Shown here piece after piece: positions 1-64,000 of a stretch of DNA of 64,000 nucleotides (within the stretch, counting starts at the first letter, position 1; every line of letters begins with the position of its first letter). Made by a program: the position numbers and the translations under genes. This DNA is from Botryococcus braunii. Its lineage: Eukaryota > Chlorophyta > Trebouxiophyceae. A model generated the notes under the pieces. The model had not been told where the DNA came from. It ran no database searches and was given only the letters and a program-made list of their open reading frames with translations. The stretch is from positions 114,274-178,273 of the forward strand of contig MVGU01001203.1 in NCBI GenBank assembly GCA_002005505.1, in the 5' to 3' direction.

Positions 1-846
1 CACTATCGGTGCAGCTGCCATCATCCCAAATTCATGACTGTAGTAGGGGATTGTCCAGTCCTGTCCGACGCCAGCAACGTGCGGTGCTGGGCCAACGGTG
101 GCGGTTGCAATGCTTGAGTTAGGGCCCCCGGGGCCGGTTCTCAGTCTCTTTGCCTGTAAGGGCCCGCCCACCGCGGCATCGTACCGTGTGAGTAAACTTA
201 TCAAGGCATCAAAATCATCAAAACCTTTGCCTGTTGTAGGGTTAATTGCTGAATATTTCTTGAAATCCTCACGTAGGCCTTTACGAAACCTATGGATTTT
301 CTCCCCCATGGATAGGTCCCCACTGACTTCTACCTCTGCTAGCAAGGTTGTAAAGCGCTCAACATACTTCTCAACTGATTCGTTGCCCTGATATACGGAA
401 TCAAGTTTATCCCTTGCCTTTGCAACCTTATCAGTGTTATCATAGACAGAAGACAACAGATCCCCAAAGAGAGCTAAATCCACGACAGCACCTGGATTTT
501 GCCTCACGTAAGCTGCTTTTTTGGTTAACCACACCTTTTTCACGCTCTTTCCTAAGCAGCGCACTGCGTAGTCAACCCTGAGGTTCGCGGGCACACCGGT
601 GAGTTCAGAATATGACCTCACATCGTCTAGGAATTGTTCGAGATCGTCCCTGCGTCCCTCGAATTTTTCCGGTAAGTGGGTTCGAACGGTCGGGATTCTT
701 GCCTGTGGGTTCGCGGGGTTTTGAGCCGCAACTTCAGCGTTTTCTGCCTGTTGTCGTAACTCAGCCAGTTCGGCAGCCATTGCCGCTTCACGCCCCTCGG
801 CCTCTGCCAAAGCAGCCTGCAGCTCTTCGACTTGTCGTCTAGCCAT
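1..846 (-). CDS. gag: Gypsy-L Gag polyprotein, N-terminal 282 residues (partial)
   Basis: The frame opens with ATG at 846 on the minus strand and stays open to base 1. Residues 1-45 are rich in Glu, Ala, Gln and Leu and look like a coiled coil (starts MARRQVEELQAALAEAEGRE). The middle is a retrotransposon Gag domain: a PEKFEGRRDDLEQFL-type entry near residue 60, then ARDKLDSVYQGNESVEKYVE and a run ending in DDFDALISLLTRYDAA. The same pattern ([19 protein letters not shown]) occurs in the Gypsy-R Gag, so the two families are related. Gag would form the cytoplasmic particle that packages element RNA. The zinc knuckle, if any, is outside the window. The reading frame was assembled by eye from the reverse complement. 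Confidence 0.85.
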   Translation of the reverse strand, partial: MARRQVEELQAALAEAEGREAAMAAELAELRQQAENAEVAAQNPANPQARIPTVRTHLPEKFEGRRDDLEQFLDDVRSYSELTGVPANLRVDYAVRCLGKSVKKVWLTKKAAYVRQNPGAVVDLALFGDLLSSVYDNTDKVAKARDKLDSVYQGNESVEKYVERFTTLLAEVEVSGDLSMGEKIHRFRKGLREDFKKYSAINPTTGKGFDDFDALISLLTRYDAAVGGPLQAKRLRTGPGGPNSSIATATVGPAPHVAGVGQDWTIPYYSHEFGMMAAAPIV

Positions 847-1049
847 ATCTGAGCTGTCAGTGCTGGCGAGGCTCGGTGACACAGGAAATCGAGAAAGTCC
901 GGGTGGGGGCCCTAAACTCGGTGACCGGAGTCGTAGGCCCCTAAAAGCGCCACACACACCACAACTAACCCAATCCGAATCTATAGAATTCTCTGAAAAA
1001 CTTCATTGGGAAATTTTTTCAACGAGAGGAGCTCAAAATTTGGCCCCTC
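847..1049 (-). other. Gypsy-L 5' leader
   Basis: About 200 bp between the primer site and the gag start codon. No reading frame of note. It should be the untranslated leader that carries packaging signals in elements of this type; nothing specific can be recognised. Confidence 0.5.
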
Positions 1050-1061
1050 TCGCCGATACCA
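1050..1061 (-). other. Primer binding site of Gypsy-L
   Basis: Reads TGGTATCGGCGA on the minus strand, next to the LTR end. The same 12-mer lies next to the 5' LTR of Gypsy-C, Gypsy-A2 and Gypsy-R. It would pair with a tRNA 3' end UCGCCGAUACCA; the implied A1:U72 pair is typical of eukaryotic initiator tRNA-Met. Confidence 0.75.
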
Positions 1062-1062
1062 G

Positions 1063-1362
1063 TGATACAGTAGAAACGGCCAAAGGATGCGAAAACAATG
1101 GTTACAAGTTGTTTGGGCTCCACCTCAGTACCCGTCCAGTCCGGCCCGGTCCTTCCTCTGCCAAAACCTTGTTCTATCCTTTTTCTAAGTGTATCCCTGT
1201 CTCCATCGCCAATGCGCCTTGTCAAGTAAGGGGTCACTCCCTTGGCGCGTGAAGCAGCCACTTCTTGGCGTGGAGGACCATAACGCACGAAGGGACCCTT
1301 ATGGAGGTCCAAATCCTCGTCGTCCGGTCATTTTCCCATAACACGCGACTATTCCTGTTACA
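1063..1362 (-). repeat. 5' LTR of Gypsy-L
   Basis: About 300 bp, beginning TGTAACAGGAATAGTC at 1362 and ending at the primer site. No second copy is in the window; the boundaries rest on the primer site on one side and the break in Gypsy-A homology on the other. The inner boundary may be off by one or two bases. Confidence 0.7.
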
Positions 1363-2480
1363 GTAATCATGTTCAAGGCTCTATAGTCAATACACAAACG
1401 CCAACCACCATCCATCTTTGGGACAAAGAGGATAGGTGCACCGAAAGGGGAAGTCGATGGGCGGATGAAGCCCCTCTCAAGGAGCACCCCGAAGTCGATG
1501 AGATGGCTTTGAAAAAAAGATGGGATATGGCCATTGGTGCAAGAAGTTCTCAAAAAAATCGAAAGGAAACTGGATTTTTACGAGGAGGAATTAAGAAAAG
1601 ATTAATCAGTATTCATGAATCGAGTGAAAAAATTTCTAAAAATTTTCCACAAAGATTTGAAAAAAGGGGTTGCAACTGTGCACGAAGCTCAGCAAGCTGA
1701 GCTCCGGACAGTGGATAAATGCGGGAGGCTGGAGGAACTGCACCCGGCTCCAATCTAATATAGTGGTCTCCGGCACGAGAAGGAGGCAGGCCCTGAGGCA
1801 GTCCTGAAAGGACATCTTTAAATTCATGCAGAAGCTGCTCCAACTCTGGCACGTTATATGTATTTGTATTTAAGGAGGGTTCGGTCACTGCATTAAGCTG
1901 AATCAGATCGATTGGATCACCCAACTGGACCAACTCTTCCACTTCTATGGAGGAGATCATATACTCAGGTACACCTGACCTTTGGCAGCCCACAAGTACA
2001 TGTGTCCTATCAGAATGAATCAATGAAACTGCATTTAGCTTCCAATTTACAACCGGATTAAATACAGTCAACCAAGGTTTCCCTAAAAATAAGTCATAGT
2101 ATGCCAACTCTGTGGGGAGACAGGTGACTCCAAAATCCAGAGACCCCACAGTCAGGTCAATTGCCACACTACTCTCTACTATAGAGGTCCTACCATCAGC
2201 AACACGAATAGCAACATGTGAACTTAAAGAAGCAGTGGGAAGGGCGAGCTCCTGCACAAGTTTATTATCAATAAAGTTTGCAGAGGCCCCACTGTCTAAC
2301 AAAATCCTGACAGGTCTACCAGCAAGAATTCCCTCAATTTCAATGCACGTAGAGGAAAGATCAGGACCATTCACAGTCTGGCTAGTGTTTAACTGCACAA
2401 AAGAGTCAAAGGAAGTTTCTGCTTCACACTCAAACAACCAGTCTGCACAAAGCAACGAAACAAGGGCAAGCCTGATGAGT
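1363..2480 (-). pseudogene. pol: Gypsy-A1 pol, protease to start of reverse transcriptase (distal part of split element)
   Basis: Matches bases about 32976-33905 of Gypsy-A2 on the opposite strand. Retropepsin shows LLDSGASANFID, then a linker and the reverse transcriptase entry (PEYMISSIEVEE ... FKDVLSGLPQGLPPSRAGD). The fingers motif [18 protein letters not shown] is present near 1375-1430, where Gypsy-A2 has lost 4 bases. Two interruptions: an AT-rich insert at about 1492-1672 that breaks the frame after ELRAQLQ, and Gypsy-L at 1362. Upstream the frame is cut by Gypsy-M at 2480; it continues at 17529. The rest of pol is not in the window. Confidence 0.85.
1492..1672. other. AT-rich 180 bp insert in Gypsy-A1 pol
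   Basis: Gypsy-A2 runs directly from CGTGCACAGTTGCA into GGAGCTCCTAGAGAGG. Here about 180 bp of A-rich sequence lie between the matching points. It has no LTR, no clear target duplication and no match elsewhere in the window. On the plus strand one frame reads a short lysine- and glutamate-rich stretch (about 30 codons) before a stop; I do not recognise it. Confidence 0.6.
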
Positions 2481-3989
2481 TGTGACGATATAGCAGGTGC
2501 CTGTTATACTAAGTAGCCATTATGGATTTCGAACAGAATATGTCCTGTCCGGGTGCCCTGGAGACCGGGAAGACTGCGCCCTCGAGTCGGGACTTGCGCG
2601 ATTCGAGAGGATTGTGTACTGCTTAATAAAACCCTCAATCTTGTGCCCTTTCAAGTCCCAGCCCCGCACGTGTTGGGCTGGAGTGAGACTTAGAAGGAAA
2701 TCTGCTGTTTTACACGTTGTGGGCCCGCTTGAAGGCCAGTTTTAAGGTGCAGTTCATAAGCGGCTGCTAAACAGTTCCTTGATGTTTCAGGAATCAGCTC
2801 GTACTTTCTAAAAAAGTGGTGACGTGTAATGTTTAGCGTCTCTTCATTGTGAACTTCATGTTCAGAATCTGCTTGATTTAACCAGAACTACCTAGATTCT
2901 CTTTACGTGTCAAGTGATCCTGCTTTGTGGATTACGTGGCAGCTCAGAATCAGTTGTAACCTGGGCACCAGAGGGACCTGATCCCTCTGGACTCTTCGTT
3001 CCAGCGGGGTCCTGAAAGGTCGAGAATCCCCGCGTAAGTTCGGGGAATACTATTTAAGGGCGACCAGCCGTCCTCTAAACCACGCTGTGCTAGGAAGTTA
3101 GGTGAGGGAAACCTCTGTCGTGAGTCTTTGTAACCGCACAAGTTTGAATCCCAACATTCCTACTAGCCTCGTCCGTGACCACTGCGTTAATGTGCCTGAC
3201 CGTTTGTCCTTGAATGTCCTAGTCGTAACTTGATCTACCCCACTTGTCTGTCGTAACTCGTCGCAATTGTGAAGCAACACCTCTGAAACTCAGTGCCAGT
3301 ATTGATTTGGATATCTTCTATCAAATCTTAATAGTATCAGTGAGCATTCCACCCTTTTAGCAAGAACCGAAGATCAACACCAAGATCTAGCCGTCCCACC
3401 TTCGTGCAGTAACAATCAATTTACCTGTTCCAGTACCTATAGTAATTCATAGTTTATCATATAGTCGTTCATAAATTTCATTTAACAAGCGCCGCAAGTA
3501 ATTTGGTACGAAGCCGCCACACCTAAGTCGTAACATCACGCACAGTAGTACCAACCCGGATCCTGAAAAGGAGCATCAAACCCTAACAGTAGGATTAGAA
3601 TAAAGAAGATTAACACCTTTGAAAGTGAAATATCTGATTTATAACTCCAGTGAAGTTCATACTCCAGCCGTCAACCCCCAAAGTCCGATAGCCCGGCCTG
3701 CGATAGGCCGTAAGCCGGTGACCCCGACTACAAATCCCCGACTAAAACATCCGAGACTTGAACCGCAGCAGTCTCCGATTGTAACCTCCAGCCTTCGCAT
3801 CGCACAATCGTAAGTACCAGTAATCCAGTAATCCGGTAATCCAGGTCTCAAGGCCGAATCCTTGAGTGGCGATCCGCATAATTTACCTTGATACAGAAGC
3901 CGCAGCCCAGCTATTACTAACCGTAGTTGCATAATCTCTAATTTCAATCAGAAAAAAATTTGTCTACCTTGGGTAACGGGTACCCTATA
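2481..3989 (+). repeat. 5' LTR of Gypsy-M
   Basis: 1509 bp, starts TGTGACGATATAGCAGG and ends ...GGGTACCCTATA. It matches 16007-17515 over its full length with scattered substitutions and no net length change. It does not end in the usual CA. A short tandem run of CAGTAATCC-type units lies near 3820-3842. No long reading frame looks genuine. Confidence 0.9.
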
Positions 3990-4002
3990 TGGCGATCCGT
4001 CC
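3990..4002 (+). other. Candidate primer binding site of Gypsy-M
   Basis: TGGCGATCCGTCC follows the point where the two LTRs stop matching, as expected for a site complementary to a tRNA ending in CCA. It differs from the TGGTATCGGCGA site of the other gypsy families here, so a different tRNA would be used. The tRNA was not identified. Confidence 0.5.
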
Positions 4003-4908
4003 AGGGAGTTTTAGCGCGTTGAACTAGTCAGCGCCTGAGCTCTCCGAATCTGGCCTTCTGCGCAGATTTGCCGTGTTTATAACACCACGTGAGTACCTTA
4101 TTTGCAATCAGTTGAGCTTTGTCCGCTTATAGAACTGGGTATGCCCCTTTAGGAGGGGCTTGATTACATTCCGTGTGTCGCAGGAACGACAGCAAAGACA
4201 TCAGCAACGACCGTTTGCAGCGAAACCATATATTAGGAAAGTTCAGTTTGAAGCACCCCATCATTGTACTGCAGAAGTTAGTTGAGACAATCTGATAGCT
4301 TTCAGTACTTGTTTTCTGTTTGAATATAATTGAGAAATAGTAAATACTATACCTTTGGAATCGCGTTTGCATATCTGTTTCTTTTTCGAAATCTTAGCAA
4401 CATCAAAGATCGCGGTTTCGTGATACACATCTGTGGAAATACATAATATTTCGATCTCCTCTTTAAAAGGAAGGTCTGATTTCACATTAACAGTAATTCC
4501 AGAGTTCATCTGCACTGTTTGCATTTATGAGTTGAAGGTCCGAGGTTGGCGTAACTAGCTGAATTGAGACTTGAGCTTCTGCAAATCCTGAAATACTTAT
4601 AGTTTGTTTTATCGTTTGTTGGAGAATGTAAATTATTATGAAGCTTCAGAGTACCCTGATTTGAAGGAAGACTTATCTGCAACTCCATTATCAGAGTTAG
4701 TGGGATGCCCCTTTAGGAGGGGTCTGATTACACTCCGTTTGTTGAACAGGCACCCCTACAGCCAGCTATAATAGCAGAATCCGCATTTAAGTATATATCA
4801 GTATCAACATTATCTGACATTAATTAGTATTGTTAACACTCGAGCATAACCTTTAATAGTGTGTTAGGCAATCTAGAGCACAAGACCTTGTTTGATTGAA
4901 CAATTATC
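4003..4908 (+). other. Gypsy-M 5' leader with a repeated hairpin motif
   Basis: About 900 bp with no convincing gene; the minus-strand frames here are short and unlike known proteins. Two near copies of one segment lie at 4141-4177 and 4705-4741. Each contains CCCCTTTAGGAGGGG, which can fold as a short hairpin, followed by TGATTACA.TCCG. They could be packaging or translation signals, or the edges of an older insertion. Confidence 0.5.
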
Positions 4909-5385
4909 ATGGCAGACGTGCAAGCGCCTGTACGTTTGGAATTTTTCTATGGGAAGCCTACAGAGGACCCTTTTCAGTGGTTAGAGTCTTTTGAACTTTT
5001 TATTGAGATCAACCAAGTAGTGGGTGATCGGGTTTTACGTTTTGTTAAGCATGCCATGCGCGAGGAGGCTTACACATGGTTCCGCGCAAATCAAGATGAT
5101 ATACATGACTGGGATGACTGTAAAGAGGCCTTCCTCGAACGATTTGGCCTTGATGAAGACACCCTTACGTTAAAGTTAGACACATGTGCACAACTGTCAA
5201 ATGAGACCGTTCGCAGCTACGCTGACCGATATAGGACATTAGTGGGTTACTTGCAGAACTCTCTGCCACCCAGGATGGTGACCCAGTTATTTGTGAAAGG
5301 CTTAGTGCCCCATCTTAGGGAGCGAGTACAGATGACCTACCCCGGCAATGGAGCGTTAGCCGACATAATACGTTTGGCTGCAAAC
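4909..5385 (+). CDS. gag: Gypsy-M Gag, N-terminal 159 codons (frame split by Copia-1)
   Basis: ATG at 4909 (MADVQAPVRLEFFYGKPTED) opens a Gag domain of the gypsy type: FQWLESFELFIEIN, a tryptophan-rich core (AYTWFRANQDDIHDWDDCKEAFLERFG) and VRSYADRYRTLVGYL. The frame ends only because Copia-1 enters at 5386, adding a stop a few bases later. Removing Copia-1 and one copy of its CAAAC target joins codon 159 (AAC) in frame to TAT at 12127, and the frame then runs to 15390. The protein would build the particle shell. No start further upstream is supported. Confidence 0.88.
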
Positions 5386-5755
5386 TGTTGAGTTGTGAAC
5401 ATACATTATAGAATGCCTTGTGCTTTAGGTGATCTTCAAATGTACATTATTAGGATACGGGTCCACTATCCACATGAGGTACCTCAAGACACGTTCGGAT
5501 GAGGTCTATTTCGAACATAAGGTACAATCTGATTTAGATTACGCGTTAGCGTGAAAGGACTATTAAAGCTGCGATCACCGCATAGTCGAGCAACTGGTTT
5601 GGAAAGATACTGGGCACATAAGGATGCCAGTCTTGTTCATGCAGTTGCATGTGTCTAAAAGAGCAGACAGTCGTCAAGGACTGTAGCTGGAGAGGCACGA
5701 ACTTACGACCTGTCTGCTTGCTTACAGGATACGCCACTGCCCATAACTTTTTACA
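5386..5755 (+). repeat. 5' LTR of Copia-1 (short form, 370 bp)
   Basis: Matches the 3' LTR almost exactly except that one 137 bp repeat unit plus a 196 bp spacer are missing (333 bp, the full length difference). This fits recombination between the two units seen in the long form. It contains ATAAGGTAC-like words (GAGGTACCTC near 5475, ATAAGGTAC near 5518). Confidence 0.93.
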
Positions 5756-5772
5756 GGTTATGGGCCCACGCC
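5756..5772 (+). other. Primer binding site of Copia-1, internal initiator tRNA-Met type
   Basis: GGTTATGGGCCCACGCC directly follows the LTR. Its complement contains TGGGCCCATAACC, the anticodon stem-loop (anticodon CAU) characteristic of eukaryotic initiator tRNA-Met. Use of a cleaved initiator tRNA whose 3' end lies in the anticodon arm is known for Drosophila copia, whose site has the same first 13 bases. Confidence 0.8.
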
Positions 5773-6168
5773 CTTCCAGCTGAGCCAAGGGCAGACAGGA
5801 GTGCATGGCATCATCGGATGCATCTGTACTGGGTTTTCCACGGACTCGCCTGACGGCAAGAAGAAGTAAAAAAGGAACAACTGGATATTCACTCAGAAGG
5901 CCTACGGACAGAGTCTTCAACATTTTGGGAATTTTTTTTTCCGTGAAGTGACCTGAGATTATCACCCGTCGTCGTTGTCGTGAGACCGTCAGTAGGTCCG
6001 GGTGGTCAAGCAATTGAATTGCTGAAGAATATTTTGCATATCTTGCATATTAAGGGTACATGCTAGACCTCGAAAGGGTGGAATACTTGAAAGTGCTGTG
6101 GTGCACGCCGGAAGGGTATACTTAAACCAGCTGTGTCGGGCTGAACGCTGTGAGAGCAAGTGAAGTGT
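5773..6168 (+). other. Copia-1 5' leader
   Basis: Nearly 400 bp between primer site and gag start, without a gene. The matching stretch in Copia-2 (37490-37785) is well conserved, as expected for a leader in a recently active family. Confidence 0.5.
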
Positions 6169-7959
6169 ATGACCAGACCTCAAACTCGTTCCCAAATCAA
6201 GGTTTCTGAAAGTAATCCCAGCAGTACAGAGACTATGGCAACACCAGCAGGAGGCAGCACGGCCTCCTCAGGAGCTGGACAGTCAGGACAGACCACTGGA
6301 GGCACTGCAGCCAGCTCGTATGCATACACGATGAACTCCTCCAATCCCAAGATGTCTACACAGCTGAAGGCTGATCGCACTAATTTCATTGCCTGGCGTG
6401 AAGAGCTGGAGTCTTGCGCAATGCAAAAAGGAGCAATGGGAGCGTTGGAGACAGCTATGCCTAAGACCGCAGAGAACGCAGCAGTAAAACATTTCATTTT
6501 GCAGTCTGTCCCGTCCATGTGGCACGACGAAGTCAAACAGCGGGGGAGCGCTTTTGACTTCATTCAGTGGATGGCAAACCGCTGCACTGGAGGGAAGGAC
6601 AGGGAAATCAACGAGAAGTGGATCAAGGGGCTCAAACAAGGCATGGTAAAGGGAGAGACAGTGCAAGAATGGTGCCACCGAGTCATCAGTATTGCCGCCT
6701 CCCTGGAGGCCAATAACCATCAGCTGAGCGACCGCCAGATCTGCAGGTATATGTATAAGGGACTACCTGCAGTCTTGCAGAACGACGCTTGGGCAATTAC
6801 CTCCGCCAAGTCAGACCCCTACAACATGCTCGAGACGATCCTCACTGCCATTGAGAACTTGGAGTACCAGGATATCCCGCTGGCAGAGTCAGTGCAAGTC
6901 ACAGCATCAGCTGCAGCAGTTATGGCAGCAGCAGCAGCAGCCGTGCCAGCTCAGGGTGGAATCCCTGGGCCTCCCCAAGGCGCTGGAGCTGCACCGGGCG
7001 CTGGAGCAGCACCAGGAGTGGGAGCTGGAGCACCTGCTGATGGTCAGGCCCACTATGGTCCTTCTGCTCACAACGCTGGAGGCGGGGGGCGAGGGTCTGG
7101 ACGTGGCAGGAGGCCAAAGGAGGAACTGGCGTGTCGCTTCTGCAACGGGACGGGACATTTCTGGAGGGATTGCCTGGAACTGAAGAGGCTGCAAGCTCTA
7201 CGTGGCACAATGCAAGCTGCAAGTGCGGGCCCAGCTGCGTGGTGGGGCACTGGAGCTCCTCAGCAACAAGCCAGCTGGTGGGATGCTGGCCAGTCCAGAG
7301 GAGGCCCTCCCGTGTCAACCTCACATCCTCCTGGATCTGTGTCCACTATCTTCCCCTTCTTCCCAGGCTGGCATCTCCCACCACCACCTCCTCCAGGTGC
7401 TGGTGAGCCTATGTTCGTTTCGTTGAATGTGCTTACCCCTACATCTCATGGGGCTTGCAGTACCTCGTGGCTGATAGATAGTGGTGCATCGGTGCACCTT
7501 GTAAATGATCTGTCTTTACTACACAACCCAGTCATGCATGCTCAACCCCTCCCTCTTCATTTGGCCACTTCTGATGCCAAAGGAGGGATAGTTGCAACTG
7601 GGTCTGTGTGTCTGGTCAATGCCAGACAAGAGGTGTTTTGGCTGCATAATGTGCAGTGTGTGCCCATTGCACACACTAATCTGATTTCTGTCACAGGAGC
7701 CATTCAGGATGGAGCATCATTCCTCACTGACAGTGCAGGTGGGTACACGACCATGACAGGCCCAGCAGGCTGGTCTGGTAAGATAGCCAGAGAGCGAGGG
7801 CTGTTTTTTTTAGAATGGGTGTGTCCCGTCAAGAGCCAGCATGATGCGCAGCCACAGTCCAGTCCTCATGTGGCCTCGTATCATGCCAGGAAAGGGCACG
7901 TGTGTACAGATCGACTACTGTGGCATGCAAGGTTGGGGCATCCGGGGTTAAGAGTATGA
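6169..7959 (+). CDS. gag: Copia-1 Gag-protease (ends at a frameshift before integrase)
   Basis: I start at ATG 6169 (MTRPQTRSQIKVSESNP), also present in Copia-2. Residues about 40-240 are the copia Gag (UBN2-like) region. A Gly/Ala/Pro-rich linker follows, then a CCHC zinc knuckle C-RF-C-NGTG-H-FWRD-C from residue 322 that would bind element RNA. The aspartic protease begins at LIDSGASVHLV (Asp near residue 437). The GAG-pre-integrase motif LLWHARLGHPG lies at the end. Copia-2 reads CCTGGGG where this copy has CCGGGG, so one base is lost near 7943 and the frame ends at 7959. Without the loss it would continue into integrase. Confidence 0.9.
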   Translation: MTRPQTRSQIKVSESNPSSTETMATPAGGSTASSGAGQSGQTTGGTAASSYAYTMNSSNPKMSTQLKADRTNFIAWREELESCAMQKGAMGALETAMPKTAENAAVKHFILQSVPSMWHDEVKQRGSAFDFIQWMANRCTGGKDREINEKWIKGLKQGMVKGETVQEWCHRVISIAASLEANNHQLSDRQICRYMYKGLPAVLQNDAWAITSAKSDPYNMLETILTAIENLEYQDIPLAESVQVTASAAAVMAAAAAAVPAQGGIPGPPQGAGAAPGAGAAPGVGAGAPADGQAHYGPSAHNAGGGGRGSGRGRRPKEELACRFCNGTGHFWRDCLELKRLQALRGTMQAASAGPAAWWGTGAPQQQASWWDAGQSRGGPPVSTSHPPGSVSTIFPFFPGWHLPPPPPPGAGEPMFVSLNVLTPTSHGACSTSWLIDSGASVHLVNDLSLLHNPVMHAQPLPLHLATSDAKGGIVATGSVCLVNARQEVFWLHNVQCVPIAHTNLISVTGAIQDGASFLTDSAGGYTTMTGPAGWSGKIARERGLFFLEWVCPVKSQHDAQPQSSPHVASYHARKGHVCTDRLLWHARLGHPGLRV

Positions 7960-9581
7960 CAAGGTTGGACAACGAAGACCTGGTCACTGGGATCAATGTG
8001 TCCCTTGCTCCATGCTCAGAGTGTTCTCCCCAGTGTGAGTCATGTATACAAGGGAAACATTCTCGCCCCCCCTTTCCAGCTTCCTCTAGGCCTGCAGAGA
8101 GTGTGTTAGATAGAGTGCATGTGGACACTGTGGGTCCCATTTCACCAGCTGCAATCACGGGAGAGCGTTTTTGGGTTACTGTTGTTGATGAAAAATCCCA
8201 TCTGATAGCCTCATTGGCAGTGAAGTCGAAAGAAGCCATTCCCAAGGCCCTCATTGAGCTCTTGAAGTACTGGCAGACATTTCATGAGAAAGTGGTGAAG
8301 TGTGTGAGATCTGATAGAGGGACAGAATTTCTGAATCAGCAGTTCAAAGAATTTTGTGCTCAGCAGGGCACTAAAATGGAGACCTCAGCTCCATCCACGC
8401 CTCAGCAAAATGGACTTGCTGAGCGCATGAATCGGACTCTGAAGGAGCGCACAAGGACCCTGTTGGTGCACGCTGCAGCAGACCCTTCCTTGTGGAAGGA
8501 GGCACTGGAGTCTGCCACCCTGCTGTACAACGTGGGCCCCACCACAGGCAGGCCTCTGACCCCTACTGAGATGTTCTATGGGGTAAAGCCTGATGTTGCT
8601 TCCTTGCGCACATGGGGCTGTGTGGCACATGTTCACATTCCCCCAGGTCAGCGGTCTGTATTTGGACCAAAGACCATTCCAGGCATGTTCACTGGGTATT
8701 GCCCACAGTCCAAGGCCTATAGAGTGTACGAAGGCAATGGTGTATGGAAAGAGAGCAGGGATGTTACATTCCTTGAGCATTTGAGAGGAGGGGAGAGAGT
8801 GGGTATGTCTAAGGTGCAACCTGGATCCTCTCAATGGCTCTCAGGAGCGTCCTTGCAGGGCAGGGGAGGCAATTCCAATGTCCCTAGCTCACCAACAGCC
8901 ATTCCCGTGAATTTTTGGGAAGCAGAGGATGACCCAGTGGTGGAGTGCAAGCCCACTGGATCTCCTGCTACCACTGCCAGCTCTCCAGAGGATCACAGCA
9001 GGCTGAGGAGCTCAGTCGGACCTGTGGCTGGAGCCCCCAGCAGCCAGGATGGTTCCCCTGCCACTTCAGAGACCTCACAGCAGTCATGGTCACTGCTGGG
9101 CCATCTTCAAAATTTAGCTCGGGGGGGTGCTGAAGCGCACTCGCAGCTGGACAAACTGCAGAAGATGCAGGATGGGGTCAGGTTCCAGGGGAAGTCTCAA
9201 CATAGACTTCCCCCAGGAACCACCCTCACAAGGGATCAGCGTTATGAACAGCGCCAGGCTAGGAGGGACTCAGTAGGGGTCCCCATGCATGACCCTGGCT
9301 CAGGCCAGGTACTTGTGAGTGAGCCACCCTCGGTAGGTCTCCCTGATTTGCAGAGGCAGGTTGAGACAGGGGAGGCTATGCTTGGAGAAGATGTTAGCGA
9401 GAAGAGTAGTGGGCTAGAAGTGCCAGCAGCAGGGGAAGCACGTAGCCAAGTTGAGCTGGGAACCAGTCATGCTTATGGGGTGCAGCCTGACACAGTAGGC
9501 GCAGCTCAGGAAAGTCAGAGTAGTGTACCTAGGTGTGAGTCCAGGAGAGAGAGAGAGAGCTGCTGCTTCCACCTGCATTGA
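7949..9581 (+). pseudogene. pol: Copia-1 integrase and linker
   Basis: Continues the polyprotein after the frameshift. The zinc-binding part shows C-SPQC-ESC ahead of GKHSRPPF. The catalytic triad is visible: Asp in VHVDTVGP (8124-8126), Asp in VRSDRGTEF (8312-8314) and Glu in NGLAERMNR (8421-8423). Integrase would insert the DNA copy into the genome. A long polar linker follows. The frame ends at 9581 because an AG dinucleotide run at 9546-9560 has one unit more than in Copia-2, a typical slippage change. Both lesions make this copy unable to produce a full polyprotein. Confidence 0.88.
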
Positions 9582-11398
9582 GAAAGGTGAGAGATTGTAA
9601 TGGTGGAGCGCATGAGTCTGGCAGTTCAAGAGAGAGAGTTGGGGAGGGCTCTGGCAGTTCTGGCTGTACTGCAGGATCTCAACATAAGGTACAAAATGTA
9701 CCTTATTCTGGGAACCAGGATCAGTGGAATATAAAAGACAACAGTCCGAGGAGTGCTGACAGTATTGCAGAGTCTCAGCATAAGGTACAAAATGTACCTT
9801 ATGTCAAGCTGGGAAAGGTTCACGTGCCATCTAACCTGAGGGAAGCCCAATGCTCCCCTAAGTGGGATTTTTGGCAACAAGCAATGAGGGAAGAGATGGA
9901 TTCCCTTGATACCCATGAGGTTCTAGAGTATGTGGACAGACCACATGGACAAAAAGTTATTCCTGTCCATTGGATATTCTCCACTAAAATTGATGCACAT
10001 GGGAATGTTACTCGCTTTAAAGCGAGGTTAGTTGCCCAAGGGTGTAGACAGATCCCTGGGATAGATGTTGGGGAGGTATTTGCACCCACCAGCAGCTATG
10101 GGGCAAGGAGGGCTGTGCTGGCAGTGGCTGCCACACAGAATCTGGAGATCCACCAAGTGGATATCAAGACGGCTTTTCTCAATGGAGAGTTGGAGGAAGA
10201 GGTCTATGTGACCCAACCACCAGGATTTGAGAATGGCAACACGAGGGTTGTGTGCAAGCTCAGGAAGGCACTATACGGTCTAAAACAAGCCCCACGGGCT
10301 TGGCACAAGACCTTGACCGACAAGTTGAGCGTGATGGGGTATAGTGTGTGCAAGAGTGATGCGGGTGTATACATCAGGAGGGCCCCTGATGGCAACCTGT
10401 CCTTTATTCTTGTTTATGTTGATGATCTTCTCATAGTTGCCAGATTGGTTGCAGAGATTGAGTGGGGGAAAGAGTTGTTGAAGAAGGACTTCACCATCCA
10501 TGATTTGGGAGAGGTGAATGATTTCCTGGGGTGTCAGGTCCTACGCAATAGAGTTCAGAGCACTATTTCCATGAGTTGCACTCCCAAGATTGATGCTCTT
10601 GTGGAAAAGTTTGGGGTTGCTGATGATGGGCGTGTGGTTGATACCCCCATGTCCAAGGACTTCGTGGCTAGCAGCAGACCCGAGTCCTCAGATGGTTTGT
10701 CACATGGGGCAGGTACCCCACTGCCACCTGGTCATCGGTACTGTGAGTTGATTGGATCGTTGCTATATATTGCCAATACGACCCGGCCTGACATTTCTCA
10801 GGCGGTTGGAGTGTTGTCAAGGTATAGAATGACACCCACTACCTCACACTGGAATGAGGCCATTCGAGTGCTGAAGTACTTGAGAGATACGAGAGAATTC
10901 GCTCTTACTCTGGGTGGAAAGGGGCCTGAGCTAGAAGGCTATGTTGATGCCGACTATGCTGGGGACCTGGACCACAGGTATTCCACCACTGGCTATGTTC
11001 TATCAGTCTATGGTAGTGCCGTGGTTTGGGGAAGCAAGAAGCAGAGCTCAGTTGCTACCTCAACTGTGCAAGCCGAGTTTATGGCAGCCGGCCATATTGT
11101 GAAGGAAGCCAACTGGCTTAGGGGCTTCTTGGAAGAGATTGGAGCTGCACCTTGGAGAGTCAAAATTTTCTGTGACAACCCAGGATGCATTTCCAATTTA
11201 CGGAACCCCCTTTATTCCAAATTCACAAAGCATGTTGCAGTAAGCTTCCACTATGCTAGGGAAGCTATGGCACTTGGGCAGGTAGATATCCTCTATGTAG
11301 AATCTGCTCGAAATGTGGCTGACATTATGACCAAGCCACTTGCTAAGCCCGTGTTTGTTGGTCATCGTGATTCACTAGGTTTGAGAAGATACACATAA
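9578..11398 (+). CDS. pol: Copia-1 reverse transcriptase-RNase H
   Basis: After the AG-run frameshift the frame stays open to TAA at 11396-11398. Reverse transcriptase motifs: HWIFSTKIDAHGNVTRFKAR, QVDIKTAFLNGELEEEVYV, and the catalytic YVDD at 10415-10426 (FILVYVDDLLIVAR). RNase H follows: GYVDADYAGDLDHRYSTTGY, then SSVATSTVQAEFMAAGH with the conserved Glu, and a C-terminal ADIMTKPL, the usual copia ending. The enzyme copies element RNA into DNA and removes the RNA strand. The domains look complete, but the first in-frame ATG lies in what should be polyprotein, so this part is unlikely to be made alone. Confidence 0.9.
   Translation: MRKVRDCNGGAHESGSSRERVGEGSGSSGCTAGSQHKVQNVPYSGNQDQWNIKDNSPRSADSIAESQHKVQNVPYVKLGKVHVPSNLREAQCSPKWDFWQQAMREEMDSLDTHEVLEYVDRPHGQKVIPVHWIFSTKIDAHGNVTRFKARLVAQGCRQIPGIDVGEVFAPTSSYGARRAVLAVAATQNLEIHQVDIKTAFLNGELEEEVYVTQPPGFENGNTRVVCKLRKALYGLKQAPRAWHKTLTDKLSVMGYSVCKSDAGVYIRRAPDGNLSFILVYVDDLLIVARLVAEIEWGKELLKKDFTIHDLGEVNDFLGCQVLRNRVQSTISMSCTPKIDALVEKFGVADDGRVVDTPMSKDFVASSRPESSDGLSHGAGTPLPPGHRYCELIGSLLYIANTTRPDISQAVGVLSRYRMTPTTSHWNEAIRVLKYLRDTREFALTLGGKGPELEGYVDADYAGDLDHRYSTTGYVLSVYGSAVVWGSKKQSSVATSTVQAEFMAAGHIVKEANWLRGFLEEIGAAPWRVKIFCDNPGCISNLRNPLYSKFTKHVAVSFHYAREAMALGQVDILYVESARNVADIMTKPLAKPVFVGHRDSLGLRRYT
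9683..9802 (+). repeat. Two coding copies of an ATAAGGTAC inverted repeat
   Basis: At 9684-9706 and 9780-9802 the arms ATAAGGTAC and GTACCTTAT are separated by AAAAT. Both copies encode HKVQNVPY in the linker between integrase and reverse transcriptase. Copia-2 (near 28003 and 28099) and Copia-3 (near 39184 and 39281) keep them. Half-sites occur in the Copia-1 LTR. Confidence 0.85.
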
Positions 11399-11405
11399 AG
11401 CATGC

Positions 11406-11418
11406 AGGCAAGGGGAAG
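11406..11418 (+). other. Polypurine tract of Copia-1
   Basis: AGGCAAGGGGAAG directly abuts the 3' LTR (TGTTGAG at 11419), as needed for priming plus-strand DNA. Confidence 0.8.
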
Positions 11419-12121
11419 TGTTGAGTTGTGAACATACATTATAGAATGCCTTGTGCTTTAGGTGATCTTCAAATGTACATTATTAGGATACGGGTCCACT
11501 ATCCACATAAGGTACCTCAAGACACGTTCGGATGAGGTCTATTTCGAACATAAGGTACAATCTGATTTAGATTACGCGTTAGCGTGAAAGGACTATTAAA
11601 GCTGCGATCACCGCATAGTCGAGCAACTGGTTTGGAAAGATACTGGGCACATAAGGATGCCAGTCTTGTTCATGCAGTTGCATGTGTCTAAAAGAGCAGA
11701 CAGTCGTCAAGGACTGTAGCTGGAGAGGCACGAACTTACGACCTGTCTGCTTGCTTACAGGTGCGGTGACGCAGGATGTGTATTGGTAATGTGTTCATGT
11801 TTGATTGCTTGTTTGTAAGTGAACCATCTTAGTGGACAATCAAGTCTCCCAAACAGCTAAGGGACGGAGTCTTGATTGAGTATAGGAAGGTACTTGCTTT
11901 CAGCCGTCAGGAGCTTATCCGTGTGTAGATGCTCATTGACAGATCAACATGTAACGGAACTGGTTTGGAAAGATACTGGGCACATAAGGATGCCAGTCTT
12001 GTTCATGCAGTTGCATGTGTCTAAAAGAGCAGACAGTCGTCAAGGACTGTAGCTGCAGAGGCACGAACTTACGACCTGTCTGCTTGATTACAGGATACGC
12101 CACTGCCCATAACTTTTTACA
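11419..12121 (+). repeat. 3' LTR of Copia-1 (long form, 703 bp, with internal direct repeats)
   Basis: Contains two 137 bp direct repeats, 11625-11761 and 11958-12094 (each from AACTGGTTTGGAAAG to TTACAGG), separated by 196 bp. The same two-unit form is in the Copia-2 LTR, so the long form is ancestral. An ATAAGGTAC word occurs twice near its start. Confidence 0.93.
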
Positions 12122-12126
12122 CAAAC

Positions 12127-15100
12127 TATGAACAGACCTTTGGGCATGCACCATTAGGAGGTATGTACGTTAATCAAAACACAGAAGTACCAGCACGCGA
12201 GAGAAGTGAGCCTTGGACTCGCCGCCCCATTGACAATGTGGACCAGCGAGCGCCACGCGCGCCGCAGCAGCAAAATCAAAGGGAGAACAACAGAGATAAC
12301 AGAGAAAATAGAAACTGGCCGCGTCAGCGAGATTTCCCCGAAAGGCGTAATCAGCCGCAACCAACAGCACCGCCAAAACAGATTGCACCAGCTAATCCAC
12401 TTAGGGAGGCACCTCTTCCGCCACCCACAACCGATATAAATACGCTTACCAGAGAAATGGAGAGACTCAGAATCCAAATTGCAGAGTTACAGAGGCCCAT
12501 GCCCGCCGCTAATTTTACTCAGTTTCATGAGGACCCAGCCGAAGAAGAACAGCCCCAAGTAAGGATGATGTATGATGGGTTTACTGACCCGTTCCCCGTC
12601 TACGCCACCAAAAGACCAGCCGAAAATCCACCTGAATTGGACCAGCCACTGCTACGCCGTCGGCCTAATAATGTGCAAAACACCACTGTGGACCCCAGAT
12701 CTTCAAATAGGCCAGCTACATCAGGGCCTAATGGACCTTCAGCACCAGTAAATAATCCTTCAGCTGCTGCACCACCTACGCCAGCCCCAGTACCTGCTTT
12801 TCCTAGGAGGGCACCTGCGCCGCGCCCGCAAGTCGACTTAGGGGGACTGCCACCACTTCCAGATCCTCCCCGGCCGGCGTACCGAAGACCCCCAGTTGTG
12901 CCAGCCCCTTCTAGCGAGCCAATCCAACAAATTAAAGGCTTACCTATGAAACTGACAGTACAATCCTATTTGAATCATATTAGTGAGGAGGAATTTCAAA
13001 GATCCATCCAAGAGCTACATGCGTCCCACCAACATTTCCAGCGAAGCAAGCAAACCACTTCAACACCACCAAGAGCTGCGGAGGCAGAGCTTGTAGTAAT
13101 CTCTAGGGACACCTCCGAGAGCCCCTCAGCCAGCGATACGCCCGAGGCGCCGCAAGTCCAACAGCATCTGCAACGCAATCCGATAAGCACCACCGTAGCC
13201 ACAGTCCCTATTATTCTTAACAATACTATATTTGAAGAAGGAATTATCGACACTGGAGCAACAAATACCATGATATCGCAATCTGCAGCTAGACAATTGG
13301 GCATGCTTAACCAGATCGAGCCTTGTAGACTTAAGTACTCATGTGCTGATGGCAACATGTCTGCCCCTTGGGGCATAATTAGAAAGCTACCAGTAGGTGT
13401 TGATGGATTGATATTCCCAATCGACGTTTTTGTTAGTGGAGCGACGAACTACGATGTACTGCTGGGTACCGATTGGCTCACGCAAGCCCACGCCGAGATC
13501 AGCTTTGCCAAGTCAGAAATGTCATATAAAATAGACCCTAACCTCATTGGGAAAGTCCCTATAACAGTACTGCCATCTGATAAAACTTTTAATCGTTATT
13601 GTATTATGCGGGCTCCCGTGGAGAACCTGGGAGACCCGGAGGGACCAGAGGTACCAGCACTGCCAGAAGTAATTTATTTCGAGGAGAGCGCCTCTGACAC
13701 CTCTACACCCGAGGATTCAAGTGAAGAAGAAGCCAGTAGCGAAGAGACTGCCAGTTCACCGTCTGAAGAAGAATACCCAGACCTTGTTGAGGAGCCACAA
13801 GCAATGCAAGTAGACTTTTTAAATTCCACCGCCGCCGACATCACCCTTGTAGAGGGACCATCTCTCTCGCTGCCTTCAACGAATAATACCGAAGACTGGA
13901 TGCTAGAAAAGACTATATTCAAAGACATTGAGGAGCAATTCGGCCCATTCGACCTTGACGCCTGCTGCGATCAGGAAGGCCGTAACTCTCAGTTGCCTCA
14001 CTTTTGGACACCCCAGCAAGACTGTTTGAAGCAAGATTGGACCCACAAGAACATTTACTGCAATCCACCTTTTTCAAAGGCAATGGAGATTGTGCAGCAC
14101 TGTCTCTCATGTTATAACAGCAGCCCAACCACGACGTCAGCCGTCCTTGTTCTACCATGGTGGCCTGAAGCCGCATGGTTTCCGATAGTAATGGAGAAGT
14201 TCCAAATCGTTCGACAGTATCCTCTAGGAGTGCAGCTGTTTACAGCTCCGGGACGATCCCCCAGCTTTTCTCGCACGCGTGTGGGGCCTACCCGTTGGCC
14301 AGTGATGATTGTGAAGACACCTGCACCCAACTTGACTGAAGACCCCGGTCTACAGAAATTGCCAGACATCCAAATAATTGCAGAAGAGACAGACCACCTT
14401 GAGCCAGAAGAGGTTCCCGTGGGGACAATAATTTTACCCGAGGAGCGCGAGCGCGCCCTTGGACTTGTTAAGGAGTACAGGGATGTGTTTTCCCCTGGCA
14501 TTACGCAGCAACGTACTACTTTGATGCATCATAGGATAGACCCCGGCTTGCCGCACCTTATCGCTGTCCCTGCAGAAGCAGTGGTACACCAGGACAAAAG
14601 TCTAACGGGAGTTCCCATGCAGCCTAAGTCTGCCGCAGTACAATCAGAAGTACTTAATTTACGTCTACCGACGCAATCTCGGGATGAGCATTCCCCGGAT
14701 CACCTTCAACACGCAGTAAATAGTATGCAGAAGCCTCTGATTAACAGTAGTCACAATATATCAAGTTCACCCACGAGCCCTCGCTCGTGCATCGCCCAAG
14801 AGAATTTATGCAACATAATAGACTCAGACCACTTCAGTCCAACGTTTGCGTCAGCAAAAGTAATGTGTCCTATGTTAGAATTAGTTCACTTGAAAAGTGC
14901 CCCACATGATAGTACTGGGAGTGCCATGCCTTCTTTAGGCTGGACGCACAAATGTTGTAGTGTTTTACCTAGTGTGTTTGGAATTCCCACAAGACTTGTT
15001 GAAATATTTAGAAAAGGAATAGTATTGCCCGCATTGAAAAGGTTTAAAGTAGCTTATATCACCACCGGTAGAATGCTAAAGGATGCAACCTCCCTGCGAA

Positions 15101-15390
15101 GGAAGACCATGCATGATAAGAAGCTTGCTTTAAAGGACTTGAGCCAAAGCGGTATCATGTTGGCATGTCGGAGCTGGGATTTGGATGGAATACGTAAGAA
15201 AGGATCCGCGGCACGAGCAATACAGCCCTGCGCAACTATACTCATGGACCAAGGGTCCCTGATCAACGATGGTGATGCCGCAAATGCGGTGCATTCTGAA
15301 TCACCTCCCCAACGCGCAGCAACCGACAACACACCTACAAAGTACCTTGCAGCAAGGGCGAAGTACAGGAGCTTATTCCAGGGTCAATGA
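12127..15390 (+). CDS. Gypsy-M polyprotein: Gag C-terminus, retropepsin, Dam-like N6-adenine methyltransferase domain, unknown C-terminus
   Basis: Continues in frame from 5385; the first ATG after Copia-1 is at 12163. Counted from that ATG: residues 1-290 are a Pro/Gln/Arg-rich Gag tail without a CCHC knuckle; around 355-450 an aspartic protease (IIDTGATNTMIS, then YDVLLGTDWLTQA); 500-560 acidic; about 577-720 a domain like the phage-type DNA N6-adenine methyltransferase family (Pfam Dam), with FDLDACCD near 596 and catalytic-type CNPPFS near 634, followed by VLVLPWWPEAAWF. Residues about 760-790 resemble the lead-in to gypsy reverse transcriptase (VKEYRDVFSPG). Then 270 residues without a recognised fold and no YxDD motif. 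The methyltransferase could modify element or host DNA; this is inferred from motifs only. No stop codon interrupts the frame. Confidence 0.85.
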   Translation, partial: YEQTFGHAPLGGMYVNQNTEVPARERSEPWTRRPIDNVDQRAPRAPQQQNQRENNRDNRENRNWPRQRDFPERRNQPQPTAPPKQIAPANPLREAPLPPPTTDINTLTREMERLRIQIAELQRPMPAANFTQFHEDPAEEEQPQVRMMYDGFTDPFPVYATKRPAENPPELDQPLLRRRPNNVQNTTVDPRSSNRPATSGPNGPSAPVNNPSAAAPPTPAPVPAFPRRAPAPRPQVDLGGLPPLPDPPRPAYRRPPVVPAPSSEPIQQIKGLPMKLTVQSYLNHISEEEFQRSIQELHASHQHFQRSKQTTSTPPRAAEAELVVISRDTSESPSASDTPEAPQVQQHLQRNPISTTVATVPIILNNTIFEEGIIDTGATNTMISQSAARQLGMLNQIEPCRLKYSCADGNMSAPWGIIRKLPVGVDGLIFPIDVFVSGATNYDVLLGTDWLTQAHAEISFAKSEMSYKIDPNLIGKVPITVLPSDKTFNRYCIMRAPVENLGDPEGPEVPALPEVIYFEESASDTSTPEDSSEEEASSEETASSPSEEEYPDLVEEPQAMQVDFLNSTAADITLVEGPSLSLPSTNNTEDWMLEKTIFKDIEEQFGPFDLDACCDQEGRNSQLPHFWTPQQDCLKQDWTHKNIYCNPPFSKAMEIVQHCLSCYNSSPTTTSAVLVLPWWPEAAWFPIVMEKFQIVRQYPLGVQLFTAPGRSPSFSRTRVGPTRWPVMIVKTPAPNLTEDPGLQKLPDIQIIAEETDHLEPEEVPVGTIILPEERERALGLVKEYRDVFSPGITQQRTTLMHHRIDPGLPHLIAVPAEAVVHQDKSLTGVPMQPKSAAVQSEVLNLRLPTQSRDEHSPDHLQHAVNSMQKPLINSSHNISSSPTSPRSCIAQENLCNIIDSDHFSPTFASAKVMCPMLELVHLKSAPHDSTGSAMPSLGWTHKCCSVLPSVFGIPTRLVEIFRKGIVLPALKRFKVAYITTGRMLKDATSLRRKTMHDKKLALKDLSQSGIMLACRSWDLDGIRKKGSAARAIQPCATILMDQGSLINDGDAANAVHSESPPQRAATDNTPTKYLAARAKYRSLFQGQ

Positions 15391-16006
15391 CCAAGGACCA
15401 GGTGTGCCGCATGCAGCCGTCACAACTTGGGTCATTCTGCTATCATGGATATCTCAACGAGAAATATGCAACACGTCAGCGCATCCGAGCATCAATCTAA
15501 ATGGAGCAGCATATTTGGAAGGGTTGGGATTCCCGATGTGGGAGCAATAATATCACACAGGCTTTTAGTCCCGAAAAACTGGCTTTGATCAAGCCTGTGC
15601 GCCTTCATGGTGGAAGCAATTTGAAGCATTCGAACTCTGGTGGAGGAGAATAAGTAGTCGTCTGTAGTAATTTTGTGTTTCTACAAGTGGTGTCTGATAT
15701 GCCACCATGTTGGCAAAGTTATGCATCCGCACGCAGTACATAGGTTGTACCTTATTGACCCATTCATTGCAGTACAAGAATACATTGTGACCACCTCAAT
15801 GCAAGCAAAACCCTCTTTGGGAGTCAGGATTTCCACGTGTATGAGTACTTGGCCCCTGAATTATACTTAATACCTCATGCAACATCAAATCGTACCTTTT
15901 TACCTAACAAGCTGTACCTTATGCAAGCCAACGTGCTACTTCTCGAAAAGACGTACCCAGTCTTTTCCTTCTCTTTAGGGGGGGGGGGGGGAAAGGACGT
16001 GACATA
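15391..16006 (+). other. Gypsy-M 3' untranslated region
   Basis: About 600 bp from the stop of the polyprotein to the right LTR. No gene seen. It contains several GTACCTTA-like words (near 15748, 15893 and 15918) resembling the ATAAGGTAC motif found in Copia-1. It ends in the purine tract. Confidence 0.5.
15977..15996 (+). other. Polypurine tract of Gypsy-M
   Basis: A run of G followed by GAAAGG, ten bases before the right LTR, fits the primer for plus-strand DNA synthesis. The spacing of about 10 bp (ACGTGACATA) is longer than usual. Confidence 0.6.
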
Positions 16007-17528
16007 TGTGACGATATAGCAGGTGCCTGTTATACTAAGTAGCCATTATGGATTTCGAACAGAATATGTCCTGTCCGGGTGCCCTGGAGACCGGGAAGAC
16101 TGCGCCCTCGAGTCGGGACTTGCGGGATTCGAGAGGATTGTGTACTGCTTGATAAAACCCTCAATCTTGTGCCCTTTCAAGTCCCAGCCCCGCACGTGTT
16201 GGGCTGGAGTGGGACTTAGAAGGAAATCTGCTGTTTTACACGTTGTGGGCCCGCTTGAAGGCCAGTTTTAAGGTGCAGTTCATAAGCGGCTGCTAAACAG
16301 TTCCTTGATGTTTCAGGAATCAGCTCGTACTTTCTAGAAAAATGGTGACGTGTAATGTTTAGCGTCTCTTCATTGTGAACTTCATGTTCAGAATCTGCTT
16401 GATTTAACCAGAACTACCTAGATTCTCTTTACGTGTCAAGTGATCCTGCTTTGTGGATTACGTGGCAGCTCAGAATCAGTTGTAACCTGGGCACCAGAGG
16501 GACCTGATCCCTCTGGACTCTTCGTTCCAGCGGGGTCGTGAAAGGTCGAGAATCCCCGCGTAAGTTCGGGGAATACTATTTAAGGGCGACCAGCCGTCCT
16601 CTAAACCACGCTGTGCTAGGAAGTTTGGTGAGGGAAACCTCTGTCGTGAGTCTTTGTAACCGCACAAGTTTGAATCCCAACATTCCTACTAGCCTCGTCC
16701 GTGACCACTGCGTTAATGTGCCTGACCGTTTGTCCTTGAATGTCCTAGTCGTAACTTGATCTACCCCACTTGTCTGTCGTAACTCGTCGCAATTGTGAAG
16801 CAACACCTCTGAAACTCAGTGCCAGTATTGATTTGGATATCTTCTATCAAATCTTAATAGTATCAGTGAGCATTCCACCCTTTTAGCAAGAACCGAAGTT
16901 CAACACCAAGATCTAGCCGTCCCACCTTCGTGCAGTAACAATCAATTTACCTGTTCCAGTACCTATAGTAATTCATAGTTTATCATATAGTCGTTCATAA
17001 ATTTCATTTAACAAGCGCCGCAAGTAATTTGGTACGAAGCCGCCACACCTAAGTCGTAACATCACGCACAGTAGTACCAACCCGGATCCTGAAAAGGAGC
17101 ATCAAACCCTAACAGTAGGATTAGAATAAAATAGATTAACACCTTTGAAAGTGAAATATCTGATTTATAACTCCAGTTAAGTTCATACTCCAGCCGTCAA
17201 CCCCCAAAGTCCGATAGCCCGGCCTGCGATAGGCCGTAAGCCGGTGACCCCGACTACAAATCCCCGACTAAAACATCCGAGACTTGAACCGCAGCAGTCT
17301 CCGATTGTAACCTCCAGCATTCGCATCGCACAATCGTAAGTACCAGTAATCCAGTAATCCGGTAATCCAGGTCTCAAGGCCGAATCCTTGAGTGGCGATC
17401 CGCATAATTTACCATGATACAGAAGCCGCAGCCCAGCTATTACTAACCGGAGTTGCATAATCTCTAATTTCAATCAGAAAAAAATTTGTCTACCTTGGGT
17501 AACGGGTACCCTATACCAGGACGTGACA
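16007..17528 (+). repeat. 3' LTR of Gypsy-M with 13 extra terminal bases
   Basis: Bases 16007-17515 match the left LTR. Bases 17516-17528 (CCAGGACGTGACA) are absent from the left LTR junction but repeat AGGACGTGACA found just before this LTR at 15994-16004. The host target GAGT follows directly. Either the true LTR end lies at 17528 and the left copy is altered, or an aberrant end was integrated. Confidence 0.8.
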
Positions 17529-17944
17529 GAGTAGCAGTGGGGCGAGCTCTGAACGGTGGAAGTAACGCCCTGAGCAGTCAAAACAGGGCCCGAAAGCAAG
17601 ACATCATGAGATTGCTGCCCAGTAGCCCCTTCCAACACCTGTCCACAATCACTCGGGCCAGAAAGCACAGTCAATCTGGTACCTGGCAATAATTGGGTTA
17701 TAAGTTGGCTGACAGCAGACGCTCTGTCACTACTCTGACAAAACAATACAACATGAGACTTACTTGCAGGAAACGAGAAAGACTTACTTACATCACTCTT
17801 ACACTGAACATCAAGACTGGCCGAGTCACTGTCAGGGGGTGATGTCTGAAACTTTCTACATACACCATGCCCATCCACGTAATGGGTCATGAAACTATGG
17901 CAACAGCTAGAGAAAAAGTCCTGAAGATTCCCCACGTCATGCAA
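17529..17944 (-). pseudogene. Gypsy-A1 region between gag and protease
   Basis: Matches 32558-32967 of Gypsy-A2. It opens MHDVGNLQDFFSSCCHSF and holds several Cys residues and a Ser-rich tail (SHVVLFCQSSDRASAVSQL, RLTVLSGPSDCGQVLEG). I do not recognise a domain; in order it lies just before retropepsin. The frame is cut at 17532 by Gypsy-M and resumes on the other side at 2480. Between 17945 and 18092 lies a stretch with stops that aligns with the gag/pol gap of Gypsy-A2. Confidence 0.7.
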
Positions 17945-18092
17945 TACAGGGATCCCATATGGACTGCAGAACAGGTGGAATCCATCTAAAAGCAGGGCTC
18001 ACACTGCTGAAAACCAAGAAAGAAGAAGAACTCAAGTCGTCTTTGACTTGTTACGGTCCCGCTTGAGTTCAGGGTGCAGTTGGTAGCACCGG

Positions 18093-19067
18093 TCAACACC
18101 GTGCCCAACCTAACCCACAATGCGTGCAGGTCTGCGTAACTGGTTTTGTCGCACCAGGGCTCTTGGAGTCAGTTTGGCCTTTTGGAGTATGGTGCGGCGT
18201 TCTGGAATGACTGGGGATGTCTGATATGGTCACGGCATGTTTAAAGTGGTCTGCAAGCGTCTTTGGATACTGAAGAGAAATCGGTTTTTGCAAATCAGCC
18301 CTGCAGTCCTGCAAAAACAGGTGGCACAACGTATCCTCAGAGAATGCATTAGGGACCTTTGCTCTGAGAGCAATAAACGAAGCAATGTAAGTTCTCATAT
18401 CATGTTTGCCCTGCGACACATTCAGAAGCTGATCCAGGTGCCTCTTGTGCAGCTCTACAGGTCTAAAAGCCACTGTCAAAGCTGACAGAAAATCACTCCA
18501 AGACCCAAAGGCAGATAGACTTCCTGAGGCAATCAAATGATACTGCCCAGTCCACCAATCCAGCGCCTTCCCACGCAGAAACATCGATGCAACCTCCACT
18601 GCACGAGTAGAACCCAGATCTATCCCATATGCCCTCAAATACATCTCGCACTGCATCACCCTGGGATCTAACTTCATAGCATCTCCCTCGAATACAGGCG
18701 GGTCAGGGAATTTGAGAGATGTCTTCCCTGAACTGGCGGGAACAGGAGCCGGTGCCGGCATGACCGTTGGCTGAGGCTGGGTCAAAACCACAGGTTGTGC
18801 CAAGGCACGCTGAATCACTCGTTCAAAGCCATCAAGAAGGTTCTGAGTTGCGGCATCGTGTGGAGTCGTCGAAGGAACACTAGATCCTGCCTCAACAGCC
18901 TCCGCGGGGAGAGCTCCAATAGCAACCAAATGCCTAATCATGCGACCATGATCTACATCTGTAAGATCTACTTCCTCCTCATCAAAAGGATCTACATGGG
19001 GATCTGGGTCGACATGGCCTGGACTAGGTGCACGGGCTCTAGACCCCTAACGGGTATGTCGAGACAT
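18093..19067 (-). pseudogene. gag: Gypsy-A1 gag
   Basis: The family start codon (MSRH...) is at 19067, but TAG at 19047-19049 breaks the frame at the seventh codon where Gypsy-A2 has TCG. The frame then runs from about 18941 to 18093. The Gag core is clear: FPDPPVFEGDAMKLDPRVMQ, then ALDWWTGQYHLIAS, ELHKRHLDQLLNVSQGKHD and a tail ending CTHCGL-GWARC, which looks like a CCHC knuckle damaged by a small deletion. Gypsy-A2 lacks most of this core. Confidence 0.85.
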
Positions 19068-19125
19068 CACAAAGCCGAAAGGAAAAGAAACGCACCACAA
19101 ACAAACGATAAGGAACTAGTCCTTA

Positions 19126-19137
19126 TCGCCGACACCA
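19126..19137 (-). other. Primer binding site of Gypsy-A1
   Basis: Reads TGGTGTCGGCGA on the minus strand, one base different from the TGGTATCGGCGA site of Gypsy-A2, and lies one base from the LTR end. Confidence 0.7.
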
Positions 19138-19138
19138 C

Positions 19139-19400
19139 TGTAGCTGTAACTGAGCGGAAGAGATTTGGATGAGACAGTGAGACAGTTCGTGGTGTGCACG
19201 GAAAGAGTGTTACATCATTGATTCACAGGTTCGCCCTTAATCCCATCTAGGGTCGGATGTACACCGTACTGCCACGGACGTATAGTTGGGCAACCGAGCG
19301 ACTACCTGAGCGAGGTTGTACCGTGAATATAGATCACATGGCAAGTCATAGAGCAATGCCAAGGACCATACTAGAGCATTATACCCTAGGAAATGCTACA
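19139..19400 (-). repeat. 5' LTR of Gypsy-A1
   Basis: 262 bp, TGTAGCATTTCC to GCTACA on the minus strand. Same length and clearly the same family as the LTRs of Gypsy-A2, with several substitutions. Confidence 0.92.
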
Positions 19401-20372
19401 TCCATTGACTGTAGTTTCAGAATCTTCAGGAGAATCCTCTTCATCATTCACTACATCAAGGAGATCAGGCATTTCATCATCATCAGACAAAGTCTCCTCA
19501 AACTTGACAAATTGTCTTGCACACACTGCGACTTTGGAATCCATGAGGACACGGTAGTTTTTGCTGTGCCCATCATAGCCCAAGAAAATGCCCTCTATAC
19601 TGACAGGACCAAATTTACCATCCCTCTTTGACTTTTCTATCATGACATGACACTTGCTCCCAAAAACACGTAAGTGACTGACATCAGGAACAGTGGCAAA
19701 CCACATCTCAAAAGGGGTTTTGTCATCATTTGCAACTGCAGACAAATTCCTAACATAATTTACAGTTATGAAAGAGTCACCCCAGTATTCTGGAGGTAGG
19801 CTCGAAGCAGTCAGCATGGCTCTTGCTTTCTCCTCCAGCGTCTTGTTCATCCTCTCAATTTTCCCATTTTGTTGATGGGCATATGGTGCAGTCTTTTGAT
19901 GGCTTGCACTATTCTTTCTGCAGAATTTTTCTAACCCTGAAAACTCAGTATTATTCTCTGTCCTGATAAACTTCACCTTGCACTCATGCTGGGTTTGCCA
20001 CCCAGTCAATAAATTTATTGCCTCTCTTGATGCATCTGCCTTTGACTTGAGTAGAATAGTTGCTGACATCTCAGAAAATTCATCTAAGACATTAAGTGCA
20101 TATTTTTCATCATCATACGTTTCTGATGAAATTGGACCCATAAGATCCATATGCACAACTTCTAATTTTCTGGTGCAGACAGTGCCTGTAGGTTTGAAAG
20201 GTTGCACAGTTTGCTTCCCATGCAGACAAGCACTGTAGACACCTTTGTTTCCTATTGAATTTGAGAAATCTGAAGAGGGGAGTTTCATCCCTTTTACCAT
20301 TTTTCCCTTCATCATTCTCACCATATAGACTAGAGACAAGTGTCCCAGCCTCTGGTGCCACAGGTCTGCATC
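19401..20372 (-). pseudogene. pol: Copia-B integrase fragment (different copia family)
   Basis: The frame enters from the right at DADLWHQRLGHLS (GAG-pre-integrase) and stays open about 320 codons until Gypsy-A1 interrupts it. Integrase core: Asp in VVHMDLMGPIS; the position of the second Asp reads IRTENNTEF, so Glu replaces Asp; Glu in NGKIERMNK. Ahead of the core the zinc-binding pair reads YSACLHGKQ, with the first Cys missing. These two changes suggest an inactive enzyme although no stop is present. Cut at the right by the Copia-2 LTR (20373) and at the left by Gypsy-A1. LTRs, gag and reverse transcriptase of this element are not visible. Confidence 0.85.
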
Positions 20373-21035
20373 TGTAAAAGGTTATGGGCAGTGGCGTATC
20401 CTGTAAGCAAGCAGACATGTTGTAAGTTCGTGCCTCTCCAGCTACAGTCCTTGACGACTGTCTGCTCTTTAGACACATGCAACTGCATGAACAAGACTGG
20501 CATCCTTATGTGCCCAGTATCTTTCCAAACCAGGTCCGTTACATGTTGATCTGTCAATGAGCATCTACACACGGATAAGCTCCTGACGGCTGAAAGCAAG
20601 TACCTTCCTATACTCAATCAAGACTCCGTCCCTTAGCTGTTTGGGAGACTTGATTGTACACTAAGATGGTTCACTTACAAATAAGCAATCAAACATGAAC
20701 ACATTACCAATACACACCCTGCGTCACCGCACCTGTAAGCAAGCAGACAGGTCGTAAGTTCGTGCCTCTCCAGCTACAGTCCTTGACGACTGTCTGCTCT
20801 TTAGACACATGCAACTGCATGAACAAGACTGGCATCCTTATGTGCCCAGTATCTTTCCAAACCAGTTGCTCGACTATGCGGCGATCGCAGCTTTAATAGT
20901 CCTTTCACACTAACGCGTAATCTAGATCAGATTGTACATTATGCTCGAAATAGACCTCATCCGAACGTGTCTTGAGGTACCTTATGTGGATAGTGGACCC
21001 GTATCCTAATAATGTACATTTGAAGATCACCTAAA
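20373..21035 (-). repeat. 3' LTR of Copia-2 (long form, inner end truncated)
   Basis: 663 bp of the 703 bp long-form LTR, with both 137 bp repeat units (near 20398-20537 and 20731-20870). It starts at the terminal TGTAAAAGG and stops at CACCTAAA, where the Gypsy-C LTR begins. Confidence 0.9.
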
Positions 21036-21245
21036 TATAGTGGCAAAGGAAGAGAGAGAGAGAGAGAGAGACGAGACACCAGTCAGGTTAGAGCATTCAG
21101 CGGAATCTGTTACAAGCCGGTCAGCACCGGGACTTCCTTCGACGCCAAGACGCGTGCCACTTTCCAGAACCTTCATTTCAGGACCCGGCAGCTTCCTGCC
21201 CAAAATCCTACACATTTCAGGACCTGGCAGCTTCCTGCCGTTACA
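21036..21245 (-). repeat. 3' LTR of Gypsy-C
   Basis: 210 bp, begins TGTAACGGCAGGAAGC on the minus strand. It holds two direct copies of a unit containing CCTGCC and TTTCAGGACC(C/T)GGCAG, and a GA microsatellite that is 8 bp longer than in the other LTR, which accounts for the full length difference. Confidence 0.9.
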
Positions 21246-21672
21246 ACTTCCCCCTCCCCTACATGGGAGCGTCCTCGCTCACATCAGAGCAGTCATCACG
21301 AGCAAGACTCTGTAAGGTAAGAGTTCTTCAAGCAGTGTACATGCCGTCTACACTCAAGCAACAATATTGTTTTACACACATAGCTTAGGCGACAAATTTG
21401 TTGAGCCTCCAATGGTGAGGTACGCCAGGGTACGTCAGTGAGCTTTGTTCATCATCATTCATTGCTTGAAATTGTCATGGCGGGCTTCAAAGTGGATCGA
21501 TGATCTACACTTACCATCATGCGCGCGCGATACAGCTCACCGTACTGAACTTCCCACTTGTATAACAACGGGGTGACACGTGGGGAGCAACTAAGCCCTT
21601 CTCCCTCCCCCCGGCGGGCAGCCATGCTGTACCCGCAACAAACAAGTGCAGGAAAAGATCGCCTCTCCGTGT
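21246..21672 (-). other. Gypsy-C 3' untranslated region with polypurine tract
   Basis: About 430 bp without a gene. The end next to the LTR (21246-21262) reads GTAGGGGAGGGGGAAGT on the minus strand, a good plus-strand primer tract. Confidence 0.7.
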
Positions 21673-23271
21673 CTAAGTCCGCCTCTTCTTAGGCGCAGTA
21701 TTCGTAGTTGCTGAGGCATGCGCATTACTTCGCTTCTTAGTACCGTTGCCTGCAGCCGCGACACCTTGCGTGCGCTTCCTTGTTCCCACCTTCTCATTGA
21801 GAGCGCGACCAGCCCAGTACTCCTGGACAACCTCTTGGGCATGTTCTATTAATCCTGCTTCAGGTTCCCATGAGTTAGGCTCAGGCCCGTAGCCTTTCCA
21901 TTTTACCAAGTATTCTTTCTTCGGCGCATGGTGCGCAGCCTTCTTCTCTCGATGCATCAAAATACACTCCACCTCGTATTCCCAATCACCATCAATCCAA
22001 TCTGGCGGAGGTGAGGGAGCCACATTGACACCCTTATGATATGGCTTCAACAGCGACACATGAAACACATTGTGAATGGTGTACTCATCAGGCAACTCCA
22101 GCCTATATGCAACAGCGCCAATCCCAGCCAAAATCTTGAATGGCCCAATGAAACGAGGCAAAAACTGCTTGGTGCCAGGATGCTTCCAACGAATATTCTT
22201 AGTGGACAAGAGTACTTCTTGCCCAACTTCATACTCAACATGTCTGCGCCCCTGGTTAGCATAAGTGCGCTGCCTATCTTGTGCCTCAATCAGGTTGCGC
22301 TTCGCTAACGCGAGATCATCATGCAACTTTATAGCAAATCTTTTAGCCGACGGAAAAGCGGTCCCAGAAATCACTGCAAACGGCTCAATAGGATTCTCCC
22401 CATACACCAACCGGAATGGAGTTGTGCGAACGGATTCTTGATAAGCATTGTTATAAGCGAATTGTGCGGCTGGCACATGCACATCCCAATCATGTTGTGT
22501 AGGACTAACATAATGCCGCAACATGTCTTCCACAATGCGATTCACACGCTCAGTTTGGCCATCAGTCTGTGGATGATAAGCCGTTGAAAAGACAGACCTC
22601 GTGCCCAAAATTTTAAACAACGCTTTAGTGAAGGCACTCGTGAACACCGTTCCGCGATCAGTCAACACCTCTTTAGGCATACCGTGCAGCTTAAACACAC
22701 GATCCACAAACACATCAGCAAGACCTTCAGCAGACAGCTGATCAGTTGTTGGGATGAAATGCGCATATTTAGACAGTCTGTCCACAACCACAAGGATAGC
22801 ATCATTCCCGTTCACCGTTTTGGGTAAGTCAGTAATAAAATCCATGGAGATGCTTTCCCACCTTCGTGAAGGAATTGGTAGAGGCTGCAGCAGACCAGCT
22901 GGCACTGAGGAATCCACCTTGTTGCGCTGGCACGCATTGCAAACGCGAAGAAAATCTTCAACACCTTCCCTCAGCTTCGGCCACCAAAAATACCGTTGTA
23001 TTTTCTCCAACATTTTAGTCCGGCCCACATGGCCAGCCTGTGGCACTTCATGGTTTTCTTTGAGAATGGCTTCTTTGAGCTCTTTATCTTTACCATCTGC
23101 CATTTCGGGAACATACATTGCTTTTCCACGGAACCAGTAACCATCTTTAGCGACCAACTTCGCTCTTTGTCGTTTACGCCCATCCCTTAGAAGATGATCC
23201 TTCTCATACGCGGTCCGTATGCGGTGCAACCAGTCACCTCGGGGCACCACATGGTGAACCCATCCGGGCAC
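21673..23271 (-). CDS. pol: Gypsy-C integrase with chromodomain
   Basis: 532-codon frame. Order: end of the RNase H linker, HHCC zinc domain (HEVPQAGHVGR ... CNACQRNK), core with all three acidic residues (Asp in ISMDFITDLP, Asp in VLTDRGTVF, Glu in QTDGQTERVNR), GPY/F-type module (PRFIGPFKILAGIGAVAYRL), then a chromodomain near residues 425-480 (YEVECILMHREKK, YLVKWKGYGPEPNSWEPE) and a basic tail. In chromoviruses the chromodomain steers integration to marked chromatin. The start at 23271 overlaps the RNase H frame; the true protein is made as part of Pol, and a frameshift separates the two. This is the most complete integrase in the window. Confidence 0.93.
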   Translation of the reverse strand: MPGWVHHVVPRGDWLHRIRTAYEKDHLLRDGRKRQRAKLVAKDGYWFRGKAMYVPEMADGKDKELKEAILKENHEVPQAGHVGRTKMLEKIQRYFWWPKLREGVEDFLRVCNACQRNKVDSSVPAGLLQPLPIPSRRWESISMDFITDLPKTVNGNDAILVVVDRLSKYAHFIPTTDQLSAEGLADVFVDRVFKLHGMPKEVLTDRGTVFTSAFTKALFKILGTRSVFSTAYHPQTDGQTERVNRIVEDMLRHYVSPTQHDWDVHVPAAQFAYNNAYQESVRTTPFRLVYGENPIEPFAVISGTAFPSAKRFAIKLHDDLALAKRNLIEAQDRQRTYANQGRRHVEYEVGQEVLLSTKNIRWKHPGTKQFLPRFIGPFKILAGIGAVAYRLELPDEYTIHNVFHVSLLKPYHKGVNVAPSPPPDWIDGDWEYEVECILMHREKKAAHHAPKKEYLVKWKGYGPEPNSWEPEAGLIEHAQEVVQEYWAGRALNEKVGTRKRTQGVAAAGNGTKKRSNAHASATTNTAPKKRRT

Positions 23272-23684
23272 GCGTCGCCCGAGTCACTTGCTGCTCCAGG
23301 GACCACCCCACCTAATGGCGGGGCCGTACCGCCTCCAGTGGAACGCGCCCCCTTGCGCGTAAGTACAGCACACCTAATACGATGACCTATGCCGCGCCCC
23401 CCCATCGCGGCCCTATGCTGAACAGAGCCCCTAGGAGTGTGCACCAAAGAACTAACGACGAACGCTGGATTCCTACTCAAAGGGTCCGCAACATTAGTAC
23501 GACCGGGCTCATACTTCCACTCTATAGAGTACATCTGGAGCAACTCCGACCACCTGGCTTGCCGAGGGCTCAAAACCGATTGGGACGGCAAAAACGTGTT
23601 TGCTGCATGATCAGTGACCACTTCAAAGGGTTTCCCAAGGAGATAACATCGCCAATCAGTCAATGCCATACACACTGCAGCCAA
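23187..23684 (-). pseudogene. pol: Gypsy-C RNase H, C-terminal part
   Basis: Reads MAAVCMALTDWRCYLLGKPF then VVTDHAANTFLP and IEWKYEPGRTNVADPLSR, the usual end of gypsy RNase H, followed by a Gly/Pro-rich linker. It is out of frame with reverse transcriptase because of one extra T in a T run near 23728, and out of frame with integrase because of a second indel between about 23271 and 23400. In an intact element these three would be one polyprotein. Confidence 0.85.
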
Positions 23685-23718
23685 CTCTTGCTCGGTGACA
23701 TGATAATTTCTCTCAGCA

Positions 23719-25722
23719 TCAGAAAAATTTCCGGCTCATATAGGCACATGGGCGTCCATTTTGCTCAAGCACAGCACCAACACCATTCTTTGAGGCATCA
23801 CACACGACCCGAAACTTAGGCGCATCCGGGGAGAGATCGGGGATTGCCAACACTGGGGCATTTGTGGTGGCCCACTTCAACCCATTAAAGGCTTTTTGAC
23901 ATGCATCAGTCCACAGCCAAGGGACACCTTTGCGCAATAAGTGATTCAACGGGGCAGCAAGTTGGCTATACCCTTGTACAAATTTCCGTAAAAAATTGCA
24001 GAGGCCCAAAAACTGTCGTTCCTCAGTGGCCGTCGTCGGTACGACCCACTTCATCACTGCTGCGACTTTATCCGGATCAATCTTGATTCCATGCTTCCCC
24101 ACAATAAAGCCAAGATAGCGTAGTTCAGGCTGACAAGAAGAACACTTCTTTAGCTTCACAAACAATTTCTCTTCACGTAGGCGCTCGAACACTTTTTGCA
24201 AATGCTCTTTATGCTCTTCTTCGGTTCTAGAGAAGATTAAAACATCATCAAGGTACACTACCACAAAGCCTTCAGCCACAAAGTCATGGAATACGCGATT
24301 CATCATACGTTGAAAAGTAGCGGGGGCATTTGTCAAACCGAAGGGTAGAACTTTGAACTCATAATGGCCAAAAGGGACACGGAAAGCAGTTTTGGGAACA
24401 TCTTCCTCTTGCAAGCGAATTTGGTGATAGCCAGAGAGTAAATCAAGACTTGTAAAGCACACAGCACCTTGCAGTTTATCAAGCAACTCATCAATCCGCG
24501 GGAGAGGATAACGATCAGGGACAGTAATGCGGTTTAACGCACGATAGTCGATAACCATACGCAACGTGTCATCCTTTTTCTTCACAAACAGAACAGGGCT
24601 GCTAAACGGACTGCAACTTGGTTGAATCAATCCCTGCTCAAGAAGTTCAGCAACCTGTCTCTGTGCTTCTTGCAACTCAGGCAAAGCTAAACGGTAACCA
24701 GGTCGGGATGGAGGAACATGTTCACAATACAATGGGATAGTGTGGAACAGATGTCTGTCAGGAGGTAGGCCTTCTAATTTCTCAGAAAAGACATCACTGA
24801 ACTCAGCACGAAGATGTTGACAAATGGGGTGATTCAATCCACTTTTATCAGAAGGGACATCGGCCTTGTTTGTAGGCCCAAAAGCAGGTTCGAACTCTTT
24901 AACATCATGATCATAATCGCTATGCCCTTCGTTACGCGCTTCGTTGCCCTCTTGCCTATCAACATGTTCATGCCCTTGCTCATCCGAGCGTGTCTCGTTA
25001 TCATGCCCTTCATTCTTGCTTACCATGCCCACAAACACTGGACAGCCTTGCTTCATGCAGCGCGCCAAATGCCTCGCAGAGATGACAGTGGACTTCTTTC
25101 TAGCGCTCTTAGCAGTAGCAGAAATGGACTTAACAATCACGCCTCGCCCTCTGTTCCAAAATGTACACGTATCTTCCGCTACATCAATCTTGGCCTTATA
25201 GCGCTTAAGGAAATCCATGCCCAACAAGACATCACAGTCACCAGCCAATTTTGGTAGCACATAGTAAGTATGCACACAAGGCAAAGACTTGAAAACTGTT
25301 CGCAACTGCACTTGTTGCACCACTTTCGCAATGTCACCCGTGGCCACTTCCACTTCCAATTCATCCACTTGTTGCGGGGTTATGTTCACTTTCTTCAGAA
25401 ATTCTGCCGAGATGAATGAGAGTTCTCCCCCGGTATCAACTGCACAATCAGCGGTTGCCCCTGCAACCATACCGCGCAAGACCATTTGCGCTTCGGGGTG
25501 TTCTTTTCTCACCATTGATATACTGGGCCTCTTCTTGTCATACCACACTTCAAAAGACCACGGGGCCACAATTCTCTCTTCCCCATGCGCACTTTTCAAA
25601 GCTACACTTTCGTTGCGCCTCCCCTCCATAATTCTCTCTTTACTTTTTAAAAGGGGAGCAACACTTACTGCCTTAGCAACTCGTTTGGGCAAAAACAAAA
25701 TAAGCGCCAATCTGACGGGCAT
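23719..25722 (-). CDS. pol: Gypsy-C protease-reverse transcriptase
   Basis: 667-codon frame. Retropepsin: CAVDTGGELSFIS (near 25437) and CDVLLGMDFLKRY. Reverse transcriptase: [69 protein letters not shown] and the catalytic YLDD ([13 protein letters not shown], near 24244-24280). RNase H begins at FRVVCDASKNGVGAVLEQ and ends at YMSRKFF with a stop made by the extra T near 23728. All catalytic residues seen are intact up to there. The frame overlaps the end of gag by about 50 bp. Confidence 0.92.
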   Translation of the reverse strand: MPVRLALILFLPKRVAKAVSVAPLLKSKERIMEGRRNESVALKSAHGEERIVAPWSFEVWYDKKRPSISMVRKEHPEAQMVLRGMVAGATADCAVDTGGELSFISAEFLKKVNITPQQVDELEVEVATGDIAKVVQQVQLRTVFKSLPCVHTYYVLPKLAGDCDVLLGMDFLKRYKAKIDVAEDTCTFWNRGRGVIVKSISATAKSARKKSTVISARHLARCMKQGCPVFVGMVSKNEGHDNETRSDEQGHEHVDRQEGNEARNEGHSDYDHDVKEFEPAFGPTNKADVPSDKSGLNHPICQHLRAEFSDVFSEKLEGLPPDRHLFHTIPLYCEHVPPSRPGYRLALPELQEAQRQVAELLEQGLIQPSCSPFSSPVLFVKKKDDTLRMVIDYRALNRITVPDRYPLPRIDELLDKLQGAVCFTSLDLLSGYHQIRLQEEDVPKTAFRVPFGHYEFKVLPFGLTNAPATFQRMMNRVFHDFVAEGFVVVYLDDVLIFSRTEEEHKEHLQKVFERLREEKLFVKLKKCSSCQPELRYLGFIVGKHGIKIDPDKVAAVMKWVVPTTATEERQFLGLCNFLRKFVQGYSQLAAPLNHLLRKGVPWLWTDACQKAFNGLKWATTNAPVLAIPDLSPDAPKFRVVCDASKNGVGAVLEQNGRPCAYMSRKFF

Positions 25723-26476
25723 TCTTCTTCAGGGCATTATACTCGGAGAGCACTTCATGGGCTTTTTCGGACTTAAGCACGAACGCATACACATGACCAT
25801 CTTGCAGGTTCACTTCGGGGGTATCTTCACAAACAAGGATTTCAATTCCAGGTCCCCATTCCAAACAAACATGAGCAGCCACAAGTTTTGAGAAAGATAA
25901 GTCTTCATACCAGCCAAAGCGTCCACGCCCACGAGAGGATCCACGCCCACTCGGTGCCTTGCCGCGACCAGAATTTGGGGGACCGGCGTGATGTGCTGGG
26001 GCTTGCGGTACCTGCGCAGATCCTTGCGAGAACCGGGGAGTCATAGGGCACTCGGACTGCTTGTGGCCAGGGAGGCCACACCCATAACAAGTGAGCGGCA
26101 TGGACTGGGATGGAAAAGACCCATGATGAAAACCGGGGACATGGCGATGATGCGAGCGATCACCGCGATCAAAACCGCGACCACGAGCACGAAACCCACG
26201 AGCCTTAAACACACCGCGCGGACGACCAAACCCACGATCGAAACGACCAAACCCACGATAAGCATGGTGATTCGAAGGAAACAGATCGGAACCGCGCGAA
26301 CGAAACCCTTCAGCGACAGTATCATCGAGCCCATGAGCGATCTGGCAGAGCTCCATATACGAATCGAAAGCACGACCAGTTTTGTGGTTAATTCGACACT
26401 GAGAATGCAACGATGCACGCAACCCATTCAGAAAATTCGTAACCTTCTCATTCTCCGTGACCTCCCCACCAGGCAT
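25673..26476 (-). CDS. gag: Gypsy-C Gag, C-terminal half with zinc knuckle
   Basis: 267 codons beginning MPGGEVTENEKVTNFLNGLR, an Arg/Gly-rich region (RGFGRFDRGFGRPRG) and a CCHC knuckle C-YG-C-GLPG-H-KQSE-C near residue 130, both suited to RNA binding. It is the downstream part of Gag; the upstream part (26482-27183) ends at a stop a few bases before, and the two frames differ, so one small indel near 26480 separates them. The tail overlaps pol. Confidence 0.87.
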   Translation of the reverse strand: MPGGEVTENEKVTNFLNGLRASLHSQCRINHKTGRAFDSYMELCQIAHGLDDTVAEGFRSRGSDLFPSNHHAYRGFGRFDRGFGRPRGVFKARGFRARGRGFDRGDRSHHRHVPGFHHGSFPSQSMPLTCYGCGLPGHKQSECPMTPRFSQGSAQVPQAPAHHAGPPNSGRGKAPSGRGSSRGRGRFGWYEDLSFSKLVAAHVCLEWGPGIEILVCEDTPEVNLQDGHVYAFVLKSEKAHEVLSEYNALKKNARQIGAYFVFAQTSC

Positions 26477-26481
26477 GGAAT

Positions 26482-27183
26482 TCAGGTTGCAAGAGCGGAG
26501 TTAAACGCCAAGGCAAACTCCTGAACAGACTTCGAACCTTGACGAACCCCCTGCCAGTGGCGGCGGGCCTCCGTCACCCCTACATTCTTGTCATAAAAAT
26601 CAAACAGGAATTGCTGAAAATCTTCGAAAGTAGGGGAAGGATGGGTTACGACATACGAGGACCAGTGACCCTGAATGCTTGTAGAGAGAAATGAGACGCC
26701 AACGCGAAGCTTTTGCTGGTCATCGTTGATTCCCTGTGCCTCAACATAATTCTTAACAATAGCAACCCAGTGCCTAGTGTTATTTCCCGTGAACACCGGC
26801 GGCTTGCCTAACGCATTAGACGGAAGATTGTGCGACACCGCAGGATCACGAGCAACCTCCGTCATAAAAACCTTTCGCGCATAACTTGTAGCCCAGACAT
26901 GACGAAAAGCAGCAAGAGCACCTATCATTAGAAATTTAACAGTAGCGACATAAAACTGGGCAATCGAACTAATGATCAGATCTGTATGATCGCCGACATC
27001 GTAGTTATCGCGCGCCACCTCGACCTTACACTTCGCCATCAGTTCATCAAAATCCTTCTTACGAAACCTTGGGTAGTCACTATCAAGCGTGAGATCCAGT
27101 GCATCAAGCTCGGCAACATCGCTGGCCGCCCCCAACTTCTCACAATACGACGTAACCAACGTGGTGAAAGTAGCTGCTGACAT
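26482..27183 (-). CDS. gag: Gypsy-C Gag, N-terminal half
   Basis: ATG at 27183 (MSAATFTTLVTSYCEKLGAA) follows the primer site by about 37 bp. Gag core: PPVFTGNNTRHWVAIVKNYVEAQ, GHWSSYVVTHPSPTFEDFQQFLFDFY and a conserved VQEFALAFNSAL. It stops at 26482 where a small indel shifts the frame; the rest is the frame at 25673-26476. An ATG 24 bp upstream is in frame but less likely because it lies close to the primer site. Confidence 0.87.
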   Translation of the reverse strand: MSAATFTTLVTSYCEKLGAASDVAELDALDLTLDSDYPRFRKKDFDELMAKCKVEVARDNYDVGDHTDLIISSIAQFYVATVKFLMIGALAAFRHVWATSYARKVFMTEVARDPAVSHNLPSNALGKPPVFTGNNTRHWVAIVKNYVEAQGINDDQQKLRVGVSFLSTSIQGHWSSYVVTHPSPTFEDFQQFLFDFYDKNVGVTEARRHWQGVRQGSKSVQEFALAFNSALAT

Positions 27184-27220
27184 TATACCCAACAGGTAGA
27201 TTAGCAAAACCTTGCTTTAC

Positions 27221-27232
27221 TCGCCGATACCA
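27221..27232 (-). other. Primer binding site of Gypsy-C
   Basis: TGGTATCGGCGA on the minus strand, three bases from the LTR end, identical to the site of Gypsy-L, Gypsy-A2 and Gypsy-R. Confidence 0.8.
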
Positions 27233-27235
27233 CCT

Positions 27236-27437
27236 TATAGTGGCAAAGGAAGAGAGAGAGAGACGAGACACCAGTCAGGTTAGAGCATTCAGCGGAATCT
27301 CTTACAAGCCGGTCAGCACCGGGACTTCCTTCGACGCCAAGACGCGTGCCACTTTCCAGAACCTTCATTTCAGGACCCGGCAGCTTCCTGCCCAAAATCC
27401 TACACATTTCAGGACCCGGCAGCTTCCTGCCGTTACA
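27236..27437 (-). repeat. 5' LTR of Gypsy-C
   Basis: 202 bp, nearly identical to 21036-21245 apart from the shorter GA run and two or three substitutions. The outer end (TGTAACGG at 27437) meets Copia-2 reverse transcriptase sequence. Confidence 0.9.
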
Positions 27438-28710
27438 TGATGTATACACCCGCATCACTCTTGCACAGACTATACCCCATCACGCTCAACTTGTCGGTCA
27501 AGGTCTTGTGCCAAGCCCGTGGGGCTTGTTTTAGACCGTATAGTGCCTTCCTGATCTTGCACACAACCCTCGTGTTGCCATTCTCAAATCCTGGTGGTTG
27601 GGTCACATAGACCTCTTCCTCCAACTCTCCATTGAGAAAAGCCGTCTTGATATCCACTTGGTGGATCTCAAGATTCTGTGTGGCAGCCATTGCCAGCACA
27701 GCCCTCCTTGCCCCGTAGCTGCTGGTGGGTGCAAATACCTCCCCAACATCTATCCCAGGGATCTGTCTACACCCTTGGGCAACTAACCTCGCTTTAAAGC
27801 GAGTAACATTCCCATGTGCATCAATTTTAGTGGAGAATATCCAATGGACAGGAATAACTTTTTGTCCATGTGGTCTGTCCACATACTCATGGGTATCAAG
27901 GGAATCCATCTCTTCCCTCATTGCTTGTTGCCAAAAATCCCACTGAGGGGAGCATTGGGCTTCCCTCAGGTTAGATGGCACGTAAACCTTTCCCAGCTTG
28001 ACATAAGGTACATTTTGTACCTTATGCTGAGACTCTGCAGTACTGTCAGCACTCCTGGGACTGTTGTCTTTTATATTCCTCTGATCCTGGTTCCCAGAAT
28101 AAGGTACATTTTGTACCTTATGTTGAGATCCTGCAGTACAGCCAGAACTACCAGAGCCCTCCCCAACTCTCTCTCTTGAACTGCCAGACTCATGCGCTCC
28201 ACCATTACAATCTCTCACCTTTCTCAATGCAGGTGGAAGCAGCAGCTCTCTCTCTCTCCTGGACTCACACCTAGGTACACTACTCTGACTTTCCTGAGCT
28301 GCGCCTACTGTGTCAGGCTGCACCCCATAAGCATGACTGGTTCCCAGCTCAACTTGGCTACGTGCTTCCCCTGCTGCTGGCACTTCTAGCCCACTACTCT
28401 TCTCGCTAACATCTTCTCCAAGCATAGCCTCCCCTGTCTCAACCTGCCTCTGCAAATCAGGGAGACCTACCGAGGGTGGCTCACTCACAAGTACCTGGCC
28501 TGAGCCAGGGTCATGCATGGGGACCCCTACTGAGTCCCTCCTAGCCTGGCGCTGTTCATAACGCTGATCCCTTGTGAGGGTGGTTCCTGGGGGAAGTCTA
28601 TGTTGAGACTTCCCCTGGAACCTGACCCCCTCCTGCAGCTTCTGCAGTTTGTCCAGTTGCGAGTGCGCTTCAGGACCCCCCCGAGCTAAATTTTGAAGAT
28701 GGCCCAGCAC
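27438..28710 (-). pseudogene. pol: Copia-2 linker and reverse transcriptase (truncated by Gypsy-C)
   Basis: Open frame from the integrase-RT linker into reverse transcriptase: HWIFSTKIDAHGNV, VDIKTAFLNGELEEEVYV and LYGLKQAPRAWHKTL. It ends at GVYI where Gypsy-C begins, before YVDD, so the palm is lost. Relative to Copia-1 three codons (VLE) are missing after LDTHE. The AG run here has the in-frame length. Two nonsense changes lie upstream, TAG near 28756 (from CAG) and TGA at 28885 (from TGG). Confidence 0.88.
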
Positions 28711-28884
28711 TGACCAGGACTGCTGTGAGGTCTCTGAAGTGGCAGGGGAACCATCCTAGCTGCTGGGGGCTCCAGCCACAGGTCCGACTGAGCTCCTCAG
28801 CCTGCTATGATCCTCTGGAGATCTAGCAGTGGTAGCAGGAGATCCAGTGGGCTTGCACTCCACCACTGGGTCATCCTCTGCTTT

Positions 28885-31577
28885 TCAAAAATTCACGGGA
28901 ATGGCTGTTGGTGAGCTGGGGACATTGGAATTGCCTCCCCTGCCCTGCGATGACGCTCCTGAGAGCCATTGAGAGGATCCAGGTTGCACCTTAGACATAC
29001 CCACTCTCTCCCCTCCTCTCAAATGCTCAAGGAATGTAACGTCCATACTCTCTTTCCATACACCATTGCCTACGTACACTCTATAAGCCTTAGACTGTGG
29101 GCAATACCCAGTGAACATGCCTGGAATGGTCTTTGGTCCAAATACAGACCGCTGACCTGGGGGAATGTGAACATGTGCCACACAGCCCCATGTGCGCAAG
29201 GAAGCAACATCAGGCTTTACCCCATAGAACATCTCAGTAGGGGTCAGAGGCCTGCCTGTGGTGGGGCCCACGTTGTAAAGCAGGGTGGCAGGCTCCAGTG
29301 CCTCCTTCCACAAGGAAGGGTCTGCTGCAGCGTGCACAAACAGGGTCCTTGTGCGCTCCTTCAGAGTCCGATTCATGCGCTCAGCAAGTCCATTTTGCTG
29401 AGGCGTGGATGGAGCTGAGGTCTCCATTTTAGTGCCCTGCTGAGCACAAAATTCTTTGAACTGCTGATTCAGAAATTCTGTCCCTCTGTCAGATCTCACA
29501 CACTTCACCACTTTCTCATGAAATGTCTTCCAATACTTCAAGAGCTCAATGAGGGCCTTGGGAATGGCTTCTTTCGACTTCACTGCCGATGAGGTTATCA
29601 TATGGGATTTTTCATCAACCACAGTAACCCAAAAACGCTCTCCCGTGATGGCAGCTGGTGAAATGGGCCCCACAGTCTCGACATGCACTCTATCTAACAC
29701 ACTCTCTGCATGCGAAGAGAAAGCTGGAAAGGGGGGGCGAGAATGTTTCCCTAATATACATGACTCACACTGGGGAGAACACTCTGAGCATGGAGCAAGG
29801 GACACATTGATCCCAGTGACCAGATCTTCGTTGTCCAACCTTGTCATACTCTTAACCCCAGGATGACCCAACCTTGCATGCCACAGTAGTCGATCTATAC
29901 ACACGTGCCCTTTCCTGGCATGATACGAGGCAACATGAGGACTGGACTGTGGCTGCGCATCATGCTGGCTCTTGACTGGACACACCCATTCTAAAAAAAA
30001 CAGCCCTCGCTCTCTGGCTATCTGACCAGACCAGCCTGCTGGGCCTTTCATGGTCGTGTACCCACCTGCACTGTCCGTGAGGAATGATGCTCCATCCTGA
30101 ATGGCTCCTGTGACAGAAATCAGATTAGTGTGTGCAGCGGGCACACACTGCACATTATGCAGCCAAAACACCTCTTGTCTGGCATTGACCAGACACACAG
30201 ACCCAGTTGAAACTATCCCTCCTTTGGCGTCAGAAGTGGCCAAATGAAGAGGGAGGGGTTGGGCATGCATGACTGGGTTGTGTAGTAAAGACATATCATT
30301 TACAAGGTGCACCGATGCACCACTATCTATCAGCCACGAGGTACTGCAAGCCCCATGAGACGTAGGGGTAAGCACATTTAACGAAACGAACATAGGCTCA
30401 CCAGCACCTGGAGGAGGTGGTGGTGGGAGATGCCAGCCTGGGAAGAAGGGGAAGATAGTGGACACAGATCCAGGAGCATGTGAGGTTGACACGGGAGGGC
30501 CTCCTCTGGATTGGCCAGCATCCCACCAGCTGGCTTGTTGCTGAGGAGCTCCAGTGCCCCACCACGCAGCTGGGCCCGCACTTGCAGCTTGCATTGTGCC
30601 ATGTAGAGCTTGCAGCCTCTTCAGATCCAGGCGCTCCCTCCAGAAATGTCCCGTCCCGTGGCAGAAGCGACACGCCAGTTCCTCCTTTGGCCTCCTGCCA
30701 CGTCCAGACCCTCGCCCCCCGCCTCCAGCGTTGTGAGCAGAAGGACCATAGTGGGCCTGACCATCAGCAGGTGCTCCAGCTCCCACTCCTGGTGCTGCTC
30801 GAGCGCCCGGTGCAGCTCCAGCGCCTTGGGGAGGCCCAGGGATTCCACCCTGAGCTGGCACGGCTGCTGCTGCTGCTGCCATAACTGCTGCAGCTGATAA
30901 TGTGACTTGCACTGACTCTGCCAACGGGACATCATGGTACTCCAAGTTCTCAATGGCAGTGAGGATCGTCTCCAGCATGTTGTAGGGGTCTGACTTGGCG
31001 GAGGTAATTGCCCAAGCGTCGTTCTGCAAGACTGCAGGTAGCCCCTTATACATATACCTGCAGATCTGGCGGTCGCTCAGCTGATGGTTATTGGCCTCCA
31101 GGGAGGCGGCAATACTGATGACTCGGTGGCACCATTCTTGCACTGTCTCTCCCTTTACCATGCCTTGTTTGAGCCCCTTGATCCACTTCTCGTTGATTTC
31201 CCTGTCCTTCCCTCCAGTGCAGCGGTCTGCCATCCACTGAATGAAGTCAAAAGCGCTCCCCTGCTGTTTGACTTCGTCGTGCCACATGGACGGGACAGAC
31301 TGCAAAATGAAATGTTTTCCTGCTGCGTTCTCTGCGGTCTTAGGCATGGCTGCCTCCAACGCTCCCATTGCTCCTTTTTGCATTGCGCAGGACTCCAGCT
31401 CTTCACGCCAGGCCCTGAAATTAGTGCGATCAGCCTTCAGCTGCGTAGACATCTTGGGATTGGAGGAGTTCATCGTGTATGCATACGAGCTGGCTGCAGT
31501 GCCTCCAGTGGTCTGTCCTGACTGCCCAGCTCCTGAGGAGGCCGTGCTGCCTCCTGCTGGTGTTGCCATAGTCTCTG
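28885..31577 (-). CDS. gag-pol: Copia-2 Gag-protease-integrase (upstream codons displaced by Gypsy-A2)
   Basis: One 894-codon frame from MATPAGGSTASSG (31569) to TGA at 28885. It shows the copia Gag region, CCHC knuckle (C-RF-C-HGTG-H-FWRE then R where Cys is expected, so the last Cys is lost), protease LIDSGASVHLV, LLWHARLGHPG, zinc pair C-SPQC-ESC, and integrase with Asp in VHVETVGP changed to Glu, Asp in VRSDRGTEF and Glu in NGLAERMNR. The frame passes through the point where Copia-1 has lost a base. The family start codon is at 37489, beyond Gypsy-A2. The changed Cys and first Asp suggest this copy is decaying. Confidence 0.88.
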
Positions 31578-31839
31578 TGTAGCATTTCCTAGGGTATAAT
31601 GCTCTAGTATGGTCCTTGGCATTGCTCTATGACTTGCCATGTGATCTAGATTCACGGTACAACCTCGCTCAGGTAGTCGCTCGGTTGCCCGACTATACGT
31701 CCGTGGCAGTACGGTGTACATCCGACCCTGGATGGGATTAAGGGCGAGCCTGTGAATCAATCATGTAACACTCTTTCCGTTCACACCACGAACTGTCTCA
31801 CTGTCTCATCCAAATCTCTTCCGCTTAGTTATTGCTACA
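31578..31839 (+). repeat. 5' LTR of Gypsy-A2
   Basis: TGTAGCATTTCC to GCTACA, 262 bp. Identical by eye to 37165-37426. Confidence 0.95.
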
Positions 31840-31840
31840 G

Positions 31841-31852
31841 TGGTATCGGCGA
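31841..31852 (+). other. Primer binding site of Gypsy-A2
   Basis: TGGTATCGGCGA, one base after the LTR. Confidence 0.8.
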
Positions 31853-31908
31853 CAAGGCTAGTTCCTTGTCGTTCGTTCGTGGTGCGTTCTTTTTTTTCGA
31901 GATTTGTG

Positions 31909-32466
31909 ATGTCGCGGCATCCTCGTTCGGGTTCAAGGGCTCGTGCACCTAGTCCTGGCATCGTAGAGCCAGATCCATCCCTAGATCTTCTTGATTATGT
32001 ATATGTAGATCTTTTAGGGGTAGATCCTCGTCGTGTGCTTAGGCATCGGGTAGATATCGGTGCCATGCCCGAAGGAGCCGTTGCATTAGGATCTAGTGTT
32101 CCGTCGCATTCCCCTCCAGTTGATACCGCTCAGAGCATTTTAGAGGGACTTGAGATGTTATTTCAGTGCTCTCTCGCGCAACCTGCACCTGTGGTCGTGC
32201 CGCAGCCCATACCAACGGCAACTCCGGCATCGGCTACAGCCTCGTCAGGTTTAGGGAAGCCCTCGCTTCAATTTCCAGACACATCTGTATTTGATGGAGA
32301 TCCAATGAAGTTGGATCCATGGCTTATGCAGACTGAAATGTTTTTGGGGGCCTACGATGTAGGCCTGGCATCCGCTCGGTCCGTGGAGGTGGCTACGATG
32401 TTCTACCGTTGCTTCCAACTACAACTTGAGTTGAGGAGGCACCTTACCAAGTCAAATACAACTTGA
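31909..32466 (+). pseudogene. gag: Gypsy-A2 gag, internally deleted
   Basis: Starts at ATG 31909 (MSRHPRSGSRARAPSP). It matches Gypsy-A1 Gag through FPDTSVFDGDPMKLDPWLMQ and ARSVEVATMF, then jumps to about 20 unrelated codons (YRCFQLQLELRRHL) and a stop. The rest of the Gag core and the zinc knuckle, about 190 codons in Gypsy-A1, are deleted. The product could not form a normal particle. Confidence 0.87.
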
Positions 32467-32514
32467 TTTGGGTTTCTTTCTTGGTTTTCAGCAGTGTGAG
32501 CCCTGCTTTTAGAG

Positions 32515-33897
32515 ATGGTTTCCACCTGTCCTGCAGTCCAGTATGGGATCCCTGTATTGCACGACGTGGGGAATCTTCAGGACTTTTTCTCTAGCTGTTG
32601 CCATAGTTTCATGACCCATTACGTGTATGGGCATGGTGTATGTAGGAAGTTTCAGACATCACCCCCTTACAAGTACCTAGCTAGTCCTGATGTTCAGTGT
32701 AAGAGTGATGCAGCCTCCTCTTTTCCTGCAAGTACGTCTCATGTTGTATTGTTTTGTCAGAGTAGTGACAGAGCGTCTGCTGTCAGCCAACTTGTAATCC
32801 ACTTACTCCCTGGGACCAGATTGACTGTGCTCTCTGGCCCGAGTGATTGTGGACAGGTGTTGGAAGGGGCTACTGGGCAGCAATCTCATGATGTCTTGCT
32901 TTCGGGCCCTGTGTTGACTGCTTTGGGCATTACTTCCACCGTTCAGAGCTCGCCCAACTGCTACTCATCAGGCTTGCCCTTGTTTCGTTGCTTTGTGCAG
33001 ACTGGTTGTTTGAGTGTGAAGCAAAAACCCCTGCCAGAAACTTCTTTAGACTCTTTTGTGCAGTTAAACACTAGCCAGACTGTGAATGGTCCTGATCTTT
33101 CCTCTACGTGCATTGAATTTGAGGGAATTCTTGCTTGTAGACCTGTCAGGATTTTGTTAGACAGTGGGGCCTCTGCAAACTTTATTGATAATAAACTTGT
33201 GCAGGAGCTTGCCCTTCCCACTGCTTCTTTAAGTTCACATGTTGCTATTCGTGTTGCTGATGGTAGGACCTCTATAGTAGAGAGTAATGTGGCAATTGAC
33301 CTGACTGTGGGGTCTCTGGATTTTGGAGTCACTTGTCTCCCCACAGAGTTGGCATACTATGACCTTGTTTTAGGGAAACCTTGGTTGACTGTGTTTAATC
33401 CGGTTGTAAATTGGAAGCTAAATGCAGTGTCATTGATTCATTCTGATAGGACACATGTACTTGTGGGCTGCCAAAGGTCAGGTGTACCTGAGTATGTGAT
33501 CTCCTCAATAGAAGTGGAAGAGTTGGTCCAGTTGGGTGATCCAATGTATCTGATTCAGCTTAATGCAGTGACCGAACCCTCCTTAAATACTAATACATAT
33601 AACGTGCCAGAGTTGGAGCAGCTTCTGCAGGAATTTAAAGATGTCCTTTCAGGACTGCCTCAGGGCCTGCCTCCCTCTCGTGCTGGAGACCAGTATATTA
33701 GATTGGAGCCGGGCGCAGTTCCTCCAGCCTCCCGCATTTATCCACTGTCCGGAGCCCAGCTTGCTGAGCTTCGTGCACAGTTGCAGGAGCTCCTAGAGAG
33801 GGGCTTCATCCGCCCATCGACTTCCCCTTTTGGTGCACCTATCCTGTTCGTCCCGAAGATGGTGGTTGGCGTTTGTGTATTGACTATAGAGCCTTGA
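32515..33897 (+). pseudogene. pol: Gypsy-A2 protease and start of reverse transcriptase
   Basis: Unrecognised Cys-rich lead-in (HDVGNLQDFFSSCCHSF), then retropepsin with LLDSGASANFID and LVLGKPWLTVF, then [21 protein letters not shown] 4-base loss near 33860 (Gypsy-A1 reads KMDGGWRL there) shifts the frame, which stops at 33897. Reverse transcriptase continues in the next frame. Confidence 0.88.
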
Positions 33898-34654
33898 ACA
33901 GGGTTACGCTGAGAAATCAACACCCTTTACCTAGGATTGATGAAATGTTTGAGCAGTTGCATGGAAGTTGTGTGTTTTCTAAGCTTGACCTTGCCTCTGG
34001 CTACCACCAGATTCGTATGCATGAGGATAGCATAGAAAAGACTGCTTTTAAAACCCGTTATGGTAATTATGAGTTCACTGTTATGCCTTTTGGGTTAACT
34101 AATGCTCCTGCCACTTTTCAATCTGTTATGAATACTATCCTGGCTCCCTTTCTGGATAGGTTTGTGTTGGTTTACCTGGATGACATCCTGATATATTCTA
34201 AGTCCGTTGAAGAACACATGGAGCACTTACGTATTATCCTGTCAGTGCTTAGGGAACATAAATTCTATTGTAAAAGATCTAAATGTGAGTTTGTTTCTAA
34301 GCAGGTGGAATACTTGGGACACTTGTTGACACCCCAAGGGATTATGGTGGGTCCGAGGAAGGTTGCAGCCATCCGGGACTGCCCACTCCCTTGAATCTGT
34401 CACAGTTGAGAGGTTTCTTAGGCTTGACTCAATACTATGACACATTTATGGATCATTTTGCAGATGTTGCTTATCCTCTTACTGAGTTGCTCAAAAAGGA
34501 TGTGCCATGGACTTGGGAGGGACCCCAAGCCCAAGCCTTCCTTGCATTGAAGGATCTTGTGTCCTCTCCTCCATGTTTGTTAATGCCAGACTTAGACAAA
34601 GCTTTTGTTGTGCATGTAGATGCCTCAGGCTTTGCTGTGGGTGCTGTTTTGTAG
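33873..34654 (+). pseudogene. pol: Gypsy-A2 reverse transcriptase and start of RNase H
   Basis: Two frames, 33873-34394 and 34391-34654. The first has [37 protein letters not shown] and catalytic YLDD at 34172-34183 (LVYLDDILIYSK). One base is missing near 34380, so RDWPTPLNL reads as RDCPLP-stop. The second has FLGLTQYYDTF and the RNase H start FVVHVDASGFAVGAVL, then TAG at 34652-34654 where CAG is expected before QDQG. Confidence 0.88.
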
Positions 34655-35698
34655 CAGGATCAAGGACATGGTCTGCAGCCTGTCGCTTTTGAGTCCAGGA
34701 AACTCCAGCCCCCTGAGAGGAAATTGGCCCCGTATGACAGAGAATTATTGGCTCTTGTTCATGCTTTGCTTAAATGGAAACATTTGCTGCTGGGTGCTAA
34801 ATTTACAGTTCACACTGATCAGCAGGCTTTAAAGTACTTACTGACTGCTCCTGTTAGGACTAGTATGCAGGAACGTTGGCTCACTGAGATTATGAGGTTT
34901 ATGCATGATATAAAGTATGTTAAAGGCACTGATAATGTGGTCGCAGATGTTTTGTCTAGGCGTGTTGACCTTGCAGTGATGCATGTCTCCTCTGTTGCTG
35001 TCTCTTCTGTCCTACAAGAGATTGCCTTGCTTTGTGTTTCTGATCCCACAGTTGCTACACTTGTGGATGAAGGTGTTTTGGTATTGAGGGACTCTGTACC
35101 TTATTCTGTGCAGTCAGGGAAGGTCTATGTACCTGATGCATTGAGAGAGAAGGTGCTGAGAGAGTGCCATACCACACCCTTTTCTGGCCATCTTGGTATT
35201 AACAAGATGTATGAGCTAGTGTGCAGGGAGTTTTGGTGGCCACGTCTCAGCTCATCAGTCAGGGACTTTTGCAGGTCTTGTGACACGTGCCAGTGCACTA
35301 AAGGGACTGGAGCCGTACCTTATGGTTTGCTTCAACCACTGCCCATTCCAGATGGACCTTGGCAGAGCGTTTCCCTTGATTTAGTGACTGATTTACCTGT
35401 CTGTTGTGGGTTTGACTCTATTGTGGTATTTGTGGATAGGTTTTCTAAGTTGTGTGTCTTGGCTGCATGCACTAAAACCATCACTGCACCTCAACTTGCA
35501 CAACTGTTTATAGACAGAGTCTTTGTGAGATTTGGAATGTCTACCTCCATTGTGAGTGATAGAGATCCGAGGTTCACTAGCCATTTTTGGAAGGCCTTTG
35601 TTAAATTATTGGGTACTGAGATTGCTATGTCTACTGCTTACCACCCTCAGACAGACGGGCAGACAGAGAGAATGAATCAAAAATGGAAGACATGTTAA
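34655..35698 (+). pseudogene. pol: Gypsy-A2 RNase H and integrase core
   Basis: After the TAG the same frame continues. RNase H: PYDRELLALVHALLKWKHLL, VHTDQQALKYLL and KGTDNVVADVLSR. Integrase: zinc domain with H-x3-H in TTPFSGHLGINKMYEL... and C-DTC, Asp in VSLDLVTDLP, Asp in IVSDRDPRFTSHFW and Glu in QTDGQTERMNQ. A small indel near 35685 moves the frame just after the catalytic Glu. Confidence 0.88.
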
Positions 35699-36411
35699 GA
35701 GGGTTTGTGGGGCCGAGACAGGATGACTGGTGCAAGTATTTAAGCATGGTGGAGTTTGCTTACAATAACTCTCTCCAGGCTTCCACACTGCAGACACCCT
35801 TCTTCCTGAATCACGGGCGCCATCCCCTTACTCCCTTGTCTTCTGCTGTTCCTTCACGTTCTGCAAATCCTGCTGTGTCTGAGTGGGTTGAGGGGCTGCA
35901 GACTGCCTTGAAAAGTGCCAAGTCTAATCTTGCCTCTGCACAGCAACGGCAGAAGTCTTATGCAGATAGAAAGAGACGAGACCACCCTTTCAAGGTGGGG
36001 GACCAGGTGTTGCTGGCTGCAAGGAAGAACCAGCTTTCACCTGGGCTCTCGTCAAAATTATCAGCTAAGTATTTTGGGCCCTTTACTATTGCTGCAGCAT
36101 TTGGTACTCGTGCTTTTAGACTTATCTTGCCTGAGACTGTGAACATTCATCCTGTGTTTCATGTTTCCCAGCTGAAGCCTTATGTGTCTTCATCTTCACC
36201 AGTGACCGTTACTTCACCTCCTCCTTTGTATGCAGACAAGCGTGGCGGCGTTTATGAAGTTGAGGCCATCATTGCTAAAAAGAGAGTTGGAAAGTCTTGG
36301 CGGTATTTGGTCAAATGGATGGGCTATGATGAGACTGAGAACACTTGGGAGCCCCTTGCCCATGTTCGCCACTTGGCAGACGACGTGGCAGCTGCCCCAG
36401 TCCTTTCTTAA
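35683..36411 (+). CDS. pol: Gypsy-A2 integrase C-terminus with chromodomain
   Basis: 242 codons: end of integrase core (MVEFAYNNSLQASTLQTPFF), a basic segment (QRQKSYADRKRRDHPFKVGD), GPY/F-type module (KYFGPFTIAAAFGTRAFRL, HPVFHVSQLKPYV), then a chromodomain near residues 185-235 (YEVEAIIAKKRVGKSWRYL, VKWMGYDETENTWEPLAHV). Like Gypsy-C this marks a chromovirus-type element. In an intact copy it would be the end of Pol; here it is separated by a frameshift. Confidence 0.88.
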   Translation: MEDMLRGFVGPRQDDWCKYLSMVEFAYNNSLQASTLQTPFFLNHGRHPLTPLSSAVPSRSANPAVSEWVEGLQTALKSAKSNLASAQQRQKSYADRKRRDHPFKVGDQVLLAARKNQLSPGLSSKLSAKYFGPFTIAAAFGTRAFRLILPETVNIHPVFHVSQLKPYVSSSSPVTVTSPPPLYADKRGGVYEVEAIIAKKRVGKSWRYLVKWMGYDETENTWEPLAHVRHLADDVAAAPVLS

Positions 36412-37164
36412 GTCCCACTTGCGGGCATCCCTTGTTGAGCCACTTGCGGCCTTGAGACTTTTCCAGCCATTTGCGGCTGATGACCCTTGGACTTCGCCAG
36501 CCAGCTTGGATCTGGGAGGGAGGGAGGGTGGAAGGGTCTGGGAGGGAGAGGGATCATGAATTGGGTTGCATGCATGTCTCTTATTTATATGCTTTGCATG
36601 GGTTATGTTTCCTTGACCCACGGCTCCATTTTGTGATGCACTTGCTGTGGCAGTGTAGCTGCAAATTGTAGTTCCGTGTCTGCATGACTTGCTTTGGTAT
36701 CTTACCCATGAGATACACTATGTGGTAGTTAGCTGTGTATGGCTTGCTGCTCTAGACAATATGCCTTATGCCTGTGCTGGAAAGCCACCTCAAGCGAAGG
36801 TTACACTGCAGTGCAGGGTAACTGGACCTAAGGTTTGGACAAGTGCTAGTCTAATGACTCAACCTAATTGTTTCATCACTGGTGTGAGTGTTGTCTAGAG
36901 AGTTCGTCCCCTAAGTTAGAGGATCCGCCTTGCAGACGATAGTCCTTAGAATGTTAAGGTATTCGGGCATTGAGCAGATGAGTCCCTCGTCTGTGTCGTG
37001 CTAACTTGCTTTGTGGACTTCATCCTCTGACTTGCTGGTTTGGTAACTATAGGAGGTGTGATTATCTATAGTTGCAGTAAGCAGGGTTCGTGATACCCCT
37101 GTCTTACGTTTGTGGCCCCATTGCCATTAACACCATCTCATAGCTTATGCCAAGGGGGAGGGCA
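36412..37164 (+). other. Gypsy-A2 3' untranslated region and polypurine tract
   Basis: About 740 bp without a gene; a GGGAGGGAGGG run lies near 36515-36545. The purine tract AAGGGGGAGGGCA lies at 37152-37164, directly before the LTR. Confidence 0.65.
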
Positions 37165-37426
37165 TGTAGCATTTCCTAGGGTATAATGCTCTAGTATGGT
37201 CCTTGGCATTGCTCTATGACTTGCCATGTGATCTAGATTCACGGTACAACCTCGCTCAGGTAGTCGCTCGGTTGCCCGACTATACGTCCGTGGCAGTACG
37301 GTGTACATCCGACCCTGGATGGGATTAAGGGCGAGCCTGTGAATCAATCATGTAACACTCTTTCCGTTCACACCACGAACTGTCTCACTGTCTCATCCAA
37401 ATCTCTTCCGCTTAGTTATTGCTACA
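37165..37426 (+). repeat. 3' LTR of Gypsy-A2
   Basis: 262 bp, identical by eye to the 5' LTR; followed by the target copy CTCTG. Confidence 0.95.
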
Positions 37427-37785
37427 CTCTGTACTGCTGGGATTACTTTCAGAAACCTTGCTTTGAGAACGAGTTTGAGGTCTGGTCATACACTTCACTT
37501 GCTCTCACAGCGTTCAGCCTGACACAGCTGGTTTAAGTATACCCTTCCGGCGTACACCACACGCTTTCAAGTATTCCACCCTTTCGAGGTCTAGCATGTA
37601 ACCTTAATATGCAAGATATGCAAAATATTCTTCAGCAATTCAATTGCCTGACCACCTGGACCTACTGACGGTCTCACGACAACGACGACGGGTGATAATC
37701 TCAGGTCACTTCACGGAAAAAAAAACTTCCCAAGAGATTGAAGACTCTGTCGGTAGGCCTTCTGAGTGAATATCCAGTTGTTCCT
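37427..37785 (-). pseudogene. gag: Copia-2 gag start and leader
   Basis: Contains the family start codon at 37489 (MTRPQTRSQSKVSESNPSS), whose frame would join MATPAGG at 31569 if Gypsy-A2 were absent. The leader (37490-37785) matches Copia-1 5870-6168. It breaks at CCAGTTGTTCCTTT; the rest of the leader and the 5' LTR are missing. Confidence 0.85.
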
Positions 37786-37843
37786 TTCGTCTGGGGTTTA
37801 GAAATGGGACGGTATGAGACGGGGATGGGGCTCGCGGCACTCC
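37786..37843. other. Filler between Copia-2 and Copia-3
   Basis: About 58 bp that match neither element, between a broken Copia-2 leader and a broken Copia-3 RNase H. It looks like an end-joining junction with inserted sequence. Exact limits are uncertain by a few bases. Confidence 0.55.
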
Positions 37844-40447
37844 TGATCTCTTCCAAGAAGCCCCTAAGCCAGTTGGCTTCCTTCACAATATGGCCGGCTG
37901 CCATAAACTAGGCTTGCACAGTTGAGGTAGCAACTGAGCTCTGCTTCTTGCTTCCCCAAACCACGGCACTACCATAGACTGATAGAACATAGCCAGTGGT
38001 GGAATACCTGTGGTCCAGGTCCCCAGCATAGTCGGCATCAACATAGCCTTCTAGCTCAGGCCCCTTTCCACCCAGAGTAAGAGCTAATTCTCTCGTATCT
38101 CTCAAGTACTTCAGCACTCGAATGGCCTCATTCCAGTGTGAGGTAGTGGGTGTCGTTCTATACCTTGACAACACTCCAACAGCCTGAGAAATGTCAGGCC
38201 GGGTCGTATTGGCAATATATAGCAACGATCCAATCAACTCACAGTATCGATGACCAGGTGGCAGTGGGGTACCTGCCCCATGTGACATACCATCTGAGGA
38301 CTTGGGTCTGCTGCTAGCCACGAAGTCCATGGACATGGGGGTATCAACCACACGCCCATCATCAGCAACACCAAACTTTTCCACAAGAGCATCAATCTTG
38401 GGAGTGCAACTCATGGAAATATTGCCCTGAACTCTATTGCGTATGACCTGACACCCCCGGAAATCATACACCTCTCCCAAATCATGGATGGTGAAGTCCT
38501 TCTTCAACAACTCTTTCCCCCACTCAATCTCTGCAACCAATCTGGCAACTATGAGAAGATCATCAACATAAACAAGAATAAAGAACCGGTTGCCATCAGG
38601 GGCCCTCCTGATGTATACACCTGCATCACTCTTGCACACACTATACCCCATCACGCTCAACTTGTCGGTCAAGGTCTTGTGCCAAGCCCGTGGGGCTTGT
38701 TTTAGACCGTATAGTGCCTTCCTGAGCTTGCACACAACCCTCGTGTTGCCATTCTCAAATCCTGGTGGTTGGGTCACATAGACCTCTTCCTCCAACTCTC
38801 CATTGAGAAAAGCCGTCTTGATATCCACTTCGTGGATCTCAAAATTCTGTGTGGCAGCCACTGCCAGCACAGCCCTCCTTGCCCCATAGCTGCTGGTGGG
38901 TGCAAATACCTCCCCAACATCTATCCCAGGGATCTGTCTACAGCCTTGGGCAACTAACCCCGCTTTAAAGCGAGTAACATTCCCATGTGCATCAATTTTA
39001 GTGGAGAATATCCAATGGACAGGAATAACCTTTTGTCCATGTGGTCTGTCCACATACTCTAGAACCTCATGGGTATCAAGGGAATCCATCTCTTCCCTCA
39101 TTGCTTGTTGCCAAAAATCCCACTGAGGGGAGCATTGGGCTTCCCTCAGGTTAGATGGCACGTGAACCTTTCCCAGCTTGACATAAGGTACATTTTGTAC
39201 CTTATGATGAGACTCTGCAGTACTGTTAGCACTCCTGGGACTATTGTCTTTTATATCCCTCTGATCATGGTTCCCAAAATAAGGTACATTTTGTACCTTA
39301 TGTTGAGATCTTGCAGTACAGCCAGAACTGCCAGAGCCCTCCCCAACTCTCTCTCTTGAACTGCTAGACTCATGCGCTCCACCATTACAATCTCTCACCT
39401 TTCTCAATGCAGGTGGAAGCTGCAGCTCTCTCTCTCTCCTGGACTCACAGCTACGTACACTACTCTGACTTTCCTGAGCTGCGCCTATTGTGTCAGGCTG
39501 CACCCCATAAGCATAATTGGCTCCCAGCTCAACTTGGCTATGTGCTTCCCTGCTGCTGGCACTTCTAGCCCACTACTCTCCTCGCTAACATCTTCTCCAA
39601 GCATAGCCTCCCCTGTCTCAACCTGCCCCAGCAAATCAGGGAGACCTACCAAGGGTGGCTCACTCACAAGTACCTGGCCTGAGCCAGGGTCATGCATGGG
39701 GACCCCTACTGAGTCCCTCCTAGCCTGGCGCTGTTCATAACGCTGATCCCTTGTGAGGGTGGTTCCTGGGGGAAGTCTATGTTGAGACTTCCCCTGGAAC
39801 CTGACCCCCTCCTGCATCTTCTGCAGTTTGTCCAGTTGCGAGTGCGCTTCGGCACCCCCCCGAGCTAAATTTTGAAGATGGCCCAGCACTGACCAGGACT
39901 GCTGTGAGGTCTCTGAAGTGGCAGGGGAACCATCCTGGCTGCTGGGGGCTCCAGCCACAGGTCCGACTGAGCTCCTCAGCCTGCTGTGATCCTCTGGAGA
40001 GCTGGCAGTGGTAGCAGGAGGTCCAGTGGGCTTGCACTCCACCACTGGGTCATCCTCTGCTTCCCAAAAATTCACGGGAATGGCTGTTGGTGAGCTGGGG
40101 ACATTGGAATTGCCTCCCCTGCCCTGCGAGGACTCTCCTGAGAGCCATTGAGAGGATCCAGGTTGCACCTTAGACATACCCACTCTCTTCCCCCCCCTCT
40201 CAAATCCTCAAGGAATGTAACGTCCCTGCTCTCTTTCCGTACACCATTGCCTACGTACACTCTATAGGCCTTAGACTGTGGGCAATACCCAGTGAACATG
40301 CCTGGAATGGTCTTTGGTGCAAACATAGACCGCTGACCTGGGGGAATGTGAACATGTGCCACACAGCCCCATGTGCGCAAGGAAGCAACATCAGGCTTTA
40401 CCCCATAGAACATCTGAGTAGGGGTCAGAGGCCTGCCTGTGGTGGGG
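37844..40447 (-). pseudogene. pol: Copia-3: truncated copia pol (integrase end to RNase H)
   Basis: Same family as Copia-1. It begins on the right inside integrase (PTTGRPLTPTQMFYGVKPDV), runs through the linker with both HKVQNVPY-type repeats (one changed to HHKVQ), reverse transcriptase with YVDD, and RNase H (GYVDADYAGDLDHRYSTT). Lesions: frameshift in a G run near 40190, one base lost near 39551 (AAGKHIA instead of AAGEARS), and TAG near 37910 where GAG encodes the Glu of QAEFMAAG. It ends within RNase H at EEI. Gag, protease and both LTRs are absent. On the right it is cut by Gypsy-R. Confidence 0.9.
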
Positions 40448-40899
40448 TGTAGTGAGGTGCCGCGTCAGCGCGACGCGTCTCACGTAGGATGTGCGCGTAG
40501 TTCATGTTTCTTCGTGCCCTTTGGGATACGAGTAGATCTCGTTGTCCTTGTGTGTAGGAAAATGACTGTAATATCCTAGTGGGTCTCCTCTCGTCATCCA
40601 TATCGCTATGCTCGCGAGAGCATCTCGTAGAGGGACGACGTAGCCGGATCCGCGCATAGGTGGACTAGGAACTCGGGTGGCGATCATTGTCTTTGGGTTT
40701 TGCTGCTACGAGTGAGACATCTAGCATTCTCTTCATTGTTCATTATATATTGTTCTTTGGAGACTCGGACGACCTGCGTGAGGAGGGCTGCGAACTTGTA
40801 ACGGATTGGAACTTCGATTTCTACCTTCGGTGTCACCCTTGCCTGATACCCTTGCTTAGCTTGTTATAAATCTTAGTTACACGTCTCACTTCGTTAAAT
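40448..40899 (+). repeat. 5' LTR of Gypsy-R1
   Basis: 452 bp from TGTAGTGAGG to TTAAAT, next to the primer site; it does not end in CA. A perfect short inverted repeat ATGCTCGCGAGAGCAT lies at 40608-40623. The LTR recurs whole or in part at 48478, 53566, 54032, 58641 and 59110. Confidence 0.9.
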
Positions 40900-40911
40900 T
40901 GGTATCGGCGA
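40900..40911 (+). other. Primer binding site of Gypsy-R1
   Basis: TGGTATCGGCGA directly after the LTR. Confidence 0.8.
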
Positions 40912-40977
40912 GGCGGTTAGAGCCTCGAACCGAAGGGAGACGTAGGGAAGGTTGTAATTGCATTGTTCCATTGCAAC

Positions 40978-42186
40978 ATGATGGCGGTTAAACGGAAAGG
41001 AAACAAGTACTCCGGTCTCCCCCTTAAAGAGAAAGAAATTTTGGAAGGTTTGGAAAAGGAAGGTATTGAAGTCGATGATCTTTTGGAAGAGTCCGAAACG
41101 GAATTGCATCTGGCCCCATCGCCCAAACCGACCACACCCAAAACGAAACCCAAACCCACTCCTTTGAAGACACCCTTGAAGAAAAATAAGACTAAATCCC
41201 TAATTCTACGGTTATTGAAGCGGATTGAGGCCTTGGAGGGAGAACGAGCATCCAAGCGGACGTCATCCACCACTAACGTCGTGCGTGTGCCTACACCAGC
41301 CATGTTTACAGGAAAAAGAGGAAGCTTCCAATTCTTTGCTAGTAAGGTGGAATCATATGTGAACATTTCAAATGTGTCAAGGGACAAGTGGGTGGCAGTC
41401 GCGCTGCAATGTATGGAGGAGCGACCTACAAAGGTTTGGGGGACATACCTCAAAAGGAAGGAAAGGGAAGGAGGTCAAACAGAGCCAACATGGGAAGACT
41501 TTAAAAATTTTATGGGAAATCGATACGACTCTACAGATTTGGTTATGGCTGCCCGGCAAAAATTAGACCATGTTTATCAAGGGCAAGAAAGCGTTGAAAG
41601 ATACATAGAAAGGTTTATTTCCTTGTTGAGTGATGTAGAAACCGAATATGACATCTGCGAAAATGATAAAATATATATGTTCCTCAAAGGCCTGAATGCT
41701 CCTATTAGAGTTGCTTGCACAGTTAACCCTCAAACTGGTGTCAGGTTCACAAGCCTCGACTCATTGTGCACTTATGTGGTGCAATATGAAAGCAACTTAA
41801 AATCAGGGGGGATGCTGAGGGGACAGGAAGGAAGGAAGGTTCTCAACGTTGTGAAGAGGACTCCAACAAGCACGCCGGCATACTTTCCGGGATTCACCCA
41901 GGGGCCTGTGCTTGGAGCCGTCGGACACAACGTTGGTGGGAAGTTAGATTCTCGGACAAGCGTCCCCTCCGAGCGCCAGTGTTATTTCTGCAAAAACTTT
42001 GGTCACGAGCAATGGCAATGTCAGGCCAAGCGGGACTACTTGCAAAGGAAGAGCAGGCGCGACAGTCAATTGCCCCCACCTCCTCCTTTCCCCTCTAATC
42101 AAGCTCGAGGTGGGCAGTGGAAGGGCCGTGGTGGCCGGGGAGCACATTGGAAGGGAAAAGGGCCGGGGCATAATCCTCAAAAGTAA
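40978..42186 (+). CDS. gag: Gypsy-R1 Gag
   Basis: Start at ATG 40978, with a second ATG next to it ([13 protein letters not shown]). About 400 residues: an acidic then Lys/Pro/Thr-rich N-terminus, a short basic helix ([19 protein letters not shown]), the Gag core ([51 protein letters not shown]) and a CCHC knuckle [14 protein letters not shown] near residue 340, then a Gly/Arg-rich tail. It ends at TAA 42184-42186; in copy R4 this codon is not a stop and Gag reads on for about 28 codons, overlapping pol. No lesion seen. Confidence 0.92.
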
Positions 42187-42197
42187 ATTCTGAAGCC

Positions 42198-43811
42198 ATG
42201 GATGCCACTTGCTTGCATGTTTTGCACTCTCTTGTGGCCTCCAATTTGGGAAAGGAAGGGGTGAACCTTGTGGTGCCAAATGTTAGGAAGGCTGAATCTG
42301 AGATTTCCAAGTTTTTATGGGAACAAAGGTGCAACCCGTCCCTCACTTGTTGTTTCATTGTGGGAAGGAAAACTTGGAAAAGTAAGAGTCTCTATGCTCA
42401 CCGTATGCAAGGAAGGATTGTGGAAGTGTGTTCAGGAAGGAAGGGACAGGCGGTGGACATGAATGGTCAAACTAGTGTATACCCATTCTCTTTTGTATGT
42501 TGTGTGGTTCCCCCAAGACCCACACTCACCATGGGAAGTGTTACTACTGACTCTCCGCTAGCTATGACCTTTCCGGCGAATGTTAAGGGGAAAATCCTTT
42601 CAGTGTTGTTTGATAGTGGGGCATCTCATTCGTTTATTAAAAGTGATACTTTGCAAGGGCTAGGGGTGCGATACAAACCCGCATGCATATCCGTGACTCT
42701 TGCTGATGGAAGTGTGTCCGATACGAAAGGAACGGTAGATGTGTCGTTTACACTCAAGCCTGGTATAACTTCCCGTCACAACTTCATTGTAAGCCCTGCC
42801 ATGATTGATGGGGTAGACATGATTTTGGGGCAGGACTGGATGGAAGAAAGAGGAGTCTCAATTGATTTTTGTGTAAAGGCTGCTCAATTTAGACATCATG
42901 GGAAGTGGGTCACCCTAAAACACGCAAATTCATCGTTGCCAGTGGGGCCAGAACTTGTTTGGGGTTTACAAGCACAAGAGAGGAAGGAAGGAAGGAAGGA
43001 TAGGAATGGAAAAGGATGGAAGGGTCAAGATGTTTGGAAGGTTTGTTTGTATACTGTGCTTGTGAATGAGCAGGCTGAACTGGTGGACATCACCGGGGAG
43101 GACGCCTCAAGTGAGGCCGACTTGGCGGACACCGACAAATCTATGGACGACACCCCCGTCGTCACAAAACCCCCCAGTAGTACCGGTATGACTTTCACTC
43201 ATCAAATAAATGACATGTTGGAAGGCAAGCCACAGGCCCTGAAAGACTTGTTACTTGCAAATGAGGACTTGTTTGCAAAACAACTCCCGGGGTTACCCCC
43301 GGAGCGGGAAGTGTTTCACACAATAAATTTGGAAGAAGGACATCGGCCCCCCAATAGGCCCGCGTACCGTCTTGCTCCAAGTGAGCTTGCGGAATGCGAA
43401 AAAACGGTTGATGAGTTGTTAAAATTGGGATTGATCAGGCCAAGTTGCTCACCATTTGCATCACCTGTTTTGTTTGTTAGAAAGAAGGATGGAAGTTTGC
43501 GTATGGTAATAGACTACCGTCCCCTGAATAAAATTACCATCTCGGATAGGTACCCTCTCCCCAGAATTGACGATCTGTTGGATAGGCTTAAGGGAGCCAA
43601 GGTGTTTTCGAGCTTGGACTTGTTGTCTGGGTACCATCAAGTGCGACTTCGCAAGGAGGATGTGCCTAAAACTGCCTTCAGGACCCCTTTTGGCTTGTAC
43701 GAATTTCTTGTACTTCCCTTTGGTTTGACCAACGCGCCCGCGACATTTCAACGGCTTATGAATGAGGTTTTTCACGACTTTATAAGGGAAGGCTTTGTGG
43801 TTGTATACTAG
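42198..43811 (+). CDS. pol: Gypsy-R1 protease and reverse transcriptase up to a stop in the YLDD motif
   Basis: Pol lies in the -1 frame relative to gag. Retropepsin: [15 protein letters not shown] (Asp at 42612-42614) and [13 protein letters not shown]. Reverse transcriptase: [53 protein letters not shown] and [19 protein letters not shown] at 43809-43811 replaces the Leu codon (TTG in R4 and R6) of the catalytic YLDD, so no active enzyme can be made from this copy. Confidence 0.92.
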
Positions 43812-45308
43812 GATGATGTGCTCATTTATAGCAAAACGGAAGAGGAACACCTTCTGCAGTTGGACAGAGTTTTCACCCGTCTACGCGAACATCAACTCCT
43901 GGCAAAACTTGTCAAATGCTCTTTCTTTGAGAAACAATTGAAATACTTGGGACACATCATTGGGGAAAATGGGTTGGAAGTGGATATGGATAAAGTCAAG
44001 GTGGTGCAGGAGTGGCCTACGCCCACAAACGTAACGGAAGTTAGGAGGTTTCTTGGGTTGTCTAATTACTTTCGAAAGTTTATTCAGAACTACAGTATCC
44101 TGGCAACCCCATTGACAGCTCTCTCTGGGGCAAAAGCACCTTGGAAGTGGGGACAGGAACAACAGGAAGCATTTGACAACATAAAGGAAGCTTTGGTAAG
44201 TGCCCCTATCTTAACACTCCCGGACGTACGTCGGCCATTTAAGGTAGTGTGCGATGCATGCGATTACGGCGTGGGAGCTGTGCTATTTCAAGATGGGAAG
44301 GTTTGTGCGTATTTCAGTAAAAAGTTGGGAGCAAGCGAGAGGAACTACAGTGCCACGGAACGGGAGTTATTGGCTGTAGTGTATGCTCTCACGGAATGGA
44401 GATGTTATTTGTTAGGTAAGCCAGTAACGGTGGTGACGGATCACAAGTGCAACACCTTCTTGGGTCAACAGGTGGGGCTTAGTCCTCGGAGGGCTCGGTG
44501 GGCCGAGCGCCTGCAGGAGTTTGAGATTGAATGGGTATGGGAACCGGGCAAGACCAACATTGCGGATCCGCTCTCCAGGTGTCACTTCACTCAACACCCT
44601 GGACCTGGGGGGAGGGACAATGGGGCTGCTGTGGCCGGGGCTGCCCTCCGGCGCAAGCGTCGGCGCACCAGTCCGGACTCCCTCACCCCCTCCAGCCGGG
44701 ATGTCGAGGGTACCCTCACAGCTCGGGCCCGCAAGGTCCCCAAGGTCACGCTCCCGGGGCCCGCTCACGAGACCCCAAGCTCCCTCGGCACGATGGAGCA
44801 AATCGGGTTGGCCAGCCCGAGTGAGCTTACCCGCGAGACCGATGGGTACGAATCCCTACTTGGCAAACTTGAGAAGGCTTACACATACGATCCGTGGTTG
44901 GCAGCGCGTGCGAATAGAAGGAAGGTTAGTCTAAAGGGAGGCTTTTGGGAGAGGAATGGACGGAAATACGTTCCTGCATTGTTTGAGGAAAGGAAAGATG
45001 GGGAACTTGTCGTGGAGAACCTACGACGTGGAATTTTGGAAGCTTTACATGATCCACCTCATGTTGGTCACCCTGGAGTAACTCGCATGTACGAGCTTGT
45101 AACAAGGGAATGGTATTGGCCGGGAATGTATGAGGATGTCAAAGCCTATGTTGCTCATTGTGACTCTTGTCAACGAGTCAAGGCTCGGAATACTTTGCCT
45201 GCTGGTCTTCTTCACCCCTTACAAATACCGGCAAGGAAGTGGCAAAGTGTGTCTATGGACTTTATTACCAACCTCCCACAGACCCCAAGTGGAAATGATG
45301 CTATTTGA
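43812..45308 (+). pseudogene. pol: Gypsy-R1 reverse transcriptase thumb, RNase H and integrase N-terminus
   Basis: Same frame after the TAG. Shows FLGLSNYFRKFIQNYSILA, RNase H (FKVVCDACDYGVGAVLFQ, ATERELLAVVYALTEW, VVTDHKCNTF, PGKTNIADPLSR), a linker (RKRRRTSPDSLTPSS), and the integrase zinc domain ([29 protein letters not shown]) plus the first catalytic Asp (VSMDFITNLP). TGA at 45306-45308 follows NDAI, where related elements have a large residue before VVDRLSKYAHF. Confidence 0.9.
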
Positions 45309-46161
45309 TTTGTTGTGGATAGGCTTAGCAAGTATGCTCATTTTGCTGCTACAACAATGAATGCTGATGCTTATACTCTAGCACAATTGTTAAGGACATG
45401 GGTGTGGATGTATCGTGGATCCCGGGTGTGGTGGCATTGTGGATCACAAGCCACTCACTGGCGAACGCGGCCGCACTCTGGACGATCCGAACGAGCCAAA
45501 TGAGGATAGCTGGAAATAACTTGCACAGGTCACGCGTTGTTGCCACAAGAAAGTGGAAGAATACAGAGAGAGTCACGGGCTCCCGCCATTGCCTCCCAAG
45601 GGCACGACTCCTAGGGTCCACCCTTAGGGTCCCGTCGACCGGTTGGCCCTCCTTGGAGGGGTCTCTCTGTATGGCCATATGGACTTTGGATAGGCTAGGG
45701 TAAGGCTGCCTTACCCGGTAGGGTTGACCATGGGTCCCTTACCTGGATAGATTTTTGTGCACATTAGGTGTATGGCCTTTTCACTTCACTACCACACCTG
45801 ATCAATATGGTGCAATACTGGCGTAATACTGGACTATATGTGGAAATTGGACTCCCCTTGGACTCTGGACTTTTGGACATCTGGACTTTTACCTCTGCCC
45901 TTGTGTCTCATTTTGGCTGTTCATCATGTGGACTTTCGTTTTTCTTTCAGTGTTTTGTCTTTTGTTCTGTTAGTCATGCCTGATCCTTGTTCTTCTTGCA
46001 TTATGGTGGGGACCCCGATACGCAGCATTCGGCTGGGGTCTGGCAACACGGGAGGCGGGTTGCCCGTAGGTCTAAGTCTGAGTCTCCGCATGTTGGAAGG
46101 TCTTTCTGTTCCTTTGTTTGCCTTGTCTGTTTGTTGTTGCGCTCTGCCTTCTGCGCGGGGA
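45309..46161 (+). other. Gypsy-R1 integrase remnant and 3' region
   Basis: After the TGA the frame goes on as FVVDRLSKYAHFAATT...AYTLAQLL, then changes to unrelated sequence; the second Asp, the Glu and any C-terminal module are missing in every copy. The following 650 bp have no recognised gene. Reading frames of 70-160 codons recur in all copies, but the copies are too alike to show selection. A run of TGGACT words lies near 45850-45893. Confidence 0.7.
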
Positions 46162-47338
46162 CATCCCCACTTCCGTTTTGCTATAAATGAGCACATCATC
46201 CAAGTATACAACCAAAAAGCCTTCCCTTATAAAGTCGTGAAAAACCTCATTCATAAGCCGTTGAAATGTCGCGGGCGCGTTGGTCAAACCAAAGGGAAGT
46301 ACAAGAAATTCGTACAAGCCAAAAGGGGTCCTGAAGGCAGTTTTAGGCACATCCTCCTTGCGAAGTCGCACTTGATGGTACCCAGACAACAAGTCCAAGC
46401 TCGAAAACACCTTGGCTCCCTTAAGCCTATCCAACAGATCGTCAATTCTGGGGAGATGGTACCTATCCGAGATGGTAATTTTATTCAGGGGACGGTAGTC
46501 TATTACCATACGCAAACTTCCATCCTTCTTTCTAACAAACAAAACAGGTGATGCAAATGGTGAGCAACTTGGCCTGATCAATCCCAATTTTAACAACTCA
46601 TCAACCGTTTTTTCGCATTCCGCAAGCTCACTTGGAGCAAGACGGTACGCGGGCCTATTGGGGGGCCGATGTCCTTCTTCCAAATTTATTGTGTGAAACA
46701 CTTCCCGCTCCGGGGGTAACCCCGGGAGTTGTTTTGCAAACAAGTCCTCATTTGCAAGTAACAAGTCTTTCAGGGCCTGTGGCTTGCCTTCCAACATGTC
46801 ATTTATTTGATGAGTGAAAGTCATACCGGTACTACTGGGGGGTTTTGTGACGACGGGGGTGTCGTCCATAGATTTGTCGGTGTCCGCCAGGTCGGCCTCA
46901 CTTGAGGCGTCCTCCCCGGTGATGTCCACCAGTTCAGCCTGCTCATTCACAAGCACAGTATACAAACAAACCTTCCAAACATCTTGTCCCTTCCATCCTT
47001 TTCCATTCCTATCCTTCCTTCCTTCCTTCCTCTCTTGTGCTTGTAAACCCCAAACAAGTTTTGGCCCCACTGGCAACGATGAATTTGCGTGTTTTAGGGT
47101 GACCCACTTCCCATTATGTCTAAATTGAGCAGCCTTTACACAAAAATCAATTGAGACTCCTCTTTCTTCCATCCAGTCCTGCCCCAAAATCATGTCTACC
47201 CCATCAATCATGGCAGGGCTTACAATGAAGTTGTGACGGGAAGTTATACCAAGCTTGAGTGTAAACGACACATCTACCGTTCCTTTCGTATCGGACACAC
47301 TTCCATCAGCAAGAGTCACGGATATGCATGCGGGCCGG
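46162..47338 (-). pseudogene. pol: Gypsy-R2: inverted protease-reverse transcriptase fragment
   Basis: Minus-strand copy of the segment at about 42680-43860 of R1: end of protease ([27 protein letters not shown]), linker, and reverse transcriptase to [18 protein letters not shown] is intact here. Junctions carry short unmatched bases: about 8 at 46162-46169 (making GGGGACATCCCC) and about 8 at 47331-47338. No LTR lies at either end, so it did not arrive by ordinary integration. Confidence 0.88.
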
Positions 47339-48477
47339 ATGTGATCCACCTCATGTTGGTCACCCTGGAGTAACTCGCATGTACGAGCTTGTAACAAGGG
47401 AATGGTATTGGCCGGGAATGTATGAGGATGTCAAAGCCTATGTTGCTCATTGTGACTCTTGTCAACGAGTCAAGGCTCGGAATACTTTGCCTGCTGGTCT
47501 TCTTCACCCCTTACAAATACCGGCAAGGAAGTGGCAAAGTGTGTCTATGGACTTTATTACCGACCTCCCACAGACCCCAAGTGGAAATGATGCTATTTGA
47601 TTTGTTGTGGATAGGCTTAGCAAGTATGCTCATTTTGCTGCTACAACAATGAATGCTGATGCTTATACTCTAGCACAATTGTTAAGGACATGGGTGTGGA
47701 TGTATCGTGGATCCCGGGTGTGGTGGCATTGTGGATCACAAGCCACTCACTGGCGAACGCGGCCGCACTCTGGACGATCCGAACGAGCCAAATGAGGATA
47801 GCTGGAAATAACTTGCACAGGTCACGCGTTGTTGCCACAAGAAAGTGGAAGAATACAGAGAGAGTCACGGGCTCCCGCCATTGCCTCCCAAGGGCACGAC
47901 TCCTAGGGTCCACCCTTAGGGTCCCGTCGACCGGTTGGCCCTCCTTGGAGGGGTCTCTCTGTATGGCCATATGGACTTTGGATAGGCTAGGGTAAGGCTG
48001 CCTTACCCGGTAGGGTTGACCATGGGTCCCTTACCTGGATAGATTTTTGTGCACATTAGGTGTATGGCCTTTTCACTTCACTACCACACCTGATCAATAT
48101 GGTGCAATACTGGCGTAATACTGGACTATATGTGGAAATTGGACTCCCCTTGGACTCTGGACTTTTGGACATCTGGACTTTTACCTCTGCCCTTGTGTCT
48201 CATTTTGGCTGTTCATCATGTGGACTTTCGTTTTTCTTTCAGTGTTTTGTCTTTTGTTCTGTTAGTCATGCCTGATCCTTGTTCTTCTTGCATTATGGTG
48301 GGGACCCCGATACGCAGCATTCGGCTGGGGTCTGGCAACACGGGAGGCGGGTTGCCCGTAGGTCTAAGTCTGAGTCTCCGCATGTTGGAAGGTCTTTCTG
48401 TTCCTTTGTTTGCCTTGTCTGTTTGTTGTTGCGCTCTGCCTTCTGCGCGGGGACGCACAGGAATAAGGGGGGGAGTA
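47339..48477 (+). pseudogene. pol: Gypsy-R3: integrase N-terminus and 3' region fragment
   Basis: Starts at the integrase zinc domain ([17 protein letters not shown]) and repeats R1 from 45052 on, including the TGA after NDAI (47598-47600), truncated integrase and the 3' region. It reaches the purine tract AATAAGGGGGGGAGTA (48462-48477) before the LTR. Confidence 0.88.
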
Positions 48478-48759
48478 TGTAGTGAGGTGCCGCGTCAGCG
48501 CGACGCGTCTCACGTAGGATGTGCGCGTAGTTCATGTTTCTTCGTGCCCTTTGGGATACGAGTAGATCTCGTTGTCCTTGTGTGTAGGAAAATGACTGTA
48601 ATATCCTAGTGGGTCTCCTCTCGTCATCCATATCGCTATGCTCGCGAGAGCATCTCGTAGAGGGACGACGTAGCCGGATCCGCGCATAGGTGGACTAGGA
48701 ACTCGGGTGGCGATCATTGTCTTTGGGTTTTGCTGCTACGAGTGAGACATCTAGCATTC
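48478..48759 (+). repeat. Truncated Gypsy-R LTR (R3/R4 junction)
   Basis: First 282 bp of the 452 bp LTR, ending at CTAGCATTC, then joined directly to the middle of gag (equivalent to about 41382 in R1). The LTR end, primer site, leader and first 130 Gag codons are deleted. Confidence 0.9.
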
Positions 48760-49644
48760 AAAGACAAGTGGGTGGCAGTCGCGCTGCAATGTATGGAGGA
48801 GCGACCTACAAAGGTTTGGGGGACATACCTCAAAAGGAAGGAAAGGGAAGGAGGTCAAACAGAGCCAACATGGGAAGACTTTAAAAATTTTATGGGAAAT
48901 CGATACGACTCTACAGATTTGGTTATGGCTGCCCGGCAAAAATTAGACCATGTTTATCAAGGGCAAGAAAGCGTTGAAAGATACATAGAAAGGTTTATTT
49001 CCTTGTTGAGTGATGTAGAAACCGAATATGACATCTGCGAAAATGATAAAATATATATGTTCCTCAAAGGCCTGAATGCTCCTATTAGAGTTGCTTGCAC
49101 AGTTAACCCTCAAACTGGTGTCAGGTTCACAAGCCTCGACTCATTGTGCACTTATGTGGTGCAATATGAAAGCAACTTAAAATCAGGGGGGATGCTGAGG
49201 GGACAGGAAGGAAGGAAGGTTCTCAACGTTGTGAAGAGGACTCCAACAAGCACGCCGGCATACTTTCCGGGATTCACCCAGGGGCCTGTGCTTGGAGCCG
49301 TCGGACACACCGTTGGTGGGAAGTTAGATTCTCGGACAAGCGTCCCCTCCGAGCGCCAGTGTTATTTCTGCAAAAACTTTGGTCACGAGCAATGGCAATG
49401 TCAGGCCAAGCGGGACTACTTGCAAAGGAAGAGCAGGCGCGACAGTCAATTGCCCCCACCTCCTCCTTTCCCCTCTAATCAAGCTCGAGGTGGGCAGTGG
49501 AAGGGCCGTGGTGGCCGGGGAGCACATTGGAAGGGAAAAGGGGCGGGGCATAATCCTCCAAAGTTAATTCTGAAGCCATGGATGCCACTTGCTTGCATGT
49601 TTTGCACTCTCTTGTGGCCTCCAAATTGGGAAAGGAAGGTGTGA
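48760..49644 (+). pseudogene. gag: Gypsy-R4 gag, N-terminally truncated
   Basis: Reads [20 protein letters not shown] onward with intact core and CCHC knuckle. The frame happens to open upstream in the LTR fragment (ATG 48730), which would give a chimeric start. It lacks the R1 stop and ends at TGA 49642-49644, overlapping the pol frame (ATG 49578) by 67 bp; pol is in the -1 frame, the usual arrangement for ribosomal frameshifting in gypsy elements. Confidence 0.87.
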
Positions 49645-51794
49645 ACCTTGTGGTGCCAAATGTTAGGAAGGCTGAATCTGAGATTTCCAAGCTTTTATGG
49701 GAACAAAGGTGCAACCCGTCCCTCACTTGTTGTTTCATTGTGGGAAGGAAAACTTGGAAAAGTAAGAGTCTCTATGCTCACCGTATGCAAGGAAGGATTG
49801 TGGAAGTGTGTTCAGGAAGGAAGGGACAGGCGGTGGACATGAATGGTCAAACTAGTGTATACCCATTCTCTTTTGTATGTTGTGTGGTTCCCCCAAGACC
49901 CACACTCACCATGGGAAGTGTTACTACTGACTCTCCGCTAGCTATGACCTTTCCGGCGAATGTTAAGGGGAAAATCCTTTCAGTGTTGTTTGATAGTGGG
50001 GCATCTCATTCGTTTATTAAAAGTGATACTTTGCAAGGGCTAGGGGTGCGATACAAACCCGCATGCATATCCGTGACTCTTGCTGATGGCAGTGTGTCCG
50101 ATACGAAAGGAACGGTAGATGTGTCGTTTACACTCAAGCCTGGTATAACTTCCCGTCACAACTTCATTGTAAGCCCTGCCATGATTGATGGGGTAGACAT
50201 GATTTTGGGGCAGGACTGGATGGAAGAAAGAGGAGTCTCAATTGATTTTTGTGTGAAGGCTGCTCAATTTAGACATAATGGGAAGTGGGTCACCCTAAAA
50301 CACGCAAATTCATCGTTGCCAGTGGGGCCAAAAGTTGTTTGGGGTTTACAAGCACAAGAGAGGAAGGAAGGAAGGAGGGATAGGAATGGAAAAGGATGGA
50401 AGGGTCAAGATGTTTGGAAGGTTTGTTTGTATACTGTGCTTGTGAATGAGCAGGCTGAACTGGTGGACATCACCGGGGAGGACGCCTCAAGTGAGGCCGA
50501 CCTGGCGGACACCGAAAAATCTATGGACGACACCCCCGTCGTCACAAAACCCCCCAGTAGTACCGGTATGACTTTCACTCATCAAATAAATGACATGTTG
50601 GAAGGCAAGCCACAGGCCCTGAAAGACTTGTTACTTGCAAATGAGGACTTGTTTGCAAAACAACTCCCGGGGTTACCCCCGGAGCGGGAAGTGTTTCACA
50701 CATTAAATTTGGAAGAAGGACATCGGCCCCCCAATAGGCCCGCGTACCGTCTTGCTCCAAGTGAGCTTGCGGAATGCGAAAAAACGGTTGATGAGTTGTT
50801 AAAATTGGGATTGATCAGGCCAAGTTGCTCACCATTTGCATCACCTGTTTTGTTTGTTAGAAAGAAGGATGGCAGTTTGCGTATGGTAATAGACTACCGT
50901 CCCCTGAATATAATTACCATCGCGGATAGGTACCCTCTCCCTAGAATTGACGATCTATTGGATAGGCTTAAGGGAGCCAAGGTGTTTTCGAGCTTGGACT
51001 TGTTGTCTGGGTACCATCAAGTGCGACTTCGCACGGAGGATGTGCCTAAAACTGCCTTCAGGACCCCTTTTGGCATATACGAATTTCTTGTACTTCCCTT
51101 TGGTTTGACGAACGCGCCCGCGACATTTCAACGGCTTATGAATGAGGTTTTTCACGACTTTATAAGGGAAGGCTTTGTGGTTGTATACTTGGATGATGTG
51201 CTCATTTATAGCAAAACGGAAGAGGAACACCTTCTGCAGTTGGACAGAGTTTTCGCCCGTCTACGCGAACACCAACTCCTGGCAAAACTTGTCAAATGCT
51301 CTTTCTTTGAGAAACAATTGAAATACTTGGGACACATCATTGGGGAAAATGGGTTGGAAGTGGATATGGATAAAGTCAAGGTGGTGCAGGAGTGGCCTAC
51401 GCCCACAAACGTAACGGAAGTTAGGAGGTTTCTTGGGTTGTCTAATTACTTTCGAAAGTTTATTCAGAACTACAGTATTCTAGCAACCCCATTGACAGCT
51501 CTCTCTGGGGCAAAAGCACCTTGGAAGTGGGGACAGGAACAACAGGAAGCATTTGACAACATAAAGGAAGCTTTGGTAAGTGCCCCTATCTTAACACTCC
51601 CGGACGTACGTCGGCCATTTAAGGTAGTGTGCGACGCATGCGATTACGGCGTGGGAGCTGTACTGTTTCAAGATGGGAAGGTTTGTGCGTATTTCAGTAA
51701 AAAGTTGGGAGCAAGCGAGAGGAACTACAGTGCCACGGAACGGGAGTTATTGGCTGTAGTGTATGCTCTCACGGAATGGAGATGTTATTTGTGA
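49578..51794 (+). CDS. pol: Gypsy-R4 protease, reverse transcriptase and RNase H start
   Basis: 738 codons with retropepsin ([13 protein letters not shown]), reverse transcriptase with intact YLDD ([13 protein letters not shown]), FLGLSNYFRKFIQ, and RNase H to ALTEWRCYL. TGA at 51792-51794 replaces TTA of CYLLGKPV and removes the RNase H end and integrase. This is the longest undamaged reverse transcriptase frame of the family in the window. Confidence 0.92.
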   Translation: MDATCLHVLHSLVASKLGKEGVNLVVPNVRKAESEISKLLWEQRCNPSLTCCFIVGRKTWKSKSLYAHRMQGRIVEVCSGRKGQAVDMNGQTSVYPFSFVCCVVPPRPTLTMGSVTTDSPLAMTFPANVKGKILSVLFDSGASHSFIKSDTLQGLGVRYKPACISVTLADGSVSDTKGTVDVSFTLKPGITSRHNFIVSPAMIDGVDMILGQDWMEERGVSIDFCVKAAQFRHNGKWVTLKHANSSLPVGPKVVWGLQAQERKEGRRDRNGKGWKGQDVWKVCLYTVLVNEQAELVDITGEDASSEADLADTEKSMDDTPVVTKPPSSTGMTFTHQINDMLEGKPQALKDLLLANEDLFAKQLPGLPPEREVFHTLNLEEGHRPPNRPAYRLAPSELAECEKTVDELLKLGLIRPSCSPFASPVLFVRKKDGSLRMVIDYRPLNIITIADRYPLPRIDDLLDRLKGAKVFSSLDLLSGYHQVRLRTEDVPKTAFRTPFGIYEFLVLPFGLTNAPATFQRLMNEVFHDFIREGFVVVYLDDVLIYSKTEEEHLLQLDRVFARLREHQLLAKLVKCSFFEKQLKYLGHIIGENGLEVDMDKVKVVQEWPTPTNVTEVRRFLGLSNYFRKFIQNYSILATPLTALSGAKAPWKWGQEQQEAFDNIKEALVSAPILTLPDVRRPFKVVCDACDYGVGAVLFQDGKVCAYFSKKLGASERNYSATERELLAVVYALTEWRCYL

Positions 51795-52688
51795 GGTAAG
51801 CCAGTAACGGTGGTGACGGATCACAAGTGCAACACCTTCTTGGGTCAACAGGTGGGGCTTAGTCCTCGGAGGGCTCGGTGGGCCGAGCGCCTGCAGGAGT
51901 TTGAGATTGAATGGGTATGGGAACCGGGCAAGACCAACATTGCGGATCCGCTCTCCAGGTGTCACTTCACTCAACACCCTGGACCTGGGGGGAGGGACAA
52001 TGGGGCTGCTGTGGCCGGGGCTGCCCTCCGGCGCAAGCGTCGGCGCACCAGTCCGGACTCCCTCACCCCCTCCAGCCGGGATGTCGAGGGTACCCTCACA
52101 GCTCGGGTCCGCAAGGTCCCCAAGGTCACGCTCCCGGGGCCCGCTCACGAGACCCCAAGCTCCCTCGGCACGATGGAGCAAATCGGGTTGGCCAGCCCGA
52201 GTGAGCTTACCCGCGAGACCGATGGGTACGAATCCCTACTTGGCAAACTTGAGAAGGCTTACACATACGATCCGTGGTTGGCAGCGCGTGCGAATAGAAG
52301 GAAGGTTAGTCTAAAGGGAGGCTTTTGGGAGAGGAATGGACGGAAATATGTTCCTGCATTGTTTGAGGAAAGGAAAGATGGGGAACTTGTCGTGGAGAAC
52401 CTACGACGTGGAATTTTGGAAGCTTTACATGATCCACCTCATGTTGGTCACCCTGGAGTAACTCGCATGTACGAGCTTGTAACAAGGGAATGGTATTGGC
52501 CGGGAATGTATGAGGATGTCAAAGCCTATGTTGCTCATTGTGACTCTTGTCAACGAGTCAAGGCTCGGAATACTTTGCCTGCTGGTCTTCTTCACCCCTT
52601 ACAAATACCAGCAAGGAAGTGGCAAAGTGTGTCTATGGACTTTATTACCAACCTCCCACAGACCCCAAGTGGAAATGATGCTATTTGA
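51795..52688 (+). pseudogene. pol: Gypsy-R4 RNase H end and integrase N-terminus
   Basis: Continues in frame: GKPVTVVTDHKCNTFLG, PGKTNIADPLSR, zinc domain and first Asp of integrase, then the family TGA after NDAI at 52686-52688. The 3' region follows to 53565, with the same remnant of integrase as R1. Confidence 0.88.
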
Positions 52689-53565
52689 TTTGTTGTGGAT
52701 AGGCTTAGCAAGTGTGCTCATTTTGCTGCTACAACAATGAATGCTGATGCTTATACTCTAGCACAATTGTTAAGGACATGGGTGTGGATGTATCGTGGAT
52801 CCCGGGTGTGGTGGCATTGTGGATCACAAGCCACTCACTGGCGAACGCGGCCGCACTCTGGACGATCCGAACGAGCCAAATGAGGATAGCTGGAAATAAC
52901 TTGCACAGGTCACGCGTTGTTGCCACAAGAAAGTGGAAGAATACAGCGAGAGTCACGGGCTCCCGCCATTGCCTCCCAAGGGCACGACTCCTAGGGTCCA
53001 CCCTTAGGGTCCCGTCGACCGGTTGGCCCTCCTTGGAGGGGTCTCTCTGTATGGCCATATGGACTTTGGATAGGCTAGGGTAAGGCTGCCTTACCCGGTA
53101 GGGTTGACCATGGGTCCCTTACCTGGATAGATTTTTGTGCACATTAGGTGTATGGCCTTTTCACTTCACTACCACACCTGATCAATATGGTGCAATACTG
53201 GCGTAATACTGGAATATATGTGGAAATTGGACTCCCCTTGGACTCTGGACTTTTGGACATCTGGACTTTTAGCTCTGCCCTTGTGTCTCATTTTGGCTGT
53301 TCATCATGTGGACTTTCGTTTTTCTTTCAGTGTTTTGTCTTTTGTTCTGTTAGTCATGCCTGATCCTTGTTCTTCTTGCATTATGGTGGGGACCCCGATA
53401 CGCAGCATTCGGCTGGGGTCTGGCAACACGGGAGGCGGGTTGCCCGTAGGTCTAAGTCTGAGTCTCCGCATGTTGGAAGGTCTTTCTGTTCCTTTGTTTG
53501 CCTTGTCTGTTTGTTGTTGCGCTCTGCCTTCTGCGCGGGGACGCACAGGAATAAGGGGGGGAGTA

Positions 53566-54016
53566 TGTAGTGAGGTGCCGCGTCAGCGCGACGCGTCTCA
53601 CGTAGGATGTGCGCGTAGTTCATGTTTCTTCGTGCCCTTTGGGATACGAGTAGATCTCGTTGTCCTTGTGTGTAGGAAAATGACTGTAATATCCTAGTGG
53701 GTCTCCTCTCGTCATCCATATCGTTATGCTCGCGAGAGCATCTCGTAGAGGGACGACGTAGCCGGATCCGCGCATAGGTGGACTCGGAACTCGGGTGGTT
53801 ATCATTGTCTTTGGGTTTGCTGCTACGAGTGAGACATCTAGCATTCTCTACATTGTTCATTATATATTGTTCTTTGGAGACTCGGACGACCTGCGTGAGG
53901 AGGGCTGCGAACTTGTAACGGATTGGAACTTCGATTTCTACCTTCGGTGTCACCCTTGCCTGAAACCCTTGCTTAGCTTGTTATAAATCTTAGTTACACG
54001 TCTCACTTCGTTAAAT
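53566..54016 (+). repeat. 3' LTR of Gypsy-R4
   Basis: 451 bp, TGTAGTGAGG to TTAAAT, preceded by the purine tract AATAAGGGGGGGAGTA. Followed by 15 bp (TAATTTATCAAGGGA) and then an inverted LTR fragment. Confidence 0.9.
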
Positions 54017-54031
54017 TAATTTATCAAGGGA

Positions 54032-55422
54032 AGAGAATGCTAGATGTCTCACTCGTAGCAGCAAAACCCAAAGACAATGATCGCCACCCGAGTTCCTAGT
54101 CCACCTATGCGCGGATCCGGCTACGTCGTCCCTCTACGAGATGCTCTCGCGAGCATAGCGATATGGATGACGAGAGGAGACCCACTAGGATATTACAGTC
54201 ATTTTCCTACACACAAGGACAACGAGATCTACTCGTATCCCAAAGGGCACGAAGAAACATGAACTACGCGCACATCCTACGTGAGACGCGTCGCGCTGAC
54301 GCGGCACCTCACTACATACTCCCCCCCTTATTCCTGTGCGTCCCCGCGCAGAAGGCAGAGCGCAACAACAAACAGACAAGGCAAACAAAGGAACAGAAAG
54401 ACCTTCCAACATGCGGAGACTCAGACTTAGACCTACGGGCAACCCGCCTCCCGTGTTGCCAGACCCCAGCCGAATGCTGCGTATCGGGGTCCCCACCATA
54501 ATGCAAGAAGAACAAGGATCAGGCATGACTAACAGAACAAAAGACAAAACACTGAAAGAAAAACGAAAGTCCACATGATGAACAGCCAAAATGAGACACA
54601 AGGGCAGAGGTAAAAGTCCAGATGTCCAAAAGTCCAGAGTCCAAGGGGAGTCCAATTTCCACATATAGTCCAGTATTACGCCAGTATTGCACCATATTGA
54701 TCAGGTGTGGTAGTGAAGTGAAAAGGCCATACACCTAATGTGCACAAAAATCTATCCAGGTAAGGGACCCATGGTCAACCCTACCGGGTAAGGCAGCCTT
54801 ACCCTAGCCTATCCAAAGTCCATATGGCCATACAGAGAGACCCCTCCAAGGAGGGCCAACCGGTCGACGGGACCCTAAGGGTGGACCCTAGGAGTCGTGC
54901 CCTTGGGAGGCAATGGCGGGAGCCCGTGACTCTCTCTGTATTCTTCCACTTTCTTGTGGCAACAACGCGTGACCTGTGCAAGTTATTTCCAGCTATCCTC
55001 ATTTGGCTCGTTCGGATCGTCCAGAGTGCGGCCGCGTTCGCCAGTGAGTGGCTTGTGATCCACAATGCCACCACACCCGGGATCCACGATACATCCACAC
55101 CCATGTCCTTAACAATTGTGCTAGAGTATAAGCATCAGCATTCATTGTTGTAGCAGCAAAATGAGCATACTTGCTAAGCCTATCCACAACAAATCAAATA
55201 GCATCATTTCCACTTGGGGTCTGTGGGAGGTTGGTAATAAAGTCCATAGACACACTTTGCCACTTCCTTGCCGGTATTTGTAAGGGGTGAAGAAGACCAG
55301 CAGGCAAAGTATTCCGAGCCTTGACTCGTTGACAAGAGTCACAATGAGCAACATAGGCTTTGACATCCTCATACATTCCCGGCCAATACCATTCCCTTGT
55401 TACAAGCTCGTACATGCGAGTT
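54032..55422 (-). pseudogene. pol: Gypsy-R5: inverted LTR fragment, 3' region and integrase N-terminus
   Basis: Minus-strand copy: LTR part 54032-54316 (first 285 bp of the LTR), purine tract, 3' region, family TGA and integrase zinc domain, ending at TRMYELV where R6 starts. With R4 it forms an inverted repeat of about 1.4 kb arms centred near 54024. Confidence 0.88.
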
Positions 55423-55436
55423 TTCCAAGGGACGGG

Positions 55437-57767
55437 GAGAGGAAGGAAGGAAGGAAGGATAGGAATGGAAAAGGATGGAAGGGTCAAGATGTTTGGAAGG
55501 TTTGTTTGTATACTGTGCTTGTGAATGAGCAGGCTGAACTGGTGGACATCACCGGGGAGGACGCCTCAAGTGAGGCCGACTTGGCGGACACCGACAAATC
55601 TATGGACGACACCCCCGTCGTCACAAAACCCCCCAGTAGTACCGGTATGACTTTCACTCATCAAATAAATGACATGTTGGAAGGCAAGCCACAGGCCCTG
55701 AAAGACTTGTTACTTGCAAATGAGGACTTGTTTGCAAAACAACTCCCGGGGTTACCCCCGGAGCGGGAAGTGTTTCACACAATAAATTTGGAAGAAGGAC
55801 ATCGGCCCCCCAATAGGCCCGCGTACCGTCTTGCTCCAAGTGAGCTTGCGGAATGCGAAAAAACGGTTGATGAGTTGTTAAAATTGGGATTGATCAGGCC
55901 AAGTTGCTCACCATTTGCATCACCTGTTTTGTTTGTTAGAAAGAAGGATGGAAGTTTGCGTATGGTAATAGACTACCGTCCCCTGAATAAAATTACCATC
56001 TCGGATAGGTACCCTCTCCCCAGAATTGACGATCTGTTGGATAGGCTTAAGGGAGCCAAGGTGTTTTCGAGCTTGGACTTGTTGTCTGGGTACCATCAAG
56101 TGCGACTTCGCAAGGAGGATGTGCCTAAAACTGCCTTCAGGACCCCTTTTGGCTGGTACGAATTTCTTGTACTTCCCTTTGGTTTGACCAACGCGCCCGC
56201 GACATTTCAACGGCTTATGAATGAGGTTTTTCACGACTTTATAAGGGAAGGCTTTGTGGTTGTATACTTGGATGATGTGCTCATTTATAGCAAAACGGAA
56301 GAGGAACACCTTCTGCAGTTGGACAGAGTTTTCACCCGTCTACGCGAACATCAACTCCTGGCAAAACTTGTCAAATGCTCTTTCTTTGAGAAACAATTGA
56401 AATACTTGGGACACATCATTGGGGAAAATGGGTTGGAAGTGGATATGGATAAAGTCAAGGTGGTGCAGGAGTGGCCTACGCCCACAAACGTAACGGAAGT
56501 TAGGAGGTTTCTTGGGTTGTCTAATTACTTTCGAAAGTTTATTCAGAAGTACAGTATCCTGGCAACCCCATTGACAGCTCTCTCTGGGGCAAAAGCACCT
56601 TGGAAGTGGGGACAGGAACAACAGGAAGCATTTGACAACATAAAGGAAGCTTTGGTAAGTGCCCCTATCTTAACACTCCCGGACGTACGTCGGCCATTTA
56701 CGGTAGTGTGCGATGCATGCGATTACGGCGTGGGAGCTGTGCTATTTCAAGATGGGAAGGTTTGTGCGTATTTCAGTAAAAAGTTGGGAGCAAGCGAGAG
56801 GAACTACAGTGCCACGGAACGGGAGTTATTGGCTGTAGTGTATGCTCTCACGGAATGGAGATGTTATTTGTTAGGTAAGCCAGTAACGGTGGTGACGGAT
56901 CACAAGTGCAACACCTTCTTGGGTCAACAGGTGGGGCTTAGTCCTCGGAGGGCTCGGTGGGCCGAGCGCCTGCAGGAGTTTGAGATTGAATGGGTATGGG
57001 AACCGGGCAAGACCAACATTGCGGATCCGCTCTCCAGGTGTCACTTCACTCAACACCCTGGACCTGGGGGGAGGGACAATGGGGCTGCTGTGGCCGGGGC
57101 TGCCCTCCGGCGCAAGCGTCGGCGCACCAGTCCGGACTCCCTCACCCCCTCCAGCCGGGATGTCGAGGGTACCCTCACAGCTCGGGTCCGCAAGGTGCCC
57201 AAGGTCACGCTCCCGGGGCCCGCTCACGAGACCCCAAGCTCCCTCGGCACGATGGAGCAAATCGGGTTGGCCAGCCCGAGTGAGCTTACCCGCGAGACCG
57301 ATGGGTACGAATCCCTACTTGGCAAACTTGAGAAGGCTTACACATACGATCCGTGGTTGGCAGCGCGTGCGAATAGAAGGAAGGTTAGTCTAAAGGGAGG
57401 CTTTTGGGAGAGGAATGGACGGAAATATGTTCCTGCATTGTTTGAGGAAAGGAAAGATGGGGAACTTGTCGTGGAGAACCTACGACGTGAAATTTTGGAA
57501 GCTTTACATGATCCACCTCATGTTGGTCACCCTGGAGTAACTCGCATGTACGAGCTTGTAACAAGGGAATGGTATTGGCCGGGAATGTATGAGGATGTCA
57601 AAGCCTATGTTGCTCATTGTGACCCTTGTCAACGAGTCAAGGCTCGGAATACTTTGCCTGCTGGTCTTCTTCACCCCTTACAAATACCGGCAAGGAAGTG
57701 GCAAAGTGTGTCTATGGACTTTATTACCAACCTCCCACAGACCCCAAGTGGAAATGATGCTATTTGA
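55437..57767 (+). CDS. pol: Gypsy-R6 protease linker, reverse transcriptase, RNase H and integrase N-terminus
   Basis: Enters after protease at a GGAA-repeat segment ([14 protein letters not shown]) and then has reverse transcriptase with intact YLDD (56267-56278), full RNase H and the integrase zinc domain and first Asp, ending at the family TGA 57765-57767. The open frame extends left to 55287 through antisense R5 sequence and filler (ATG there), giving an 826-codon chimera; those first 50 codons are not retroviral sense sequence. One zinc-domain change reads AHCDPCQ. Confidence 0.9.
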   Translation, partial: ERKEGRKDRNGKGWKGQDVWKVCLYTVLVNEQAELVDITGEDASSEADLADTDKSMDDTPVVTKPPSSTGMTFTHQINDMLEGKPQALKDLLLANEDLFAKQLPGLPPEREVFHTINLEEGHRPPNRPAYRLAPSELAECEKTVDELLKLGLIRPSCSPFASPVLFVRKKDGSLRMVIDYRPLNKITISDRYPLPRIDDLLDRLKGAKVFSSLDLLSGYHQVRLRKEDVPKTAFRTPFGWYEFLVLPFGLTNAPATFQRLMNEVFHDFIREGFVVVYLDDVLIYSKTEEEHLLQLDRVFTRLREHQLLAKLVKCSFFEKQLKYLGHIIGENGLEVDMDKVKVVQEWPTPTNVTEVRRFLGLSNYFRKFIQKYSILATPLTALSGAKAPWKWGQEQQEAFDNIKEALVSAPILTLPDVRRPFTVVCDACDYGVGAVLFQDGKVCAYFSKKLGASERNYSATERELLAVVYALTEWRCYLLGKPVTVVTDHKCNTFLGQQVGLSPRRARWAERLQEFEIEWVWEPGKTNIADPLSRCHFTQHPGPGGRDNGAAVAGAALRRKRRRTSPDSLTPSSRDVEGTLTARVRKVPKVTLPGPAHETPSSLGTMEQIGLASPSELTRETDGYESLLGKLEKAYTYDPWLAARANRRKVSLKGGFWERNGRKYVPALFEERKDGELVVENLRREILEALHDPPHVGHPGVTRMYELVTREWYWPGMYEDVKAYVAHCDPCQRVKARNTLPAGLLHPLQIPARKWQSVSMDFITNLPQTPSGNDAI

Positions 57768-58640
57768 TTTGTTGTGGATAGGCTTAGCAAGTATGCTCAT
57801 TTTGCTGCTACAACAATGAATGCTGATGCTTATACTCTAGCACAATTGTTAAGGACATGGGTGTGGATGTATCGTGGATCCCGGGTGTGGTGGCATTGTG
57901 GATCACAAGCCACTCACTGGCGAACGCGGCCGCACTCTGGACGATCCGAACGAGCCAAATGAGGATAGCTGGAAATAACTTGCACAGGTCACGCGTTGTT
58001 GCCACAAGAAAGTGGAAGAATACAGAGAGAGTCACGGGCTCCCGCCATTGCCTCCCAAGGGCACGACTCCTAGGGTCCACCCTTAGGGTCCCGTCGACCG
58101 GTTGGCCCTCCTTGGAGGGGTCTCTCTGTATGGCCATATGGACTTTGGATAGGCTAGGGTAAGGCTGCCTTACCCGGTAGGGTTGACCATGGGTCCCTTA
58201 CCTGGATAGATTTTTGTGCACATTAGGTGTATGGCCTTTTCACTTCACTACCACACCTGATCAATATGGTGCAATACTGGCGTAATACTGGACTATATGT
58301 GGAAATTGGACTCCCCTTGGACTCTGGACTTTTGGACATCTGGACTTTTACCTCTGCCCTTGTGTCTCATTTTGGCTGTTCATCATGTGGACTTTCGTTT
58401 TTCTTTCAGTGTTTTGTCTTTTGTTCTGTTAGTCATGCCTGATCCTTGTTCTTATTGCATTATGGTGGGGACCCCGATACGCAGCATTCGGCTGGGGTCT
58501 GGCAACACGGGAGGCGGGTTGCCCGTAGGTCTAAGTCTGAGTCTCCGCATGTTGGAAGGTCTTGTTCTTTGTTTGTCTTGTCTGTTTGTTGTTGCGCTCT
58601 GCCTTCTGCGCGGGGACGCACAGGAATAAGGGGGGGAGTA
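57768..58640 (+). other. Gypsy-R6 3' region
   Basis: Same layout as in R1: integrase remnant, no recognised gene, purine tract before the LTR at 58641. Six bases of a CTTTCTGTTCC stretch near 58561 are lost relative to R1. Confidence 0.7.
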
Positions 58641-59104
58641 TGTAGTGAGGTGCCGCGTCAGCGCGACGCGTCTCACGTAGGATGTGCGCGTAGTTCATGT
58701 TTCTTCGTGCCCTTTGGGATACGAGTAGATCTCGTTGTCCTTGTGTGTAGGAAAATGACTGTAATATCCTAGTGGGTCTCCTCGCGTCATCCATATCGTT
58801 ATGCTCGCGAGAGCATCTCGTAGAGGGACGACGTAGCCGGATCCGCGCATAGGTGGACTAGGAACTCGGGTGGTTATCATTGTCTTTGGGGTTTGCTGCT
58901 ACGAGTGAGACATCTAGCATTCTCTACATTGTTCATTATATATTGTTCTTTGGAGACTCGGACGACCTGCGTGAGGAGGGCTGCGAACTTGTAACGGATT
59001 GGAACTTCGATTCCTACCTTCGGTGTCACCCTTGCCTGAAACCCTTGCTTAGCTTGTTATAAATCTTAGTTACACGTCTCACTTCGTTAAATTGGTATCG
59101 GCGA
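58641..59104 (+). repeat. Gypsy-R6 LTR followed by a primer site
   Basis: LTR 58641-59092 and then TGGTATCGGCGA at 59093-59104, so this LTR has a purine tract on its left and a primer site on its right. The sequence then flips to the minus strand after about five bases. It is the centre of the large palindrome. Confidence 0.88.
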
Positions 59105-59109
59105 ATTTC

Positions 59110-59562
59110 AGCTAAGCAAGGGTTTCAGGCAAGGGTGACACCGAAGGTAGGAATCGAAGTTCCAATCCGTTACAAGTTCGCAGCCCTCCTCACGCAGGTC
59201 GTCCGAGTCTCCAAAGAACAACATATAATGAACAATGTAGAGAATGCTAGATGTCTCACTCGTAGCAGCAAACCCAAAGACAATGATAACCACCCGAGTT
59301 CCTAGTCCACCTATGCGCGGATCCGGCTACGTCGTCCCTCTACGAGATGCTCTCGCGAGCATAACGATATGGATGACGAGAGGAGACCCACTAGGATATT
59401 ACAGTCATTTTCCTACACACAAGGACAACGAGATCTACTCGTATCCCAAAGGGCACGAAGAAACATGAACTACGCGCACACCATTACGAACATTATGCTT
59501 ACGCGCACATCCTACGCGCAGGGGACGTGAGACGCGTCGCGCTGACGCGGCACCTCACTACA
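59110..59562 (-). repeat. LTR of Gypsy-R7
   Basis: Lacks about 45 bp at its inner end (starts AGCTAAGCAAGGG) and carries an extra 44 bp near 59482-59525 that includes a repeat of GCGCACATCCTACG. Outer end CACTACA at 59562. Confidence 0.87.
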
Positions 59563-60436
59563 TACTCCCCCCCTTATTCCTGTGCGTCCCCGCGCAGAAG
59601 GCAGAGCGCAACAACAAACAGACAAGACAAACAAAGGAACAAGACCTTCCAACATGCGGAGACTCAGACTTAGACCTACGGGCAACCCGCCTCCCGTGTT
59701 GCCAGACCCCAGCCGAATGCTGCGTATCGGGGTCCCCACCATAATGCAATAAGAACAAGGATCAGGCATGACTAACAGAACAAAAGACAAAACACTGAGA
59801 GAAAAACGAAAGTCCACATGATGAACAGCCAAAATGAGACACAAGGGCAGAGCTAAAAGTCCAGATGTCCAAAAGTCCAGAGTCCAAGGGGAGTCCAATT
59901 TCCACATATAGTCCAGTATTACGCCAGTATTGCACCATATTGATCAGGTGTGGTAGTGAAGTGAAAAGGCCATACACCTAATGTGCACAAAAATCTATCC
60001 AGGTAAGGGACCCATGGTCAACCCTACCGGGTAAGGCAGCCTTACCCTAGCCTATCCAAAGTCCATATGGCCATACAGAGAGACCCCTCCAAGGAGGGCC
60101 AACCGGTCGACGGGACCCTAAGGGTGGACCCTAGGAGTCGTGCCCTTGGGAGGCAATGGCGGGAGCCCGTGACTCTCTCTGTATTCTTCCACTTTCTTGT
60201 GGCAACAACGCGTGACCTGTGCAAGTTACTTCCAGCTATCCTCAGTTGGCTCGTTCGGATCGTCCAGAGTGCGGCCGCGTTTGCCAGTGAGTGGCTTGTG
60301 ATCCACAATGCCACCACACCCGGGATCCACGATACATCCACACCCATGTCCTTAACAATTGTGCTAGAGTATAAGCATCAGCATTCATTGTTGTAGCAGC
60401 AAAATGAGCACACTTGTTAAGCCTATCCACGACAAA

Positions 60437-62557
60437 TCAAATAGCATCATTTCCACTTGGGGTCTGTGGGAGGTTGGTAATAAAGTCCATAGACACACTT
60501 TGCCACTTCCTTGCTGGTATTTGTAAGGGGTGAAGAAGACCAGCAGGCAAAGTATTCCGAGCCTTGACTCGTTGACAAGAGTCACAATGAGCAACATAGG
60601 CTTTGACATCCTCATACATTCCCGGCCAATACCATTCCCTTGTGACAAGCTCGTACATGCGAGTTACTCCAGGGTGACCAACATGAGGTGGATCATGTAA
60701 AGCTTCCAAAATTCCACGTCGTAGGTTCTCCACGATAAGTTCCCCATCTTTCCTTTCCTCAAACAATGCAGGAACATATTTCCGTCCATTCCTCTCCCAA
60801 AAGCCTCCCTTTAGACTAACCTTCCTTCTATTCGCACGCGCTGCCAACCACGGATCGTATGTGTAAGCCTTCTCAAGTTTGCCAAGTAGGGATTCGTACC
60901 CATCGGTCTCGCGGGTAAGCTCACTCGGGCTGGCCAACCCGATTTGCTCCATCGTGCCGAGGGAGCTTGGGGTCTCGTGAGCGGGCCCCGGGAGCGTGAC
61001 CTTGGGGACCTTGCGGACCCGAGCTGTGAGGGTACCCTCGACATCCCGGCTGGAGGGGGTGAGGGAGTCCGGACTGGTGCGCCGACGCTTGCGCCGGAGG
61101 GCAGCCCCGGCCACAGCAGCCCCATTGTCCCTCCCCCCAGGTCCAGGGTGTTGAGTGAAGTGACACCTGGAGAGCGGATCCGCAATGTTGGTCTTGCCCG
61201 GTTCCCATACCCATTCAATCTCAAACTCCTGCAGGCGCTCGGCCCACCGAGCCCTCCGAGGACTAAGCCCCACCTGTTGACCCAAGAAGGTGTTGCACTT
61301 GTGATCCGTCACCACCGTTACTGGCTTACCTAACAAATAACATCTCCATTCCGTGAGAGCATACACTACAGCCAATAACTCCCGTTCCGTGGCACTGTAG
61401 TTCCTCTCGCTTGCTCCCAACTTTTTACTGAAATACGCACAAACCTTCCCATCTTGAAATAGCACAGCTCCCACGCCGTAATCGCATGCATCGCACACTA
61501 CCTTAAATGGCCGACGTATGTCCGGGAGTGTTAAGATAGGGGCACTTACCAAAGCTTCCTTTATGTTGTCAAATGCTTCCTGTTGTTCCTGTCCCCACAT
61601 CCAAGGTGCTTTTGCCCCAGAGAGAGCTGTCAATGGGGTTGCCAGGATACTGTAGTTCTGAATAAACTTTCGAAAGTAATTAGACAACCCAAGAAACCTC
61701 CTAACTTCCGTTACGTTTGTGGGCGTAGGCCACTCCTGCACCACCTTGACTTTATCCATATCCACTTCCAACCCATTTTCCCCAATGATGTGTCCCAAGT
61801 ATTTCAATTGTTTCTCAAAGAAAGAGCATTTGACAAGTTTTGCCAGGAGTTGGTGTTCGCGTAGACGGGTGAAAACTCTGTCCAACTGCAGAAGGTGTTC
61901 CTCTTCCGTTTTGCTATAAATGAGCACATCACCCAAGTATACAACCACAAAGCCTTCCCTTATAAAGTCGTGAAAAACCTCATTCATAGGCCGTTGAAAT
62001 GTCGCGGGCGCGTTGGTCAAACCAAAGGGAAGTACAAGAAATTCGTACAAGCCAAAAGGGGTCCTGAAGGCAGTTTTAGGCACATCCTCCTTGCGAAGTC
62101 GCACTTGATGGTACCCAGACAACAAGTCCAAGCTCGAAAACACCTTGGCTCCCTTAAGCCTATCCAACAGATCGTCAATTCTGGGGAGAGGGTACCTATC
62201 CGAGATGGTAATTTTATTCAGGGGACGGTAGTCTATTACCATACGCAAACTTCCATCCTTCTTTCTAACAAACAAAACAGGTGATGCAAGTGGTGAGCAA
62301 CTTGGCCTGATCAATCCCAATTTTAACAACTCATCAACCGTTTTTTCGCATTCCGCAAGCTCACTTGGAGCAAGACGGTACGCGGGCCTATTGGGGGGCC
62401 GATGTCCTTCTTCCAAATTTATTGTGTGAAACACTTCCCGCTCCGGGGGTAACCCCGGGAGTTGTTTTGCAAACAAGTCCTCATTTGCAAGTAACAAGTC
62501 TTTCAGGGCCTGTGGCTTGCCTTCCAACATGTCATTTATTTGATGAGTGAAAGTCAT
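60437..62557 (-). CDS. pol: Gypsy-R7 reverse transcriptase, RNase H and integrase N-terminus
   Basis: 706 codons from [14 protein letters not shown] to the family TGA. Reverse transcriptase motifs are present, but the catalytic motif reads YLGD (VVVYLGDVLIYSK, near 61930), so one metal-binding Asp is lost, and ATFQRPMN has Pro for Leu. RNase H and the integrase zinc domain match R1. The upstream protease is in another frame because of one G lost near 62571. Confidence 0.9.
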   Translation of the reverse strand: MTFTHQINDMLEGKPQALKDLLLANEDLFAKQLPGLPPEREVFHTINLEEGHRPPNRPAYRLAPSELAECEKTVDELLKLGLIRPSCSPLASPVLFVRKKDGSLRMVIDYRPLNKITISDRYPLPRIDDLLDRLKGAKVFSSLDLLSGYHQVRLRKEDVPKTAFRTPFGLYEFLVLPFGLTNAPATFQRPMNEVFHDFIREGFVVVYLGDVLIYSKTEEEHLLQLDRVFTRLREHQLLAKLVKCSFFEKQLKYLGHIIGENGLEVDMDKVKVVQEWPTPTNVTEVRRFLGLSNYFRKFIQNYSILATPLTALSGAKAPWMWGQEQQEAFDNIKEALVSAPILTLPDIRRPFKVVCDACDYGVGAVLFQDGKVCAYFSKKLGASERNYSATERELLAVVYALTEWRCYLLGKPVTVVTDHKCNTFLGQQVGLSPRRARWAERLQEFEIEWVWEPGKTNIADPLSRCHFTQHPGPGGRDNGAAVAGAALRRKRRRTSPDSLTPSSRDVEGTLTARVRKVPKVTLPGPAHETPSSLGTMEQIGLASPSELTRETDGYESLLGKLEKAYTYDPWLAARANRRKVSLKGGFWERNGRKYVPALFEERKDGELIVENLRRGILEALHDPPHVGHPGVTRMYELVTREWYWPGMYEDVKAYVAHCDSCQRVKARNTLPAGLLHPLQIPARKWQSVSMDFITNLPQTPSGNDAI

Positions 62558-64000
62558 ACCGGTACTACTGGGGGTTTTGTGACGACGGGGGTGTCGTCCA
62601 TAGATTTGTCGGTGTCCGCCAGGTCGGCCTCACTTGAGGCGTCCTCCCCGGTGATGTCCACCAGTTCAGCCTGCTCATTCACAAGCACAGTATACAAACA
62701 AACCTTCCAAACATCTTGACCCTTCCATCCTTTTCCATTCCTATCCTCCTTCCTTCCTTCCTCTCTTGTGCTTGTAAACCCCAAACAATTTTGGCCCCAC
62801 TGGCAACGATGAATTTGCGTGTTTTAGGGTGACCCACTTCCCATTATGTCTAAATTGAGCAGCCTTCACACAAAAATCAATTGAGCTCCTCTTTCTTCCA
62901 TCCAGTCCTGCCCCAAAATCATGTCTACCCCATCAATCATGGCAGGGCTTACAATGAAGTTGTGACGGGAAGTTATACCAGCTTGAGTGTAAACGACACA
63001 TCTACCGTTCCTTTCGTATCGGACACACTTCCATCAGCAAGAGTCACGGATATGCATGCGGGTTTGATCGCACCCCTAGCCCTTGCAAAGTATCACTTTA
63101 ATAAACGAATGAGATGCCCCACTATCAACAACACTGAAAGGATTTTCCCCTTAACATTCGCCGGAAAGGTCATAGCTAGCGGAGAGTCAGTAGTAACACT
63201 TCCCATGGTGAGTGTGGGTCTTGGGGGAACCACACAACATACAAAAGAGAATGGGTATACACTAGTTTGACCATTCATGTCCACCGCCTGTCCCTTCCTT
63301 CCTGAACACACTTCCACAATCCTTCCTTGCATACGGTGAGCATAGAGACTCTTACTTTTCCAAGTTTTCCTTCCCACAATGAAACAACAAGTGAGGGACG
63401 GGTTGCACCTTTGTTCCCATAAAAACTTGAAATCTCGATTCAGCCTTCCTAACATTGGCACCACAAGGTTCACCCTTCCTTTCCCAATTGGAGGCCACAA
63501 GAGAGTGCAAAACATGCAAGCAAGTGGCATCCATGGCTTCAGAATTTACTTTGAGGATTATGCCCCGCCCTTTTCCCTTCCAATGTGCTCCCCGGCCACC
63601 ACGGCCTTCCACTGCCCACCTCGAGCTTGATTAGAGGGGAAAGGAGAGGTGGGGGCAATTGACTGTCGCGCCTGCTCTTCCTTTGCAAGTAGTCCGCTTG
63701 GCCTGACATTGCCATTGCTCGTGACCAAAGTTTTTGCAGAAATAACACTGGCGCTCAGAGGGGACGCTTGTCCGAGAATCTAACTTCCACCAACGGTGTG
63801 TCCGACGGCTCCAAGCACAGGCCCTGGTGAATCCCGGAAAGTATGCCGGCGTGCTTGTTGGAGTCCTCTTCACAACGTTGAGAACCTTCCTTCCTTCCTG
63901 TCCCTCAGCATCCCCTGATTTTATTGCTTTCATATGCACAATAATGCACATGGTCGACTTGTGAACCTGCACCAGTTTGATTAACTGGAGCATCAGGCAC
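62558..64000 (-). pseudogene. gag: Gypsy-R7 gag and protease with many single-base indels
   Basis: The sequence corresponds to R1 from about 41760 to 43190. Short frames carry recognisable pieces: protease linker (VVTKPP), [20 protein letters not shown], zinc knuckle [14 protein letters not shown], and [18 protein letters not shown]. At least a dozen one-base losses or gains relative to R1 and R4 break the frame. The density is far above that in the rest of the window, which points to sequencing error near a contig edge as much as to decay. Confidence 0.8.

What the first reader, a model, noticed from the sequence alone, without database searches (positions are those of the whole stretch)
13885..14330. 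LTR retrotransposon polyprotein carrying a Dam-like N6-adenine methyltransferase domain
Between retropepsin and a reverse-transcriptase-like stub, the Gypsy-M frame has FDLDACCD, a CNPPFS catalytic-type motif and VLVLPWWPEAAWF, the order seen in phage-type Dam proteins. Dam-like domains are established in DIRS-type tyrosine-recombinase elements, and cytosine methyltransferases have been reported in some algal and dinoflagellate LTR elements. A Dam-like domain in a direct-LTR element with a retropepsin, placed before the RT position, is unusual as far as I know. It could mark element DNA or change host methylation.
Basis: partly seen in the sequence, partly recalled or inferred. Interest (0 to 1): 0.8.

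Follow-up and report, generated by a model that had tools for sequence, protein, structure and literature searches.

The report
Retrotransposon carrying bacterial-type adenine methyltransferase
A family of virus-like jumping genes, probably in a green alga, carries a bacterial-type enzyme domain for marking adenine in DNA; at least one recently copied, uninterrupted member exists and the domain is conserved, so the element may mark DNA, its own or its host's, as part of its life cycle.

Summary
The Dam domain (PF05869, E=1.1e-16) lies between retropepsin and an RT remnant in an LTR element at 2481-17528, with 1509-bp LTRs (14 mismatches) and a 4-bp target duplication, broken in gag by a Copia insertion. 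The window copy is RT-less, but the genome has 72 Dam hits, and 31 of 47 scored stretches run from the Dam motif through RT. One copy (C164) has a single 2001-aa frame, Gag-PR-Dam-RT-RNaseH-PHD-integrase, between LTRs with 2 mismatches in 1511. Hence: a Ty3/Gypsy element with an internal Dam domain. Dam is under purifying selection (omega 0.12-0.25 in the main comparisons; 0.92 for the tail of RT-less copies); 29 of 31 examined copies keep NPPF, but 7 of 11 relatives elsewhere do not. My paper searches showed Dam in DIRS and DNMT3 in a charophyte Gypsy element, not Dam in Ty3/Gypsy. Best reading: a methyltransferase that marks element cDNA or new insertions. Activity, target and effect are untested.

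The parts
2481..3989 (+). 5' LTR
   Evidence: 1509 bp, 14 mismatches to 16007-17515
2477..2480 (+). target-site duplication GAGT, left copy (right copy 17529-17532)
   Evidence: the uninterrupted site is read in another repeat copy of the window near 32966
3990..4005 (+). probable primer-binding site, starts TGG directly after the LTR
   Evidence: sequence read; the tRNA was not identified
4909..5385 (+). gag, N-terminal part
   Evidence: 95% identical to residues 1-159 of P0002, which has Retrotrans_gag PF03732
5386..12121 (+). Copia-type element inserted in gag; not part of this element
   Evidence: duplication CAAAC 5381-5385/12122-12126 read, LTR similarity 5383-5728/11416-11761; integrase/RT frames 7845-11398 recognised by eye, not scanned
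12122..15390 (+). rest of the gag-PR-Dam frame
13240..13485 (+). retropepsin (DTGATNT at 13249-13269)
   Evidence: PF13975 E=1.6e-9, residues 360-441; motif position
13888..14202 (+). Dam-type N6-adenine methyltransferase domain with FDLDACCD and CNPPFS motifs; similarity among element copies continues to about 14319
   Evidence: PF05869 E=1.1e-16; alignments
14434..14541 (+). remnant of the region leading into RT; RT proper, RNase H, PHD and integrase are missing
   Evidence: nucleotide homology to the C164 element ends at window 14541
14548..15390 (+). tail segment X of the RT-less form; no Pfam match, no purifying selection detected
   Evidence: omega 0.92 (0.61-1.43), 11 copies
15977..15996 (+). 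polypurine tract
   Evidence: sequence read
16007..17515 (+). 3' LTR
17516..17528 (+). 13-nt 3' terminal extension (CCAGGACGTGACA) not present at the 5' LTR
   Evidence: a similar extension in the C164 copy

Best explanation
This is a Ty3/Gypsy LTR retrotransposon family whose polyprotein is Gag-protease-Dam-RT-RNase H-PHD finger-integrase. Shown: architecture, copy number, a recent LTR-flanked copy with the whole frame open, purifying selection on Dam, and a retained catalytic-type motif in this genome. Inferred: the element's protease frees the Dam domain in the virus-like particle or cell, where it acts as a DNA N6-adenine methyltransferase on element cDNA or newly integrated copies. In green algae 6mA marks transcriptionally permissive chromatin beside H3K4me3, so such a mark would help a new insertion look like an active gene; the PHD finger, similar to histone-H3-reading PHD fingers, would steer integration. 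The window copy is an RT-less derivative that kept Gag, PR and Dam and was presumably moved in trans by RT-bearing relatives.
For: 72 Dam hits in the genome, each over the Pfam cut-off; 35 of 72 have a scored RT stretch within 6 kb downstream on the same strand, a lower bound; 31 of 47 stretches run from the Dam motif through RT, 18 of them without a stop; 8 of 47 run from the Dam motif through integrase, 6 without a stop. C164: one frame of 2001 aa (domains scanned in two adjacent pieces), LTRs with 2 of 1511 mismatches. Dam omega: 0.123 (0.061-0.227) between lineages B1 and B2; 0.203 (0.112-0.327) among 15 A copies without a detected RT; 0.180 (0.094-0.326) RT-bearing A vs these; 0.248 (0.101-0.623) L029 vs B1; 0.034 among near-identical B1 copies; in the 15 copies the acidic linker gives 0.476 and the protease 0.055; tail X 0.92. 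NPPF in 29 of 31 copies, NPPL in 2. 6mA/H3K4me3 link: PMC12695648 (passages). MT-A70 matches on two contigs of the genome.
Against: Outside this genome the motif IV position is often changed: in alignment A1, 4 of the 11 relatives besides the window have NPPF or NPPY; the other 7 read HPPF (2), NPTF, NSPF, QPPI, NGPY, NGPF. P0011, left out of A1, has a cut Dam without the motif. P0012-P0014 are related Gag-PR proteins with no Dam listed, so it is dispensable at least in some. No solved chain matched the A1 profile and no fold search could be run. Omega among RT-less copies may partly reflect recombination with RT-bearing ones: synonymous difference is 0.107 in Dam (15 copies) but 0.044 in X (11 copies). 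Among near-identical B1 copies omega is noisy (gag 1.14, RT 0.279). No modification data.
Confidence: 0.5

Rival explanations
1. The Dam domain is kept as a non-catalytic nucleic-acid-binding or particle-assembly module; methyl transfer is no longer needed.
For: 7 of 11 relatives in A1 have a changed motif IV, including the RT-bearing P0010 (QPPI) and P0016/P0018 (Gly), yet the rest of the domain aligns.
Against: In the window's genome 29 of 31 examined copies keep NPPF and 31 of 31 keep D.DACCD, with omega well below 1.
Confidence: 0.22
2. The enzyme protects element or cell DNA against nucleases or DNA viruses, as in restriction-modification; some algal DNA viruses encode such nucleases (recalled, no call).
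For: An antiviral role for retrotransposon DNA methylases was proposed in PMC6338049 (passages); the best PHROG and tblastn matches are phage Dam proteins.
Against: No nuclease partner or virus data; nothing here tests it.
Confidence: 0.1
3. The domain methylates RNA (the element's genomic RNA) rather than DNA.
For: An RNA m6A demethylase-like domain exists in an orchid Gypsy element (PMC9289625, passages), so RNA methylation can matter to such elements.
Against: Profile matches are to DNA methyltransferase families.
Confidence: 0.07
4. Passenger: a chance capture, hitchhiking in this family without function.
For: Some related Gag-PR proteins lack it (P0012-P0014).
Against: Purifying selection against an internal control with omega near 1; present in lineages A and B whose synonymous sites are near saturation.
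Confidence: 0.04

Closest known systems
KnitGypsy-Dnmt3, Klebsormidium nitens (PMC5890265, passages seen)
   Same: Gypsy element of a charophyte alga with a DNA methyltransferase in the Pol polyprotein, conserved key residues, Ka/Ks below 0.2 across copies
   Different: Eukaryotic C5-cytosine Dnmt3, not Dam; a figure legend describes its repeats as DIRS-like in structure; 'PHD' does not occur in the paper
DIRS1-like retrotransposons with a Dam-like MT domain (PMC3266345, PMC5890265, passages)
   Same: Retroelement pol carrying a Dam-like N6-adenine methyltransferase domain of unknown function
   Different: MT follows RNase H, tyrosine recombinase instead of DDE integrase, inverted terminal repeats; here Dam precedes RT, the repeats are direct LTRs, and PF00589 gives 0 hits in the genome
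Ectocarpus Gypsy elements with chromodomain or Tudor reader domains (PMC12477816, passages)
   Same: Algal Gypsy polyproteins with chromatin-reader domains
   Different: Reader is C-terminal to integrase; here a PHD finger lies between RNase H and integrase. 'PHD' occurs 0 times there and neither of the 2 'methyltransferase' passages concerns Gypsy
Sola1-1_Ec32 transposon with ParB plus 4mC/6mA-type methyltransferase gene (PMC12477816, passage)
   Same: Eukaryotic transposon carrying a prokaryote-like DNA methyltransferase
   Different: DNA transposon with a separate gene
Phage Dam proteins, PF05869 / phrog_111
   Same: Blocks around LDACCD, FWT..DDCL.Q.W and CNPP[FY]S align with ODay and IMM-001
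   Different: Free-standing phage enzymes; 444 of 444 phage records matched at under 60% identity, 25-34% in the 20 rows shown

Membership tests
Ty3/Gypsy LTR retrotransposon | direct LTRs, short target duplication | tested here: met
   window LTRs 1509 bp, GAGT, empty site read; C164 LTRs 2/1511 mismatches, CTGA read from the flanks, no empty site checked. LTR pairs were not found for the C523, C241 and C235 copies in the stretches held
Ty3/Gypsy LTR retrotransposon | PR-RT-RNase H-integrase order with rve-type integrase | tested here: met
   C164, C523 and C241 copies; the window copy itself lacks RT, RNase H and integrase
Ty3/Gypsy LTR retrotransposon | RT tree placement among Ty3/Gypsy lineages | not tested
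   no tree built; only domain order and Pfam matches
Dam (PF05869) | profile match over curated cut-off | tested here: met
   window 61.4 bits vs 28.1; 72 of 72 listed hits over cut-off. P0010 and P0018 do not match the Pfam model, only the family itself
Dam (PF05869) | NPP[FY] catalytic-type motif | tested here: met
   window and 29 of 31 own-genome copies NPPF, 2 NPPL; 7 of 11 other relatives changed
Dam (PF05869) | Rossmann-type methyltransferase core | tested here: inconclusive
   AlphaFold pLDDT 82.1 with alternating strands and helices; fold search not accepted; no PDB profile match
Dam (PF05869) | N6-adenine methyltransferase activity | not testable with these tools
   needs an assay
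DIRS element | tyrosine recombinase | tested here: not met
   integrase is rve type in the RT-bearing copies scanned; PF00589 0 hits in the genome, control rings in 14 of 14
DIRS element | RT-RH-MT order and inverted or split repeats | tested here: not met
   PR-Dam-RT order and direct LTRs
Gypsy-DNMT element | C5-cytosine methyltransferase domain | tested here: not met
   Pfam scans of the window frame, 8 relatives and the C164, C241 and C523 copies list no C5 methyltransferase

The most novel reading that the evidence does not exclude
A Ty3/Gypsy retrotransposon lineage with both an epigenetic writer (Dam, 6mA) and a histone reader (PHD), using them to mark its own cDNA as transcriptionally permissive and to choose its insertion chromatin, thereby escaping silencing in a host where 6mA and H3K4me3 mark active genes.
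Probability: 0.3. Interest if true: 0.85.

Novelty: new variant of a known kind. Interest (0 to 1): 0.62.

Why it matters
DNA methyltransferases have entered retroelements repeatedly (Dam in DIRS, DNMTs in dinoflagellate and charophyte elements; PMC5890265, passages), but why is open. A direct-LTR Ty3/Gypsy family with an internal, selected Dam domain, 72 Dam hits in one genome and at least one recent uninterrupted copy, probably in a green alga, gives a system where the question can be asked with long-read 6mA calls. It is also a possible eukaryotic source of 6mA independent of the AMT1/MT-A70 pathway.

Tried and rejected
Considered and rejected: chance motif match; insertion unique to this copy; DIRS membership. 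No recent viral or bacterial donor showed in the collections: viral contigs with the window domain and with A1, none confirmed; genome contigs, 1 of 17 pattern matches confirmed, 36% over 44 residues in a Tolumonas MAG. These pattern scans are narrow and do not exclude a donor. Domain searches around P0010 and P0016 found only themselves and P0018. No tree of Dam domains was made, because no DIRS sequences were at hand. The alignment with phage proteins is poor for KshKPC-M, whose annotated frame is not that of the match.

Led nowhere: fold search was not accepted (the last two after at least twenty other calls, as the tool asked); the genome search was busy, and the same requests were repeated until answered.

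Full report
What is in the window. The 12163-15390 frame contains a retropepsin (PF13975, E=1.6e-9) and a Dam domain (PF05869, E=1.1e-16, 61.4 bits against a cut-off of 28.1); PHROGs agree (phrog_111, E=2.2e-18). Two of three phage Dam proteins score 46.0 and 49.9 bits against the segment; the best of 2000 shuffles scored 9.9 and 10.3. The third did not report the real segment, because its annotated frame is not the one that matched.

The element around it. Self-comparison gives a direct repeat 2481-3989 / 16007-17515 with 14 mismatches in 1509. The left flank GATGAGT and right flank GAGTAGC form one uninterrupted site in another repeat copy of the window, so GAGT is a 4-bp target duplication. 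A TGG primer-binding start follows the 5' LTR and a G-rich polypurine tract precedes the 3' LTR. The gag start lies at 4909-5385 (95% identical to P0002). A Copia-type element with duplication CAAAC occupies 5386-12121, and the frame resumes at 12122. Homology to the RT-bearing C164 copy stops at 14541, so the window copy lacks RT, RNase H, PHD and integrase. It is a dead, RT-less copy; its LTR identity suggests a fairly recent insertion, which must have used proteins in trans (inference; no rate is known).

Other copies in the same genome. The window lies in a 176-Mb, 989-contig assembly. A Pfam Dam search finds 72 hits, each over the cut-off. A search with the RT-to-integrase part of the C164 copy returns 47 stretches, and the tool calls its counts lower bounds. 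Of these 47, 31 run from the Dam motif through RT, 18 without a stop; 8 run from the Dam motif through integrase, 6 without a stop. Of the 72 Dam hits, 35 have such an RT stretch within 6 kb downstream; 37 have none among the scored stretches. In C164 one frame of 2001 aa holds gag, PR, Dam, RT, RNase H, PHD finger and integrase (scanned as two adjacent pieces), between LTRs with 2 mismatches in 1511 and a CTGA duplication read from the flanks. The C241 (2017 aa) and C523 (1912 aa) copies have the same domain order; their LTRs were not found in the stretches held. The PHD finger (E 1.5e-11 to 3.7e-11) resembles solved PHD fingers of MLL3, CHD4, KMT2D, ATXR5 and KDM5-type proteins (86 matches, 60 shown).

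Host. A relative, P0011, is named jgi/Botrbrau1 by its source (read as Botryococcus braunii, recalled) and is 88.6% identical to the C241 copy.

Selection. Counting by Nei-Gojobori with codon bootstrap, Dam omega is 0.123 (0.061-0.227) between lineages B1 and B2, 0.203 (0.112-0.327) among 15 A copies without a detected RT, 0.180 (0.094-0.326) between RT-bearing A copies and these, and 0.248 (0.101-0.623) between L029 and B1. Point values without interval are 0.117 (L029 vs B2), 0.210 (3 RT-bearing A copies) and 0.034 (near-identical B1 copies, where gag gives 1.14 and RT 0.279, so these are noisy). In the 15 copies the protease gives 0.055 and the acidic linker 0.476. Tail segment X, found among the held loci only in the RT-less form apart from a 58% partial match in one B copy, gives 0.92 (0.61-1.43) in 11 copies. 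Against a simple reading: synonymous difference is 0.107 in Dam (15 copies) but 0.044 in X (11 copies), so Dam diversity of RT-less copies probably came partly by recombination with RT-bearing copies, where the selection may have acted. Dam haplotype markers are shared by both forms, with mixtures. Between A and B lineages synonymous sites are near saturation. Rows left out: copies fetched twice, L016 (Dam cut short), and the 40 of 72 copies that could not be fetched.

Catalytic motif. Of 31 own-genome copies, 29 read NPPF and 2 NPPL; all 31 keep D.DACCD. Of the 11 relatives besides the window in alignment A1, 4 have NPPF or NPPY and 7 have changes; P0011, left out, has a cut domain. P0012-P0014 have Gag and PR but no Dam listed. 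So the enzyme looks intact in this genome but is not universal in the wider family. P0010 and P0018 do not match the Pfam model and were recognised by similarity to the window domain. P0016 and P0018 (unnamed sources) are Gypsy polyproteins (protease to integrase, no gag domain listed) with a Dam-like domain before the protease, a second arrangement.

Structure. AlphaFold with A1 gave pLDDT 82.1 and pTM 0.76, with alternating strands and helices. No solved chain matched the A1 profile, and no fold search was accepted, so the Rossmann core is predicted from the family, not shown.

How it may work. The domain sits between the protease and RT, so it can be released by the element's protease or act inside the particle (inference). 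In AMT1-encoding eukaryotes including Chlamydomonas, 6mA lies downstream of start sites among H3K4me3 nucleosomes (PMC12695648, passages); a preprint on the green alga Auxenochlorella reports the same kind of 6mA pattern (PMC12633428, passages). The window's genome has MT-A70 matches on two contigs; whether one is AMT1 was not resolved. A retroelement that writes 6mA on its cDNA could enter chromatin with a permissive mark; self-methylation of retrotranscribed DNA was suggested for DNMT elements (PMC5890265, passages). That this element writes 6mA at all is unproven here.

Prior knowledge. Searches of the open-access library (two searches returned no paper) and the passages read showed Dam in DIRS and DNMTs in Gypsy, DIRS and LINE elements, but no report of Dam in a Ty3/Gypsy element or of a PHD finger between RNase H and integrase; only listings and passages were seen, and subscription papers and repeat databases were not searchable. 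PMC6338049 has one sentence that lumps DAM- and DCM-encoding Ty3/Gypsy and DIRS elements together, but just before it attributes DAM to DIRS (passage).

Noticed in passing
window 17516-17528 and C164 copy (L031): Both copies whose ends were read carry 13-14 nt (..GGACGTGACA) after the 3' LTR that are missing at the 5' LTR/PBS junction and resemble the sequence between polypurine tract and 3' LTR; the target duplication lies outside it. Unexplained terminal structure.
   Followed up: partly
L019/L033 vs L037: B1 and B2 copies look mosaic: synonymous divergence about 1.0 in Dam and 1.26 in protease but 0.14 in RT and 0.12 in RNase H, suggesting template switching between 5' and 3' halves.
   Followed up: no
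L031 7743-7859 and L033, L035, L037: PHD finger between RNase H and integrase in the RT-bearing copies, similar to histone-H3-reading PHD fingers.
   Followed up: partly
window 14548-15390; P0002, P0003, P0005, P0007, P0012-P0014: A tail with a PSLGW.HK-like block, seen by eye, follows Gag-PR(-Dam) in several RT-less relatives, yet shows no purifying selection in 11 own-genome copies.
   Followed up: partly
P0016, P0018: Gypsy polyproteins from unnamed sources with a Dam-like domain N-terminal to the protease and NGPY/NGPF in place of NPPF.
   Followed up: partly
window 41383-63987: Several near-identical (about 96-99.9%) repeat copies of a second Gypsy-type family on both strands, heavily nested.
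   Followed up: no
L056 (Klebsiella phage KshKPC-M): The CDS annotated as adenine methyltransferase is in a different frame from the Dam match.
   Followed up: no
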